This document shows, one piece after another, positions 1 to 64,000 of a stretch of DNA of 64,000 nucleotides. The notes beneath the pieces were generated by a model, which ran no database searches, was not told where the DNA came from, and worked only from the letters and a program-made list of their open reading frames with translations. A program made the position numbers and the translations under genes. How positions within the stretch are numbered: position 1 is the first letter of the stretch; every line of letters starts with the position of its first letter. The stretch covers positions 94,827-158,826 of the forward strand of contig OKRB01000078.1 of NCBI GenBank assembly GCA_900290245.1, in the 5' to 3' direction. The stretch is from Candidatus Sulfuritelmatomonas gaucii (lineage in GTDB: Bacteria; Acidobacteriota; Terriglobia; Terriglobales; Acidobacteriaceae).

Positions 1-1
1 C

Positions 2-2497
2 GCCTTGTATTCGCGAGCCGACTCGTGGCTCGGCTGGGGCGAAGCCCGCGACCCCGACCATGTTTTACGCAGTCTCGGCCACATCTTCAGGGTCTCCATG
101 CGCGGTTTGAAGTTGACCTTCCTGAGCGTTGTGAAGGGAAGTAACCATTCAGACGGGAAGTCCAATCCTCTCTCGATCGCGCGCTCCGCATCGATTCTGT
201 TTTTGGCAATGGCTTTCGCAGCCGGCGGCGCCAAATCGCTGGCGCAAACGCAACCCACTCCCATTGTGAGGCAAGCCCCAATTACGACCCCTAACCCCAC
301 TGCCTCCGTTGCTGCTAACCCCGCAAACTCTGCTAACACCGTTAGCTCCGCCAGCCCCGCCAATCCCCTTGTTCCTCCAGACCAATATCACGACAGCTTC
401 AGGCTCGCCGAAATCGGGCCGCCGCAGTTTGAGATGCACGGCGCAGACCGGACGCACAATTTCAATTTCACGCTGCCGCAAACGCATGTGCCGCGCACTG
501 CGAAGATTCATATGTACTATGCGTTTTCTCCAGCGCTGATCCCGCAGTTAAGCCATCTCAAGCTCATTCTGAATGGAACGCTTTTTGCGACCGTTCAACC
601 GGCGCCCGGAAAGCTTGGGGGCTCTGACAGCAGCGATCAGGAAGGCGAGTTCAATATTCCGCCCGAACTGCTGGTGCACAACAACACGCTCACCATCGAG
701 TTCATCGGCCACTACACGATGAGCTGCGAAGATCCCGGCAGCACGGCTCTTTGGGCCCGCGTTGAGCGCAATACGTATTTCGACATCCGCGGCGATCTGC
801 TGCCAATGGCAGATGATCTCAAGGCCCTGCCGATGCCGTTCGTAGATCCGGCGGTCGCCCAGTCCATCAATCTTCCGGTGGTCTTTCTTACGCAGCCCTC
901 GTACAAAGCGATCCAGGCCGCTGGCATTGTTGCGAGCTACTTTGGTCTTGTCTCGGCGAACCGCGCAATTCGCTTTCCGGTGCACATCGGAGCCATCCCG
1001 CCAGGCGACGTGATTGTCGTCGCCGAGAATCCCGCGAGCCTTCCTGCTACGGTGAACCTCTCCAATCTCGCCGGACCGACAGTGGCCATGCGCACTAATC
1101 CGAATGATCCTTACGGAAAACTTCTGATCGTGACTGGTCCCACCGCCGATGACGTGGTGACGGCTGCGCAGGCAGTCGCGGAGAATAGCGACGTACTCAG
1201 CGGCGCCCAGACGACGATCCAGAATCTAAAGCTGCCGGACAAGCAGGCTCCGGATGCCGCTCCGCGGTGGGCAAGCACCGACCAGAAAATTCCACTGTGG
1301 GATTTTTCGACTACCGACGAGCTCCAGGGCGATGGAACTGCGCCGCTCAATGCCTACTTCCGCATCCCGCCCGACCTTTACTACGAAACCGGCGGACAGA
1401 ACGCCCCGCTGCATCTTGCCTACCGCTACAATTCAGTTCCCATTGGCCCCATCTCCAGCATGCAGGTGCGACTGAACAGTGCGTTCCTCGGGTCTACGCC
1501 GCTCATTCCGGGGCAGGAGGCTTCGCGCAAAACGGAGACCCTCATTCCGGTTCCCATCGCAAACCTTAGGCCGTTCTCGAACACGCTTTCGTTTGATTTC
1601 GCATTCCAACTGCTCAAAAAGCAAAATTGCCAGGATACGACTCCCATCAACATGGAAGGCGCGATCCTGCGCGACTCCTACCTGGATCTGCGGGGTTATC
1701 CTCACTGGGCGGCGTTGCCCAATCTTGAACTCTTTTCAAACGCAGGCTTTCCGTTCACGCGCCTTGCGGATCTGAGCGAGACCACAGTCGTGCTGCCGCT
1801 TGCGCCTACCGGGCAGGAGATTGAGACGTACGTCACGCTGATGGGGCACTTTGGCCGTCAAACCGGTTTTCCGGGATTGCGTGTTACCGTTGCCGGCCCT
1901 GATGCGCTGCGCAATGGCGTCGACACGGACTTCCTGATCATCGGCGCAGGAGACGACCAGCCGGCATTCAACTCGCTCGCCAGCCACCTGCCGTTCACGC
2001 TGAGCAGCGGGCAGGTCCAGGTGCACGATACGCAGGGCTTCTTTGACCGTGCTCTTCACACTGCGTGGTGGAACCTTCAATCGAAACCGCACACCGAATC
2101 GGGCGAGCTTACCGCGGGTGGAACTCCTGACGCGGTGATCGAGGGGATTGAATCACCCTACGATCTGGCCGCAAGCCGCAGCATCGTGGCCATTCACCTG
2201 AAAGACTCGACCACCTTCGAGCCGTTCATGAGCACGTTTCTCGCCGTCGAGCAGGCGAGCGACATCTCCGGCTCGGTGGCCGTTCTTCATGGCGATCAAT
2301 TCCAGTCTTTCCGCATCGGAGCAGCGGTCTATCATGTGGGAGTGTTGCCCTGGTGGACGAAGCTGACGCTTTGGTTCACGCAGGTTCCGTGGCTGGCCGC
2401 GCTTATTGTTGTTTTTCTCGCTTTTCTGCTTGCCGTCTGGATCCGTCAATGGCTGCGCGCCAAGGCCCGCGCGCGCCTGACCACAATGGAAGAGTAA
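2..2497 (+). CDS. bcsB: Cellulose synthase, C-terminal end of BcsA-like catalytic subunit continuous in frame with BcsB (cyclic di-GMP-binding regulatory subunit); 5' partial
   Basis: Frame is open to the window edge. N-terminal residues ALYSRADSWLGWGEARDPDHVLRSLGHIFRVSMRGLKLTF resemble the BcsA C-terminus. Then a hydrophobic signal-like segment (SASILFLAMAFAAGGAKSLAQ), BcsB body and C-terminal TM (WLAALIVVFLAFLLAVWIRQWL). Confidence 0.85.
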   Translation, partial: ALYSRADSWLGWGEARDPDHVLRSLGHIFRVSMRGLKLTFLSVVKGSNHSDGKSNPLSIARSASILFLAMAFAAGGAKSLAQTQPTPIVRQAPITTPNPTASVAANPANSANTVSSASPANPLVPPDQYHDSFRLAEIGPPQFEMHGADRTHNFNFTLPQTHVPRTAKIHMYYAFSPALIPQLSHLKLILNGTLFATVQPAPGKLGGSDSSDQEGEFNIPPELLVHNNTLTIEFIGHYTMSCEDPGSTALWARVERNTYFDIRGDLLPMADDLKALPMPFVDPAVAQSINLPVVFLTQPSYKAIQAAGIVASYFGLVSANRAIRFPVHIGAIPPGDVIVVAENPASLPATVNLSNLAGPTVAMRTNPNDPYGKLLIVTGPTADDVVTAAQAVAENSDVLSGAQTTIQNLKLPDKQAPDAAPRWASTDQKIPLWDFSTTDELQGDGTAPLNAYFRIPPDLYYETGGQNAPLHLAYRYNSVPIGPISSMQVRLNSAFLGSTPLIPGQEASRKTETLIPVPIANLRPFSNTLSFDFAFQLLKKQNCQDTTPINMEGAILRDSYLDLRGYPHWAALPNLELFSNAGFPFTRLADLSETTVVLPLAPTGQEIETYVTLMGHFGRQTGFPGLRVTVAGPDALRNGVDTDFLIIGAGDDQPAFNSLASHLPFTLSSGQVQVHDTQGFFDRALHTAWWNLQSKPHTESGELTAGGTPDAVIEGIESPYDLAASRSIVAIHLKDSTTFEPFMSTFLAVEQASDISGSVAVLHGDQFQSFRIGAAVYHVGVLPWWTKLTLWFTQVPWLAALIVVFLAFLLAVWIRQWLRAKARARLTTMEE

Positions 2498-2942
2498 AGT
2501 CAGTCCAACTCGCTTCAACTCCGTTCATCATTCGTGTCATCGTCACCGGCCGGTGCGTGCCTGGCTGCCGGAACGGAGTCGAAAGCCTGCCATTCCACCG
2601 CGAACGCGCCAACGGTCTTTTCCCTTGACTGGCTACGTCCTTTCACGGTGCCGTACCCTGCCGCGCACACCCAAGTGACTATAACCTCATTGCGCATCAG
2701 TCATGTATCAGCATGACCTTCGCGTAGTACGTTCGTCACAGGGGGCTATCAAAATGGTTCTGGAGCTGTAATCTGCATACGAGATTCCCGTCTATAATTC
2801 CGGATCAGAATTAGTTGGGTAGGTGTGTATCTACCGGCTCAGGTGCTTCGGCAAGGGGCTCGGAAGAGATTGCTGTACTGTAAGCGCGCTCAGTGAAACG
2901 CGGGCGCAAAGTTGCCTTGGCCTCTCGCAAGGAGGAGGAATC

Positions 2943-4472
2943 ATGATGCGCAGGACTTTGCCTTATCTTTTCGTTTCCGCCATGATGACGGCCCTGCTGG
3001 CGGGATGCAGCTCCAACATGGTGAACACCACCGCCGTGACGCAATCGGCGGGCACCGTTCCGGTTTCAATCACCATGACTGACGACCCGCCCGCGGGTGT
3101 TTCCGTCCTCTTCTTCCAGGTGAGCCTGACCGATGCCACCCTGACGCCCACAACGGGCTCTCCGGTCTCGCTGCTCAGCAACAACACTCCCGTCCAGATC
3201 GACGTGACACAACTTCAGGCGCTCTCGGCATTCTTGAGCACGGCCAACGTGGCCGCGGGAACGTACAAGAGCTTGAGCCTCACGTTTGCCAATCCGCAAC
3301 TGGTGATCTTCAACCAGTCTGATACGGCGCTGGGCAGCACGTGCGCGGTAGGCACTGTTTGCCAGCTCACTCCGGCGTTCGACAACAATTCCTCCACGCT
3401 GTCGTTTACTTCATCGCCATTCCCGGCCACGGTCAGCGCGAGTTCGCCGCTCGGATTCCTGATCGACTTCCATCTCAATACCGTGATTCAGACCGACCTG
3501 TCGGTAAATCTCAGCGTGACCAACGGCGTCACAATCTCGGAGCTGCCGCCAGCTCCAACTCCTCCGCAGTTCGGCTTTCTCAGAGGCACAGTGGGAATGG
3601 TGACCGCCAGCAGCAATCAGTTCACGCTGCAAACGCCGTGGGGCAGGAGCTTCACCATCAACACCACCAGCAGCACCGCGTTCAATAATTTCCCCGCAAG
3701 CGCATGCAAAACGCCGGGCATCGCCTGCCTGGCACAGGGCCAGATCGTTCAGGTGCAGATCTCCAGCGTAGGGAAGGACGGCACGCTGACGGCCAGCCAG
3801 GTGACCTACGTGCAGGAGGCGACCGCACAGACCGTTGAGGGAACCATCATCAAGATCCTTCCGTACCCGACGCTCGCAGGTGAAGAGATCGTCCAGATGC
3901 TTCTTCATAACAGCCCGATGGCAACGAGCAGCGTTCCCCTGGGCGGAGTGGCACAAGTCACGTTTGCAAGCACTGCAACGTATTCGATCGACAACAAAGG
4001 CTTCACGATTCCATCGGGCCTGAGCTTCAAGGGAACAGCAGATGTGATCGTCGGACAAAATGTAACAGTGACCGTCGTGCCGGGTTCGTTGAGCAATACC
4101 GGCGGAGCGCCTCCTTCCAGCGCCTGGGCGCCGCCGCGCTCGATCGCCTTTACTGCATCGGCCGTCGAGCTTGAGCCGAGCCAGATGACGGGATTAATTA
4201 CTGCTACCGATTCCAGCACAACCAGCTTTACTCTCGGTGTGGGAGGCGGTCCGTTCTTTGCTCCATGGCCCATGCCCGCCGCAATTTCCATGTTCAACGT
4301 GGATACGACAAGCCAGACGACCTACACGGGCTTCAATCCCGACAGCTTCAGCGGAATCGCGAAGGGTGAACTCGTCTCAGTGAATGGATGGCTATTCGCG
4401 TCTCCGACGAGCGGGAAGCCTCCCACCATCGCTGCACAATCGGTGGTACAGCGGCCGGGCTTGTTCTTCTAG
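2943..4472 (+). CDS. DUF4382/DUF5666-like lipoprotein
   Basis: Lipobox MMRRTLPYLFVSAMMTALLAGCSS; strong SD (aaggaggagg) just upstream of ATG 2943; DUF4382-like 'VPVSITMTDDPPAGVSVLFFQVSLTDATL'. Confidence 0.7.
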   Translation: MMRRTLPYLFVSAMMTALLAGCSSNMVNTTAVTQSAGTVPVSITMTDDPPAGVSVLFFQVSLTDATLTPTTGSPVSLLSNNTPVQIDVTQLQALSAFLSTANVAAGTYKSLSLTFANPQLVIFNQSDTALGSTCAVGTVCQLTPAFDNNSSTLSFTSSPFPATVSASSPLGFLIDFHLNTVIQTDLSVNLSVTNGVTISELPPAPTPPQFGFLRGTVGMVTASSNQFTLQTPWGRSFTINTTSSTAFNNFPASACKTPGIACLAQGQIVQVQISSVGKDGTLTASQVTYVQEATAQTVEGTIIKILPYPTLAGEEIVQMLLHNSPMATSSVPLGGVAQVTFASTATYSIDNKGFTIPSGLSFKGTADVIVGQNVTVTVVPGSLSNTGGAPPSSAWAPPRSIAFTASAVELEPSQMTGLITATDSSTTSFTLGVGGGPFFAPWPMPAAISMFNVDTTSQTTYTGFNPDSFSGIAKGELVSVNGWLFASPTSGKPPTIAAQSVVQRPGLFF

Positions 4473-4527
4473 CAAGTGCTGCGAGAAGACTGCGTATGCA
4501 ACCGCCCCGGAGTGGCATGTTTTCATT

Positions 4528-4562
4528 CCCACCCAAAACGCAAAAAGCGCGTTTAGGATGGG
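4528..4562. terminator. Putative bidirectional hairpin terminator between convergent genes
   Basis: cccacccaaaacgc-aaaaa-gcgcgtttaggatggg imperfect inverted repeat between the DUF4382 stop and the Gfo/Idh/MocA stop. Confidence 0.45.
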
Positions 4563-6010
4563 TCACCCAACATGTGCGCGATCGGACACGTTAAGGCGAG
4601 ATGCCAGGGCGCGCGATAGGCGCGTGAGAGCAGCTCGCTGGCTTCGGTGTCGTTGAGGATTTCTTCCTTCGCGACGTCCCAGTGAATCTTGCGGCCGACG
4701 AGCATTGAGATCAGGCCAAGGTGGCCGGGAATCGTGGAATGGTGCCCGGTCTCGACAGGCGCAATGGTCGGCTTGCGCGAGCGCACGCAGTCGAGGAAGT
4801 TGCGGCGATGCTCGGTGGAGACATAGAGCTGGATCTTGCGCTCGGATTCGGGAAGGGAATCCATCTTGGCCCACTCGGGATTGGAGCTGTCGAAGCCGCT
4901 GCGGTCAACCCAGACCCAGCCGTCGGGGCCGATCCATTTGGCGCCCATGGCGATGGCGGGGCTGCCGCCGGCGATGGTCATGTGAACGTCGTTCGGGTAG
5001 CCGGTGACTTCTTTGCGATAGAGGCACTCGATGGTGTATTTAGTCGCGGCGTTCCAGATGGCGTTCGCCGGCGGGAATTCACCAAAGCCTTCCACCTCGG
5101 ACGGACCTGTGGAATCGAAGCCGAGACCCCAGTGCGCGATGTCGCCGTGGTGCCCGATCCAATCCATTAACTGGCCGCCGCCGGTGTTGTAGTTCCAGCG
5201 CCAGTTCTGAAACACGCGTACGTCAATGTATGGCTCCATTTTGGAGGGGCCGATCCAGGTGTCGTAGTCGAGTGTGGGCGGAGGATCGGTGACGGCGAGA
5301 TTCCATGCCGGCGTGCCAGGAACGATGGTTGCGGGGTCAGTGATTTTTTCGGGAAGGGAAGAGAGTCGCGCGACAAACGCGGGCAGCGTGTGCGGAAAGT
5401 CGTGAGGGCCTCCGGGCAGGCCGACCTCAACGTGAGTCACGTTACCGATGAGGCCGTTGCGGACAATCTCCGCGGCCTTGTGGAAGGTGGGCAGGGAACG
5501 CTGCCACGATCCGGTCTGCCAGATCAAGTTGTTCTGCTCGACGGCGCGGACGATGGCTTGTTGCTCGTGGATGGTGCGCGCGAGTGGCTTTTCGCCGTAG
5601 ATGTCTTTTTTGCGGGCGGCGGCTTCTGTGGCGATGATTTCGTGCCAGTGGTCGGGAACGGCGATCATGACGGCGTCGATATCGTCGCGGGCAAGAAGCT
5701 CGCGGTAGTCGTGGTATGAGGCGCAGTCCTTGTTGCCGTATTTGCCGTTGACGGCGTCGAGCGCCATCTGCAGGCGATTCTTGTCGATGTCGCAAGCGGC
5801 CACAACCCTGCAGTCGTCGTAGCCCAGGAAGGCTTTGGTGTTGGTGGGCCCGATCATGCCCCAGCCGAAAATGCCGATGTTGATGCGGTTATTCGCGGAT
5901 ACGCGGGTGGCGCGCAGATGCCGGCTTGAGGCAAGCGCGGCGGCAGCTCCGGCAGTGGCTAAGAAGCGGCGGCGAGAGACGGGCGATAAGATCATGGCGA
6001 TTCCGTTCAT
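4553..6010 (-). CDS. Gfo/Idh/MocA family oxidoreductase with Tat-type signal
   Basis: SRRRFLATAGAAAALASS Tat-like signal; NAD-binding fold INIGIFGWGMIGPTNTKAFLGYDDCRVVAACDID; VPDHWHEIIATEAA...GEKPLA motif. The longer ORF reaches 6163; start at 6010 preferred. Confidence 0.85.
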   Translation of the reverse strand: MNGIAMILSPVSRRRFLATAGAAAALASSRHLRATRVSANNRINIGIFGWGMIGPTNTKAFLGYDDCRVVAACDIDKNRLQMALDAVNGKYGNKDCASYHDYRELLARDDIDAVMIAVPDHWHEIIATEAAARKKDIYGEKPLARTIHEQQAIVRAVEQNNLIWQTGSWQRSLPTFHKAAEIVRNGLIGNVTHVEVGLPGGPHDFPHTLPAFVARLSSLPEKITDPATIVPGTPAWNLAVTDPPPTLDYDTWIGPSKMEPYIDVRVFQNWRWNYNTGGGQLMDWIGHHGDIAHWGLGFDSTGPSEVEGFGEFPPANAIWNAATKYTIECLYRKEVTGYPNDVHMTIAGGSPAIAMGAKWIGPDGWVWVDRSGFDSSNPEWAKMDSLPESERKIQLYVSTEHRRNFLDCVRSRKPTIAPVETGHHSTIPGHLGLISMLVGRKIHWDVAKEEILNDTEASELLSRAYRAPWHLALTCPIAHMLGDPS

Positions 6011-6192
6011 TTTCTCAGCGGATTGAATTGCGCGGTCAGCATAGCACAGGGAGTGCGATTCCATCCTCTCGGTCGCCGCGGAGACAGAAAGAATGGGCCA
6101 CAGGCGGTTCACTGTGGCTTCGGCATCGCTGGCGCGCAGCGCAAGATCACGGAGCGCGGCCAAGTGGCGAGTCTAAGGACGAACTGGGACGG

Positions 6193-6750
6193 TCACGCGG
6201 TCTTCGCAATGAGCCGGCGGGCCGCCATCGCCATGGGAAGACGCGTGAACCCTGCGAAGAGCATGCTGACGCCGATGAGAGTCCCGATTGCCCACTCGCT
6301 GCTCGATGGCCAGCTCAGACTGATCATTGCACACAGAATCAGGGAGATGATGCCATCGAAGAAGAGCCAGCCGGAGCCTGACATCTGGCGAATGCGGAAG
6401 GCCAGAATCAGCACTAAAATGCCCTTGGCAAAGAGATAGCCCTCCAGAAGGAGCGTGAGCGATGCGAGGCCTGCGATCGGCCTTACCAGCAGGTAAATTC
6501 CTAGAGCGAGGTAAAGCAGGCCCAGGAGGCCTTCCCAGAAGAGGCCTCCAGGTGAGCGCACATGCCAGGCAAAGGCTAGGTGCGCAACACCGCCGAGAAG
6601 CAACAGCCATGCGATGAGAATGTCCACCGCGATGCCTGCGGCAGGTGGAATGACGATGGCAAGAATGCCGGCGAGGATCAACAGAATACTGAGCACGATG
6701 GCCCAGCCTGCGGATAGTTTCACGATCCCGATCGGGGATGAATCGGCCAT
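6193..6750 (-). CDS. HdeD family (DUF308) membrane protein
   Basis: Repeated TM segments, GWAIVLSILLILAGILAIVIPPAAGIAVDILIAWLLLLGGVAHLAFAWH. Confidence 0.75.
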   Translation of the reverse strand: MADSSPIGIVKLSAGWAIVLSILLILAGILAIVIPPAAGIAVDILIAWLLLLGGVAHLAFAWHVRSPGGLFWEGLLGLLYLALGIYLLVRPIAGLASLTLLLEGYLFAKGILVLILAFRIRQMSGSGWLFFDGIISLILCAMISLSWPSSSEWAIGTLIGVSMLFAGFTRLPMAMAARRLIAKTA

Positions 6751-7044
6751 TTGTTCCTCCAGGTTCGAACCTTCAACTTGCTTGGGGGGTCGGTCCAGAC
6801 AAACACAGCGCCTGACCCGGCTGATTGCCGAGGCCGGTGAATCAGGGCGAGGGCAACACTATACACCGGGAAAGGCTGGTCGCGGACCTTTAATTATTGA
6901 CCGCCCGAGAAGAGAGATTTCCCAGTCGATTCGGCCACGATGGTGACAGGCATCGTCTGTTTTTCCAATGGCGGGTCGTTCATGTTAATCTTCTAGTAGA
7001 CACTGAATAGTGAATCTGAGAGTGAATGAGGAGTAACTGACGCC

Positions 7045-7311
7045 GTGCTGGCGACCGAAAAAAAGACTGACCTGATCAAACGCTTCCGCACCCATGAAAC
7101 TGATACCGGGTCGCCGGAAGTGCAAATCGCGATTCTGAGCGAGCGGATCAGCGACCTGACCGAGCATTTCAAGACACATAAGAAGGATCATGCTTCCCGG
7201 CGTGGTCTGCTCATGCTGGTCAGCAAGCGCCGCCGTCTGCTGGATTACCTGAAGACTCACGACACGGACCGCTATCGCGACGTGATCGCCAAACTCGGTA
7301 TCCGCAAGTAA
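7045..7311 (+). CDS. rpsO: 30S ribosomal protein S15
   Basis: Complete S15 sequence ([56 protein letters not shown]); followed by pnp. Start likely GTG (gtgctggcgacc). Confidence 0.98.
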
Positions 7312-7503
7312 TCAGAGCCAACATTGAACCGGAAGCACCCAGACCGGACCGTGGTCACGGTCATCATTCGAGACGGAATACCGGACCCAAGCAGACCTGG
7401 CGGCGTGAGAGCGCTGCCGAGGGCTTCGAGGAGGTATTCCTTCTGCGCCGGTGGCGACTTCCCCACACAAGTTTCCCAAGCGAAAAAACGAAACGAGGAC
7501 ATT

Positions 7504-9957
7504 ATGTCTACTAAGCATGAAGTAGCCGTCGAGCTTGCTGGCGGCAAACGGCTGGTTTTCGAAACCGGACGTATGGCAAAGCAGGCTTCCGGCGCAGCGC
7601 TGGTGTCAACGGGCGAGACCGTTGTGCTGGCGACCGCAGTGGCTTCTCAAGAGGCCAGGGAAGGGATCGATTTCTTCCCCCTCACGGTGGATTACCGCGA
7701 ATACACCTATGCCGGCGGGCGCATTCCCGGCGGCTTTATCAAGCGCGAAGGACGGCCGAGCGAGAAGGAAATCCTGACCGCGCGCCAGATCGACCGGCCC
7801 ATCCGGCCGTTGTTCCCCGACGGATTCCGGAACGAGACGCAGGTGATTGCGCTGGTTTTTTCTGCGGACAAAGAAAATGATCCGGATGTCGTGGGAATTA
7901 ACGCCGCCGCTGCAGCAGTGGCGCTCTCCGACATTCCATTTGGCGCGACGGTGGCCGCGGTGCGCGTAGGGCGCGTGAACGGCGAGTTTGTGGTGAATCC
8001 CACTTACGCCGAGCGTGCGGCGACGACGGTAAACATCATGGTAGTCGGTCACAAAGACGGCATCGTGATGATCGAATCGGGCGCAAAGGAAGAGACGGAA
8101 GAGGTGGTGCTCGGCGCCATTGCATTTGCGCACGATGAGATCAAGAAGATCGTTGCCGCGATTGATGAGCTTGTAGCCAAGGCCGGAAAGCCAAAGCGTG
8201 CCTTTACGCCGCCTGAGTTCGACGAAGCCTATTACAACGATCTGAAAGCGAAGATCGGCGACCGGCTGAAGGACGCGCTCGATACCAAGACTCACGGCAA
8301 GATTGAGAGCTACGCTCTGATCGACGGGATCAAGAAAGAACTGGCTGCCGGACTGCCCGCCGAAGATCCTGAAGCGAAGAAGAAGCTCGGGCACTATTAC
8401 GAAATCTTGCGCGAGCGACTGTTCCGCGAGCAGGTGACGAAGGAGCGCATCCGGCCGGACCGCCGCGCATTCGACGAGATCCGTCCGATCAGCATCGAAA
8501 CCGGTGTGCTTCCGCGCACCCACGGTTCGGCGCTGTTTACGCGCGGCGAGACGCAGGCGCTTGTGACGGCAACGCTGGGCACCATGGACGACAGCCAGAG
8601 GCTGGAATCGTACGAGGGAGAGCAGAGGAAGGCCTTCATGCTCCACTACAACTTTCCGCCCTTCAGCGTTGGTGAAACAGGACGTATGACAGGCGTCGGT
8701 CGCCGCGAGGTGGGTCATGGGGCACTGGCTGAGCGGGCGATTTCCGCAATTCTGCCAGGCGCCGATGAGTCGCCGTACTCGATCCGCATCGTGAGCGACA
8801 TTCTGGAGTCGAACGGATCGTCCTCGATGGCATCGGTATGCGGGGCGAGCCTGGCGCTGTTTGACGCAGGCATCCAGATGAAAGGCGCGGTAGCTGGAGT
8901 GGCCATGGGCCTGGTGAAGGAAGGCGACGATTACGCCATCCTGACCGACATTGCCGGGGCCGAAGATCACTACGGCGATATGGATTTCAAAGTCGCCGGA
9001 ACGCGCAAGGGCATCACGGCTCTGCAGATGGACATCAAGATCGGCGGCCTGACGCGGGAAATCCTCGAACAGGCGATGGAGCAGGCGAGGCGCGGTCGGC
9101 TGTTCATCCTGGACAAGATGGATGCTGTGCTGGACGGCCCGCGCGTGGAGCGCTCGAAGTATGCGCCGCGCATCGAGACAGTGATGATTCCGACCGACAA
9201 GATCCGCGACCTGATCGGCAAGGGTGGAGCGACCATCCGCGGCATCGTGGAGCAGACGGGCGCAAAGATCGACGTGGACGACACGGGCAAAGTGAGCGTG
9301 GCGTCGAGCGATGCCGACGGGCTGAGGAAGGCGCTGGCGATCATCAGCGACCTGACCGCGGTTCCTGAGGTGGGCAAGACTTACCTGGGCAAGGTGGTGC
9401 GCATCGCGGAGTTCGGCGCCTTTGTGGAGTTGTTCCCGGGCACAGACGGCCTCCTGCATATCTCTGAGATCGCGGAACATCGCGTGAAGGAAGTCAAAGA
9501 CGAGCTGCGCGAAGGCGACCAGGTGATGGTGAAGGTTCTGGCCATCGAAGGCAATCGCATCAAGCTTAGCCGCAAGGCGTTGATCAAAGAGCAGAAGGCG
9601 AAACTGGCGCACTCCGCACCAGCGGAGACCGAATACAGCGAGGCTCCTCCAGCGCCACCGGTCGCGGCGCCTGTGCGGCCACGCCACGAATTCGATGAGC
9701 GCCAGCCGAGTTCCAATCAGAGCACCATCCTCATCGAAGGCGGCGAGGAGTTCGAGGGCGAGAACGGGGTCGAGTTCGATGAAGAGAATGAACCGAATTT
9801 CAACCGTGTCGATCGACCAGCCGTTCCCGCAGGCCAGCAATTCGGGGGAGGAGGGCGGCCCGGTGGAGGCGGAACTGGAAGCGGAGGCGGAGGCCGGCGC
9901 CGTCGGCGTCGTGGCGGAGGCGGCGGCGGGCGGGGGCCCGGTGGCGGACAACGATAG
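7504..9957 (+). CDS. pnp: Polyribonucleotide nucleotidyltransferase (PNPase) with Gly/Arg-rich C-terminal tail
   Basis: Two RNase PH-like domains, KH domain (IRDLIGKGGATIRGIVEQTGAKIDVDD), S1 domain (VGKTYLGKVVRIAEFGAFVELFPGTDGLLHISEIAE); conserved rpsO-pnp order. Confidence 0.98.
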   Translation: MSTKHEVAVELAGGKRLVFETGRMAKQASGAALVSTGETVVLATAVASQEAREGIDFFPLTVDYREYTYAGGRIPGGFIKREGRPSEKEILTARQIDRPIRPLFPDGFRNETQVIALVFSADKENDPDVVGINAAAAAVALSDIPFGATVAAVRVGRVNGEFVVNPTYAERAATTVNIMVVGHKDGIVMIESGAKEETEEVVLGAIAFAHDEIKKIVAAIDELVAKAGKPKRAFTPPEFDEAYYNDLKAKIGDRLKDALDTKTHGKIESYALIDGIKKELAAGLPAEDPEAKKKLGHYYEILRERLFREQVTKERIRPDRRAFDEIRPISIETGVLPRTHGSALFTRGETQALVTATLGTMDDSQRLESYEGEQRKAFMLHYNFPPFSVGETGRMTGVGRREVGHGALAERAISAILPGADESPYSIRIVSDILESNGSSSMASVCGASLALFDAGIQMKGAVAGVAMGLVKEGDDYAILTDIAGAEDHYGDMDFKVAGTRKGITALQMDIKIGGLTREILEQAMEQARRGRLFILDKMDAVLDGPRVERSKYAPRIETVMIPTDKIRDLIGKGGATIRGIVEQTGAKIDVDDTGKVSVASSDADGLRKALAIISDLTAVPEVGKTYLGKVVRIAEFGAFVELFPGTDGLLHISEIAEHRVKEVKDELREGDQVMVKVLAIEGNRIKLSRKALIKEQKAKLAHSAPAETEYSEAPPAPPVAAPVRPRHEFDERQPSSNQSTILIEGGEEFEGENGVEFDEENEPNFNRVDRPAVPAGQQFGGGGRPGGGGTGSGGGGRRRRRRGGGGGGRGPGGGQR

Positions 9958-9975
9958 CCGAAGGCGAAGCATAAA

Positions 9976-10010
9976 GAAGACCCGGACGGGATGTCCGGGT
10001 CTTCGTGTTT
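9976..10010 (+). terminator. Rho-independent terminator of rpsO-pnp
   Basis: 12-bp perfect stem gaagacccggac / gtccgggtcttc with gggat loop, followed by gtgttt. Confidence 0.8.
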
Positions 10011-10062
10011 CTAGCTAGGTTTTAGTGTAAGGTCGTCGGGCTTCTTGCGCCCTGGAATGCGG

Positions 10063-11400
10063 TTACTCCGCAGTCTGCAGGTTGGGCCGTCCTTTTCTGA
10101 CCGGATGAGGTGTCGGGAGGAACACGGGTTGAGATTGCTCTGCAACAATGACCTTGCCTGCATTCTTGCCCGCATACATACGAAGATCGGCCGCGATGCA
10201 AAGGGCTTCCGCGTTGGGAGCATCATCAGGGAAAACGGCGATTCCGACGCTGGCGCCGACGTGCACGCTATGCCCGTCTACTTCAAAGGGATTGTTGAGG
10301 AGATCGGTTAGCAGCTTTGCAACTCGCAGAGCATCCGCGCGGGTCATGGGCTCTTCCAGGATCACGGAAAACTCATCACCGCCAGTTCGTGCCACGGTGT
10401 CGGAGCGGCGTACCCGTCCTGTGAAAAGTTCGCCCACATGCTTGAGCAGTTCATCGCCGACATGATGGCCCACGGTGTCGTTCACTTGTTTGAAGTCGTC
10501 CAGGTCAACAAGCATCAGTGCCACTTGCGATCCGGTGCGGCGGGCGCGGGTCAGTGCGCTATTCAGGCGGTCCTGAAACAGGCGGCGATTGGGAAGACCG
10601 GTTAATTCGTCGTGCAGGGCCAGATACTTGGATTCTTCTATCTGGTTTTCGAGAAGCAGGAGGATCATACCCACAGCGACGACGTACTTGGGGAGGTTCC
10701 AAACCTCATTTTCAAGATGAAGGTTCGGGAAGGCTGTCTGGAACCAGGGACCTACGACAAAAACCGCGGCCCACGCAAAGAAGCCCGCAATGGTGATGAA
10801 GGCTCCCGCCGTGGCGCGCCGGTAAGCATACCAGAAGTGAATGGAGCAGCCGAGATAGACGGTAAAGAAGATGGCGTTCAATGCGAGCGCTGCTCCGTTA
10901 CCAGGCCGCCGCTCAACGATCAAAAGGAAGACGGAAAGAGAGCAGTAGAGGCCGACGATCCACCAGCGCAGCGGATGGGTGAATCCCGAGAGGGTAAGCA
11001 GAGCGATGGCCAGCGGCAGGGCGCCGAAGAGAATCGCTGCCGGCGCCAGGGCCCAGGATGCAACTGGATCGATGACCAGAAGACCCAAATAGAGAGTATT
11101 GGTGCCGAGCAGGACAAGAAGCATCCACCGGCTTGAGGTTCGCTGGCGAAATGGCACCGCAGCCCACATGAAAAGCACCCCGGCGCAAGCAAGCGTTGCA
11201 AGCCCAACAAAAGAGGCGATTTCAGTCCAGGGGCTGGGAGCCGGCAGAAAAAGAAATGCGGCAAAATGGAGCATGATCATGACCCAGCCAAGGAGCCAAA
11301 GGCCTGACAACGCACTTTGCCCGCGCCGCGCTACGGATGCGAATGCGGCGGTGAGGAAAGCGACGGCTGCTATGTCGGGAAGCTTGCTCCAATCAACCAA
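10063..11400 (-). CDS. Membrane-anchored diguanylate cyclase (GGDEF domain)
   Basis: Multiple N-terminal TM helices; GLPNRRLFQDRL ... RRSDTVARTGGDEFSVILEEP. Intact GGDEF signature and an RxxD I-site (RRSD) five residues before it. Confidence 0.93.
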   Translation of the reverse strand: MVDWSKLPDIAAVAFLTAAFASVARRGQSALSGLWLLGWVMIMLHFAAFLFLPAPSPWTEIASFVGLATLACAGVLFMWAAVPFRQRTSSRWMLLVLLGTNTLYLGLLVIDPVASWALAPAAILFGALPLAIALLTLSGFTHPLRWWIVGLYCSLSVFLLIVERRPGNGAALALNAIFFTVYLGCSIHFWYAYRRATAGAFITIAGFFAWAAVFVVGPWFQTAFPNLHLENEVWNLPKYVVAVGMILLLLENQIEESKYLALHDELTGLPNRRLFQDRLNSALTRARRTGSQVALMLVDLDDFKQVNDTVGHHVGDELLKHVGELFTGRVRRSDTVARTGGDEFSVILEEPMTRADALRVAKLLTDLLNNPFEVDGHSVHVGASVGIAVFPDDAPNAEALCIAADLRMYAGKNAGKVIVAEQSQPVFLPTPHPVRKGRPNLQTAE

Positions 11401-11900
11401 GGCGCACCTGAAGACTGCATTTCAAATATCAGAACGCTGCAATACGTGCTAAAGATAGGATCGGTTATTTTTGGAAAACTGCGATAGCGCTTTAGTTGAA
11501 TGCGCTTTAGCGCTAGATTACACCAAAGTAACTTAAAGATCTCGACGCACTATGTTAGTTGTCTGCGAATTTTGCGTGGTTCTCTTCTTGCTGGGGGAGA
11601 AAATTTAGAGCTTTCGAGAGAGTGGATGCGGTTTTGGGAGGAGAGGGTTGCCGGGCGGGGCATTAGGGCGGCGGATGCAGTCGCGTCGATCATGCGCCAT
11701 CGGCCATCTGGTTTTACGCACTCCACTTTTTCTGTACCGACCATCACAGGCCAGCGTTCACTTACCCACATTGGCACTCAGTTTCCCGCCGAACCCAATC
11801 ATGCAATCGCTTCTTCGTTTTTTTTCTCATGCCCATTGAGTTCCTTTTCGCTAAGCGGGAAGGTGGAGATGCGCGCGCTTTAGAAACTCCTAAGCGATGC

Positions 11901-11924
11901 GCCCCGGCGGGAAAAGGCCGGGGC
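11901..11924. other. GC-rich hairpin upstream of response regulator
   Basis: gccccggc-gggaaaag-gccggggc, 8-bp perfect stem. Confidence 0.5.
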
Positions 11925-11984
11925 TCCTCTTAAGGACATGCTGCCTCGGGCGTTGTGTGGGGCAGGCAAAAGAGAAAGGGACTC

Positions 11985-12737
11985 ATGAGATTGCTCATAG
12001 CCGAAGACGACAGGGCGCTCGGCCAGTTTTTGAGCCGCGGCCTGGAGGCCGACGGGCATAGGGTTCGTCTGGCATGTGATGGCGACGCCGCAGTGGAGGC
12101 CTTTCGGCAGGAGATGCCGGACTTGACGATTCTCGATCTAAATATGCCAGTGAAAGACGGCGAGCAGGTGCTGGTCGAACTGCGCGCGCTCGATGCCGAT
12201 CTGCCGGTCCTGGTGCTCACCGCGCGCCAGGAGGTGGACACACGGGTGCGCTGTCTCGATCGGGGAGCGGACGATCTGATGATCAAACCCTTCAGCCTGC
12301 ACGAGCTGCGTGCGCGCTGCAGGGCCCTGCTGAGGCGGAAGAGAGAGACGCGGCTTCAATTGCGCATCGCGGACCTGGAACTGGACCGGCTCGACCACAG
12401 CGCGCGGCGCGCCGGACGCAAGATCGATCTGACGAACAAGGAATTTGCCTTACTGGAGTTTCTGCTGCTGAACCGCGGCCAATGCGTTTCGCGGATTGAG
12501 CTGCTCGACTCGGTGTGGAACCTGGAGCCGGCGCAGACCACCAACATCGTGGATGTGTATGTGAACTATCTTCGGCGCAAGATTGCCGACCCGGCGCCGG
12601 GGCGCCTCATCCGCACCGTGCGCGGACGGGGATACATCGTTCCATTGGAGAGCGAACTGAATCTGAACGCGCCCAACGGTGTGGTGGCAATGCATTCAGA
12701 GGAAGTCAGCGCGGGCGCGGCGGTCGCCGCAAATTAG
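11985..12737 (+). CDS. OmpR/PhoB-family response regulator
   Basis: Receiver MRLLIAEDDRALGQFLSRGLEADGHRVRLACDGDAAVEAF...LTILDLNMPVKDGE...LTAR...KPF plus winged-helix DNA-binding domain (VDVYVNYLRRKI...LIRTVRGRGYIV). Confidence 0.92.
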   Translation: MRLLIAEDDRALGQFLSRGLEADGHRVRLACDGDAAVEAFRQEMPDLTILDLNMPVKDGEQVLVELRALDADLPVLVLTARQEVDTRVRCLDRGADDLMIKPFSLHELRARCRALLRRKRETRLQLRIADLELDRLDHSARRAGRKIDLTNKEFALLEFLLLNRGQCVSRIELLDSVWNLEPAQTTNIVDVYVNYLRRKIADPAPGRLIRTVRGRGYIVPLESELNLNAPNGVVAMHSEEVSAGAAVAAN

Positions 12738-12779
12738 TGCCCGCATTGGAGTGGTTGATTGTTCGTCAGGAGGCATGAC

Positions 12780-13291
12780 ATGCAGGCGTTCCCGGTTCCA
12801 GTTCTTCCATCGCATCCACGCATGAAGCCGCGCACTGCGCTCGTGGCCAGCGCCGACCGCAGCTTTCGGCAACGGCTTACCCACGTTCTTTGCGGTTTGC
12901 GCTGGCAGGTTCGCGAGGCCGAAGGCGGTGCGCAGGCATGGGCCGAGGCCGAAGCGGCCGTTCCCGAGGCGATGATCCTCGATGCGTGGCTGCCGGATCT
13001 TGAGCTGAACGAGTTTGTGCGCGACTTCCGGGGAAGCTTTCCCGGCGTGGATCTGGTGACCGCAGCGGGATCAGGCGCCGAGGACGGCTCACGCGGGCCG
13101 CACCGGCAGGAGCTGCTTTATGCGTTGCGCCAGTCGCAGGAAGTCGATACGGCCGCATGGGACGCGACTCCGGCCTCTGCCCCCACGTGCGCATCGCCTG
13201 CGTCGCCCAAGGAGGGCCTACGGTCGGAATTTCGCTCTCCAGCTGCGGCGATTACCGCGCCGAAAGAAGCGTTATCCCTTCTCCGCACCGA
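12780..13291 (+). pseudogene. N-terminal remnant of a receiver-domain regulator (possibly the sigma-54-dependent activator of a flagellar cluster), truncated
   Basis: MKPRTALVASADRSFRQRLTHVLCGLRWQVREAEGGAQAWAEAEAAVPEAMILDAWLPDLEL is receiver-like; no output domain follows. ORF continues into unrelated frame over flgE-like sequence and stops at 13409. Confidence 0.6.
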
Positions 13292-13663
13292 AGCGGATAT
13301 GCCAGCGGTCAGTATTCAAGTTTCGCGATCGGCTCCGACGGGACGGTCACGATTACTTATTCGAATGGACAGAAGCAGAATGTGGGTCAATTGGCGCTCG
13401 GCAATGTGACCAATCTCCAGGGCCTGGAATTGATGGGCAACGGAAACTATACAACTACGCGGGCGAGCGGGCCGATCTCGTTCGGGGCCTCGGGCACGTC
13501 AGGCCTGGCGACTTTGCAGGACGATGCGCTGGAGGCATCGAACGTGAACATCTCGACGGAGTTTTCCGATCTGATCATTGCGCAGAGAGCGTTCGAGGCG
13601 AATGCCAAGTCGGTGGCCACATTCGACACGGTTACGCAGGACACGATCAACATGGTGCACTAA
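13292..13663 (+). pseudogene. flgE: C-terminal fragment of flagellar hook protein FlgE
   Basis: Frame +2 reads SGYASGQYSSFAIGSDGTVTITYSNGQKQNVGQLALGNVTNLQGLELMGNGNYTTTRASG...GLATLQDDALEASNVNISTEFSDLIIAQRAFEANAKSVATFDTVTQDTINMVH*, the canonical FlgE C-terminus, with no FlgE N-terminus upstream. Confidence 0.85.
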
Positions 13664-13676
13664 ATCGTGCACTGAG

Positions 13677-14159
13677 CTAGGTTGCGTTTCCCGCAGCGGG
13701 GCGGTCTTCGGGCCGTCCATGCTTTCTTGACTCCGTCGGCACTTCGATGAAGAGTCCTTTGGCATGGGCCAGCAGCTTGTCTTCCGCATTCAGAATGCGG
13801 GCTTCGACCCAGACCTTGCGCTCCTCGGCACGAAGGATTCGGCCCTCAATGCGGAGGGGAGCGCCGCTGGGAACCGGGCGGAGATACTCGATCTCCATCT
13901 TGCGCGTCATCGATCGCCTGCCCGTTGTACGCACTGCTTTGCTCATGGCTTCATCCAGCAGCGTGGCAATAATTCCGCCATGCAGGTAGCCGGGATGGCC
14001 TTCAAAAGTATCGGCGACGACAGGCAGGCTCACGACCGACCCATCGGGCGCAAGAAAGAACTCGAGGTGGAGACCGGTTGGGTTGGCAGGGCCGCAGCCG
14101 AAGCAGCGGTTGCTGGCTGCGTGGGCAAAGGGAGTGAGATGTTCTTCGTGTCGAGTCAT
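13677..14159 (-). CDS. PaaI-family (hotdog) thioesterase
   Basis: CFGCGPANPTGLHLEFFLAPDG...GHPGYLHGGIIATLLDEAMSKAV hotdog signature. Confidence 0.85.
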   Translation of the reverse strand: MTRHEEHLTPFAHAASNRCFGCGPANPTGLHLEFFLAPDGSVVSLPVVADTFEGHPGYLHGGIIATLLDEAMSKAVRTTGRRSMTRKMEIEYLRPVPSGAPLRIEGRILRAEERKVWVEARILNAEDKLLAHAKGLFIEVPTESRKHGRPEDRPAAGNAT

Positions 14160-15160
14160 GCCGGCCTCACGGATGAAAAAGAGCCATCGAGCGCAGCGAG
14201 AAACATTTCGCGGTCGACATTTCCGCCAGTTAGAAGGATGCCGACGCGTTTGCCGCGCAGCGCACCTTTCTCCTTGAGCGCCGCGGCCAGCGCGGCCGCA
14301 CCGGCACCCTCGGCGATGTTGTGGGTGTCCTCGTAGTAAATGCGCATCGCAACGGCAATTTCGCTCTCAGAGATTTCGACAATACGGGCGACATGATTCC
14401 AGATGATTTTAAGTGCCTCAGGGCTCGGCCTGCGGCATGCCAGGCCGTCTGCAATGACCGACTGAGCCGGCGCCTCGGTGAGCCTGCGCTCCCTGAAGCT
14501 GATAGCGCTGGCAGGCGATGCAGCGGCTGTGACGCCCACGATCTCGGTGGAGAGATGCAGAGCGTCGCGCGCTGCGGCCATTCCGCAGATCGATGAGCCC
14601 ATGCCGATTGGAGCATAGACGATATCGAGGTTGGGCGCGCCCACAAACAGCTCGAGCGCGCAGGTGGCTGTGCCCCACACCAAGCGCTCGTGAAACGATT
14701 CGAACATGACGAAGCCGCGCTTCTGGGCCAGGGCCCGCGCAAATTCGAGAGAATCCTGGAAATCCGGTCCATGCTCGACCAGTTCCACGCACTGAGCCAG
14801 CATGCCGCGGTTCTTCTCGGCGCTGTTGCCATGAGGCACGACGATGACAGCCTTCATTCCCAGAAGGCGCGCGGCCATGCCGCCGCCCAGGCCGAAGTTG
14901 CCGCGCGTCGCCGCCACCACGCCGGCCAAATCAGGATGCGTTTGCTTCAGCCACGATGCATAGACAAGTGCTCCGCGCAATTTGAATGCACCCACCGGCG
15001 TGTGGTTTTCATGCTTGATCCACGCCTCAGTTTCCAGTCGCTGGTTAATCAGCGGCCAACTGTATTGCGGCGTGGCCGGCATATAGCAATAGATCAGGTC
15101 CTGCGCGGAGCGGATTTGATCGAGCGATGGAAGCGCCATGAAACCAGCATACCGGCTCAC
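14156..15160 (-). CDS. PLP-dependent threonine/serine dehydratase family protein
   Basis: IKHENHTPVGAFKLRGA (PLP lysine), ATRGNFGLGGGMAARLLG, GAGAAALAAAL; 4-bp overlap with downstream thioesterase. Confidence 0.85.
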   Translation of the reverse strand: MSRYAGFMALPSLDQIRSAQDLIYCYMPATPQYSWPLINQRLETEAWIKHENHTPVGAFKLRGALVYASWLKQTHPDLAGVVAATRGNFGLGGGMAARLLGMKAVIVVPHGNSAEKNRGMLAQCVELVEHGPDFQDSLEFARALAQKRGFVMFESFHERLVWGTATCALELFVGAPNLDIVYAPIGMGSSICGMAAARDALHLSTEIVGVTAAASPASAISFRERRLTEAPAQSVIADGLACRRPSPEALKIIWNHVARIVEISESEIAVAMRIYYEDTHNIAEGAGAAALAAALKEKGALRGKRVGILLTGGNVDREMFLAALDGSFSSVRPA

Positions 15161-15283
15161 ATTGCGGAAATGCCGCAGGTGAAACCGCCATTTTGCGATA
15201 CGGTTCCCGGCGACTTGACCTCGCGAACCGCGCCCCCTCAGACTGAAGAAGCGGGTTGCGGAAAGGCGTCCGCTGATTTCGGG

Positions 15284-15739
15284 TTGCTATTGCGGGGCCT
15301 CCCGGAGGATTTCCCCATTTCAATTCAAGAGTGCCGCGAATGCCTGGCGCGCCGCGGAAGAGAATCCCGAGATACGAATAGATGTGTTGCCATTTGGGCA
15401 GGAATCATTGGTTGCCTGGCGATTGGTTTCACTGGCTGCAGGAAGGCGCCGAATCTGACGCCGGAGCAGGCTGAAGGAAAGCACGTGTACGACGCCGGTT
15501 GCGCTCATTGCCATGAGGAGAACGATCTGCACCTGAAGAAAGTGCCGCCGAATCTGCATGGCCTCTTCAACCATAAGGTGCTGCCGGACGGTGAGCCGGC
15601 GACAGATGGCGAGGTTGGGCATTTATTGATGACGGGCAAGGGAATGATGCCGTCGTTTGCATACCAGCTAACCAAAGAGCAGATGGATGCGCTGCTGGCA
15701 TATTTGCATACGGGGATGCGGGATGAACAAAGTCCTTAG
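15284..15739 (+). CDS. Small c-type cytochrome (lipoprotein-like); start uncertain
   Basis: WAGIIGCLAIGFTGC lipobox-like; CAHCH heme-binding motif; GMMPSFAYQLTKEQMDALLAYLHT. No ATG/GTG start in frame near the signal peptide; TTG 15284 or 15290 possible. Confidence 0.65.
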   Translation: MLLRGLPEDFPISIQECRECLARRGRESRDTNRCVAIWAGIIGCLAIGFTGCRKAPNLTPEQAEGKHVYDAGCAHCHEENDLHLKKVPPNLHGLFNHKVLPDGEPATDGEVGHLLMTGKGMMPSFAYQLTKEQMDALLAYLHTGMRDEQSP

Positions 15740-15754
15740 GAGGGAGAAAACAAC

Positions 15755-16396
15755 ATGAAGATCGGAGTTCTCGGTTCGGGCGACGTAGCCCAGACACTCG
15801 CAGCCGGGTTGATCAAGCATGGCCACCAGGTCATGCTCGGGACGCGCGACGCTGCAAAGCTGGAAAAGTGGCGCGGGGCGAATCCGAAGGCGCAGATCGG
15901 CTCCACAAAAGACGCGGCGGCGTTTGGCGAAGCCGTGGTGCTGGCCGTTAAAGGATCGGCTGCGGCCGACGTATTGCGCGCTGCGGGCGCCGGCAACCTG
16001 GACGGCAAACTGGTGATGGATGCTTGCAACCCAATCGCCGATGCGCCGCCCGTCAATGGCGTTCTCAGGTTCTTCACCACGCTGGAGGAATCGCTGATGG
16101 ACCGGCTCCAGCGCGAATTCCCCAAGGCGCACCTGGTGAAGGTGTTTAGCTCTGTCGGAGCTCCACGAATGGTGAATCCCCAGTTCAAGAGTGGCAAGCC
16201 GACCATGTTTATCTGCGGCAACGATGACGGCGCAAAGGCCGAAGTTGCGCAGATCCTGGAGCAGTTCGGCTGGGAAGTTGCCGACATGGGAAAAGTGGAA
16301 GCGGCGCGCGCCATTGAGCCTCTGTGCATCTTGTGGTGCATTCTCGGATTCACGAAAAATGAATGGACGCACGCCTTCAAATTGCTCCACGAGTAG
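15755..16396 (+). CDS. NADPH-dependent F420 reductase-like / dinucleotide-binding protein
   Basis: MKIGVLGSGDVAQTLAAGLIKHGHQVMLGTRD Rossmann fold; VLRFFTTLEESLMDRLQREFPKAHLVKVFSSVG. Confidence 0.8.
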   Translation: MKIGVLGSGDVAQTLAAGLIKHGHQVMLGTRDAAKLEKWRGANPKAQIGSTKDAAAFGEAVVLAVKGSAAADVLRAAGAGNLDGKLVMDACNPIADAPPVNGVLRFFTTLEESLMDRLQREFPKAHLVKVFSSVGAPRMVNPQFKSGKPTMFICGNDDGAKAEVAQILEQFGWEVADMGKVEAARAIEPLCILWCILGFTKNEWTHAFKLLHE

Positions 16397-16485
16397 CCGC
16401 GCGCCAGGCGCGCTGGAATTCAAGCACGATGCGCGCGTTTAGGCTTAGAGCGGCCGAAAAAGCATTCGCCGTATACTGGGGGTCT

Positions 16486-17805
16486 ATGGCAACCGACAAA
16501 ACATTTTATTTAGAAACCTTCGGCTGCCAGATGAACGCCCATGACTCCGAAAAGGTCATCGGCACGCTCGAGCAGCAGGGCTACCGGCAGGTGGAGTCGG
16601 AAGAAGAAGCGGGCCTCATCCTCTACAACACATGCTCGATCCGCGACAAGGCGGAACAGAAGGTCTTCAATCGCCTGAACGACTACAAGAAGCTGCACAA
16701 GCAAGGGAAGCGCTTCGGCGTTCTCGGCTGCGTGGCGCAGCAGGAAGGCGAGAAGATCTTCGAGCGCGCGCCGTATGTGTCTCTCGTCTCGGGGTCGGCA
16801 TCATACCGGAAATTGCCGGAGATGCTGACGCGGTTGGAAGCAGGCGAAGGACGCATCACCGGGCTCGATGACCGGCAGACAGATGAGACCTTCGAAACCG
16901 AGTTCACGGCGCGGCAGAATCAGTACCGCGGATACATCACGATCATTGAAGGTTGCGACAAGTTCTGCTCCTATTGCGTGGTGCCATACACGCGTGGCAA
17001 GGAGCGCAGCAGGACTTCGACATCCGTTCTGCATGAAGCGAGGCGCATTGCCGACCTGGGCTACACCGAGATTCAGTTGCTGGGCCAGAACGTGAACAGC
17101 TACCGCGATCCGGAAGGGAAGATGAGCTTCGCGGAGTTGCTGGCGGCGGTGGGTGAGGTGGCCGGCATCCGGCGTGTGCGCTTCACGACCAGCCACCCGC
17201 GCGATTTTACGCGCGACATTGTGGACGCGATTGACCGCGTCCCCACGCTGTGCGATCACGTGCATTTGCCGGTGCAATCGGGTTCGGCGCGGATCCTGAA
17301 AGCGATGGCGCGCGAGTACTCGCCGGAGTGGTATCTGGAGCGGGTGGCGTGGATCAAAGCATCGCGGCGGCAGATCTCGATTTCGACCGATATCATTGTT
17401 GGATTTCCCGGAGAAACCGAGGACGATTTTATCCAGACGATGGACCTGCTGGCCGAAGTCGAATACGATTGCGTTTTCGCATTCAAGTACTCCGCGCGGC
17501 CCAATACGCCTGCACTGGTGATGATCGATTCCATACCCGAAGCGGAAACGGCGAAACGCTTGCAGGCATTGCTCGACCGCCAGCGAGAGATTCAAAGAGT
17601 GAATTATTCGAAACAGATCGGTGAGATCATTGAGGTAATGGTGGAGGGGACGAATCCCGCGCGCGGGCAGATCGCGGGAAGGAGCAGCCAGAACAAGCCC
17701 GTCAACTTTACGAGCCCGCATCCCATCGCGCCGGCGCCGGGAAGTTACTTGCGGGTGATGATTACGGGAGCTTATCCAAACAGCCTGGTCGGTGAGAGTG
17801 TATAA
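16486..17805 (+). CDS. miaB: tRNA-2-methylthio-N6-dimethylallyladenosine synthase
   Basis: FYLETFGCQMNAHDSEKV, radical-SAM GCDKFCSYCVVPYTRGKERSR, LLGQNVNSY, TRAM domain. Confidence 0.96.
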   Translation: MATDKTFYLETFGCQMNAHDSEKVIGTLEQQGYRQVESEEEAGLILYNTCSIRDKAEQKVFNRLNDYKKLHKQGKRFGVLGCVAQQEGEKIFERAPYVSLVSGSASYRKLPEMLTRLEAGEGRITGLDDRQTDETFETEFTARQNQYRGYITIIEGCDKFCSYCVVPYTRGKERSRTSTSVLHEARRIADLGYTEIQLLGQNVNSYRDPEGKMSFAELLAAVGEVAGIRRVRFTTSHPRDFTRDIVDAIDRVPTLCDHVHLPVQSGSARILKAMAREYSPEWYLERVAWIKASRRQISISTDIIVGFPGETEDDFIQTMDLLAEVEYDCVFAFKYSARPNTPALVMIDSIPEAETAKRLQALLDRQREIQRVNYSKQIGEIIEVMVEGTNPARGQIAGRSSQNKPVNFTSPHPIAPAPGSYLRVMITGAYPNSLVGESV

Positions 17806-17840
17806 GAACAGAGATCAGAGAACAGAGATCAGGGAACTGA
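17806..17840. repeat. Heptameric tandem repeat (GAACAGA/GATCAGR)
   Basis: GAACAGA-GATCAGA-GAACAGA-GATCAGG-GAACTGA directly after the miaB stop. Confidence 0.8.
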
Positions 17841-17861
17841 AGTGGGGCGTCAAGAAAAGTA

Positions 17862-18344
17862 ATGCGATCGTGCAAAGCCGGGGTGAGAGGCGCGTCAAAA
17901 GAAGACATGCCGATCGTGGTCCTGAAGGATGTGAAATCCGAAGCGGTGATGCCGATTTGGGTGGGGATCTTCGAAGCGAACGCGATTGCATTGGAGATTG
18001 AGAAAACCCCGCCCTCGCGCCCGATGACCCATGACCTGGCTCGAAACCTGCTGCGACACTTGAATGGTGAGTTGGAACGCGTTGTTATAACAGAGCTTAA
18101 AGACGATACATTCTATGCAGTCCTGTGGTTGCGGCAGGGAAATGAGCAGCTTGCGGTGGATGCACGCCCCTCTGATGCGATTGCGCTCGCGCTTCGCGCC
18201 GATTGCCCGATCTTCGTGGCAGAAAAGGTGATGGATAGCGCGAAACTCAATACTTCAGGTCCGCCGGAAGGCCCCACGGCGGAACAACTGCGTGGCTGGC
18301 TCGAAGGACTCAATGACGAGGACCTGGGCCGCTACAAGATGTAA
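17862..18344 (+). CDS. Bifunctional nuclease family protein (BFN/DUF151)
   Basis: MPIVVLKDVKSEAVMPIWVGIFEANAIALEIEKTPPSRPMTHDL...VVITELKDDTFYAVLWL...VDARPSDAIALALRADCPIFVAE...LNDEDLGRYKM. Confidence 0.88.
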   Translation: MRSCKAGVRGASKEDMPIVVLKDVKSEAVMPIWVGIFEANAIALEIEKTPPSRPMTHDLARNLLRHLNGELERVVITELKDDTFYAVLWLRQGNEQLAVDARPSDAIALALRADCPIFVAEKVMDSAKLNTSGPPEGPTAEQLRGWLEGLNDEDLGRYKM

Positions 18345-19048
18345 TCCAACCAGAGATTCCAGAATTGTCCTGCCGCTTGAGCCAATGCGGGGGCGTATCT
18401 GTGCGCGTTGGCGCGGAGCTGCGGCACCGAGATGCCTTTCTCCCGCAACTCGCAGGCGTGGCCGACATACCATTGCTCAAGGCCCAGTTCGGTGACCTCT
18501 GGGTGGAACTTAAGGGCGAGGGCGTGCCTACCCACTGCGAATGCCTGATTTTCATAGAGCTCGGTGCGAGCAAGATGGAGAGCTCCAGCGGGGAGGTCGA
18601 AGGTGTCGCCGTGCCAATGGAACACATGGAGATCCCGGACGAGGAGCGGGGCAAACCAGGCGGAGGCTGGTTGAGAGCCGGGCTGGATCGGGAACCAGCC
18701 GATTTCCGAGCCGTTAGACCCGGGGTAGACTCTTGCACCGAGAGCCGCGACCATGAGCTGGGCTCCAAGGCAGATGCCCAGAGTCGGCCTGTGCGCAGAG
18801 AGGCGCCGGCGAAGAGATTCGATTTCTGCGGCCACGTAAGGGTAATCGCCGGCGTCATAAACGCCGATGGGTCCGCCCATGACGACGAGCAGATCGGAGT
18901 GCTCGGCCTGCGGCAGGGGAAAACGCGCAGTCGCCAGGTCGACGGTCTCGATCGCAAAGCCGCGCCGGTCCAGTACTGGCCGCAACGAACCGAGATCCTC
19001 GAAGGGAAGGTGGGTGAAAACGACAGCCTTTAGGGCATGGACCGGCAT
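18332..19048 (-). CDS. Glutamine amidotransferase class I (GMP synthase-like)
   Basis: VVMGGPIGVYD...PTLGICLGAQLMVAALGARVYPG; HWHGDTFDLP; KFHPEV. Cys-His-Glu residues present. Confidence 0.87.
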   Translation of the reverse strand: MPVHALKAVVFTHLPFEDLGSLRPVLDRRGFAIETVDLATARFPLPQAEHSDLLVVMGGPIGVYDAGDYPYVAAEIESLRRRLSAHRPTLGICLGAQLMVAALGARVYPGSNGSEIGWFPIQPGSQPASAWFAPLLVRDLHVFHWHGDTFDLPAGALHLARTELYENQAFAVGRHALALKFHPEVTELGLEQWYVGHACELREKGISVPQLRANAHRYAPALAQAAGQFWNLWLDYIL

Positions 19049-19136
19049 AGATTCAGGCCACCTGAGCGGTCGGGCAGCTTTAGTTAACAGAATATCTGTT
19101 ATCAGACGTGCGGTATCTCGCGGCAGATAGGGGCCT

Positions 19137-19679
19137 TCAGCCCGCCAGTTGCCTCCGAAGCACCACGAAATGCAGATCATCGCGTTTCGGTCTGCCGAAC
19201 CGGCTATCGCCATACGGAAACGGTTTGGTTTCCCCGGTCAGCGCATAGCCGCGCCGTTTGTACCAATCGATGAGCGCGGCGCGAAGATTCACGGTGGTCA
19301 TTCGGATCTCGGTAGCTCCGCGCTGCTGCGCCCAGTTCTCTGCCGCCTGAAGCAGCTTGCGTCCGAGGCCTGCGTTTTGATCGCGGGGCGGGATGGCAAG
19401 CTTGCCGAGATACCAGACACTGTCGTTGACCGGTTCGAGCCAGACGCAGCCGCGCAATGAGTTGTCGGCGCGGCGCCAAAGGAGCATCGTCGCATGCGGT
19501 TTCGCCGCAATGTCTTCTCTCAGCAAATCCTCGGTGATCCGGGTGCCTTCGATGTACTGCTCCCTGGTGCTCCATCCCGTGTCGTCGCCGGCACCCCGAA
19601 AGGCGGTATTGATGAGAGACACGACAGCCGGCACGTCGGCGTCTGTAGCGATCGTCAACTTGGGAAGCTCGTTCATCAT
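19137..19679 (-). CDS. GNAT family N-acetyltransferase
   Basis: YLGKLAIPPRDQNAGLGRKLLQAAENWAQQRGATEIRMTTVNLRAALIDWYKRRGYALTGE. Confidence 0.87.
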   Translation of the reverse strand: MMNELPKLTIATDADVPAVVSLINTAFRGAGDDTGWSTREQYIEGTRITEDLLREDIAAKPHATMLLWRRADNSLRGCVWLEPVNDSVWYLGKLAIPPRDQNAGLGRKLLQAAENWAQQRGATEIRMTTVNLRAALIDWYKRRGYALTGETKPFPYGDSRFGRPKRDDLHFVVLRRQLAG

Positions 19680-19762
19680 CGAAAGGTAGACTTCGACATC
19701 GGCCACGCCTGACGTGGCCTCTGACCCTGACTCTGGAGTGTCTATCCAAACAGGGCGATGCT

Positions 19763-21736
19763 CTAGTGGTGTCCGCCCCCGCCCGAAGGCGCGCCCGCAC
19801 CGGCCGATGAACCGCCGCCGCCGGATTGGCCAACGCTCCCGCCGCCGGAACTCACACCGCCCCCGCCGCCGTGGAATCCGCCTCCGCTTGCACTCGCACC
19901 GCCTTGAGATCCACCACTTGCGCCACCACCGGAATAGGATCCTCCGCCGCCGCCCCTGGCACCGCCTGTATAGGAACCTGAGTTCGATCCTCCGCGCCAA
20001 CCCGCTCCACCGGACGATGCCCCTCCGCCACCATTAAACCCGCGTGACTGCAAACTTCCATCGCGGTTTCCGACTGGAGCCCGGACTGTGACGCTCCTGC
20101 TGCCCTGCATCACTTCGCGGGACATCATAAAGGTCTGCGACTTGTGATCGAAGGTGATGGGGATACCGGCCGATTTGCCCATGCTGTTCCTGGCCTGCGC
20201 GAGATCCCTGACCTCGTGGGCCATAACGTGCGGCTCCTCGGCCCGCGCCAAGGGAGGCATAAACTCTGTTCGAAACGATCTGGGCGGCTCTTTGAGCATC
20301 TCGATCCTGCGATCCGGTTGCAGCGTGACTCGCTCGATCGGATGGGAGCCTTTGGAATCTACGGCAAAAAATCCATTCTTGCCATTGACCGGAGGCTGGC
20401 CCTTGACATCGCGCGGATGGATTGGGACAAAGCCGATCCTGTTCCCGTTTTTGAACCAGCGCACGGGAAGTTGATGAATAGGCTTGCCCGCCACCCAGAC
20501 ATAGCCATTGTTTCCGTAGATCCAGCTTCCGGAGTGGCAAACGGCCCATTCCCATGGTTCTCCGTAGTACGACATAGCCGGATTGAGCATCTTAGGGCCT
20601 GCATACATATTGTTCATGAGCAGAAAGCGCACCTCACCCGCCATACATGGAAAGAAGGAGTACATACCGTACAGATCAGCAAGATCGGCAGAAGAATCTG
20701 GAGCGGACGTCGGCATGGGCTTGCCAAGAAACCCGATCTTCGAGCCGGGCGCCGCAGGTTGCACATCAGCCGGAGAGATATTTGCCTGGTTGACTGGCAT
20801 GTTTTGTTGTGCGGTTGAAGCCGCCGGCGCATTCCCTGCACCCGCGTTTTGCTGGGGGTTTGGTCGCCAGCAGGTTCCGTAGGGTTCGCAAGAAAAAAAT
20901 GTCCCCTTCTGCGCCAAATCTGCCATGCCGGGAATCGGCGTTGCCAGTCCAGACGCTCTCAGCGCTGCAGCGGTCTCGTTCTGCCGTTCCGCGTATCGGG
21001 CCGCAACCCACTTGTCCCACGCGGTGAAGTCAAGCGGGTGAATGGGTCCGGCCTCAACGATCGGCTTGCCTTCTTTGAAGTAGAGCGTCTTGCCGGCGGT
21101 AAGGGTCTCATCTCCTTGTCCAACCATCCTGAGGCCTGTCGTATCCAGCGGCGTCAACGCGATGCCATCGATGTAGCTATTGACCCTGAGGTTGTTGATG
21201 TTGGGATACCGCGTGGACAGCATGTCGGTGGGTGTTCTCAGCACGAACCACTCGCCGGGAACGGACGGCATGACGTGCAGCGTAACCGTGCCTGAGAGCA
21301 AGGCAACCTCGGTGCGAGGAACACCGGCCGTTGTATGAAGATCGTTGAAAAGCAGAACCGAGTCCTCTCCGAGATAGAGCGTCGAGTCATCTTCGAACTC
21401 AATTTCCGCGCGGCCATTTCCCGTGACCAGGCTATAACCGGTCTGAAGCGGGAGGTTTGCTACGGCCTGCTCCCAGTCCGAGGTTTTGCCGTGTTTGCTC
21501 TGCTCGCCGCGCGAAACGCGCACGTCGCCTTCGAGGTAGCTGACGCGGGCAATCTGGGGATAAATCGTATCCGTGCCATCGGCGAACGACGCGTTGCCGG
21601 CCGAATTCCCCGCTGCTGGTTTGACGCTCGAAGATGCTTGGGCGCCACCGCTCAAAGAGTCCTGCGCCTGCGCCGCACACGATGCGAAGCCAACCGCTGC
21701 AGCGATCACTGCAACGGAGATGCACATTGCCTTCAT
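19763..21736 (-). CDS. Secreted FecR-like/DUF6600-type protein with Gly/Ser-rich C-terminal tail
   Basis: Signal peptide; YPQIARVSYLEGDVRVSRGEQ...GYSLVTGNGRAEIEFEDDSTLYLGEDSVLLF FecR-like; ~80-residue C-terminal GGGS-type low complexity. Confidence 0.75.
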   Translation of the reverse strand: MKAMCISVAVIAAAVGFASCAAQAQDSLSGGAQASSSVKPAAGNSAGNASFADGTDTIYPQIARVSYLEGDVRVSRGEQSKHGKTSDWEQAVANLPLQTGYSLVTGNGRAEIEFEDDSTLYLGEDSVLLFNDLHTTAGVPRTEVALLSGTVTLHVMPSVPGEWFVLRTPTDMLSTRYPNINNLRVNSYIDGIALTPLDTTGLRMVGQGDETLTAGKTLYFKEGKPIVEAGPIHPLDFTAWDKWVAARYAERQNETAAALRASGLATPIPGMADLAQKGTFFSCEPYGTCWRPNPQQNAGAGNAPAASTAQQNMPVNQANISPADVQPAAPGSKIGFLGKPMPTSAPDSSADLADLYGMYSFFPCMAGEVRFLLMNNMYAGPKMLNPAMSYYGEPWEWAVCHSGSWIYGNNGYVWVAGKPIHQLPVRWFKNGNRIGFVPIHPRDVKGQPPVNGKNGFFAVDSKGSHPIERVTLQPDRRIEMLKEPPRSFRTEFMPPLARAEEPHVMAHEVRDLAQARNSMGKSAGIPITFDHKSQTFMMSREVMQGSRSVTVRAPVGNRDGSLQSRGFNGGGGASSGGAGWRGGSNSGSYTGGARGGGGGSYSGGGASGGSQGGASASGGGFHGGGGGVSSGGGSVGQSGGGGSSAGAGAPSGGGGHH

Positions 21737-22093
21737 AATTTGCCCCCTTCAGATGCTATGCCTTTTGTCTGCTCCTGTGCTGGAATTCTTGATCGGAGCT
21801 CCCGAACCTCATAAAGAGCAGCCCATTTGCGTTCATCTTTTCAGCAAATGCATTACCGCCGCAAGATCCATCCCAGCGGCTCATCAGCCAGCGCCGCACG
21901 GATCGAGGCATGATCGTCCTTGCCTATGCGGACCTTCAGGCGGGATCTTGCCCGGTGCGATCAGAAGTGATCACGGCAAAGGAACATTCCAGTGATCTGG
22001 TTTTGGCCTTGGGCTCCTCGCGCGAATTATGAGGGGCAAATCCGGCCGCGCCGATGACTGAACTACCGAAGAGGATACATAGGATTGCCTGGA

Positions 22094-23149
22094 TCAGTTC
22101 CGGATTTCCGCAAGAAGATTCTCCACTTCGGCCTTTTCGTCCGCCGAGAGCCCCAGCAGCGGGGCCCGGGGCCGCCCTCCGAAGTAGCCATTGAAGTCGC
22201 ATGCGTATTTCACGCCCGCAATGCCGAGCTCGCTGACAACGCGCTTGTTCACGGCGGCGATGCGCTTCTGCTTTTCGGCAGCAAGCGCGAGATCGTGATC
22301 CTTCCACGCGAGATGAATCTCCTGGCTGGCCTGTGGAGCGCACGCGGCGAAGGCAAGGATGCCTCCAGTGGCTCCCGCCTGGAGGGATTCGAAGAGGGCG
22401 CTGGCCGAGCCGCAAAGAACCTGGAAGCCGACTTCCCTGCTGCGGGTCTTGACGGGCGCGGCTGGGGGTGGCGTGGCGACAGCTACGCCGCCGGAAAGAT
22501 CGGTAGCTGGAACAAAGGAGCCGGATGGCTCGGAGGGCGCGTTCATCATGCGCGCGGTGACGGCCTCAAAGACCTGCGTGACCGGCACGGTTCGCCGCGG
22601 AGCGTCTTTCGTGGCGGCAACGGTGTCCCGGATGCGGTCAACACTGCCGCTTGAATCCTTGATGGCGATGATGTTGTGGTGCTGAGCGAGTTCTGAGATC
22701 AATTCAATAGGAATCTGGTACGGCACGCACTTGGGAATGTTGTAGAGAATTACCGGCAGCGGTGACCGATCTGCCACGCTGCGGAAGTAGTGAAGCATGG
22801 CCGGCGCCGGCAGATTGGTTGCGTAATAGTTCGGCGGACGGACCAGAACGGCATCGTACTGGAGTTCTGCGGCCGCTTCGGCCAGCGCGACCGTGCCTTT
22901 GACGGATTCCCTGCCTACGCCGGCGATGAGAACCTTTTCGGGAGTCGCCGCCTCGACAAAAGCCCGCAGGACCTCGCGCGTCTCTGCATCGTCGAGCGTG
23001 ACCGCCTCGCCGGTTGAGCCGAGAACGATCATTCCCGCGAGCAGGCTGCGCGAGTAGCGAGCCATGTTGGCCTCAATTTTGCGGAAATAGATGCGCTCGT
23101 CCGGATAAAAGGGCGTGGTGAGAGCAGCAAAGATGCCTTCCATCAGCAT
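22094..23149 (-). CDS. Dihydrodipicolinate synthase (DapA)/aldolase family protein with internal insertion
   Basis: GIFAALTTPFYPDERI; GSTGEAVTLDDAE; NNPxx-like YNIP; IIAIKDSSG Schiff-base lysine motif. Confidence 0.85.
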   Translation of the reverse strand: MLMEGIFAALTTPFYPDERIYFRKIEANMARYSRSLLAGMIVLGSTGEAVTLDDAETREVLRAFVEAATPEKVLIAGVGRESVKGTVALAEAAAELQYDAVLVRPPNYYATNLPAPAMLHYFRSVADRSPLPVILYNIPKCVPYQIPIELISELAQHHNIIAIKDSSGSVDRIRDTVAATKDAPRRTVPVTQVFEAVTARMMNAPSEPSGSFVPATDLSGGVAVATPPPAAPVKTRSREVGFQVLCGSASALFESLQAGATGGILAFAACAPQASQEIHLAWKDHDLALAAEKQKRIAAVNKRVVSELGIAGVKYACDFNGYFGGRPRAPLLGLSADEKAEVENLLAEIRN

Positions 23150-23297
23150 GGGCTTATTGTAGACGCGGATCGCGTTTCTTGAGCCAGGCGGAAGGTCCGG
23201 GAGGATCTTTGCGATGGCTATTGGCGGGAAAAGTCGCGCATTTTAAGTCGATCTCTCTCGGGTGTGCAATAGCTTTTCATGTACATTTTCGGAAAAA

Positions 23298-23313
23298 TGT
23301 TCCACGCGGAACG
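23298..23313. promoter_or_regulatory. parS-like palindrome (weak candidate)
   Basis: tgttccacgcggaacg; 13/16 identical to the B. subtilis parS consensus TGTTCCACGTGAAACA. Confidence 0.25.
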
Positions 23314-23576
23314 CGAATTTATACGTGTATTCACGAGTTTTACCGGGTTTTTCCACAGAGAGGGGAAGTAAGAGTGCGATTCCTTGTTCCGGGTGGCCGA
23401 GTTCGCCGGCCGCGGAAAAAAGCCGCCTGACAGGTGACAATGTACGGCGCGCTGTGCTTCAAGTCGAGTCGCGAAGGATTCCACGGATGAGGTTGTGTCC
23501 GTACTATAAAGAAACGGAATGACTTGAACGAATGATAGTGCAGTTTTTGCGCCAGCCGGTAGGAGAACGGGCTTAT

Positions 23577-26870
<3,294 letters not shown>

Positions 26871-26958
26871 GTTTATTCGGGGTTCATACTTTCCAAAAAA
26901 TAGCGGAGCCAAAAGCCCCGCTGGTTTGAAATACCGATTCTTTTGCCCGTCAAGAAGC

Positions 26959-28134
26959 TCATCCCTTCCACTCCTCCATCATCTTGCGGAAATCGCGGAA
27001 CAGGTAGTGCGAATCATGCGGGCCGGGCGCTGCTTCTGGATGATATTGCACGCTGAAGAGCGGCAGCGTCTTGTGGCGCAGTCCTTCGAGCGTCTGGTCG
27101 TTCAGGTCAACGTGCGTCAGTTCTACCTCGTTGGCGTTGATCGAATCCGGATCGACGGCGAAGTTGTGGTTGTGCGCTGTGATCTCCACTTTGCCGGTCG
27201 CGTTGTTGCGCACGGGATGATTGCCGCCGTGGTGGCCGAACTTGAGCTTGTAGGTGCGGCCGCCGAGGGCCAACCCGCAAAGCTGGTGGCCCAGGCAAAT
27301 TCCAAAAACGGGCACGCGGCCCATCATGCCGCGAATGGCGCGAACCGCGTAGTCGACCGGCTCCGGATCGCCGGGACCGTTCGAAAGGAAGACTCCATCG
27401 GGCTTGAGGGCAAGGACCTCTTCGGCGGTGGTTTCAGCCGGAACCACAGTCACCCGGCAGTCTTCACGCGCTAACATGCGCAAAATGTTCTGTTTAATGC
27501 CAAAATCATAAGCTACAACGTGAAGTATTTTCCTCAGAGTACTTTCTTGGGGTACGAATCCTTCGGTCAGCAGCGACTCCCCCATCTGGCTGCGCGGGTC
27601 GGAAGCGTCAAAGTTGTAGGCCGCCTTGGTAGAGACCACGCGAGCCAGGTCGGTTCCCTCCATCTTGCGGATTCCTCTGGCCTTTTGGACGAGTGCATCG
27701 GGGTCCGAAGCCTCGGTCGAGATCACACCGCGCATGACGCCGCGATCGCGCAGATGGCGAACCAGGGCGCGGGTGTCGATTTCGGCCAAAACCGGCACGC
27801 TGTAGCGCTCCATGTACTCGTCGGTCACCTGTTCGGAGCGCCAGTTCGAGCTGATCTGGGAGAATTCGCGGACAATCAGGCCTTCGATGTAAGGCCGGGC
27901 GGCCTCATTGTCAGCCCGATTCGTGCCGTAATTACCGATCTGGGGGTTCGTGAGGACAACAATCTGCCCTGCGTACGAGGGGTCCGTCGCAATTTCCTGG
28001 TATCCGGTAAGGGAAGTATTGAAAACGACTTCGCCCCGGCATTCGCCCGGGTGTCCATGGCCGTGCCCACGGAAGATGCGCCCGTCTTCGAGCGCGAGGA
28101 TCGCCTGCATCGCCTCTCCGAGGAGTGGATTCAA
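26959..28134 (-). CDS. carA: Carbamoyl-phosphate synthase small subunit
   Basis: [17 protein letters not shown]...[24 protein letters not shown]; amidotransferase [18 protein letters not shown]. Start may be 28110. Confidence 0.97.
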
Positions 28135-28321
28135 TCGATTTTAGCAGGTTATCCGGAGTCATTTTGTCCGGTTTTTCCACGGACATCGATATTGCGTGAA
28201 GGTGGTTTGCTTTCACTTCAGCAGTTGCGAATCGGGAGAAAAGCAAGGCAGCCGGTCTTGAACCGGCGCCGGGATTCCGAGAGATTTGATGAAACGGTGA
28301 GCTTGCTGTCGCCACTGCCCA

Positions 28322-28936
28322 TTAGTGAACGACGCCGAGATCACGTGCGGGCCAGTAAATGAAGACCGCCTTGCCGTAGATCAGCGAGTGTTCCACCGGT
28401 CCGAAGTCACGGCTGTCAGACGAGATCGAACGGTGGTCGCCCATCATGAAATAACAACCCGGTGGAACGGTAATCTCGGTCATGGAGCGTGTATCGCGGT
28501 AATCCGCAGGAACGTAAGGCTCGCGCAGGCTCCTGCCATTCACCCACACACGGCCGCGATCAATGCGGATCTGGTCGCCGGGCAGGCCAATCACGCGCTT
28601 GATATAGCTCTTTTCGGGATCGCGCGGGTAATGAAAGACGACGACGTCGCCGCGCTCGATCGCGGAGACATGGTAAACGAATTTGTTGATGAAGAGACGG
28701 TCACTGTCCTCGAGCCGAGGCAGCATGCTGGTGCCTTCAACTCGCACCGGCTGGTAAAGAAAGATGATGATGAGGATCGACGCGGTTGCCGAAATCACGA
28801 GGTCGCGCAGCCAAAGAATCACGCCCGCCGGTTTTCCGTTCGAACGCGCTGCTCGGCCACCGACCGTTCCATCGGGGGCAGGCCGTGCGCTTTCGCCGGA
28901 ATCAGATCCTGGGGTGTCTTGAGAAAAAGTGTACAT
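28322..28936 (-). CDS. lepB: Signal peptidase I
   Basis: VEGTSMLPRLEDSDRLFINKFVY (Ser), EKSYIKRVIGLPGDQI (Lys), GDHRSISSDSRDFGPV. Confidence 0.95.
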   Translation of the reverse strand: MYTFSQDTPGSDSGESARPAPDGTVGGRAARSNGKPAGVILWLRDLVISATASILIIIFLYQPVRVEGTSMLPRLEDSDRLFINKFVYHVSAIERGDVVVFHYPRDPEKSYIKRVIGLPGDQIRIDRGRVWVNGRSLREPYVPADYRDTRSMTEITVPPGCYFMMGDHRSISSDSRDFGPVEHSLIYGKAVFIYWPARDLGVVH

Positions 28937-29191
28937 CCATCTCTAGATTACCTCCGGAGCGGCTAGAGGAACAGAGATTGCGAAGCTTTGCCGGCTGTAC
29001 TCAACGGGCCGGGCAGTTTTTCTCTTGATCAGCTTTTGTGATGATCGTAATTTTTGGGCGTGAGGATTCTCTATGACGGGAAAGTAATAGCCCTTTCGGA
29101 GGATTGTTCGATTACGAGGCATCGAGTTAGTAATCATTTGTATGTAACTTCAGTGAAAGTGAGGCGGTACCCTTCACCCGAATTGGAGACT

Positions 29192-30061
29192 ATGTCGACT
29201 TGCATCGAATCCCCCAAACCACTTGTCGTCTACGAACACAAGCCATCCGGTGCGTCACAGAATGATCTCTCCCGGCTGGTGCTCCCGATGCTTTATGCAA
29301 TCGTGGGCATTTCGCTCGGAACCCTGGCGGGTGCTTCGCTAGCTCTCTCCACTGTGCCGACCGGTAACTCGATGGCCTATTACCACTCCACCGCGGCTAG
29401 CTCGCCGGCCAGGTCCAGTGTGACTCAAGCCGTCGCGCTTCCCATCATGAGTTCAGGTCCGATCCAGTCGATGGTCAGCTCAGCCCCGGCTCCGATACAG
29501 AGCGTTCTGTCGGCTGTCCTTGTACGGCCGGCCGCAGGGTTCATCAAACCATCTTTCACTTTCGGCCACCCAGCTGCGAGCCCACTTGCATCGGGCATCC
29601 GGCAATCGCATCACCCCGTGAAGGCCAGGCACGTTCCGGCCTCACAAGTTCGTCCAGCAAGAGCTCCCGCAGCCGAAAGGCGACCGGAATTCCGTGTCAC
29701 GCCTGAAGATCACCCATCGAGGCCCGTGGCCCACCCAGTGACCAGACCTGCTCGCACAGTCCTGGCAAGCGCGACTCTAGATTCGCCTGAGCCGCTCAGC
29801 GAGCAGCCCAGCATGGACAGCGCCGCTCCTTCTTCGGCTTTCTACACCGAAGGAGATCTGACGGTCGCTGCCTACGACGCATCATCCGGAACGATTCAGA
29901 GCAGCGACGGCCGGACTTTTTTGATTGGTTCTACCGTAAGTCTCAGCACGGCAACGCCTTGGAGCGATTACCATTCCGACGTACATTACCGTTGCGCCTC
30001 GAATGGAAGCTGCACGCTGATGCGTCCGGGCGTGTTGGCATCGAACGCAAGGCTCATCTAG
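29192..30061 (+). CDS. Hypothetical single-pass membrane protein
   Basis: One TM (LPMLYAIVGISLGTLAGASLAL) followed by Pro/Ala/Ser-rich region and a conserved-looking C-terminus; ORF starts 29054, ATG 29192 preferred. Confidence 0.55.
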   Translation: MSTCIESPKPLVVYEHKPSGASQNDLSRLVLPMLYAIVGISLGTLAGASLALSTVPTGNSMAYYHSTAASSPARSSVTQAVALPIMSSGPIQSMVSSAPAPIQSVLSAVLVRPAAGFIKPSFTFGHPAASPLASGIRQSHHPVKARHVPASQVRPARAPAAERRPEFRVTPEDHPSRPVAHPVTRPARTVLASATLDSPEPLSEQPSMDSAAPSSAFYTEGDLTVAAYDASSGTIQSSDGRTFLIGSTVSLSTATPWSDYHSDVHYRCASNGSCTLMRPGVLASNARLI

Positions 30062-30124
30062 GAAAGGTTCGTTTACGATCAAGGGCTTACTGCAGGTTCT
30101 GATACTTCTGCCATCGAATTCTGT

Positions 30125-31063
30125 TCACTCGCAACCCAGCCCCCCGGCCGGGCAAAGAATCCGCGGTCGCCGTCTCTCAATCGGCTTGGGCTGATTGGCA
30201 GCGGGCACCAGAACAGGAGCAGCACCTGGTTGGGCTACGCCGGCCAGGTTATCTTCCTCAAGCAGTAAAGGCCGTTGCAGAATCATTTCAAGCTGTGTTC
30301 CAGCCGGAATATCGACATCGGCGTTGCGCGTGAAAAGCGAGACGATTCCGACCGTGGCCAGGCCGGCACCCAATCCAGCCAGGCCGCCCTCGATAGGATG
30401 CCCGGACGCCGCTCCGCCAATGGTCCCGACGCCGGCCCCCGAGGGTAGCGCGATCTCGACAGTCCGGCCCGCATTGCGGCCTTTGTCGCCGTCCTGCTGG
30501 ATTGTTCCCTCGCCATCGTTCTTTACTGTCTGCTTTTTGGCGCCGGGCAAGCTGTCAACCACGCCGGGAATTTCAACGACAGTGCCGTTGGGAAAGATGA
30601 TGGACGTGAAGTGCATGTCGAGTTGCGCTTTCCCTTTGACGCGCCCGCCCCGTTGGACGCGATCTACCATCCCTTGCACGTACACCCCTGTCGGGATCAT
30701 GACGCGGTTGCCGACTACGACCGGAAAGGTCGAAGACAGGTAGACGCCGTCGCCGGCCTTGGCGCTTTTGGTGTTGATGGCGCTGCGCAGCTCAAGCAGA
30801 ACTTTTGTGCCCGCAGGAACTGTATAAATCTTCTTCTCAGGAGCGATGCCGACCGCATCGGAGGCAGGCTGCGCGGCTGCGGGTGTTGCCGAGGCGGTTG
30901 CCGGCGACGATGAGCCGGCGGCTGGCGCATGGGCTGTGGAAGCCGTGGAGTCATTTCCGGCCGATTCCGGCTGCGCGGGCGTTTGAGCCGCGCAAAAAAT
31001 GGAGCCCGCTGCGAAAACGGCGGCAAAACCTGCAGCCCGCAACCAACTCTGCGGCAGAAACAT
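30125..31063 (-). CDS. Secreted protein with TrbI/VirB10-like fold (putative)
   Basis: Signal peptide MFLPQSWLRAAGFAAVFAAGSIFCAAQ; YTVPAGTKVLLELRSAINTKSAKAGDGVYLSSTFPVVVGNRVMIPTGVYVQGMV ... IPAGTQLEMILQRPL. Confidence 0.6.
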   Translation of the reverse strand: MFLPQSWLRAAGFAAVFAAGSIFCAAQTPAQPESAGNDSTASTAHAPAAGSSSPATASATPAAAQPASDAVGIAPEKKIYTVPAGTKVLLELRSAINTKSAKAGDGVYLSSTFPVVVGNRVMIPTGVYVQGMVDRVQRGGRVKGKAQLDMHFTSIIFPNGTVVEIPGVVDSLPGAKKQTVKNDGEGTIQQDGDKGRNAGRTVEIALPSGAGVGTIGGAASGHPIEGGLAGLGAGLATVGIVSLFTRNADVDIPAGTQLEMILQRPLLLEEDNLAGVAQPGAAPVLVPAANQPKPIERRRPRILCPAGGLGCE

Positions 31064-31194
31064 GCGATCCTCCTGCACCTGGAAGAATAGACGAAACTGT
31101 TGCCCACAAGGTAGCGCGACCATTCCCCGACCGGCGATGAATCGTGCCACACTTCATGGCTCGGGCGCAAGACGCGTTACCATGCCAGAAAGCG

Positions 31195-32319
31195 ATGAAA
31201 TTTGAGGACCAATCCCAGGTTTCCGGCAACGGTGAGTCAACAGGCCGGTTCGGAACGGCCTATCAGGTGCTGGAGTCGGCGATTGAGGCGCGTGCCTTCC
31301 CGGGTTGCGCGTTCGGCATGCTGGCAGGTGGCGAAGTGGTTCTGAACGATGCTCTGGGGCGCTTTACGTATGAACCGGACGCATCGCCTGTTGCGGCCGG
31401 AACCGTATATGACATTGCCAGCGTGACGAAGGTTGTTGGCACAACTGCTGCCGCCATGCTGCTTGTCGAGCGCGGCATGCTCAACCTGGACACTCCGCTG
31501 GGCGAGGTGCTGCCGGGTTTTGTGGCAAAACGGGCAACCGGTGACCCTGCCCGGCGCGTTGAGCTGCAGCACTTGCTTGCTCACAACTCAGGCCTGCCTG
31601 GATATTTGGAATTGTTTCGATACGCAATTACCCCGGATGCGCTTTTACAAGCGTGCCTTGCGTTGCCATTGCAGGCCGAGCCAGGCGCGCGGGCCGAATA
31701 CTCCGATCCAGGCTTCATCCTATTGGGCAAGGCGCTTGAGACTATGATCGGCGAAAGTCTCGATTCCTTCGCGGACCGGGAGATCTTTCAACCGCTCGGC
31801 ATGAAGTCCACCGGATTCTGTCCCGCGCAGGCTGCGCGACCCTCAATTCCGCCAACGGAAGAAGACACGACGTTTCGCCATCGCCGCATTCAAGGCGAAG
31901 TTCAGGATGAAAATGCGTTTGTGCTCGGAGGAGTGGCCGGCCACGCAGGCATTTTCTCCAACGTTCCTGACCTGCTGCGATTCACCGGAGCGATCCTGGG
32001 TTCCCCGCGAAAGGACGCCGGCGGCGCGCCGGTTTTATTCGAAAGAACGACGGTAAATCGATTCGCTATGCGACAGGAACCGGCCGGCAGTTCGTGCGCG
32101 CTTGGATGGGATACGCCATCGCAACCATCTTCCTCCGGCACGCAGTTTTCGCAGAATTCGATCGGACATCTCGCCTACAGTGGTTGTTCCCTCTGGATCG
32201 ATCTGGATGCCGCGATCGCCGTCGTACTGCTGGCCAATCGCACGTGGCCTGACCGCCAAAATCAGTTGATTCGCGAAGTACGGCCTGCGTTCCACGACGC
32301 CGTCCGCAGAGCCTTGTAG
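31195..32319 (+). CDS. Beta-lactamase-type serine hydrolase (class C/PBP-like)
   Basis: [22 protein letters not shown] (SxxK = SVTK), EYSDPGFILLGKALE (Y-x-D/N), HLAYSGCSLWIDLD. Confidence 0.88.
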   Translation: MKFEDQSQVSGNGESTGRFGTAYQVLESAIEARAFPGCAFGMLAGGEVVLNDALGRFTYEPDASPVAAGTVYDIASVTKVVGTTAAAMLLVERGMLNLDTPLGEVLPGFVAKRATGDPARRVELQHLLAHNSGLPGYLELFRYAITPDALLQACLALPLQAEPGARAEYSDPGFILLGKALETMIGESLDSFADREIFQPLGMKSTGFCPAQAARPSIPPTEEDTTFRHRRIQGEVQDENAFVLGGVAGHAGIFSNVPDLLRFTGAILGSPRKDAGGAPVLFERTTVNRFAMRQEPAGSSCALGWDTPSQPSSSGTQFSQNSIGHLAYSGCSLWIDLDAAIAVVLLANRTWPDRQNQLIREVRPAFHDAVRRAL

Positions 32320-32419
32320 GGCGCGGTAACGGTTACGGAACCAGCGACAATGTGCTGACAATTTTGTTGTAGGGGGTTGCGCGTTTTTACAGATACAATA
32401 AAAGCTGGGGAGTGACGCG

Positions 32420-33397
32420 ATGCTACCAGGCATAACGTTGCAGGAGACGGCTGGCTCCCATACTAAAAATAACAATCACGATCATGCCACCCTCCTCCAA
32501 CAACTCATCACGGAGAGCCAGAACGAGGCCTCACAAGGATTCGACACCAAATCCGCACTTGAAATTGCCCGCATCATCAACCACGAGGACGCAAGGATTG
32601 CGGGAGCGGTGAAGAAAGCTATCCCGGAGATTGCCGAAGTTATTGACCTTGTCGCTCGGAGTTTGCGTGACGGCGGCCGGTTGATCTACATCGGGGCAGG
32701 CTCCAGCGGGAGAATTGCGGCGCTCGACTCTTCCGAGTGCCCTCCCACCTATTCCACCGCCCCGGGACAGGTGCAATACATCATGGCAGGCGGACCCAAG
32801 GCATTGGCGTCGGCTGTCGAAGTGAACGAAGATTCCGAGGAGCTGGGCCAGCGGGATATCGCGCGCCGGCGCCCGACACGCAAAGATGTGGTGATTGGTG
32901 TCTCCGCGTCCGGCCGCACGCCCTACGTCGTGGCAGCCGTGGCCTATGCGCGTGCCCGCGGCGCGAAAACCGCAGCCGTCACTTGCAATCACGGAACGCC
33001 GCTCGCCGATGCCGCCGATATCACGATGGTGGCTGATGTCGGGCCTGAGGTCGTGGCGGGCTCCACGCGCATGAAGGCAGCAACCGCCCAGAAGATGATG
33101 CTCAATACCATCACCACCGGTGCAATGGCGCGCCTCGGTTATGTGTACGAAAACCTCATGGTGAACGTGCACATGCAGAACTCCAAGCTTGTGGAACGCG
33201 GTATTCGCATCCTGATGTGTGCGTGCAATATCGACCGCGCGACTGCCGTGGAGACCATCAAAAGCGCGGGGCGCAGCGTGCCCGTGGCACTGGTGATGCT
33301 GAAAGCCAGGGTGGATAAACCCGAGGCAGTGCGTCGGCTTGCGAAATCAGACGGCAATGTGCGCCTGGCGATCGAAGACACGGTCTTGGAACTCTAG
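32420..33397 (+). CDS. murQ: N-acetylmuramic acid 6-phosphate etherase
   Basis: GRLIYIGAGSSGRIAALDSSECPPTY; VIGVSASGRTPYVV; GSTRMKAATAQKMMLNTITTGAMARLGYVYENLMVNV. Confidence 0.96.
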   Translation: MLPGITLQETAGSHTKNNNHDHATLLQQLITESQNEASQGFDTKSALEIARIINHEDARIAGAVKKAIPEIAEVIDLVARSLRDGGRLIYIGAGSSGRIAALDSSECPPTYSTAPGQVQYIMAGGPKALASAVEVNEDSEELGQRDIARRRPTRKDVVIGVSASGRTPYVVAAVAYARARGAKTAAVTCNHGTPLADAADITMVADVGPEVVAGSTRMKAATAQKMMLNTITTGAMARLGYVYENLMVNVHMQNSKLVERGIRILMCACNIDRATAVETIKSAGRSVPVALVMLKARVDKPEAVRRLAKSDGNVRLAIEDTVLEL

Positions 33398-33551
33398 CCG
33401 GAGGCTCCTGTTCGAGCCTGATCTAAAAAGGCCACTTCCCTGCCCAGCCGCAGTGCCTTCGCGTTCATGTCTCATCTGAATGTGAAAAACCAAGGCGCCT
33501 AAGACGAATCCTTTCTCATTCCCCGAAATGAGATCGAATTTCCTCAGACGT

Positions 33552-34193
33552 TCAGGGCAGCACGCGCTTGATGTGCAGGAAGAGGATCAAGTTGAGTAGA
33601 AGGCCGATGCAAAGCAGCCCGATCATTATGGCGGCGCCGATCTTGACCTTCTTGGTGAACGACTTCAGATCCTCGAGCAGCTCCTGCTGTTCCAACGTAT
33701 TGCGATCAGTAGCTTCGCGCACCATCCCCAACTGATCTTCCACCCGTTTGAGCGAAGTGTTCTGCTCCATCACCTGGTCGCGCAGGCTGCGGTGCTGCGT
33801 CTGAAGCTCGGCCAATCCATTCTCGACCGGCGCCAGGTCCACCTTCGGCGGAGGAGGCGCAGGATGTGGGTGAGGAGTGAAGAGATTGGCGATGGCCGTC
33901 GCGACGTTGCCGTCTAACAAGGGCAGAAGCCGTTGTACCAGCGGAAGAGCTGCGCGAACAGCGCTAATCGCGCGCGTCAGGCCGGAGGGCCCATCTGCTG
34001 CGGCCGGGGCGGGCAGCGCGCGGCCCGGGGGACCCGCGGGAAGACGCTTGCCGTTGCCTTCATTGGATGGAACGGGCGAACGCGTGCTTGCGCCCATGGG
34101 CAGCGGAGCTCCGATGATTCTAGGGTGCGCCTCAGTAGCTCCAGGTGTAAACGGACTGCGATCAATGGATTCAACGCTCTGGGGTTCGCTCAT
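33552..34193 (-). CDS. Hypothetical coiled-coil protein with C-terminal TM
   Basis: C-terminal KVKIGAAIMIGLLCIGLLLNLILFLHI TM helix; Pro-rich N-terminus; central coiled coil. Confidence 0.55.
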   Translation of the reverse strand: MSEPQSVESIDRSPFTPGATEAHPRIIGAPLPMGASTRSPVPSNEGNGKRLPAGPPGRALPAPAAADGPSGLTRAISAVRAALPLVQRLLPLLDGNVATAIANLFTPHPHPAPPPPKVDLAPVENGLAELQTQHRSLRDQVMEQNTSLKRVEDQLGMVREATDRNTLEQQELLEDLKSFTKKVKIGAAIMIGLLCIGLLLNLILFLHIKRVLP

Positions 34194-34337
34194 CGGCTTT
34201 CCTCTGCAATCACTAATATAAGCGGCAACCCCAATATATAGCTGATCCCCGCGACGGAAAGGAAAAGTCTATGTGCTTCTCCGGGGCAAATGAAGCACTC
34301 AAGCGAGCCACGGTATGCTCGTAACCAGGAGAGGAAT

Positions 34338-35024
34338 GTGAATCCACATTTGAGCCGCACGCTCGGCAGCGTGCAGCGAAATATCCTGGCTGGAATTATC
34401 ACCATCGGCCCGCTCTTTGTTACTTACCGGATCTTCAGCTTCCTGCTGGAAACGCTGGCCAAAGCGGGATTGCCGATCGTACATCTGTTTGCCGTCATCT
34501 TTCCCTTCGACTGGTTCGACTCTCCGTGGCTGCAATGGCTCCTGGCGATTCTGCTCACGCTGGTCGTGCTATACGTGGTTGGCCGCGTCACTTCCCTGGT
34601 CGTGGGACGCGAGGCCTTCGGGCTGTTCGAGTCGTTGCTGGAGCGGCTGCCGTTTGTCGCCAAGGTGTACACATCGGTTCGTCAGCTCATTGATTCCATG
34701 ATGGCCAAGAAAGGCGCAAGCCAACGCGTGGTGCTGGTGGATTTTCCCATTCCCGGCCAGAAAAGCATCGGCTTTTTGACGCGCACCTTGAGCGACGCTG
34801 GAAGCGGACGTCCGCTGGCGGCAGTGCTGATTCCCAATGCCATCAACCCCACATCGGCCTTTTTGCAGATCCTTCCCATGGAACGGGTGATCGAAACCGA
34901 CCTGAGCATGGAGCAGGCGATGAGCATGGTGATGACGGGAGGCGCCGTAGGGCCGGAGACGATTCAGTATTCGAAAGCAACTGCCAAGTCCGAAATCGCC
35001 GAGCCGCAAGCGCCGCATACCTAA
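34338..35024 (+). CDS. DUF502 family membrane protein
   Basis: RNILAGIITIGPLFVTYRIFSFLLETL ... SLLERLPFVAKVYTSVRQLIDSM ... VVLVDFPIPGQKSIGFLTR. Confidence 0.88.
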   Translation: MNPHLSRTLGSVQRNILAGIITIGPLFVTYRIFSFLLETLAKAGLPIVHLFAVIFPFDWFDSPWLQWLLAILLTLVVLYVVGRVTSLVVGREAFGLFESLLERLPFVAKVYTSVRQLIDSMMAKKGASQRVVLVDFPIPGQKSIGFLTRTLSDAGSGRPLAAVLIPNAINPTSAFLQILPMERVIETDLSMEQAMSMVMTGGAVGPETIQYSKATAKSEIAEPQAPHT

Positions 35025-35037
35025 TTCAAGCGACTGA

Positions 35038-36261
35038 TTAAGGCGCTACGGTGGAGTCAGTTTTTTCGGCCGCAACCAGGTTCTCCTCCGCATGCTCGCT
35101 CTCGACCGTCACCTTGCGAAGGCTCACATGGTCAAAGCGGGCCCAGATCAAACCCGCTGGAATCACGCTGAGAGACGTCGTGACAAGCAACATGGCTGCG
35201 CAAGCGGTCGACGCCTCAGGAGCGGCTCCGAAAAAGCTGGAGAGCGCCGCGGCGACAAAGGCTATCTGCGAAAACCACCCCACGAACGGGAGTTGAAGCA
35301 CGCTGACGCCTCCGCTGATCATCATGATCAAAACGCATTTCGGAAGGCTCATCGGCGCCAGCGCTGGACTTGCGGTGAAGGCATGTACCGTCTCCGCATA
35401 AGAGAGCCCGATCAGGATCCACATGCCGATTGAGAGCGAGGCGGAGATGCCAAAGTCGGAAAAGCTGCGCAACACGTCGAGGTCGGCGTGAAATGTCCGA
35501 ATCTTGTGCGCGATGGCGCGGCCGATGTTCTTGGAAATAAGGCCAAAAGACGCCTCAAAGAAGCTGGCCACCGCGGCTCCGGATAGTCTCACCACCACCA
35601 AAACCAGAACCCCGGCCAAGGTGGCCAGCAGGGCCCCAAAGCGGGCGAAGACTTGAGAAAGAATGGGAAAGCGATGGAAGAGCGGCGCGAAAAGATGGGA
35701 GATGAGTCCCGCCTGGCCGGGGACGGCGGCCAAACCCTGCTGCGGAATCGACAGAAGAGCAAGCGAAGTAAAAAGCGCCAAGGTACCAAAATCGAAGAGG
35801 CGTTCGACGATGTAAACGGCCACTTGCGAGCCCAGCGGTTCGTTTGTCTTCTTAGCGACAAGGTATGGCCTGACCGGGTCGGCGACGCGGCCAATCAGCG
35901 ACACAGCGGTAAAGCCAATGACCTGGACTCCGATGAGCGAAAAAAGCGGGATCTTTTTGTTGTGCCGCATCAGCAAGGCCCAGCGCGCTCCACGAAAAAG
36001 ATAGGAGACGGCGATGAAGACGACCGCAAGGACGATTTTGCCCCAATCGGCGCGAGCCACCTGTTCATCAAAAACGTGGAAATCGAAATGAATTCGCGAG
36101 CGGGCCCAAAAGGCCAGGGCAGCCAGTGCCAACAGCGCAACAAGGCCCAGAATCCATTGGCTTTTTTTCACGCGATCTCCGTTCGAAAACTTGCCATACA
36201 CGTCTATGCGTATGTTCTCACGCGCACTTACTTGTCGCATCAAATGTTGAGCCCCGCACAT
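35038..36261 (-). CDS. Flippase-like / lysylphosphatidylglycerol synthase TM-domain protein
   Basis: Multiple TM; FRGARWALLMRHNKKIPLFSLIGVQVIGFTAVSLIGRVADPVRPYLVAKK is UPF0104/AglD-like. Confidence 0.85.
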   Translation of the reverse strand: MCGAQHLMRQVSARENIRIDVYGKFSNGDRVKKSQWILGLVALLALAALAFWARSRIHFDFHVFDEQVARADWGKIVLAVVFIAVSYLFRGARWALLMRHNKKIPLFSLIGVQVIGFTAVSLIGRVADPVRPYLVAKKTNEPLGSQVAVYIVERLFDFGTLALFTSLALLSIPQQGLAAVPGQAGLISHLFAPLFHRFPILSQVFARFGALLATLAGVLVLVVVRLSGAAVASFFEASFGLISKNIGRAIAHKIRTFHADLDVLRSFSDFGISASLSIGMWILIGLSYAETVHAFTASPALAPMSLPKCVLIMMISGGVSVLQLPFVGWFSQIAFVAAALSSFFGAAPEASTACAAMLLVTTSLSVIPAGLIWARFDHVSLRKVTVESEHAEENLVAAEKTDSTVAP

Positions 36262-36324
36262 GCGGAGTCAATAGTTGTCAATGCTGAATGAACGAGATTG
36301 GATGGCCGAAAATACGCGCAGTTT

Positions 36325-37104
36325 TTAGTGGGATGCAGCTTGACTTGCCACTGGGGCGGGAGCGTTCACCGCGGCTTTTCCGGTAACGGCTTCTCGAGCC
36401 AGCACGCGACGATTGAATTCATGAATGACCCGAGCGACGTAGGTGCGCGTCTCGTGATACGGCGGAATGCCGTGATATTTGTCGACTGCCTCAGGGCCCG
36501 CGTTATAGGCAGCCAACGCCAGCGCCAGGTTGTCGTGATACCTGGTGAGCAGCGAGTCAAGATAGGTCGAACCCCCGCGCACATTCTCGGAGGGCTGAAA
36601 ACTGTCGCGCACGCCCATTCCCGCAGCGGTCTCGGGCATAAGTTGCATCAGTCCCTGCGCACCGGCGGAGCTCACTGCATGAGCATTGCCATCGCTTTCG
36701 GCCTTCACCACGCTGGCCAGCAGGTCGACGTCCAGGTTATGCACCGCCCCTGCCCTCCCCAGCATTTCGCGCAGGTCGGCCGTGGTTAAATTTGCTTGGC
36801 GTTGCGGGCCGGGCGTTGGCGCCGGTGCTGGCACAGCTGGCGCAGTCGGATCCGGAATCGTTTCGAATGCGGAGATCTCGCCGGGAGCGAATTCCATGTA
36901 GTTATCTTCGCCGGCGCTCAAGTAAACGCGGATGCGCCCATCCACCTGCGCATGATGATCGCAACGCAGAGCAAATCCATTACGCAGGGTCACCTGCTCC
37001 GCAGCGCGCACCTGGAGTGCGAGGCCCGTAACGGCCAAGAGTGCCGCAGACCCAGCTAGAAAATGTCTGCGCGCGCTTCGAATTCGATGAAACTCATCAC
37101 TCAT
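36325..37104 (-). CDS. Lytic transglycosylase (SLT) domain protein
   Basis: LLASVVKAESDGNAHAVSSAGAQGLMQLMPETAAGMGV...ALAAYNAGPEAVDKYHGIPPYHETRTYVARV; 4-bp overlap with upstream HAD gene. Confidence 0.9.
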   Translation of the reverse strand: MSDEFHRIRSARRHFLAGSAALLAVTGLALQVRAAEQVTLRNGFALRCDHHAQVDGRIRVYLSAGEDNYMEFAPGEISAFETIPDPTAPAVPAPAPTPGPQRQANLTTADLREMLGRAGAVHNLDVDLLASVVKAESDGNAHAVSSAGAQGLMQLMPETAAGMGVRDSFQPSENVRGGSTYLDSLLTRYHDNLALALAAYNAGPEAVDKYHGIPPYHETRTYVARVIHEFNRRVLAREAVTGKAAVNAPAPVASQAASH

Positions 37105-37982
37105 GCTCTTGCTTCTGCCAATTTCGCCAGCGCCGATTCCAACACGACTGCGACGCCTTCGTCGTCGTTTGATGGCGCCTGCTTCCAGCCGCGCGTCTTC
37201 GCCATGGTTCGCAATTCGGCAGCCGCATTTGCCATCACAATTCCCTGCCCTGCCCACTCCAGCATACCCACATCGTTCCAATTGTCGCCAATGGCCATGG
37301 TTTCCTTGCGCTCGACGCCCAACTCTGCGGCCAGACGTTGCAGCGCCCATCCCTTGGTGACGCCGGGCGGAAGCAGATCGAGGATCGAGAGGTCGCGCGC
37401 CGGATACTCGGTCCGCGCGCACCCGCATTCATCGCGCCACTCGCTCGCCTGCAATGCTTTCTCGGCGTCTTTCATTTTGTCGATGCTTCCCGCCGCCATT
37501 CCCTGGATCGGATCGTCGCCATCGATCAGCGCAAGTTCCAACGGCTTCACGATCTCGATAGCATTGCGATTGGCCTCGACCCACATGGCGATCCGGCCAT
37601 GCGCCTGTTCCAGGTCTTCGAGAACAAGCTCGCCGCGTCCCGGCCGGTTGAAGGTAAACACAACGATTCCAAACGGTCGCAGTACGCCACACAAGCCCCG
37701 GGCAACACGCGACTGCATATGGCAACACTCCATCACTTCGCCAGTCAGCGTGCAGGTCACTGCACCATTTGACGCGATAACGGGCGTGTCCGCTCGCAAT
37801 CCCAGGCCGACAAGCAATGGCGCGGCATAGGCGGCGCGCCGGCCCGTGGCAAAGACCACAGTGATTCCCGCTTCCTGAGCAGCGCGCAGCGCTCGCACAT
37901 TGCGCTCGCTGATGGTATGGGAGTGCGCTGGCAGCAGCGTGCCATCCAGGTCGATCGCCACCAGGCGAAGTGGGGGATGCAT
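37101..37982 (-). CDS. HAD-superfamily hydrolase (Cof-type)
   Basis: LVAIDLDGTLLPAHSHTISERNVRAL; KETMAIGDNWNDVGMLEWAGQGIVMANAAAE. Confidence 0.9.
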   Translation of the reverse strand: MHPPLRLVAIDLDGTLLPAHSHTISERNVRALRAAQEAGITVVFATGRRAAYAAPLLVGLGLRADTPVIASNGAVTCTLTGEVMECCHMQSRVARGLCGVLRPFGIVVFTFNRPGRGELVLEDLEQAHGRIAMWVEANRNAIEIVKPLELALIDGDDPIQGMAAGSIDKMKDAEKALQASEWRDECGCARTEYPARDLSILDLLPPGVTKGWALQRLAAELGVERKETMAIGDNWNDVGMLEWAGQGIVMANAAAELRTMAKTRGWKQAPSNDDEGVAVVLESALAKLAEARA

Positions 37983-37998
37983 AGGCTCAGTGTACGGG

Positions 37999-38054
37999 AC
38001 CGGGGACACAGGGACCAGAGAACCGGGGGCAGCCAATAGCTAACAGGGATCAGA
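37999..38054. repeat. Degenerate heptameric repeat related to the one at 17806-17840
   Basis: ACCGGGG-ACACAGG-GACCAGA-GAACCGG-GGGCAGC-CAATAGC-TAACAGG-GATCAGA. Confidence 0.55.
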
Positions 38055-38091
38055 AAGACGAGGAACCGCATGATCCGGTAATCTTTGATGA

Positions 38092-38292
38092 ATGGAACGG
38101 ATCTGCAGCCAGTGTCATGCGGTGATGGGTGAGGAAACTCAGGGCGATTGGTGCCCGGCGTGTGGCGGCGCGATTGTGGAGCGTGAAGTTTCCGAGACCC
38201 TGCGGAGCGCGAACGGGCCGGCGGAGATCGATCATCGCGGCATTGTGCTGCCGCGGCGTCACGCCTTGGGCGGGATTATTACCCCCCAGTAG
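38092..38292 (+). CDS. Small zinc-ribbon-like protein
   Basis: 66 aa with ICSQCHAVM...WCPACGGAIVE two CxxC knuckles. Confidence 0.55.
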   Translation: MERICSQCHAVMGEETQGDWCPACGGAIVEREVSETLRSANGPAEIDHRGIVLPRRHALGGIITPQ

Positions 38293-38298
38293 CGTTGC

Positions 38299-39549
38299 CT
38301 ATTCGTACCGCAGGGCTTCGGCCGGCAGCACCCGGGCGGCTGACGAAGATGGGTACAAGGTGGCCAGGAGCGAAATGCCGATCGAGGCTGCCGCGACGAT
38401 CACCCCGTGAATGGCACGCGGAGCGAAGGGCAGCGTATCGATGGAATAGACCTCGGCTGAGAGATGGATAAAGTGATAGTGTCCGCCGGCCCATGACGCG
38501 ATATACCCGAGAACGAGTCCCAGCGCCGTGCCGACTACGCTGATCAGAATGCCCTGAAAGAGAAAGATGCGGCGCACCTGGTCCGGCGACACGCCGAAGC
38601 TCATCATCACGGCGATATCGCGGGTCTTTTCCATCACCATCATGGTGAGTGCGATGAGAATGTTGAGCGCGGCCACAATCACAATCAGCGCGATGATGAT
38701 GAAGGTGACGATCTGTTCTTCTTTGAGTGCGCTGAAGAGCTCGCGGTTCTGCTCCATCCAGTTGTTGGTCATGTAGCCGGGGCCGGCAGCTTGCTCAATG
38801 GTGTGAGCGATCTCGGGCGCACGATTGGGATCGTCGACTTTGAAGCTGATGATCGACACCAGATCGGGTTCATCGAAGAGCCTCTGCGCGTCGGCGAGCC
38901 GCAGGAAACCCATTTCGTCGTCGTACTGGTAAAAGCCAGAGTGGAATGTGCCGGCGAGGCGGAAGCGGACGTACTTGGGGACCTCTCCGAGAGGCGTCAT
39001 CTCGCCCTGTGGACTCACAACAAGGACCGAATCGCCTGCGGCGGCGCCGATGGTTTGGGCCAGATCGCTGCCCAGGATGATGGGCGGAAGCTCTTCGCTT
39101 TGCGTTGACGCGGACGCGGGTTGCGGTTCGAGAATATTCACCGCGCCGGGTGAAGCCGTCGAAAGAAGGTCGCTGACGTTTCGTTCGTCGTCCGGCAGGA
39201 CGCCTTCGATCATTGCGCCTCCGCTGCGTGCGCCGCGGGCCGCCAGCACCGGTTCGAACAGGCCCGGCGACGCGGCCACCACATGCGGCAGATGACTCAA
39301 GCGCTTTACAAGGGGTTCCCAATCGCGGATTCCGCGTGCTTCAACCTGCATGAGCTGAATGTGTGCGGTAAAGCCCAGCAGCTTGTCCTGCAGGTCCCGC
39401 TGCATGCCCGTGGTGATGGCCAGGGCAATGATCAGCGCCGCCACTCCCGCGGTGACGCCTGCGACGGAGATGCCGGTCACCACGCCGACTACAGCCTGCC
39501 GCCTTTTGGCCTTCAGGTACCGCGCCGCGACGTAAAGCTCAAACCGCAT
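38299..39549 (-). CDS. ABC transporter permease, LolC/LolE (FtsX-like) family
   Basis: MRFELYVAARYLKAKRRQAVVGVVTGISVAGVTAGVAALIIALAITTGMQRDLQDKLLG ... EKTRDIAVMMSFGVSPDQVRRIFLFQGILISVVGTALGLVLGY. Confidence 0.92.
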   Translation of the reverse strand: MRFELYVAARYLKAKRRQAVVGVVTGISVAGVTAGVAALIIALAITTGMQRDLQDKLLGFTAHIQLMQVEARGIRDWEPLVKRLSHLPHVVAASPGLFEPVLAARGARSGGAMIEGVLPDDERNVSDLLSTASPGAVNILEPQPASASTQSEELPPIILGSDLAQTIGAAAGDSVLVVSPQGEMTPLGEVPKYVRFRLAGTFHSGFYQYDDEMGFLRLADAQRLFDEPDLVSIISFKVDDPNRAPEIAHTIEQAAGPGYMTNNWMEQNRELFSALKEEQIVTFIIIALIVIVAALNILIALTMMVMEKTRDIAVMMSFGVSPDQVRRIFLFQGILISVVGTALGLVLGYIASWAGGHYHFIHLSAEVYSIDTLPFAPRAIHGVIVAAASIGISLLATLYPSSSAARVLPAEALRYE

Positions 39550-39554
39550 CGGGT

Positions 39555-41861
39555 TTATTGCTCCTGGGCAGGAATCACGGTTTTGGCCACGCCCACGTTG
39601 TCATAGCGGTCATAAGCACGCACCGTGATCAGATGCTCGCCGATCTTGCCATCCTCTGCATCCACTGCGATGTGAAATTCGTAATGCTCGCTCTTGGAGT
39701 CGGAGAGCATGCCCACCGGATCGACGTATTGCCAGGGGCCGGCGTCGAGGGAGTACTCGGCATGCGCGACCGGCGACGTCGTATCCACAGCGCTGAAGCT
39801 GATGACGAAGGGCTTGCGGCAGTGCGACTGCGCGCAGTTTGCCGGCTGCCCGGCTGCTTTGAAATCGGTGATCGCCGGCGGCGTGGTGTCGACCACGAAA
39901 CGATCGCTGATTTTTTCGCCGGTCAGCGCGCCGCCCGGCGTGTGCGAAGGCGCGTCAGAAGCCACTACCTTTAGTTCGTAACCGCCGTCAGGAATCTGCG
40001 TCGCGTCAAAGCTGTATGCTTGATCCTCAATTCCCTTCTTGAGCAGCCACCATCCGGCATCGCCGTCGCCCCGGAGATAAACGGAATAAACCAGCTTGTC
40101 GCCGTCGGCATCATGTGCAGCCCATCGAGCCGTGATTGCGGTTCGGTCCTTTGTCGCCTGCAGCGCTGTGGCGCTGCTGGTGTCGTAGGAAACTCCTCCA
40201 GAGGTCTGGCCGGCCGACGGGAAGTTGATATTGACGGTCTGGCTCTGGGATGTGGAAGTTTGCGGATTCAGGCGGGCTCCGGGGACCACCACCAGGTCGT
40301 CCATGACGGGCGCCGAGTTTACCGGTAAATAGTCGACACCGACGCTGCCAAGGTCGCCCTCAGTGTGGAGCACGGCTTTCCACTGCAAAAAGCGTCCTGG
40401 CGGCGAAATCACTGATTCACCCTGAAGAGCCTGCCAGTCGCTCCAGCCCCGCACCGGCTGCTCCACATTCCCTGTGCGGGTAAGAATCTCGTATCCCGAG
40501 GAACCTGGCTCAATTTCGATATGGCCAAAACGCGCAAAGGCTCCGGCATCCAGAACGTCGCTGGCATATTCGTGCGTCTGCGTCGCGCCCAGTGAATACA
40601 CGCGGCCCGTATTCCCTGTGCCGATGAACGACGTTGTCGAACCCTGGTTAGAAGCCAGGCTCAGTCCCTGCTGCGCTTGCAGGTGACCAATGTCGGCGTA
40701 GCTGCCGTCGTCTCGAATGCGGAAGATGTGCCCGCGGTTTCCACTGATCGCCAGCACCCCGTCAGGGCCCGCCGCTAGCGCGTAGACGATGTCGTCCTTG
40801 CTGGTCCACAGCGACCGCGGCGCCTGGCCCTCGGTCAGAGCATAGATTTCAGTACCCTCGGGCACCGAAGCGCTGGCATTGGCGGCCTGCATCGATTCCG
40901 GCTGCACAACCGTGATAGTGATCGAAGCCATTCCCTGCACTGGCAGCGGCGGAAGCGGATTGTGGCTCTTGTCGCCTACGCTGGCGACGTAGATGGTTCC
41001 TTTGGCACCGACGGCGACGCTCGTGATCTCCCTCCGCGGAGCTTCGAACAAAACGTAGCCCTTGCCGTGCGCATCAATGCGATACACCAGTCCTGAGCCG
41101 TCGGAACCGGCGATCAGGTTCCCGTTTGCGTCCCACGCCAGCGTCCGAATATGCGCGTCATCGCTCTTGAAAAACAGCTCCGGTGTTGAACCCGCTTTGG
41201 CAGGGTCGACGCGATAAATGGCCCCCGGACTCCCCGTGGCAATATAGAGCCGTCCTTCCTTGTCGAAGGTCAGCGCCCAGATGTAATGGGTCTGGGAACT
41301 CGACGCAGCCGCCGGCTTGGCTGCGCCCGTTGCCGTGTCGTCCGCCTTGGCGGCGTCAAAAACGACCGTGGCGCTGCTTTCATCCAGCTTCGTGGTTGCG
41401 TCAGAGTTCAACTTGTAGACCTTGCCGCTTGGCACCGTGGCTGCGTAGACCGCGCCATCGGGTCCGATGCACAAGGCCTGGACGGTCAGGTCTCTGGTTT
41501 CAAAAAGAGTGAATGGCTTTTCGCGTTGCCGCACGCTCAGGCGCAATACTGTTGCAGGCGAACCGGTGCCGGCTAAGATGCGGCCTTCTCTGCCTTCAGC
41601 CAGCGACCAAACGAAACTTGAAGGGGTTGTGGCCAATTCGGTCAGGCCGGGGCTCGGCCGCAAATGGCCATCGCTCTCAATCGCAACGCCTTCGGGCGTG
41701 CCCTTCTCGTACTCCTCCATCTGTGATTGCAGCCACAGGTGGGTGCCCTGGGCCGCTGCCAAGGAGGCGGTTGAGATGGCCCCTGCCGCCAAGGCGGCAA
41801 AGATCACGTTGCAATAGAGAATAGGCAGCGGACGGCGAACGAAGCGGAGAGAACCAAGCAT
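39555..41861 (-). CDS. Secreted beta-propeller (NHL/WD40-like) protein
   Basis: Signal-like N-terminus MLGSLRFVRRPLPILYCNVIFAALAAGAISTASLAAAQG; repeated blades such as GRLYIATGSPGAIYRVDPAKAG and GNLIAGSDGSGLVYRIDAHGKG. Confidence 0.75.
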   Translation of the reverse strand: MLGSLRFVRRPLPILYCNVIFAALAAGAISTASLAAAQGTHLWLQSQMEEYEKGTPEGVAIESDGHLRPSPGLTELATTPSSFVWSLAEGREGRILAGTGSPATVLRLSVRQREKPFTLFETRDLTVQALCIGPDGAVYAATVPSGKVYKLNSDATTKLDESSATVVFDAAKADDTATGAAKPAAASSSQTHYIWALTFDKEGRLYIATGSPGAIYRVDPAKAGSTPELFFKSDDAHIRTLAWDANGNLIAGSDGSGLVYRIDAHGKGYVLFEAPRREITSVAVGAKGTIYVASVGDKSHNPLPPLPVQGMASITITVVQPESMQAANASASVPEGTEIYALTEGQAPRSLWTSKDDIVYALAAGPDGVLAISGNRGHIFRIRDDGSYADIGHLQAQQGLSLASNQGSTTSFIGTGNTGRVYSLGATQTHEYASDVLDAGAFARFGHIEIEPGSSGYEILTRTGNVEQPVRGWSDWQALQGESVISPPGRFLQWKAVLHTEGDLGSVGVDYLPVNSAPVMDDLVVVPGARLNPQTSTSQSQTVNINFPSAGQTSGGVSYDTSSATALQATKDRTAITARWAAHDADGDKLVYSVYLRGDGDAGWWLLKKGIEDQAYSFDATQIPDGGYELKVVASDAPSHTPGGALTGEKISDRFVVDTTPPAITDFKAAGQPANCAQSHCRKPFVISFSAVDTTSPVAHAEYSLDAGPWQYVDPVGMLSDSKSEHYEFHIAVDAEDGKIGEHLITVRAYDRYDNVGVAKTVIPAQEQ

Positions 41862-42111
41862 TCTTCCGTTGAGTCTACTAGACTTTGGCGCATTCAGCAT
41901 GCCGTCGTTTGGCCGATTCCGATGCCCGGCTCGGCATCCGCTCGCTGGCCCTCCGATTCGTGAAAACGACGACGCAACTCTGCCCGAAGCGTGAGCACCG
42001 AACCGTGATTGAGGCCAGGCGAGGACGGAGGCCGGAAGAGGCTCATTTTCGGCCAAAGAGTGTGAGCCATCGCACAAACTTCATGTGGTGAATTGCCAAT
42101 CCTGTTTTATC

Positions 42112-42179
42112 AATACGACTTTTGCACAACTCGCGAGGCATGCTCCACTTTTTCCCACAAGGGTGTTGCCAGTCGTATT
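42112..42179. repeat. Spaced inverted repeat upstream of gvpF/L-like gene
   Basis: aatacgact (42112-42120) ... agtcgtatt (42171-42179), 9-bp perfect arms. Confidence 0.4.
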
Positions 42180-42330
42180 TTTCGAGGACTAGTATTGGCG
42201 CTAGTTTCTGAGGCCGCAACCACGGCCCTTGCATTCGCTTCAATATGCATGCAGTTGTTCTCAAGTTCACAGAGCTTCATCAACCAGCGGCGCATGACAG
42301 TTTAGGCGCGCGCGGACGGAGTGTCTCGTC

Positions 42331-43158
42331 ATGGCATGGTATGCCTACTGCATCGGCGAAAAACAAGCTTTTCCGGCATTAGCGCGTCATCGTAAACCGG
42401 TTCCCATGGAATCGGTCCTTGGAGTCAGTGGCAATCAAGTTTTTCTTTACCCGGCCAGTGATCTCGCAGTCATCGTCAGCGAGCACAACCCTCAGGAAAG
42501 CCTCAATCAAAAGTCCGGCGTTGATCACGCCCGTGTGATCGCCGACTGCTTTCAACACTCCACCATACTTCCATTCCGCTTCGGCACCGTCTTCAGTGAC
42601 GATGAGTCATTGCGGAAGTCCATCCGCTCCAATCAGCGCCAGTTTCTCGGCCATATCGACAAGCTGCGCGGCAAGACGGAGATGCATTTGAAGATCTTTG
42701 TCGACGATTGCTGCGCACGCGAAATCGAACGCCACCTGGGCGGCGAGGGCGTGGGCCGCGAATATCTGAGCAATCTGCGTGAAAGCGCCTCGCGCGCGCG
42801 GGAGCGCCAGACGCGGGCTCGCGCAGTCAGCTTCCAGATGCACCGGTTGTTCCTGCCTCTCGACGAAGAGGTGAGCTGCCGGCTGATGGACAACGGCAAG
42901 ATGATGCTCGACATTGCTCATCTCATCGACCGCAAATGCGTCGAGCGGTACCATAATAAATTTGTCACCACCAGCGCCATGATGCGCGACTGCCAGATGC
43001 AGCTCTCGGGCCCCTGGCCACCGTATCATTTTGTGCACCGCCTCACCCGTACGGTGCATACGCAGGCTCAAGCGGCAGCGGCAGCGCCCATTCCGGCTGC
43101 GATTTCTGCTGACGCCTCGGCTCTCCCTCTCATGGAGCCGGCCGTGGCGCTGGCTTAG
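42331..43158 (+). CDS. GvpL/GvpF family gas-vesicle-type protein (orphan)
   Basis: Start MAWYAYCIG; DHARVIADCFQHSTILPFRFGTVFSDDESL; LRGKTEMHLKIFVDD; LSGPWPPYHFV, all GvpF/L hallmarks. Confidence 0.88.
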   Translation: MAWYAYCIGEKQAFPALARHRKPVPMESVLGVSGNQVFLYPASDLAVIVSEHNPQESLNQKSGVDHARVIADCFQHSTILPFRFGTVFSDDESLRKSIRSNQRQFLGHIDKLRGKTEMHLKIFVDDCCAREIERHLGGEGVGREYLSNLRESASRARERQTRARAVSFQMHRLFLPLDEEVSCRLMDNGKMMLDIAHLIDRKCVERYHNKFVTTSAMMRDCQMQLSGPWPPYHFVHRLTRTVHTQAQAAAAAPIPAAISADASALPLMEPAVALA

Positions 43159-43189
43159 CATCACCAACTCTCCGCAATTCCAAACAGAC

Positions 43190-43215
43190 AAGCTCCGGCC
43201 ACGGCTGGAGCTTTT
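43190..43215 (+). terminator. Rho-independent terminator after gvpF/L-like gene
   Basis: aagctccggc-cacg-gctggagctt, 10-bp stem (one G-T), followed by ttctttc. Confidence 0.65.
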
Positions 43216-43270
43216 CTTTCGATTGTTCTTCGTCTCTCGCAACGCCGCCGCAATGTCCTAATCTAGAAGC

Positions 43271-44329
43271 ATGAACGATCAGGTGGTGGATCCGGCACGC
43301 GATACCGTCTTCGATCTTCTGGTGGTCGGGGCAGGGCCAACCGGCCTGGCTTGCGCCATCGAAGCGCAAAAAGCTGGATTTCGCGTGGCGCTGGTTGATA
43401 AGGGCTGTATCTGCAATTCCATCTTTGACTACCCCGCGCACATGACGTTTTTTACGACTTCAGAACTCCTGGAGATTGGAGGAATCCCCTTCCCCAGCCC
43501 AAACGCCAAGCCGACGCGCAACGAAGCGCTCGAATACTACCGGCAGGTCACGGCATATTACCGGCTCGACGTACGCCAATATCACAAGGTGGAAAGCATC
43601 ACCGGAGCCGACGGCGATTTCATCGTGCACACAACCGACCGATTTGGCCGTCACAGGGATCTGAAAGCCCGAAAGCTCGCGCTTGCCATCGGCTATTACG
43701 ATCTGCCCAATTGGATGGGCATTCCCGGCGAGACCTTGAGCAAAGTACGCCACTATTACCATGATCCGCACCCCTACTTCGGCATGGACGTGGCCGTGAT
43801 TGGAGGCAAAAACTCGGCGGCGATTGCGGCGTTGGAATTGTGGCGGCATGGCGCGCGCGTGACGCTTATTCATCGCGGCGCGGGCATGCACCCCCACGTA
43901 AAGTACTGGATCAAGCCGGACATTGAAAACCGCATCAAGAACGGCGATGTGATGGCATATTTTTCCTCGAAGGTTGCGGAGATCACGCCGGACACGGTTG
44001 TGGTCGATACTCCCGCGAGCCGCGAGGTGCTGCACAACGACTTTGTCTTCGCCATGACGGGATATCACCCAGATTTCACCTTCCTTGAGCGCCTGGGTGT
44101 CCGCTTCGAGGGCAAGGACCGGTGCCCCGCGTGCAACTCCCAGACCTTGGAAAGCAATGTCCCGGGTATCTACCTGGCTGGCGTCATCGTCGCCGGCTCT
44201 CGTACGAACGAGATCTTCATTGAAAACGGCAGGTTTCACGGCCGACAGATTGCCGCTTCGCTGGTTTCGAAAATCAAGCCGCGGGAGGAGACGCGCGATG
44301 CCGTCGCCGCGGGCGACCCGATAGATTGA
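43271..44329 (+). CDS. ypdA: YpdA-family putative bacillithiol disulfide reductase
   Basis: DLLVVGAGPTGLACAIEAQKAGF; CICNSIFDYPAHMTFFTTSELLEIGGIPF; VAVIGGKNSAAIAALELWRHGARVTLIHRG. Confidence 0.9.
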   Translation: MNDQVVDPARDTVFDLLVVGAGPTGLACAIEAQKAGFRVALVDKGCICNSIFDYPAHMTFFTTSELLEIGGIPFPSPNAKPTRNEALEYYRQVTAYYRLDVRQYHKVESITGADGDFIVHTTDRFGRHRDLKARKLALAIGYYDLPNWMGIPGETLSKVRHYYHDPHPYFGMDVAVIGGKNSAAIAALELWRHGARVTLIHRGAGMHPHVKYWIKPDIENRIKNGDVMAYFSSKVAEITPDTVVVDTPASREVLHNDFVFAMTGYHPDFTFLERLGVRFEGKDRCPACNSQTLESNVPGIYLAGVIVAGSRTNEIFIENGRFHGRQIAASLVSKIKPREETRDAVAAGDPID

Positions 44330-44383
44330 CGTTACTCGTTTTATAGACTGAACCTATTCATTTTTTCAGCGGGGGGTAGGGTC

Positions 44384-46351
44384 TTGCGCATGCGCTGGTG
44401 GCCGCGATCCATTCGCTGGCAAATGCTGGCCAGCCTGGTCGTGCTGGAGGTGCTTTCGATCGGCCTTTTCGCGGCCGTGCTGGCGCGGCAGCAAATTCAT
44501 CGAACCAGAGAACGCGCGCAGTACTGGCTGGAGTACGAATCGACTGCCCTGGCTGATCAATCCGCCGAGGCGCTCGAGCAGCAAAGACCCGAGTGGGTGG
44601 ATCTGGCGGTGCGAACGATTGTGGAGTCGCCCATCGTGCAGTCGGCCAAAATTGTCAGCCCGTCGGGTGAAGTCCTTTTTGCTCATGGCGACCGTCCGGA
44701 GTCGGGAGAGCTCAGCCCGGTTGAACGCGCGCAAGTCTCCCTTGTTAAGTCCGGAGAGTCCAGAGTCTTCACGACAACAGGCGGCAAGTGGGAGGCGGTC
44801 CGGGCCATCGTTACCGGAAACCATCTGCGCGGTTACGCCTTTGTGACCTTCGACCAGAGCGCGGCCCGGCAGCAGCTGGATTCTCTCCTGGGCGACACGG
44901 CGATCTTCGGTGTCATCTGGGTTGTGGCGTCCGTGCTGTTGGTGCTCTTGCTGGCGCGCGCCATTACGCGTCCGCTGGCTGTTCTCCATCGCGGCGCCAC
45001 TGCACTGATGACCTCGGAGGGGGATCAAGGCCACTTCCCGCTTCCAGTGACCGTTCACAACGAAATCGGCGACCTGATCGAAACCTTCAATCGCATGGTG
45101 GCGTCGCTGGCCGAGCAGCGTGCCGGGTTGAATGACACGCTTTCCCTTCTCGACTCCATGTTGGCGAATGCTCCCATCGGCCTGGCGTTCGTCGACCATG
45201 GTGCGCGATTTGTGCGCGTTAACCGCGTCTTCGGGGACTTTACTGGAGTTTCCGTGAGCCGCCATCTGGGGCGAACTCTGCGCGACCTGCTGCCGCAACC
45301 GGTGGCAAGCGAGATGGAAGCCGCGGTGCAGCGTGTCTTTTCAACCGAGGAACCCGTCCGCAACCTCGAACTCAATGGCGCAGGTGCCAAGCCGAGCCGC
45401 CCGTGGACCTGGCTAATGAATGCTTACCCGGTCAGAACCATGCCGAACCAGGTGCGTTGGGTGGGAATCATCGTGCTCGACGCAAGCGAGCGCAAACGCA
45501 GCGAGGAAGCCCTGCGTCGAAGCGAAAAGCTGGCCGTGACCGGGCGCCTTGCCGCGTCGATTGCTCACGAAATCAACAACCCTCTCGAAGCAATTACCAA
45601 CCTCCTTTTCCTCCTGCGCAATTTCAGCGAACTTCCCGAGGCGGCGCAGGAGTACGTGACCATGACCGAATACGAGGTGCGGCGCATTGCTGAGATCACG
45701 CAGCAGACCCTTCGCTTCTACCGGCAACCGACGCAGCCCGCGCGCACTGCACTGGCCGAGCTGCTCGATTCGGTGCTGGGCCTTTACCAGGGCCGCATCA
45801 ACACTCTCGACCTGCGCGTCGAGCGGGACTACGACCGCGAGATGACTTTGTTCTGCTTTGCCGGCGAAATCCGCCAGGTGTTCGCGAACCTGGTCGGGAA
45901 CGCCATCGACGCGAGCACTGCGGGCGGCCGTTTACTGGTGCGCGCGCGGCGTTCGCATGATTGGAAGAACCTCGGGCAGACAGGAGTCCGATTTGCCATT
46001 GCGGACACAGGCTGCGGCATGGAGCCGGAGGTCCGCGAGCATATCTTCGAGGCCTTTTTCACCACAAAGGAAGTAACTGGAACTGGGCTCGGCCTTTGGG
46101 TGAGTCATGAGATCATCCTCAAGCACAATGGCCTGGTGCGCGTACGCAGCCGGGCAGCGTCTTCTGATTCCGAGCAGGCGTCAAAGCCATTCGGGACGGT
46201 GTTCCAGCTGTTTATTCCGGACAACCCGAATCTGGCCGGCGCGCTAAGTTCGACAGTGGATTGTACGGGCGACTCGCCGGAACCGCTGGCGGCCAGTTCC
46301 GGCGACTTGGCAGCGGTACGCCCCGTCCATGATGCAGCTCCATTTGAATGA
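44384..46351 (+). CDS. Sensor histidine kinase (TM-HAMP-PAS-HisKA-HATPase)
   Basis: HAMP after second TM; phosphoacceptor GRLAASIAHEINNPLEAITNLLFLL; VFANLVGNAIDAS, ADTGCGMEP, GTGLGLWVSHEII. Confidence 0.93.
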   Translation: MRMRWWPRSIRWQMLASLVVLEVLSIGLFAAVLARQQIHRTRERAQYWLEYESTALADQSAEALEQQRPEWVDLAVRTIVESPIVQSAKIVSPSGEVLFAHGDRPESGELSPVERAQVSLVKSGESRVFTTTGGKWEAVRAIVTGNHLRGYAFVTFDQSAARQQLDSLLGDTAIFGVIWVVASVLLVLLLARAITRPLAVLHRGATALMTSEGDQGHFPLPVTVHNEIGDLIETFNRMVASLAEQRAGLNDTLSLLDSMLANAPIGLAFVDHGARFVRVNRVFGDFTGVSVSRHLGRTLRDLLPQPVASEMEAAVQRVFSTEEPVRNLELNGAGAKPSRPWTWLMNAYPVRTMPNQVRWVGIIVLDASERKRSEEALRRSEKLAVTGRLAASIAHEINNPLEAITNLLFLLRNFSELPEAAQEYVTMTEYEVRRIAEITQQTLRFYRQPTQPARTALAELLDSVLGLYQGRINTLDLRVERDYDREMTLFCFAGEIRQVFANLVGNAIDASTAGGRLLVRARRSHDWKNLGQTGVRFAIADTGCGMEPEVREHIFEAFFTTKEVTGTGLGLWVSHEIILKHNGLVRVRSRAASSDSEQASKPFGTVFQLFIPDNPNLAGALSSTVDCTGDSPEPLAASSGDLAAVRPVHDAAPFE

Positions 46352-46372
46352 AAATTTTCCTCCTGCCGGAGC

Positions 46373-46411
46373 TTGACAACGGCGGATTTGATGTGTTACA
46401 TACAGTAACAC
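46373..46411 (+). promoter_or_regulatory. blaI promoter with BlaI-type operator
   Basis: TTGACA (46373-46378) and perfect palindrome GTGTTAC-ATACA-GTAACAC (46393-46411) immediately before ATG 46413. Confidence 0.7.
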
Positions 46412-46412
46412 T

Positions 46413-46847
46413 ATGACCGGTAACACCAACCTCGAACACGACCCTGCCGATCTTGGCGAACTGGAGCGCGACCTTCTGCTCCTTGTCTGGCGGCTTGGCA
46501 GCACCACCGCCGACCAGGTTCGCGAGGCACTCGGCCGTCCTCTGAAAGACTCGACGATCCGAACTGTTTTGCGGCGCCTCGAAGAGAAAGGCTATCTGGC
46601 GCATTCGCTGGAGAATCGTGCGTTCGTCTATCGTCCTGCAGAATCACCGCAACTCGTCGCGGGTCGCGCCGTCAAGCGTATCGTCGACTGGTTTTGCGCA
46701 GGATCGGTGGAGGCCCTGCTCGTTGGCATGGTCGACTCAAAGGTCCTGGACAGGCGGGAGCTGCAGCGCCTGGCAAATCGCATTGCTGCTCCTCAGGCAA
46801 CTCACACGGAGCGAAAATCCGCTCGCAAGAAGGAGGTTAAGCCATGA
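46413..46847 (+). CDS. BlaI/MecI/CopY family transcriptional repressor
   Basis: LGELERDLLLLVWRLGSTTADQVREALGRPLKDSTIRTVLRRLEEKGYLAHSLENRAFVYRP. Confidence 0.92.
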   Translation: MTGNTNLEHDPADLGELERDLLLLVWRLGSTTADQVREALGRPLKDSTIRTVLRRLEEKGYLAHSLENRAFVYRPAESPQLVAGRAVKRIVDWFCAGSVEALLVGMVDSKVLDRRELQRLANRIAAPQATHTERKSARKKEVKP

Positions 46848-48997
46848 CTGGTTCGCTGTTGCCCATCTTGCTTGAATCGGCGATGCGCGCGTTGATTGCT
46901 GCCGCTGCCATCTGGGCGGGTCTGCGTGTCTTTCGCGTCAGGAACGTGCCGGCACAGAAGTCTGCCTGGGGACTGATGCTGATGGCAGCTCTCGCCATGC
47001 CGCTGATGATGCGTCCCTCGTGGCTTCCGGCTTGGGCCTCGGTCAAATTGCCTGCGTCGTTGCTGTCGGCAAGAACGTCGCACGCCGCAACAGCCGCAGT
47101 CGTATCTCGCACCGCGTCAGAGCTGGATACTCTCGAGGCTGAAATGCGGGAGCAAGTCGCGGACGAGGCATCAAGCCTTCAGCCCGCACCGCCAGCTTCG
47201 ATTGCCAAGCCAGGTGCGCCGTCAGATTACGAGCCTGAGAGCACGCCCACATCAACGGCGCCGACGCTGCAGCAACCTGGAACTCATTCATCCCCAACGC
47301 TTACCTCGCTGCTCACTCCCGAGCGCATGCTGGCCGCCGCCTGGAATCTTTATCTCGGCGTCTGCGCCTTCCTGCTTGTGCGGTTGCTTTGGGGCTTGGC
47401 GCTTTCGTTCTCGCTCTGGAAACGAGCAAAACCCGTCGACACTCCACTCGAGCTTGACTTCCCTGCTCCCATCCGCGTGCGCTCGAGCTCCCTGATCGGC
47501 TCACCGGTCAATATTGGTTCGGGGATCCTTCTGCCCGCGGACTACGCGGAATGGGACGAAGAGAAACTGCGCGTGGTGTTAGCCCACGAGCTCTCCCACA
47601 TCCGCCAGCGCGACTTTTATCTGCAGTTCCTGGCCGGCTTCTACGCGGCCCTCACCTGGTTCAGCCCGCTGGGCTGGTGGCTGAAGCGCAAGCTCTCCGA
47701 TCTGGGCGAGGCCATCAGCGACCGCGCCGGCCTCGCGGTGGCTAAGAGTCCGTCGGCCTATGCCGGACTGCTTCTTGAGTTCGCGGCTCTTCCGCGCCCA
47801 ACCCTGAATGGAGTCGCCATGGCACACTCTCGGAACCTCTCTCATCGCATTGAGCGCCTGCTCAACGAAGCGAGCTTTCGTCTTGCCTTTACCGGCAGGC
47901 GTCGCGCTCTACTCACCGTGCTGATCTCTTTTGTGCTGATCGCCGCGACGGCGATGGTTCGTGTCGAGGCTGCTTCAGCTCCGCAACAGGCGAGCTCCTC
48001 GCAGGCCGCACTGCTGCAGAATCAGGCACCCTCTTCAGCGGCCGTGACGGGCCAGTCCACTCCCGAGCCGGCGCAGGTAACCGATTCGGCGGCAGGACAG
48101 GCGCCGGCGCCTGCAGCGAGCCGGGAGCCTGCTCCCGCACCGCCGATGCCAGCCGCCGCTCCCAACACGGCCCCCGAGGCATCGCCTGCTCCCGCGGGCC
48201 CGCAAGCCCCTGAAGCCGGCATGCAAGAACCGCTGCCGGTAATGCCTCAAATGCCGCCCATGCCCCGCATTCATGTCGACGTCAACATTCCGGAACTAGC
48301 GTTCAAAGCGGAGATGTATGACGATGCCGGCCGGGGGCGCTGCTTCGGGGATGGTGACAGCTACGCGATCGTGGGCGACCCCGGGACCAAAACCCGATTT
48401 TGTGGTGACTGGGACGATGAAGGTTCGAGAGACGTCGACAAAGCGCGAAGCGCCGCGCACGGACACTTCCTGCTGTTCCGCCATGAAGGAAAGCTCTACA
48501 TCGTCGACGATCCTGCCACCGTGACCCAGCTCGAGGCCATGGACATGGCAAGACAGGATTTGAGCGACCAGATGCGCGCGCTGAGCAAACAGATGCGCGA
48601 TGCCGGCCAGCAGGCGCGTGAGGCGGCGCGCAAGGCGCGCGAAACAGCCGACAATCTTCCCGCGCCCGACTTGTCAAAGGAGATTGCCGCGCTGGATGCG
48701 ACCGCCGCAAGCCTGAAAGATAAGCAGGGCGGCACGGTGAGCCGCCAGCAGCTCCAGGAGTTGCAGCGCGAGATTGGGGAGCTCCAGCGCCGCGTGTTCC
48801 AGGCGGAGTTCGGCAACATGAACATGAAAGAGTTCAGCGGCGACATGGCGAAATTTGGCGAGGAACAAGGCAAGTACGGCGAGCAGATGGGAAAGCTGGG
48901 TGCGCAGATGGGCCAGACTGTGCGCGAAAACAACGACAAAATCCGATCGATCATCGACGAAAGCCTGAAGGAAGGCAAGGCGCGGCCGGTGAATTGA
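46844..48997 (+). CDS. BlaR1-type M56 metallopeptidase with long C-terminal extension
   Basis: TM segments; RVVLAHELSHIRQRDFYLQFLAGFYAALTWFSPLGWWLKRKLSDLGEAISD (HExxH-type as HELSH); 4-bp overlap with blaI; C-terminal coiled coil, no penicillin-binding domain recognised. Confidence 0.87.
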   Translation: MTGSLLPILLESAMRALIAAAAIWAGLRVFRVRNVPAQKSAWGLMLMAALAMPLMMRPSWLPAWASVKLPASLLSARTSHAATAAVVSRTASELDTLEAEMREQVADEASSLQPAPPASIAKPGAPSDYEPESTPTSTAPTLQQPGTHSSPTLTSLLTPERMLAAAWNLYLGVCAFLLVRLLWGLALSFSLWKRAKPVDTPLELDFPAPIRVRSSSLIGSPVNIGSGILLPADYAEWDEEKLRVVLAHELSHIRQRDFYLQFLAGFYAALTWFSPLGWWLKRKLSDLGEAISDRAGLAVAKSPSAYAGLLLEFAALPRPTLNGVAMAHSRNLSHRIERLLNEASFRLAFTGRRRALLTVLISFVLIAATAMVRVEAASAPQQASSSQAALLQNQAPSSAAVTGQSTPEPAQVTDSAAGQAPAPAASREPAPAPPMPAAAPNTAPEASPAPAGPQAPEAGMQEPLPVMPQMPPMPRIHVDVNIPELAFKAEMYDDAGRGRCFGDGDSYAIVGDPGTKTRFCGDWDDEGSRDVDKARSAAHGHFLLFRHEGKLYIVDDPATVTQLEAMDMARQDLSDQMRALSKQMRDAGQQAREAARKARETADNLPAPDLSKEIAALDATAASLKDKQGGTVSRQQLQELQREIGELQRRVFQAEFGNMNMKEFSGDMAKFGEEQGKYGEQMGKLGAQMGQTVRENNDKIRSIIDESLKEGKARPVN

Positions 48998-49585
48998 TTC
49001 GCATTCGTATCGCGATTCGCAAACATCGAACGTCAACCGTTCCGGAACCCTTGCGCGAAAGCAGCGTCGCCTTCTGAAACGAACGACCAAAGCGCTCTTT
49101 TGCGCAAACGCTCTTAGTGTGCTTACCTCGAGGCTGAAAGTTTTTCGCTCCGCGTAGCGAAACATCCGGATTTCTTCACCCTTCGCAGAGATCCCGCATC
49201 CGCAATTGCGGTTTCTTGCGGATTGGAAATTAGGGAATCGTGAGGGTGCTGCGCGAAGTAAGTTGTTAACCGGGAGCGTTGCCTCTTCGTTTTGCTTTTG
49301 GCTGCAATGCTCGTGGCGTGTGCAGTCGAAATGCAAGTGCTGCTTCCCCATTCGGAAATCTTCTGACCGGTTCTTCGCGATCCGCTTCACCAGATCCTGA
49401 CAGGAACCGCTCATCAACTTGGAAGCACGAAGCTGTTGTCACAGGAATTATCAGGGCCCCTCAAATTGCCGGCTGTTTCTGGCACACGCCTTGACCCGAA
49501 AATCGGCCTTGGCGCATCGATGCCCGGCACAACCAGCCCGCCGCACGTGTAAGCGAAAACAAAATTGAACATTCGGGAGGAAACG

Positions 49586-50572
49586 ATGATTCGACTCCTG
49601 CAGGGAATCCTTGTCCTGATTTTGATCGCACCCATCGCGGCCGCTCAACCAAACATACCTTCTAACCCACAGGCAAAGGCAACGGCCACGGCATTCACGA
49701 TCGGGCAGCTGAGCAATCCGCACTTGCTGCGCCTGATTGCGCTCAATGAAGCTGCGGTTCGCAGCGCTAAAGCCGCGCACGAAGCTCCGGCGCGCATAGC
49801 GCAGATCTACGAAAACCTCGGAGGCTTGTATGCAGACGCGGCTCTGTATCTGAAGTCAGAAGACGCCATGCGGCGGGCAATTGCTTATTTGAAAAACGGA
49901 TCACAGCGGGAACTGGCAAATGAGATCGGACAATTAGCGGTGGTGGATCTCGAATTGGGAAACCCCAGGCAGGCCGAGCACGATGAGCTACAGGTGCTGC
50001 GCATTCGCCAGGAGATTGGCGATCCTGTGACCACTGCCCTCGCCTGGAACGAACTTGCCGGCCTGTATGATGAGCAGCAAAAGTTCAAACAAGCCGTGCA
50101 TTTCGCTGAGCGAGCCTATGAGGTCCTTGGCGACCGGCCTGATGTGAGCGCAGGCGACAGAATTTCAGTTCGGGAAGCGCTCGGATTTGCGCTGACCGGC
50201 GCCAGAGATTGCGCACGCGGGATCCCTATTCTGGAGGAAGGGCTCGCCATCGCGCAGAGCCATCATGTAGAAGATAGCCTGCAGCTCGGATATGCCGAGT
50301 ACGTTTTGGGGTTCGGCTATTGGCACTGCGACGATCAAGGCAACGCGGCACTTTGGCTCGAGCGGGGGACGACTCGCATGAAGGCAGACTTCGGATGGAA
50401 CCGGAGCATCTATCTAAATGCGATGAGACAGTACGCTCGCTTTCTGCGTTCGACGGGCCAATTCGAGGCGGCGGCATCGGCAGAGGCAGTGGTCAACGAG
50501 GCTGAGGCTGTCGTCGATGCCCAAAGCCTTACCGGCAGAGCCGATGGGTTCCTGAGCAATCCTGGAAAATAG
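49586..50572 (+). CDS. Secreted TPR-like hypothetical protein
   Basis: Signal MIRLLQGILVLILIAPIAAAQ; helical repeats RIAQIYENLGGLYADAALYLKSEDAMRRAIAYL / ALAWNELAGLYDEQQKFKQAVHFAERAYEVL. Confidence 0.65.
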   Translation: MIRLLQGILVLILIAPIAAAQPNIPSNPQAKATATAFTIGQLSNPHLLRLIALNEAAVRSAKAAHEAPARIAQIYENLGGLYADAALYLKSEDAMRRAIAYLKNGSQRELANEIGQLAVVDLELGNPRQAEHDELQVLRIRQEIGDPVTTALAWNELAGLYDEQQKFKQAVHFAERAYEVLGDRPDVSAGDRISVREALGFALTGARDCARGIPILEEGLAIAQSHHVEDSLQLGYAEYVLGFGYWHCDDQGNAALWLERGTTRMKADFGWNRSIYLNAMRQYARFLRSTGQFEAAASAEAVVNEAEAVVDAQSLTGRADGFLSNPGK

Positions 50573-50632
50573 AGCTCATCCCCGCGAAGTTCTTGATGGG
50601 TGATTTCGAGGAAACGAACCCGCTGCCGAACA

Positions 50633-52957
50633 TCAGAACAGGTTCAGGCCGCGAAGCTCATGCGAGGGGAGGTGATCGAACGTGTGCGACGCCTGGCCTG
50701 CAGCAGCATGGGTTATGCAGTGACTCTGCTGGCGGATGGGCCCCGTCAAGTACGAACGAGTCACGTGCAGGCGGTCCATGATAATGTATCGCGTGCGCAG
50801 GCCGTTGACGGTGGCCGGAAGCGCGGCGGGAACCTGCTTGCGATCGACGTAGATCACCAGCGCTGCTTCCTTGGGATTGTCGAGGCTCTGCCCAACGCCC
50901 ACGCCAAAGAAAGCGGGATACTGTTTCATCAGGCTCTGCGATACCTGCTGTTTGGCGGCGATGGCCTGTGTAATCACGCTCGCCGCCAGTGGATGCGGTC
51001 CGCCGGATTGCAACATAGATTGCGGAGCAGTGCCCGCGGCAACGGCCTCCGCAGTGGTCGCGATCACTTCTGTCCTCACGCCGTTCAGTGCCTGCGGCGC
51101 GGTGAAATTCATGTTCTGGTCGACATAGAGGATGACCGCAGCCTCGCCGGAGTGATCGCTGCTCTTCCCTGTCGCTGTCCCCAGGGTGCCCGCCGACGGA
51201 TTCACGAGCATGCGCGCCTGTGTAAGCGCCTGCTGGGCGCGGCTCGTCTGCGCGCTCGAAAGTGTGACGGCCTGCGCCGCTGTCACCGTCCCTGTTGCGT
51301 AGTTGAGGCAGCTCACTGGATGATCCGTTGTGCCCACGAAGGTGAATGTCGTTCCCTGCTGCGAACCCAGTTCCGCCAGCACGGTACTCACGGGGTTCGC
51401 CACGCCTTCACTCGTACCCGTCTGATCCACGCCTCCGGCGAAGAACAGACCCACGGGTTCGGCGTCACTCGTATCCACCACCAGCGAGCCGGAGTCGCCA
51501 GCATCGCTGAACTCGTTGCCGGCAATTTCAATCTGATTCGTGTAAGTCTTGGTGAAGTACGGCTCAGACTCTTCACAGTTCTTGAAATAGGCCACCTGCA
51601 CATCTGCGTTGATCGCAGAAATGCTGGCGCAGGTAAGCCCTGTAGTGCGGCCGCTTTTCGCTACGACCATCCCGATTGCTGGATTCTCGCCCTTGCCGTC
51701 TGTAGATGAAGTGCCCGGCGGAGCCGCAGCCAGCGAGCCGCTCTGCAACGGGCCCAATTCTTCGATTGCGCCGCTTGTATTCACCGCGCCGGAATCCACC
51801 TGGGCGATGGCCGCGTCCGCGTTGGTTGTCGCCGAGTTGAGCGGCAGCCAGGCTGTCAAAACGCCGACCGGCGTGGTACCGGACCCGACGCCATTGGGCG
51901 TGCAGCCGTTGTCAATCAGGCCAGGCTGGACAATCATTTCACCGGTCGTGGCCTGGTCGCTGCGCGCCAGAACGTGGTTGTTGCTGAGGAGAAATTGTGT
52001 TCCGGAGGAGTTCTGAATCATCGAGCCCAGCGTGCCGCCGCAGCAATCCAGAATCTGATTGCCCTGAGTGTCGTAATCGTTATTGTTACCGCCAGATGTT
52101 CCCAAATTGATTGGCGAGCCCTGCTCATTCTGGTGATTGTCTGGATTGCTCGAGATCCCTGCGGTGTTCAAAAGCACGGCAGTCGCAGTCTTTGATGAGG
52201 ATGTGCCCACGGTAGCGACGACAAATGTTGAAGCATTCGACAAAAACGTGCTCGGAGCGGTGTAGGCCACCGCGCAGGAGGTAAATGCATTCGCGTTGCG
52301 CGTGCAAGTCGGTGTGCCCAGGGAACCCTGCCCGCCGCTTGAACCGTTTGCTGTGCTCGAAACCGCGTAGTTGATGCCGGTGCTGCCGCCGGCTTCGGCA
52401 ATGTAGCCGGTGATGGTCACGGTTCCGCTGTTGCCGAGTGCAACATTCTCGGGCGAGAGCGGCTGCAAAAATCCGGGAGTCACGGTGACGGTAGAGCTGG
52501 CGGTCGCGCCCATGCCGGTTCCGGCAGTGATCGTCGCCGTCACGGTGACCTGCACACTGTCCTTGGTCACATAAGGCGGAGGTGTGTATTGGCCGCTGGT
52601 TGGGTCGATGGATCCTGCTCCAGTGCTCGGGCTGACCGCCCAGTTCACAGTTGCTGCGCCTCCACTGCTCAACGTGGCCGTAAATTGCTCAACCGCCGAG
52701 CCCGAGCTATTTGTGGCGTTGCAGCCCGTGCAGTTGGTATCGATGGCCAGCGTTCCCGGCGAAATTGAGAACGTGCTGTTGGAGGAACTTGTCGATGGGG
52801 TCCCGCCGCCGCAACCCACAAACAGGATCAGGGCCGGCAGGCCCATCATCGCTAGAAGCCGCGATGGCCACGCCTTAATTGCATGGGCCATCAGCGCGTC
52901 ACACCCGGCGCGCTTGGTGCGCCGCCATGCTGTCGTCTGTGCCGCGGTCTCACTCAA
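50633..52957 (-). CDS. Large lipoprotein with trypsin-like serine protease domain
   Basis: Lipobox LPALILFVGCGG; catalytic-type motifs FLLSNNHVLA (His), TNADAAIAQVD (Asp), DAGDSGSLVVD (Ser); tandem C-terminal YVDxx repeats. Start probably internal (e.g. MAHAIKAW). Confidence 0.72.
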   Translation of the reverse strand: MSETAAQTTAWRRTKRAGCDALMAHAIKAWPSRLLAMMGLPALILFVGCGGGTPSTSSSNSTFSISPGTLAIDTNCTGCNATNSSGSAVEQFTATLSSGGAATVNWAVSPSTGAGSIDPTSGQYTPPPYVTKDSVQVTVTATITAGTGMGATASSTVTVTPGFLQPLSPENVALGNSGTVTITGYIAEAGGSTGINYAVSSTANGSSGGQGSLGTPTCTRNANAFTSCAVAYTAPSTFLSNASTFVVATVGTSSSKTATAVLLNTAGISSNPDNHQNEQGSPINLGTSGGNNNDYDTQGNQILDCCGGTLGSMIQNSSGTQFLLSNNHVLARSDQATTGEMIVQPGLIDNGCTPNGVGSGTTPVGVLTAWLPLNSATTNADAAIAQVDSGAVNTSGAIEELGPLQSGSLAAAPPGTSSTDGKGENPAIGMVVAKSGRTTGLTCASISAINADVQVAYFKNCEESEPYFTKTYTNQIEIAGNEFSDAGDSGSLVVDTSDAEPVGLFFAGGVDQTGTSEGVANPVSTVLAELGSQQGTTFTFVGTTDHPVSCLNYATGTVTAAQAVTLSSAQTSRAQQALTQARMLVNPSAGTLGTATGKSSDHSGEAAVILYVDQNMNFTAPQALNGVRTEVIATTAEAVAAGTAPQSMLQSGGPHPLAASVITQAIAAKQQVSQSLMKQYPAFFGVGVGQSLDNPKEAALVIYVDRKQVPAALPATVNGLRTRYIIMDRLHVTRSYLTGPIRQQSHCITHAAAGQASHTFDHLPSHELRGLNLF

Positions 52958-53421
52958 ATGGTCGGGCGCCTTTCTAATTCTTGTTATTCGCTTGCTTCCA
53001 TTTAGACAATCCTGCGACCTCGCAGTAAGCGCCGGTACCTCCGTAAGAGTTCAACCGGACGCACTCTCCCCTTCGCAATGCCATATTAGACCCGCACTCG
53101 ACATGGAGAGTTGTCTCACAAGGTGCGCACACAGAGAATCCAATCACTTTAGATGTACTCAGCGCAATGCTACGAAAGTACTTAGGACAGTTTTGGGCAC
53201 AATATAGGCTCAAGACGACGGTCGAGGCCTTCGTGCAGTTTCATTACAGATGGGAGCCGGCCTCGCCCGGGGAGGGGCAATCCCTTACTCGGAACTCGCC
53301 CTGGTGTTCAGACGTGAATTCTTTGACGGAGCTTACACCGTTTCCCAACGTGCTCAGGTGTTGCGCGTGTCTGCGCATGGCCGCAGCCGAGCGGCATTTT
53401 AAACTCAAAGCAGGAGCAGCG

Positions 53422-54420
53422 ATGGAATACCTCAATCTTGGCCACACCGGTTTGAAAGTCTCTCGCATTTGTCTGGGCTGCATGACTTACGGAAGCCCGT
53501 CCAGGGGCAAAATCCTGCCCGGCCGCCAGGCCTGGGCGCTCAACGAAGCAGAGAGCCAGCCTTTGCTCCGGCAGGCACTCGATTTGGGCATTAACTTTTT
53601 TGATACCGCCAACGTGTATTCTGGCGGCGAAAGCGAGGCCGTCGTCGGGCGATTCCTCAAAGCCAACGTCCGCCGGGAATCGGTGGTGATCGCAACCAAG
53701 GTGCACGGCGTGATGCGCGAGGAGCCGAACGGGCGCGGGCTCTCGCGAAAAGCGATCCTGTTCGAGCTCGACCAGAGCCTGAAGCGCCTCGAAACCGATT
53801 ACGTCGATCTTTATCAAATTCATCGCTGGGACTACGAGACTCCCATCGAGGAGACGCTCGAAAGCCTGCACGACGTTGTGAAGGCGGGAAAGGTGCGCTA
53901 CATCGGGGCGCCATCGATGTATGCGTGGCAGTTCGCCAAGGCGCTCTATCTGTCCGACCGGCACGGCTGGACACGCTTCGTCTCCATGCAGAATCACTAC
54001 AACCTTCTCTATCGCGAGGAAGAGCGCGAGATGATCGGGCTATGCCGGGCGGAGGGTGTGGCCGTCATACCGTGGAGCCCATTGGCGCGAGGCCGGCTCA
54101 CGCGCGCATGGAAGGCCGAGACGACGAGCAGGACAGAGACAGATGCGTTCGGGAACAGGATGTACTCGCAGACGGAAGAGGCGGATCGCAAAGTTGTTGA
54201 CCGGCTGGGCGAGATCGCCGAAAAGCGCGGCATTCCCCGCGCGCAGGTCGCGCTGGCATGGCTGCTGGCGAAACCGGCCGTGACTGCTCCGATCGTGGGA
54301 GCGAGCAAGCCGCATCACCTTGAAGATGCCGCTGCTGCGCTTTCAGCTCAACTCACTCCGGAAGAGATGAAAGCGCTCGAAGAGCCGTATATGCCGCACC
54401 CCGTGCTGGGGTTCAGCTAA
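53422..54420 (+). CDS. Aldo/keto reductase
   Basis: MEYLNLGHTGLKVSRICLGCMTYG ... GINFFDTANVYSGGESEAVVGRFL ... YVDLYQIHRWDYETPIEETLESL. Confidence 0.95.
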   Translation: MEYLNLGHTGLKVSRICLGCMTYGSPSRGKILPGRQAWALNEAESQPLLRQALDLGINFFDTANVYSGGESEAVVGRFLKANVRRESVVIATKVHGVMREEPNGRGLSRKAILFELDQSLKRLETDYVDLYQIHRWDYETPIEETLESLHDVVKAGKVRYIGAPSMYAWQFAKALYLSDRHGWTRFVSMQNHYNLLYREEEREMIGLCRAEGVAVIPWSPLARGRLTRAWKAETTSRTETDAFGNRMYSQTEEADRKVVDRLGEIAEKRGIPRAQVALAWLLAKPAVTAPIVGASKPHHLEDAAAALSAQLTPEEMKALEEPYMPHPVLGFS

Positions 54421-54461
54421 GCGTTCCTTCGACATCGATGTGTGAAAGGCGGGTGCGCCGA

Positions 54462-55814
54462 TTACGCAAGTTTCATCGCGTCCGGGTCCCAATTCACAAT
54501 CGCGCCGCGATCCATGCTGAGATTGCTCAAGAGCGCGGCGCCCGCGGCACGGAATCCGAAGGTCGCGTCTTCAACCGGCTGTTTGCGTTTGCGCACAGAG
54601 TTGAAGAAATTCTCGAAGTGATCGTAGCTGTCGCTGTAGCCAGCCGGCGCCACATACCTCTCCATTCCCACCGCCGGCGGGCCATCAGGATATGTAACCG
54701 AATACTTTTCCCGGTACTTCTCCAGAAATGCCTTCTGCGTGGCCCGGGTGAACGTGTTGATGGTGTAACCAGGTTCCCTTTCGCGCGGCACGCGATTCAC
54801 GGTCACCGTGTTGCCCGCGATCTCCATTGTGCCCTCGGAGCCGGTAAAGATGAGGCCTTCGCTCTCCTCGCCACCGTCGACAAAATTCACATGCAGGCTC
54901 AGGTTGAATCCCTCGCGATAATCGAATAGCCCGAGCATCACGTCGGGTACGTCGCGGCCATCCTTCCAGAAGCGCAGCCCGCCCGTCGCCATGCCGCGCG
55001 TGGGCCCGTTGGATCCGGTAATAAAGTGCGTTCCACTGAAGAGATGCACGAATAGATCGCCGGCCACCCCGCTTCCGTAGGCCTTCCATTTTCGCCACTG
55101 GAAAAACTGCTCGGCGTTGAAGGGGATCTTTGGCGCAGTGCCGAGAAATCGCGGCCAGTCGCACGTCTCCGGCGACGCATCCGGCGGCACGGTATAGTCC
55201 CACGCGCCGATGGCCGAATTGCGATCCCAGCGCGCGGTGACCATGTTGAGCTGCCCGATGGCGCCCGAAGCCAGCAACTCCTTCGCCTTGGCGTAGATGA
55301 TCGAGCTGACACGCTGGCTGCCAATCTGGAGAATGCGCCCGCTCGCGCGCGCTGCCTCGATCATCTCCGGCCCATCGGCATACAGATGAATCATCGGCTT
55401 CTCGCAATAGACGTCCTTGCCGGCCTTCATCGCGTCCACCGCGGCCTGCTTGTGCCAGTGGTCAGGCGTGGCAATGATTACGGCATCAATGTCTTTGCGG
55501 GCGAGAATTTCGCTGTAGTCGCGGGTGGTGAAGAGATCGTCACCCCAAACTTCCTTGCAATGATCGAGACGGCCGCTGTAGCAGTCAGCCACGGCAACCA
55601 GCTTGACCCCGAGGACCTGCAACGCCGTGCGTGTGTCGCCCTGCCCTTGGCCGCCGGCGCCGATCAGAGCGATCTGGATGCGATCGTTGGCGGCGACAGC
55701 TGCCGCGGGTTCGGCTTGCGCCGCAGTCAGCGCGTGGATTCGCGCACCAAGAAGTGTTGTCGCCGATGCAGCGCTTGCCGCTCTCAGAAACGATCTGCGA
55801 TTCAATTCGGGCAT
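54462..55814 (-). CDS. Gfo/Idh/MocA family oxidoreductase
   Basis: NRRSFLRAASAASATTLLGAR Tat-like signal; IQIALIGAGGQGQGDTRTA; ATPDHWHKQAAVDAMKAGKDVYCEKPMIH. Confidence 0.9.
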   Translation of the reverse strand: MPELNRRSFLRAASAASATTLLGARIHALTAAQAEPAAAVAANDRIQIALIGAGGQGQGDTRTALQVLGVKLVAVADCYSGRLDHCKEVWGDDLFTTRDYSEILARKDIDAVIIATPDHWHKQAAVDAMKAGKDVYCEKPMIHLYADGPEMIEAARASGRILQIGSQRVSSIIYAKAKELLASGAIGQLNMVTARWDRNSAIGAWDYTVPPDASPETCDWPRFLGTAPKIPFNAEQFFQWRKWKAYGSGVAGDLFVHLFSGTHFITGSNGPTRGMATGGLRFWKDGRDVPDVMLGLFDYREGFNLSLHVNFVDGGEESEGLIFTGSEGTMEIAGNTVTVNRVPREREPGYTINTFTRATQKAFLEKYREKYSVTYPDGPPAVGMERYVAPAGYSDSYDHFENFFNSVRKRKQPVEDATFGFRAAGAALLSNLSMDRGAIVNWDPDAMKLA

Positions 55815-55938
55815 TGAGACAGCTCCACGAAGCAGGATTTCAGCCGCATACAACAATACAACGCTGAGGTTGGTCGTCGTTAAGCGCAATAGGGTCGGGA
55901 GAACCGGCCGCGAATCAACCGGAGCGAAAATTGTGATG

Positions 55939-56868
55939 CTAGTGGCGCGGAACGAGAATGCGCAGAGCATTCTGAAGGAGTGACACCTGCATCGGCAGCC
56001 GGCCGAGCGACTCGCCGTCGGCCTCGACATAAGGTGCCGGGCTGCTCAATGCGCGGCAGGAGAAGGCAGACACTCGAACACATTGATGGAACGGATTGAG
56101 GCGGCGCAGGCCGAGCCAGCCGGACAGAAACCATAGTGGTAACGACACCAGCGCAGGCGCATGGAGCAGATGAAGGCAAAGATCGGAATCCTGAATCGAC
56201 GCATGCCCATCCGTTAGGCCTCGAAAGATTCCGCCGAGATTCCCGATACGCGTCGCCATCACGCTGACCACCTTGCGCGTGACCGGCGAGGCGGAGGCCG
56301 CAGGTGTGAACTGAACCTCAAATGCAGAAAAACGGCCAGTTGCGAAGAGGCGTGCAGCGCGAAGGTAGTAGGCCAACCTGCCCAGTTGGGCCTTCTGTTG
56401 CGCCACAAGGCGATAGACAAGCGCGCCGTCAGGGCCGGCACCGGCAATGAAAGCAAAGTATCGAACAGCGCCGGCGCATTCCACTCTGCCCACGGTAACA
56501 GCGCATGGGCTGCCCTTTAACTGCTCGAGAGCCGCGACCACAGGATTATGTGAAATTCGCAGATGCCGGGCAAGCGCATTCGCGCTTCCCATCGGAATGA
56601 TTCCGAGCGCACATAAGGGCACTCCCGCTTCAGTGACGAGGCCTTGCAGCACCTCATGCACGGTCCCGTCTCCTCCGCAGGCAAAGATCACATCCGCAAA
56701 AGCTGCGGCTTCCTGCGCCTGGGCCGCGGCCGAACCGGGCCCCGCAGTGCACGCGATCTCGACGCGATGACCTTCAGCGGTCAGCGCCCCAGCCACCTCG
56801 TCCACCTTCCGCAGGCGCAGGTTCCGTCTGCGGCCCGAGGCCGGATTGTAAATCAGGATGCAGTGCAC
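55939..56868 (-). CDS. Diacylglycerol kinase family lipid kinase (YegS-like)
   Basis: CILIYNPASGRRRNLRLRKVDEV; DVIFACGGDGTVHEVLQGLV; LCALGIIPMGSANALARHL. Confidence 0.92.
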   Translation of the reverse strand: MHCILIYNPASGRRRNLRLRKVDEVAGALTAEGHRVEIACTAGPGSAAAQAQEAAAFADVIFACGGDGTVHEVLQGLVTEAGVPLCALGIIPMGSANALARHLRISHNPVVAALEQLKGSPCAVTVGRVECAGAVRYFAFIAGAGPDGALVYRLVAQQKAQLGRLAYYLRAARLFATGRFSAFEVQFTPAASASPVTRKVVSVMATRIGNLGGIFRGLTDGHASIQDSDLCLHLLHAPALVSLPLWFLSGWLGLRRLNPFHQCVRVSAFSCRALSSPAPYVEADGESLGRLPMQVSLLQNALRILVPRH

Positions 56869-56981
56869 CCCCTCATCTTACGGCGGCGTTCGCATATTGG
56901 GGTCGCAATCGCTCTCGCATCACGCGAATTTCCGCAATGCAAGCCGGCACGCGAAACACGCGAATGAGATAGCATCCAGTT

Positions 56982-57608
56982 GTGCTTAGCCTCGGCGATC
57001 AGGTGCAGTTTGTGCGCGGCGTTGGACCGCACGTCGCGGAGATGCTTGCCGAAAAAAGCATCCAGACGGCGGAAGATCTGCTTTATCATCTTCCCTTCCG
57101 TTACGAAGACCGGCAACATCCGCGCAGCCTCGACGAACTGAAGCCCGGCGAAATGGCCAGCGTGATCGGCGAGGTGCGCGGATCCATCCTGCTGCGCACG
57201 CGCCGCATGCCGCTCTTCGAGTTGACCATTGGACAAGGCCGCCACGCGCTCAAATGCACCTGGTTCAACGCACCCTATCTGAACGGGAAATTTCAGTCCG
57301 GCCAGACCGTTGCGGTCTACGGCAAGGTTGAGCCATCGCGCTCCACAAGCAACTTCAAAATGATTCAGCCGCAGTTCGAGATTCTGCCCGACGCGAGCGA
57401 CGACGCCGAAACTAGGTTGCTTGAGGTGGGCCGCATCACGCCGGTCTACGAATCGCTCGGCGGCAGCCGTCTGGCATCGCGCTGGCAGCGTAAGGTGATC
57501 TTCAACCTCCTTGAGAACATGCGCGGAGCAGTGGCCGAATGCTTGCCGCACTCGGGACACCGCTCGCGCAGTTGCAGAGCGCATCGACTCCGGCGCATCG
57601 CCGCCTGA
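56982..57608 (+). pseudogene. recG: RecG N-terminal (wedge/OB) fragment, frameshifted after ~57540
   Basis: RGVGPHVAEMLAEKSIQTAEDLLYHLPFRYEDR ... LFELTIGQGRHALKCTWFNAPYLNGKF ... RITPVYESLGGSRLASRWQRKVIFNLLENMRGAVAECLP, then out-of-frame residues to TGA at 57606. Confidence 0.85.
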
Positions 57609-59188
57609 TCTTTGAAGAATTGTTTTTCCTGGAACTCGGTCTCGAGCTGAAGAGGCGCCGCATGAAAGAGCGCAAGGGCGTCGCGTTTGCCACCAGCGAC
57701 AAAGTGCGCGAGGCGATCCGCGAGGTGCTTCCCTTTCATCCCACGACAGCGCAGAAGCGAGCGCTGGGCGAGATTGTGACTGACATGCGCGAGCCCACGC
57801 CCATGCGGCGCCTGCTGCAAGGCGACGTTGGTTCAGGCAAGACGATTGTCGCGTTTCAGGCCATGCTAGTGGCCATGGAAAACGGCTATCAGGCAGCTCT
57901 GATGGCGCCGACAGAGATCCTGGCCACCCAGCACTACCTCGCGGCCCGCAAGTTACTCGAACGTTCGACGCGCAAACCGCGCATCGTGCTGCTCACCGGT
58001 TCGCTCGATAACGACCGCAAGCGGACCAACCGCGGACTGATCAACCGCGGCGACGCCAACCTGGTGATTGGGACGCATGCCCTGATCGAAGAGAAAGTCG
58101 AGTTCGACCGCCTCGGATTGGTTGTGGTCGACGAGCAGCACCGTTTCGGCGTCATGCAGCGTTTCAAGTTGATGAAAAAGCCGAACCAGCCCGAGCCCGA
58201 TGTACTGGTCATGACTGCCACTCCCATCCCGCGCACGCTGGCGCTCTCGCTTTATGGCGATCTGGACCTGAGCGTGCTCGACGAGATGCCGCCGGGGCGG
58301 TTGCCCATTGTCACGCGACGCGTTCCAGGCGAACGGGCCGCCGAGGTTTGGAATTTTGTGCGTAAGCAGGTCAAACAAGGGCGGCAGGCTTACATTGTCT
58401 ACCCGGTGATCGAGGGCGCGAAAGACGAACAACCGGAGCTGGATTTTCCACAGGACGAGCCGGAAGCGGCCACAAATGCCGGCTCACCAGCCCCACCCAA
58501 ACGCGCAGCAAAAGGAAAGGCGGGCAATCTGTTCCCGGCCGCAGCACAGGTGGCCGGCCCAGCCGCTAAATCAGGTCTCAGATCTGCGACGGAGATGTAC
58601 GAAAAGCTTCGCTCAGGGCCGTTGGCCGGGCTTCGCATGGGGCTCCTTCACGGCCGCCTCGACGCAGACGAGAAAGAGGTCATCATGCGCCGCTTTCAGC
58701 GCGGCGAGATTGACGTGCTGGTGTCGACAACCGTGATCGAAGTCGGCGTCGATGTCGCCAATGCCTCGGTGATGGTGGTCGACCACGCCGAGCGATTCGG
58801 GCTGGCGCAGCTGCACCAGTTGCGCGGTCGCGTCGGCCGCGGTGCGGCAAAAAGCTACTGCGTTTTGATGACCGGCGAACATGTCTCCGAGCTCGGCGAG
58901 CAGCGGCTCGATGCCATGGTGCGTTCTCAGGATGGATTCGAACTGGCCGAGTTGGATCTCACCATGCGCGGCCCCGGCGAATTTTTCGGCACCCGCCAGG
59001 CGGGTCTTCCCGAGTTTCGCGTGGCCAACCTGCTGCGCGACCGGCAACTGCTCGAGCTCGCCAAGCAGGAGGCCGCGCGATTTGCCACTCAGCCGGACGC
59101 TACGGTTACTGAGCCAGAGCGCACGCGTGTATGGGCGAGGCTGAAAGAGGCATGGCAGCGACGATATGGGCTGGTCGAAGCAGGTTAA
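57539..59188 (+). CDS. recG: RecG helicase C-terminal portion (separate frame)
   Basis: GTPLAQLQSASTPAHRRLIFEELFFLELGLELKRR; LLQGDVGSGKTIVA; DEQHRFGVMQR; VMTATPIPRTLALS; VIEVGVDVANASVMVVDHAERFGLAQLHQLRGRVGRG. Confidence 0.9.
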   Translation: MLAALGTPLAQLQSASTPAHRRLIFEELFFLELGLELKRRRMKERKGVAFATSDKVREAIREVLPFHPTTAQKRALGEIVTDMREPTPMRRLLQGDVGSGKTIVAFQAMLVAMENGYQAALMAPTEILATQHYLAARKLLERSTRKPRIVLLTGSLDNDRKRTNRGLINRGDANLVIGTHALIEEKVEFDRLGLVVVDEQHRFGVMQRFKLMKKPNQPEPDVLVMTATPIPRTLALSLYGDLDLSVLDEMPPGRLPIVTRRVPGERAAEVWNFVRKQVKQGRQAYIVYPVIEGAKDEQPELDFPQDEPEAATNAGSPAPPKRAAKGKAGNLFPAAAQVAGPAAKSGLRSATEMYEKLRSGPLAGLRMGLLHGRLDADEKEVIMRRFQRGEIDVLVSTTVIEVGVDVANASVMVVDHAERFGLAQLHQLRGRVGRGAAKSYCVLMTGEHVSELGEQRLDAMVRSQDGFELAELDLTMRGPGEFFGTRQAGLPEFRVANLLRDRQLLELAKQEAARFATQPDATVTEPERTRVWARLKEAWQRRYGLVEAG

Positions 59189-59219
59189 ACCAGTCGCCCC
59201 AAAATGCTAAGTGATCGGC

Positions 59220-59561
59220 CTACATTGTTCCGGGCATCTGCACGCCGCCGGCCATTTCCACCGGAAGAGTCTGGATGTCGAGATCCACACTGGCGATTTC
59301 GACGCCGCAGTCCGGTGGCTGGCTGCGGGTGCACTGGCAGAGTTCGGTGAAGCGGATATGACCGCTATGGCTCAGTTCCAGCCCTGCGGCGATCAGCAGT
59401 CCGTAAATGTCGACACACGATCGCCGTTCGAACTCAAACAGCATGCTGATTCTTCCCATGTCGTTTGCGCCGCGGCTCAATACCCATCCTCCACAACCCA
59501 GGATTGCACCGGTGAGAGACTGCACCAGCCGTGAAGGCTCTTCCGCCGACGTCGCCCTCAT
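59220..59561 (-). CDS. Conserved-looking hypothetical protein (~113 aa)
   Basis: MRATSAEEPSRLVQSLTGAILGCGGWVLSRGANDMGRISMLFEFERRSCVDIYGLLIAAGLELSHSGHIRFTELCQCTR; protein-like composition, competing with ORF 59211-59534 (+). Confidence 0.5.
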   Translation of the reverse strand: MRATSAEEPSRLVQSLTGAILGCGGWVLSRGANDMGRISMLFEFERRSCVDIYGLLIAAGLELSHSGHIRFTELCQCTRSQPPDCGVEIASVDLDIQTLPVEMAGGVQMPGTM

Positions 59562-59866
59562 TTGAATTGCCCAGGGGATGGTCGCTGCACGCATTGCGCT
59601 TTGATCGGGCATCCGCAACCTCACAAACGCTTTATCGGAGGCCCGCCAAACCGGATGAAAGTTGTTGCGGACCCGAACGATGCCTGACCGCGTTTGAAAC
59701 ACATTCGCCTTGCAGCACTTCGAAAAGATCGGGTGAGGGTAATTGAGCCGTCCGACCGCGGGATAGATTTTGACCGCAGGATTCGTTGTGAGTGGATTCT
59801 CTGCGAATCCGCCGGAACCCGGCAAAAGCCGAATGCTGTAAGTTGAAAGGAAGGACGTGACGCCAG

Positions 59867-60250
59867 ATGATCCTTGGCACAGGAATCGACGTTGTGGAGA
59901 TTGACCGGATTCAGCACGCCGTCGATCGCTTCGGCAAGCGCTTTCTCGATCGGGTCTATCTTGCCACAGAGCAAACATACTGCCAACGCAAGCGCAAATC
60001 GGCCGAGAGCTTTGCTGCCCGCTTTGCTGCCAAGGAGGCCGCAGCCAAAGCGCTCGGAACCGGGATCAGCTACGGCGTGAACTGGCTTGAAATTGAGGTG
60101 GCGCGGGAGCCGAGCGGGAGGCCCGTCCTCCGGCTTCATGGCCGCGCCGCGCAGATCGCCGAGCGCTTGGGCGTGGTTCGCACCTCCCTTTCGCTCACCC
60201 ACACCACCGCGGTTGCCATGGCCAGCGTGGTATTCGAGGACGAGCGGTAA
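59867..60250 (+). CDS. acpS: Holo-[acyl-carrier-protein] synthase
   Basis: MILGTGIDVVEIDRIQHAVDRFG; SFAARFAAKEAAAKALGTG; SLSLTHTTAVAMASVVFE. Confidence 0.95.
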   Translation: MILGTGIDVVEIDRIQHAVDRFGKRFLDRVYLATEQTYCQRKRKSAESFAARFAAKEAAAKALGTGISYGVNWLEIEVAREPSGRPVLRLHGRAAQIAERLGVVRTSLSLTHTTAVAMASVVFEDER

Positions 60251-60462
60251 ATCCGCCGGTTCTGCTATGCTCTAGAACAGTTTAGGAAACTCGGCAGGGT
60301 ATGGTTTTTGGTTCCGGTTGCTGCACCCTTTTGCTTCGACCCCAGCGACAAATACCAGTCGTTTTGGGCCTCGGGTTGACCAGACTGCAATACCTTGAGC
60401 GCTCTTATACCCTTTCCGGGACTGGTAGGCGTCGACCCGCTCGATGATGTAAGAGGAGTCAA

Positions 60463-61539
60463 GTGCCAAGCCGCAAAGAGATCCAGTGGTCGCAACTGAA
60501 GGTGGGGATGCTGGTTCTGGTCGCCACCGCCGTCCTCGTCGCACTCATTTTCCTCATGACCGGAGCCTCGGGCGGGCTCTTCGCGCACCAGGTCGTCTTG
60601 CGGTGTTACTTCCCCAATGCCTCCGGATTAAAAGTTGGAGCTCCGGTTACGCTGGAAGGCGTCACCATCGGCAATGTCGCACACATGCGGATCGACCAGT
60701 CGCACAATCCCAACCCGGTCGAGGTGGTGATGCGGGTGAGCGCCGTGTCGCTGCGCGACCTGCACACCGATTCCACTGCACAGATCACCACCGCCGGAGT
60801 CCTGGGCGACAGCTTCGTCGATATTGACTCCAAAGACGCGACAGGCCCCCCGCCGTTGAACAATGGCGAACTCCAGCAGTCAGGCGCGCCGACGATCCAG
60901 TCGGTCATCAACACCAGCCAGGTCTCCATCCAGGAGATCAATCGACTGATCCGCAAGATTGAGGTACTGACTGACACCCTGAATAGCAGCCGAGGCACCG
61001 TTGGCGAACTTCTCAACGATCCCGGAATGAAGAAAAAGGTGGTGTCGATCGCATCGGATCTCCAGACGATCACGGCAACTGTCGCACAGGGGAAGGGTTC
61101 GCTGGGCGAATTGATCAGTGACAATACGCTTGCTACAAAACTGAATACGGCGGTAGACCAGCTCAATACACTCACAGCCAATCTGAATGCCGGCAAAGGC
61201 ACCGCGGGCAAGTTTCTCAATGACGAGACGGCGTTTAACAACTTCAACTCCGCCATGTCGAACTTGAACCAGATCCTTGCTTCGATCAACGCCGGCAATG
61301 GCGCAATCGGCAAGATGACAAAAGATCCCGAAACTGCCAAAAAGCTAACCGATTTGATCGCAAACCTCGATAGCATTTTGAAGAATCTGAATGAGGGCGA
61401 AGGGTCGGCTGGGCAGTTCCTGAAGAATCGTTCGCTTTACAATCACGCGGACCAGACTTTGGACCAGGCGCAGCAGCTGGTCAAAGGCATGCGCGAGGAT
61501 CCAAAGAAGTACCTTGTGATCCAGTTGAAGCTGTTTTGA
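60463..61539 (+). CDS. MlaD/MCE family protein
   Basis: GTG start; N-terminal TM; LRCYFPNASGLKVGAPVTLEGVTIGNVAHM MCE domain; helical repeats GKGTAGKFLNDE / GNGAIGKMTKDPE / GEGSAGQFLKN. Confidence 0.9.
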   Translation: MPSRKEIQWSQLKVGMLVLVATAVLVALIFLMTGASGGLFAHQVVLRCYFPNASGLKVGAPVTLEGVTIGNVAHMRIDQSHNPNPVEVVMRVSAVSLRDLHTDSTAQITTAGVLGDSFVDIDSKDATGPPPLNNGELQQSGAPTIQSVINTSQVSIQEINRLIRKIEVLTDTLNSSRGTVGELLNDPGMKKKVVSIASDLQTITATVAQGKGSLGELISDNTLATKLNTAVDQLNTLTANLNAGKGTAGKFLNDETAFNNFNSAMSNLNQILASINAGNGAIGKMTKDPETAKKLTDLIANLDSILKNLNEGEGSAGQFLKNRSLYNHADQTLDQAQQLVKGMREDPKKYLVIQLKLF

Positions 61540-61679
61540 GAAATTGACTTGGGGTTTGGGCAGATCGGTCGCGCTTGTGGGTCCTGCCCGAGGCCCATTG
61601 CAATGAAATCGACCCCGATTACCCAAAATAAGTGAACCGCTGGACTCGGCGCAGCGCATAGAGGCTCAATGGAGGTTCG

Positions 61680-62303
61680 ATGCGCCTGAACCCAGCAGTG
61701 GCGGCCTTTGTGTCTGCGCTAGCAGTTTCAATTCCCTTCCTCATTCGTTTCGCTCCCACAGCAAATGCCGCCTCAAGCGGTGTTCCCGCCTATGCGGCTA
61801 ACGGGGAACTGCTGCCCGTGGGAAATTACCGGGAATGGATCTACCTGACATCCGGCATCGACATGAGTTACAACGCCAAGCCCGCGGATATGACCATGTT
61901 CGATAATGTGTTCGTCAATCCTGAAGCGTACCGCAGCTTTCTGGCCACGGGCACATGGCCCGACAAGACGGTTCTGGTCCTTGAGGTCCGCGAGGCAAAG
62001 AGCAAAGGGTCGATCAACCAGCACGGCCATTTCCAGGGCGAAGAGCTGATGGGATTCGAGGTGCATGTCAAGGATCAGGCGCGGTTCCCGGGCAAGTGGG
62101 CGTTTTTCGACTTCGATTCGCCAACAAAGAATGGCACTCTGATTCCGCAAGGCGCCCCGTGCTACTCGTGCCACGCGGCACACGCTGCAGTGGACACGAC
62201 GTTCGTGCAGTTCTATCCGACGCTGCTGCCGATCGCCGAACTGAAGAAGACGCTGAGCGAAGCGTATCTGAAGGACGAGGCAGCGCAAGCGCAGCCGAAC
62301 TGA
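61680..62303 (+). CDS. Cytochrome P460 family protein
   Basis: Signal peptide; YREWIYLTSGIDMSYN; NVFVNPEAYRSFLATGTWPDKTVLVLEVREA; CYSCHAAH heme motif. Confidence 0.87.
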   Translation: MRLNPAVAAFVSALAVSIPFLIRFAPTANAASSGVPAYAANGELLPVGNYREWIYLTSGIDMSYNAKPADMTMFDNVFVNPEAYRSFLATGTWPDKTVLVLEVREAKSKGSINQHGHFQGEELMGFEVHVKDQARFPGKWAFFDFDSPTKNGTLIPQGAPCYSCHAAHAAVDTTFVQFYPTLLPIAELKKTLSEAYLKDEAAQAQPN

Positions 62304-63254
62304 CTAATTTGCATTGGCGCAGCGATAAACCATCCAGAATTCAAGGAACGCCTTGAGCCGAACCGCCTGGAAGAAGTCGTTGGCGATGCAATAGACGATA
62401 AGAGAGACGGCCATGGCTACGTGCAGCGCGCCCGGCCCCACCTCCTCTACAAATGGGACTGGCGCGGACGAAAACACCATGGTCAGCACCAGGAGCGCCA
62501 GCTTGACGATGCCCATCACGAGGTTCACCTCGGCGAGCTTGCCAGTGAATTGTTTTCCCAGCCTCAGGCTTTGACCAAGCGCGGAAAAAACTGAGCGGTG
62601 CTCCAGCAAAGCCACGAATGCAGCGATTGAGAATGGCCAGCTCAACAGCGCAAATGCTGTGAAGAATCCCAGAGAGAGAAAGATCGCCCAGACGAAATAG
62701 CCGACCAGATCCGGTTCGGCGCCGACCAAGATATGTGTAGCGGCCGCCCATTGCATCGAGCGAAACCATCCCCAATACGTGAGCCCCAGCAGAATAAGCC
62801 AACCCGCCTGAAGAGCCATCATCGTCAGCGGCCGGAACGGCACCTTGCCTACCGCAGACGGCGCATCTTGCCCGGAAAGCCGCACCAACAGCCAATTGCG
62901 CCCCAGGCCGGAGAGCACGACCCATGCCAGCGCTGCTGCTGGTAGCAGCCATTGCATCACGGCCAAAACATGGGGCTGGTAATACGAAATGACGTTGGCG
63001 ATCTGCAATGACGATGCCCAGGGATCCTGCAAACTCACGGCGTCGAATCCTGAGGTATCGAGAGGATAGACAGTGAGCAGACGCTGTATCTGCTGCCAGC
63101 ACACGAAAAGAAACGGGATCCCAAAGAGCCAGCGCCATGCAAGCTCAATGCCGAGGAGAGAGGGCCGGCGGAACACGTCGCTAATGTGCTCAACCAGCAA
63201 CTGCGTCCCGCGGACAGGCCTGGCGCGAACGTCTGCCATCAAAGCAGACCTCAC
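62304..63254 (-). CDS. Hypothetical multi-pass membrane protein
   Basis: Several TM helices (WLFGIPFLFVCWQQI, AGWLILLGLTYWGWF, FFTAFALLSWPFSIAAFVALL); 4-bp overlap with leuS end. Confidence 0.65.
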   Translation of the reverse strand: MRSALMADVRARPVRGTQLLVEHISDVFRRPSLLGIELAWRWLFGIPFLFVCWQQIQRLLTVYPLDTSGFDAVSLQDPWASSLQIANVISYYQPHVLAVMQWLLPAAALAWVVLSGLGRNWLLVRLSGQDAPSAVGKVPFRPLTMMALQAGWLILLGLTYWGWFRSMQWAAATHILVGAEPDLVGYFVWAIFLSLGFFTAFALLSWPFSIAAFVALLEHRSVFSALGQSLRLGKQFTGKLAEVNLVMGIVKLALLVLTMVFSSAPVPFVEEVGPGALHVAMAVSLIVYCIANDFFQAVRLKAFLEFWMVYRCANAN

Positions 63255-64000
63255 TTCACAACCAGGTTGACAGCCCTGCCCGGCACCACGATAACTTTGG
63301 CAACGGTCTTGGTGGCCGCGCGGAGGCGCACTTTTTCATCGGCCAGTGCCGCGGCTTCGATAGTTTTGGCGTCGGCTCCGGCGGCAACTCGTACGACCGA
63401 GATGAGCTTGCCGTTGATCTGCACAGGAATCTCAATCTCGTCTTCTTTGGCGAGGCTGGGATCGCTCCTGGGCCAGGATGCGCGCAATATTGCGCCTTCC
63501 CCGCCCAACTGCTCCCATAGCTCCGCCGCAAGAAATGGAGCGAAGGGTGCCAGCAGCAGGGCCAGCGTCCGCAACAGTTCGCGCACGACCGGAGCCGGAA
63601 TCTCACCTGCCGCCAGTTGTGCATCGGCAGCCTGCAGTTCGTTCACGAGCTCCATGATCGCAGCCACGCACGTGTTGAAGTGCCAGCGGCCTTCAAAATC
63701 GAGCGTGATCTTGGCGATCGTCTGGTGCAGCTTCCGCCGCAGTTGCACAGCGCTTCCATTTGCTGCGATCGATGGCTTCGCGGCCTCAGAACGTGCCACC
63801 GGAGCGTACTTCGTCGCGAGACGCCACACGCGGCCCAAAAAGCGGCTCACACCGGCGACGCCGTCTTCCTGCCAGTCGAGATCGCGGTCGGGCGGTGCGG
63901 CAAAGAGCGCGTACATCCGCGTTGCATCGGCGCCGTAGCGGGCAACCATGTCATCGGGCGACACCACGTTGCCCTTCGACTTCGACATCTTCGCGCCATC
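63251..64000 (-). CDS. leuS: Leucyl-tRNA synthetase, C-terminal part (continues past window)
   Basis: KMSKSKGNVVSPDDMVARYGADATRMYALFAAPPDRDLDWQEDGVAGVSRFLGRVWRL; anticodon-binding domain and C-terminal IVVPGRAVNLVVK. Confidence 0.95.
   Translation of the reverse strand, partial: DGAKMSKSKGNVVSPDDMVARYGADATRMYALFAAPPDRDLDWQEDGVAGVSRFLGRVWRLATKYAPVARSEAAKPSIAANGSAVQLRRKLHQTIAKITLDFEGRWHFNTCVAAIMELVNELQAADAQLAAGEIPAPVVRELLRTLALLLAPFAPFLAAELWEQLGGEGAILRASWPRSDPSLAKEDEIEIPVQINGKLISVVRVAAGADAKTIEAAALADEKVRLRAATKTVAKVIVVPGRAVNLVVK

Follow-up and report, generated by a model that had tools for sequence, protein, structure and literature searches.

Loss of flagella through gene deletion and decay occurs in non-motile lineages, for example Shigella. 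Two described protein families lie closest to the locus presented here: the flagellar sigma-54 activators of the NtrC/FlgR/FlbD class and the hook protein FlgE (PF06429; NCBIfam FlgE). In congeners of Candidatus Sulfuritelmatomonas gaucii, an activator homolog likewise combines a receiver-like N-terminus with a sigma-54 AAA+ domain and stands directly before flgB, but, unlike that class, it has no C-terminal DNA-binding domain that could be matched by profile search. The 64,000-nucleotide stretch of DNA analysed here (the window) carries a copy that keeps just the receiver-like part and some linker. It is followed by a C-terminal piece of ~123 residues that matches FlgE best, with FlgG behind, and that differs from the hook protein in lacking its initial ~340 residues, among them the N-terminal D0/D1 part. 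We conclude with high confidence that the window locus is a scar left where an ancestral flagellar operon was deleted.

Two edges of an operon in the window

The upstream remnant is the 5' part of a sigma-54 activator gene (12780..13175, plus strand), comprising the receiver-like domain and the start of the linker, with the AAA+ domain deleted. The first ~134-161 residues of the frame-0 open reading frame from 12780 match congener ORFs, mostly of 435-492 aa, at 49-75% identity (E down to 8e-65); identity to a 468-aa congener ORF is 75%, and DNA homology stops at 13163-13175. A sequence-only reading had described this ORF as a receiver-like regulator without an output domain and guessed at a sigma-54 type, and the comparison bears it out. 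Only the activator N-terminus is matched, the AAA+ sigma-54 interaction domain present in intact homologs is absent from the remnant in a profile search, and the intact homolog carries a full Sigma54_activat domain (PF00158, 222 bits). The match of the remnant to the receiver profile PF00072 is weak (18.8 bits, under the cut-off), and that of the intact homolog is about as weak. The intact activator (L065 2690-3994 and homologs) stops directly behind the AAA lid, AAA_lid_14 reaching residue 432 of 434. Upstream of the remnant lies an intact OmpR-type response regulator (11955..12737, plus strand; Response_reg 88 bits and Trans_reg_C 88.7 bits in Pfam), 66-92% identical to same-position homologs in most mapped congeners, where it also adjoins the activator upstream; the two regulators may work together.

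The downstream remnant is the 3' end of flgE (13292..13663, plus strand, frame +2), consisting of the last ~123 codons and the native stop at 13661-13663. The same sequence-only reading had assigned it to the FlgE C-terminus, and profile and protein matches agree: 50.6 bits to Flg_bbr_C (PF06429), E 2e-21 to residues 272-401 of FlgE in the PDB, and up to 79% identity to intact congener FlgE, whose open frames are mostly ~430-690 aa. A complete FlgE has N-terminal rod, D2 and C-terminal domains; in the window piece only Flg_bbr_C matches convincingly. As the two remnants lie in different frames, no hybrid protein is made. Between them, the junction zone (13176..13293, plus strand) is probably activator linker as far as a break at ~13288-13294. 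In DNA alignments to relatives the activator homology ends at ~13175 and the flgE homology begins at 13294; the intervening ~118 bp fall in the hypervariable activator linker, which is unalignable between species and places the exact break base, and any microhomology there, beyond resolution. The exact junction sequence had no match among the genome contigs searched, a set that possibly excludes host records, and this weighs neither way.

What stood between the two edges? The congener G023 has, in this order, an OmpR-type regulator, the sigma-54 activator, flgB, flgC, fliE, fliF, fliG, fliH, fliI, fliJ, a fliK-like gene, flgD and flgE, the flagellar names being assigned by homology and gene order. 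An opposite-strand 4HBT thioesterase and a threonine-dehydratase-like gene follow 3' of flgE, with cytochrome c and miaB beyond them. G011, G016, G022, G018, G015, G002, G008, G003 and G059 and many named Acidobacteriaceae MAGs share this operon order, and in at least 10 congeners the activator homolog precedes an intact operon starting at flgB. Wherever congener contigs are sufficiently long, the operon ends in flgE with both flanks as in the window. The window flanks are colinear with these undeleted relatives, from the OmpR-type regulator upstream to the thioesterase, dehydratase, cytochrome and miaB downstream. The intact thioesterase (13677..14159, minus strand; Pfam 4HBT 53.6 bits) is 73% identical to the gene directly 3' of flgE in G023, the threonine-dehydratase-like gene (14156..15160, minus strand) is 74% identical and in the same order as there, and miaB, the conserved outer flank (16363..17805, plus strand), is 94% identical over the compared stretch, in an order shared by congeners. 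Homologs of the two pieces thus bracket, in unchanged order and orientation, an intact flgB-flgE operon in congeners with the same flanks, the synteny by which the sequence-only reading had proposed to check itself. Its claim of no other flagellar gene in the window also stands: comparison with flagellar reference proteins added only matches of the OmpR receiver to cheY and of the flgE fragment to flgG.

Alignment offsets put the DNA missing in the host between both edges at 11.5-12.2 kb. We propose that the ancestor carried the same gene series at this site, fliK included, and that one illegitimate-recombination event joined the activator linker (~codon 135-168) to flgE (~codon 345 of ~468), taking out about that length.

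Further scars in the host genome and their age

The host is a soil acidobacterium; its genome (G000) is a draft assembly of 162 contigs, 93.8% complete, and its junctions are known at assembly level. When a 12.7-kb block from a relative was compared with it, only the two edges were recovered, besides unrelated AAA+ and low-complexity matches. No match was found in the host for FlgB, FlgC, FliF, FliG, FliM, FlgI or the FlhA C-terminus at E 1e-8, nor for FliG at E 0.001; FliA gave a distant sigma-factor match only and FlgM none. There is no full-length flgE elsewhere in the assembly, as the single-deletion proposal demands, and the sole other FlgE-like match is FlgG.

A second flagellar block, which in G023 runs fliN, fliP, fliQ, fliR, flhB, flhA, fliA, fliM, cheY, flgF, flgG, flgA, flgH, flgI, flgJ, flgM, flgN, flgK, flgL, lies on host contig C29 and carries two further scars (8631-9314 and 9895-11516), with ~13 kb lost together. 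At the latter, the first ~349 flhA codons are joined to flgG codon ~74 (~8 kb lost); at the former, flgH is joined in frame to the flgL C-terminus, giving a 227-aa ORF (~5 kb lost). The notion of one large internal deletion therefore holds for the window locus, given its synteny and the absence of the block, but not for the genome. Still open in the host are fliN, fliP, fliQ, fliR, flhB and flgA, and elsewhere fliS, fliD and two flagellins. With the genes for MS-ring, switch, rod, hook, P-ring and sigma-28 removed, this gene set could not yield a flagellum, and a functional one in the host appears implausible.

None of the host remnants contains a stop or a frameshift. Their pN/pS values resemble those of intact genes: 0.243 for the flgE tail (0.269 for intact pairs), 0.093 for the flhA N-terminal remnant (0.108-0.114 intact), 0.109 for the flgG C-terminal remnant (0.110-0.128 intact) and 0.323 for the receiver remnant (0.248-0.388 in intact homologs). 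The absence of decay together with normal pN/pS suggests that the deletions are recent, which here means only recent compared with species divergence, as synonymous sites near saturation bar finer dating. The open frame of the receiver remnant and a pN/pS inside the intact range could also be expected if the truncated receiver had been retained as a functional stand-alone regulator, with the flgE tail as a chance passenger. We regard this as very unlikely. The flgE tail, flhA and flgG remnants are equally undecayed though unable to work, so that the lack of decay in the receiver reflects recency and its normal pN/pS is no evidence for retention; moreover, intact homologs themselves score weakly for a receiver domain.

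In a draft assembly, undecayed remnants also raise the question of whether an assembler or amplification chimera linked points 12 kb apart in an operon that is actually present, and three undecayed scars are many for one genome. However, all three lie inside flagellar blocks with intact neighbouring genes, and no other contig carries what was removed. The resolvable junctions share just ~2-4 bases (flgH/flgL, and the GTGG of a fusion in the relative G053 described below), which leaves no long repeat to cause assembly collapse. In further assemblies from the genus the block has been deleted independently, in some cases leaving remnants that have decayed. An artefact of assembly or binning is extremely improbable. 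A deletion present in part of the sampled population, from which the assembler picked the deleted allele, would fit undecayed remnants too. Such a mixture of strains is hard to credit, as a flagellated allele usually leaves its own flgB-flgD contigs, none of which was found, and two other blocks are deleted as well. Under the deletion reading that we favour, the short shared stretches would fit illegitimate recombination or replication slippage. The deletions probably arose by microhomology-mediated recombination or such slippage, and may have accumulated after motility became unneeded or costly.

Losses and retained regulators in relatives

Of the 32 good-quality genomes of the genus, 5 lack FliG: the host, G004, G013, G049 and G053. 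In G053 the activator, residues 1 to ~325, is fused in frame to FlgE from ~105 in a 694-aa ORF, with four bases, GTGG, common to both sides; a fliQ/flgN join is also present. The fusion ORF (L186 4546-6630, minus strand) joins the receiver and part of the AAA+ domain to FlgE D1, D2 and C-terminal parts and is undecayed. The FlgK of the same genome (L187 4365-6263; 632 aa) contains a ~150-residue insert resembling the FlgE D2 region that is absent from the 496-aa FlgK of G023. G004, G010 and G067 have the activator, whole or to the contig edge, and then a flgE tail of ~25-30 codons, which is decayed in G004; G010 also has an flhA relic full of stops. The activator also persists in G013 and G049, and no flgE was seen in either. 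There is no sign of a programmed regulator-hook fusion gene, with one conserved frame across the junction in several relatives: the host pieces are out of frame, and the join is in frame in G053 only, at break points unlike those of the host. A second FliG, with 46-49% identity, occurs in G008, G014, G047, G052, G055, G056 and G070, which suggests a second flagellar system in these seven congeners.

A tree built from PNPase groups G004, G010 and G067 in a single clade (100), pairs G013 with G053 as sisters (100) and places the flagellated G057 and G059 between G013/G053 and the host with moderate support (82-88). A single ancestral deletion shared by the host, G053 and G013 was considered and rejected on several counts: G013 has the whole activator without flgE, the parts retained in G053 are the activator up to ~325 and flgE from ~105 on, the second-block genes retained by the host differ from those of G053, and G057 and G059 intervene on the tree at the support given. 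The break points of G013 and G053 are mutually incompatible, as are the second-block remnants of the host and G053. Together with the tree positions, these incompatibilities give a minimum of five independent losses of the flgB-flgE block, with differing end points, in the sampled congeners, the host included. The host is thus not an isolated case. The literature searched contained no account of flagellar loss in the genus.

Regulators have in part remained where the structural genes are gone. FliA (sigma-28) persists with an FlgM-like stretch in G004 (L195 4866-5723), G013 (L190 6528-7781) and G010 (L196 4281-5138). It is intact in all three, with pN/pS of 0.119-0.169 versus 0.127-0.150 in flagellated relatives; for the AAA+ domain of the activator in G004, G013 and G049 the values are 0.159-0.176 versus 0.151-0.192. 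Constrained FliA and activator in aflagellate relatives would point to a non-flagellar role. Normal constraint on kept regulators could equally mean recent loss, but the losses in G004 and G010 are argued to be older, given the decayed flgE tail of the one and the stop-ridden flhA relic of the other.

Implications and comparison with known losses

What do these observations imply for the genus as a whole? We tentatively propose, as a possibility that falls somewhat short of an even chance, that it repeatedly and recently dismantles its flagella through small-homology internal deletions, several of them in each genome. The older aflagellate lineages (G013; G004/G010/G067) would then have kept the sigma-54 activator under purifying selection after losing the structural genes, and G004, G010 and G013 would have kept FliA with its FlgM-like stretch as well. 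If this is true, a second, non-flagellar regulon is under the control of these 'flagellar' regulators. The genus offers a natural replicate set for the dismantling of a large machine, in which one can follow how the steps succeed one another, which in-frame fusions arise as by-products and which regulators are retained.

The process itself is known, being ordinary gene loss by illegitimate recombination; its preservation and replication are unusual. Gene loss is usually met only once the edges have decayed, whereas here three break points in one genome are closely readable, and readable break points also remain in the relatives that lost this block independently. As in flagellar loss of the Shigella type, structural genes have been deleted and remnants stand at the edges. 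In contrast to that case, the edges in the host are undecayed, three separate scars lie within one genome, and the same block has been lost independently several times inside one genus.
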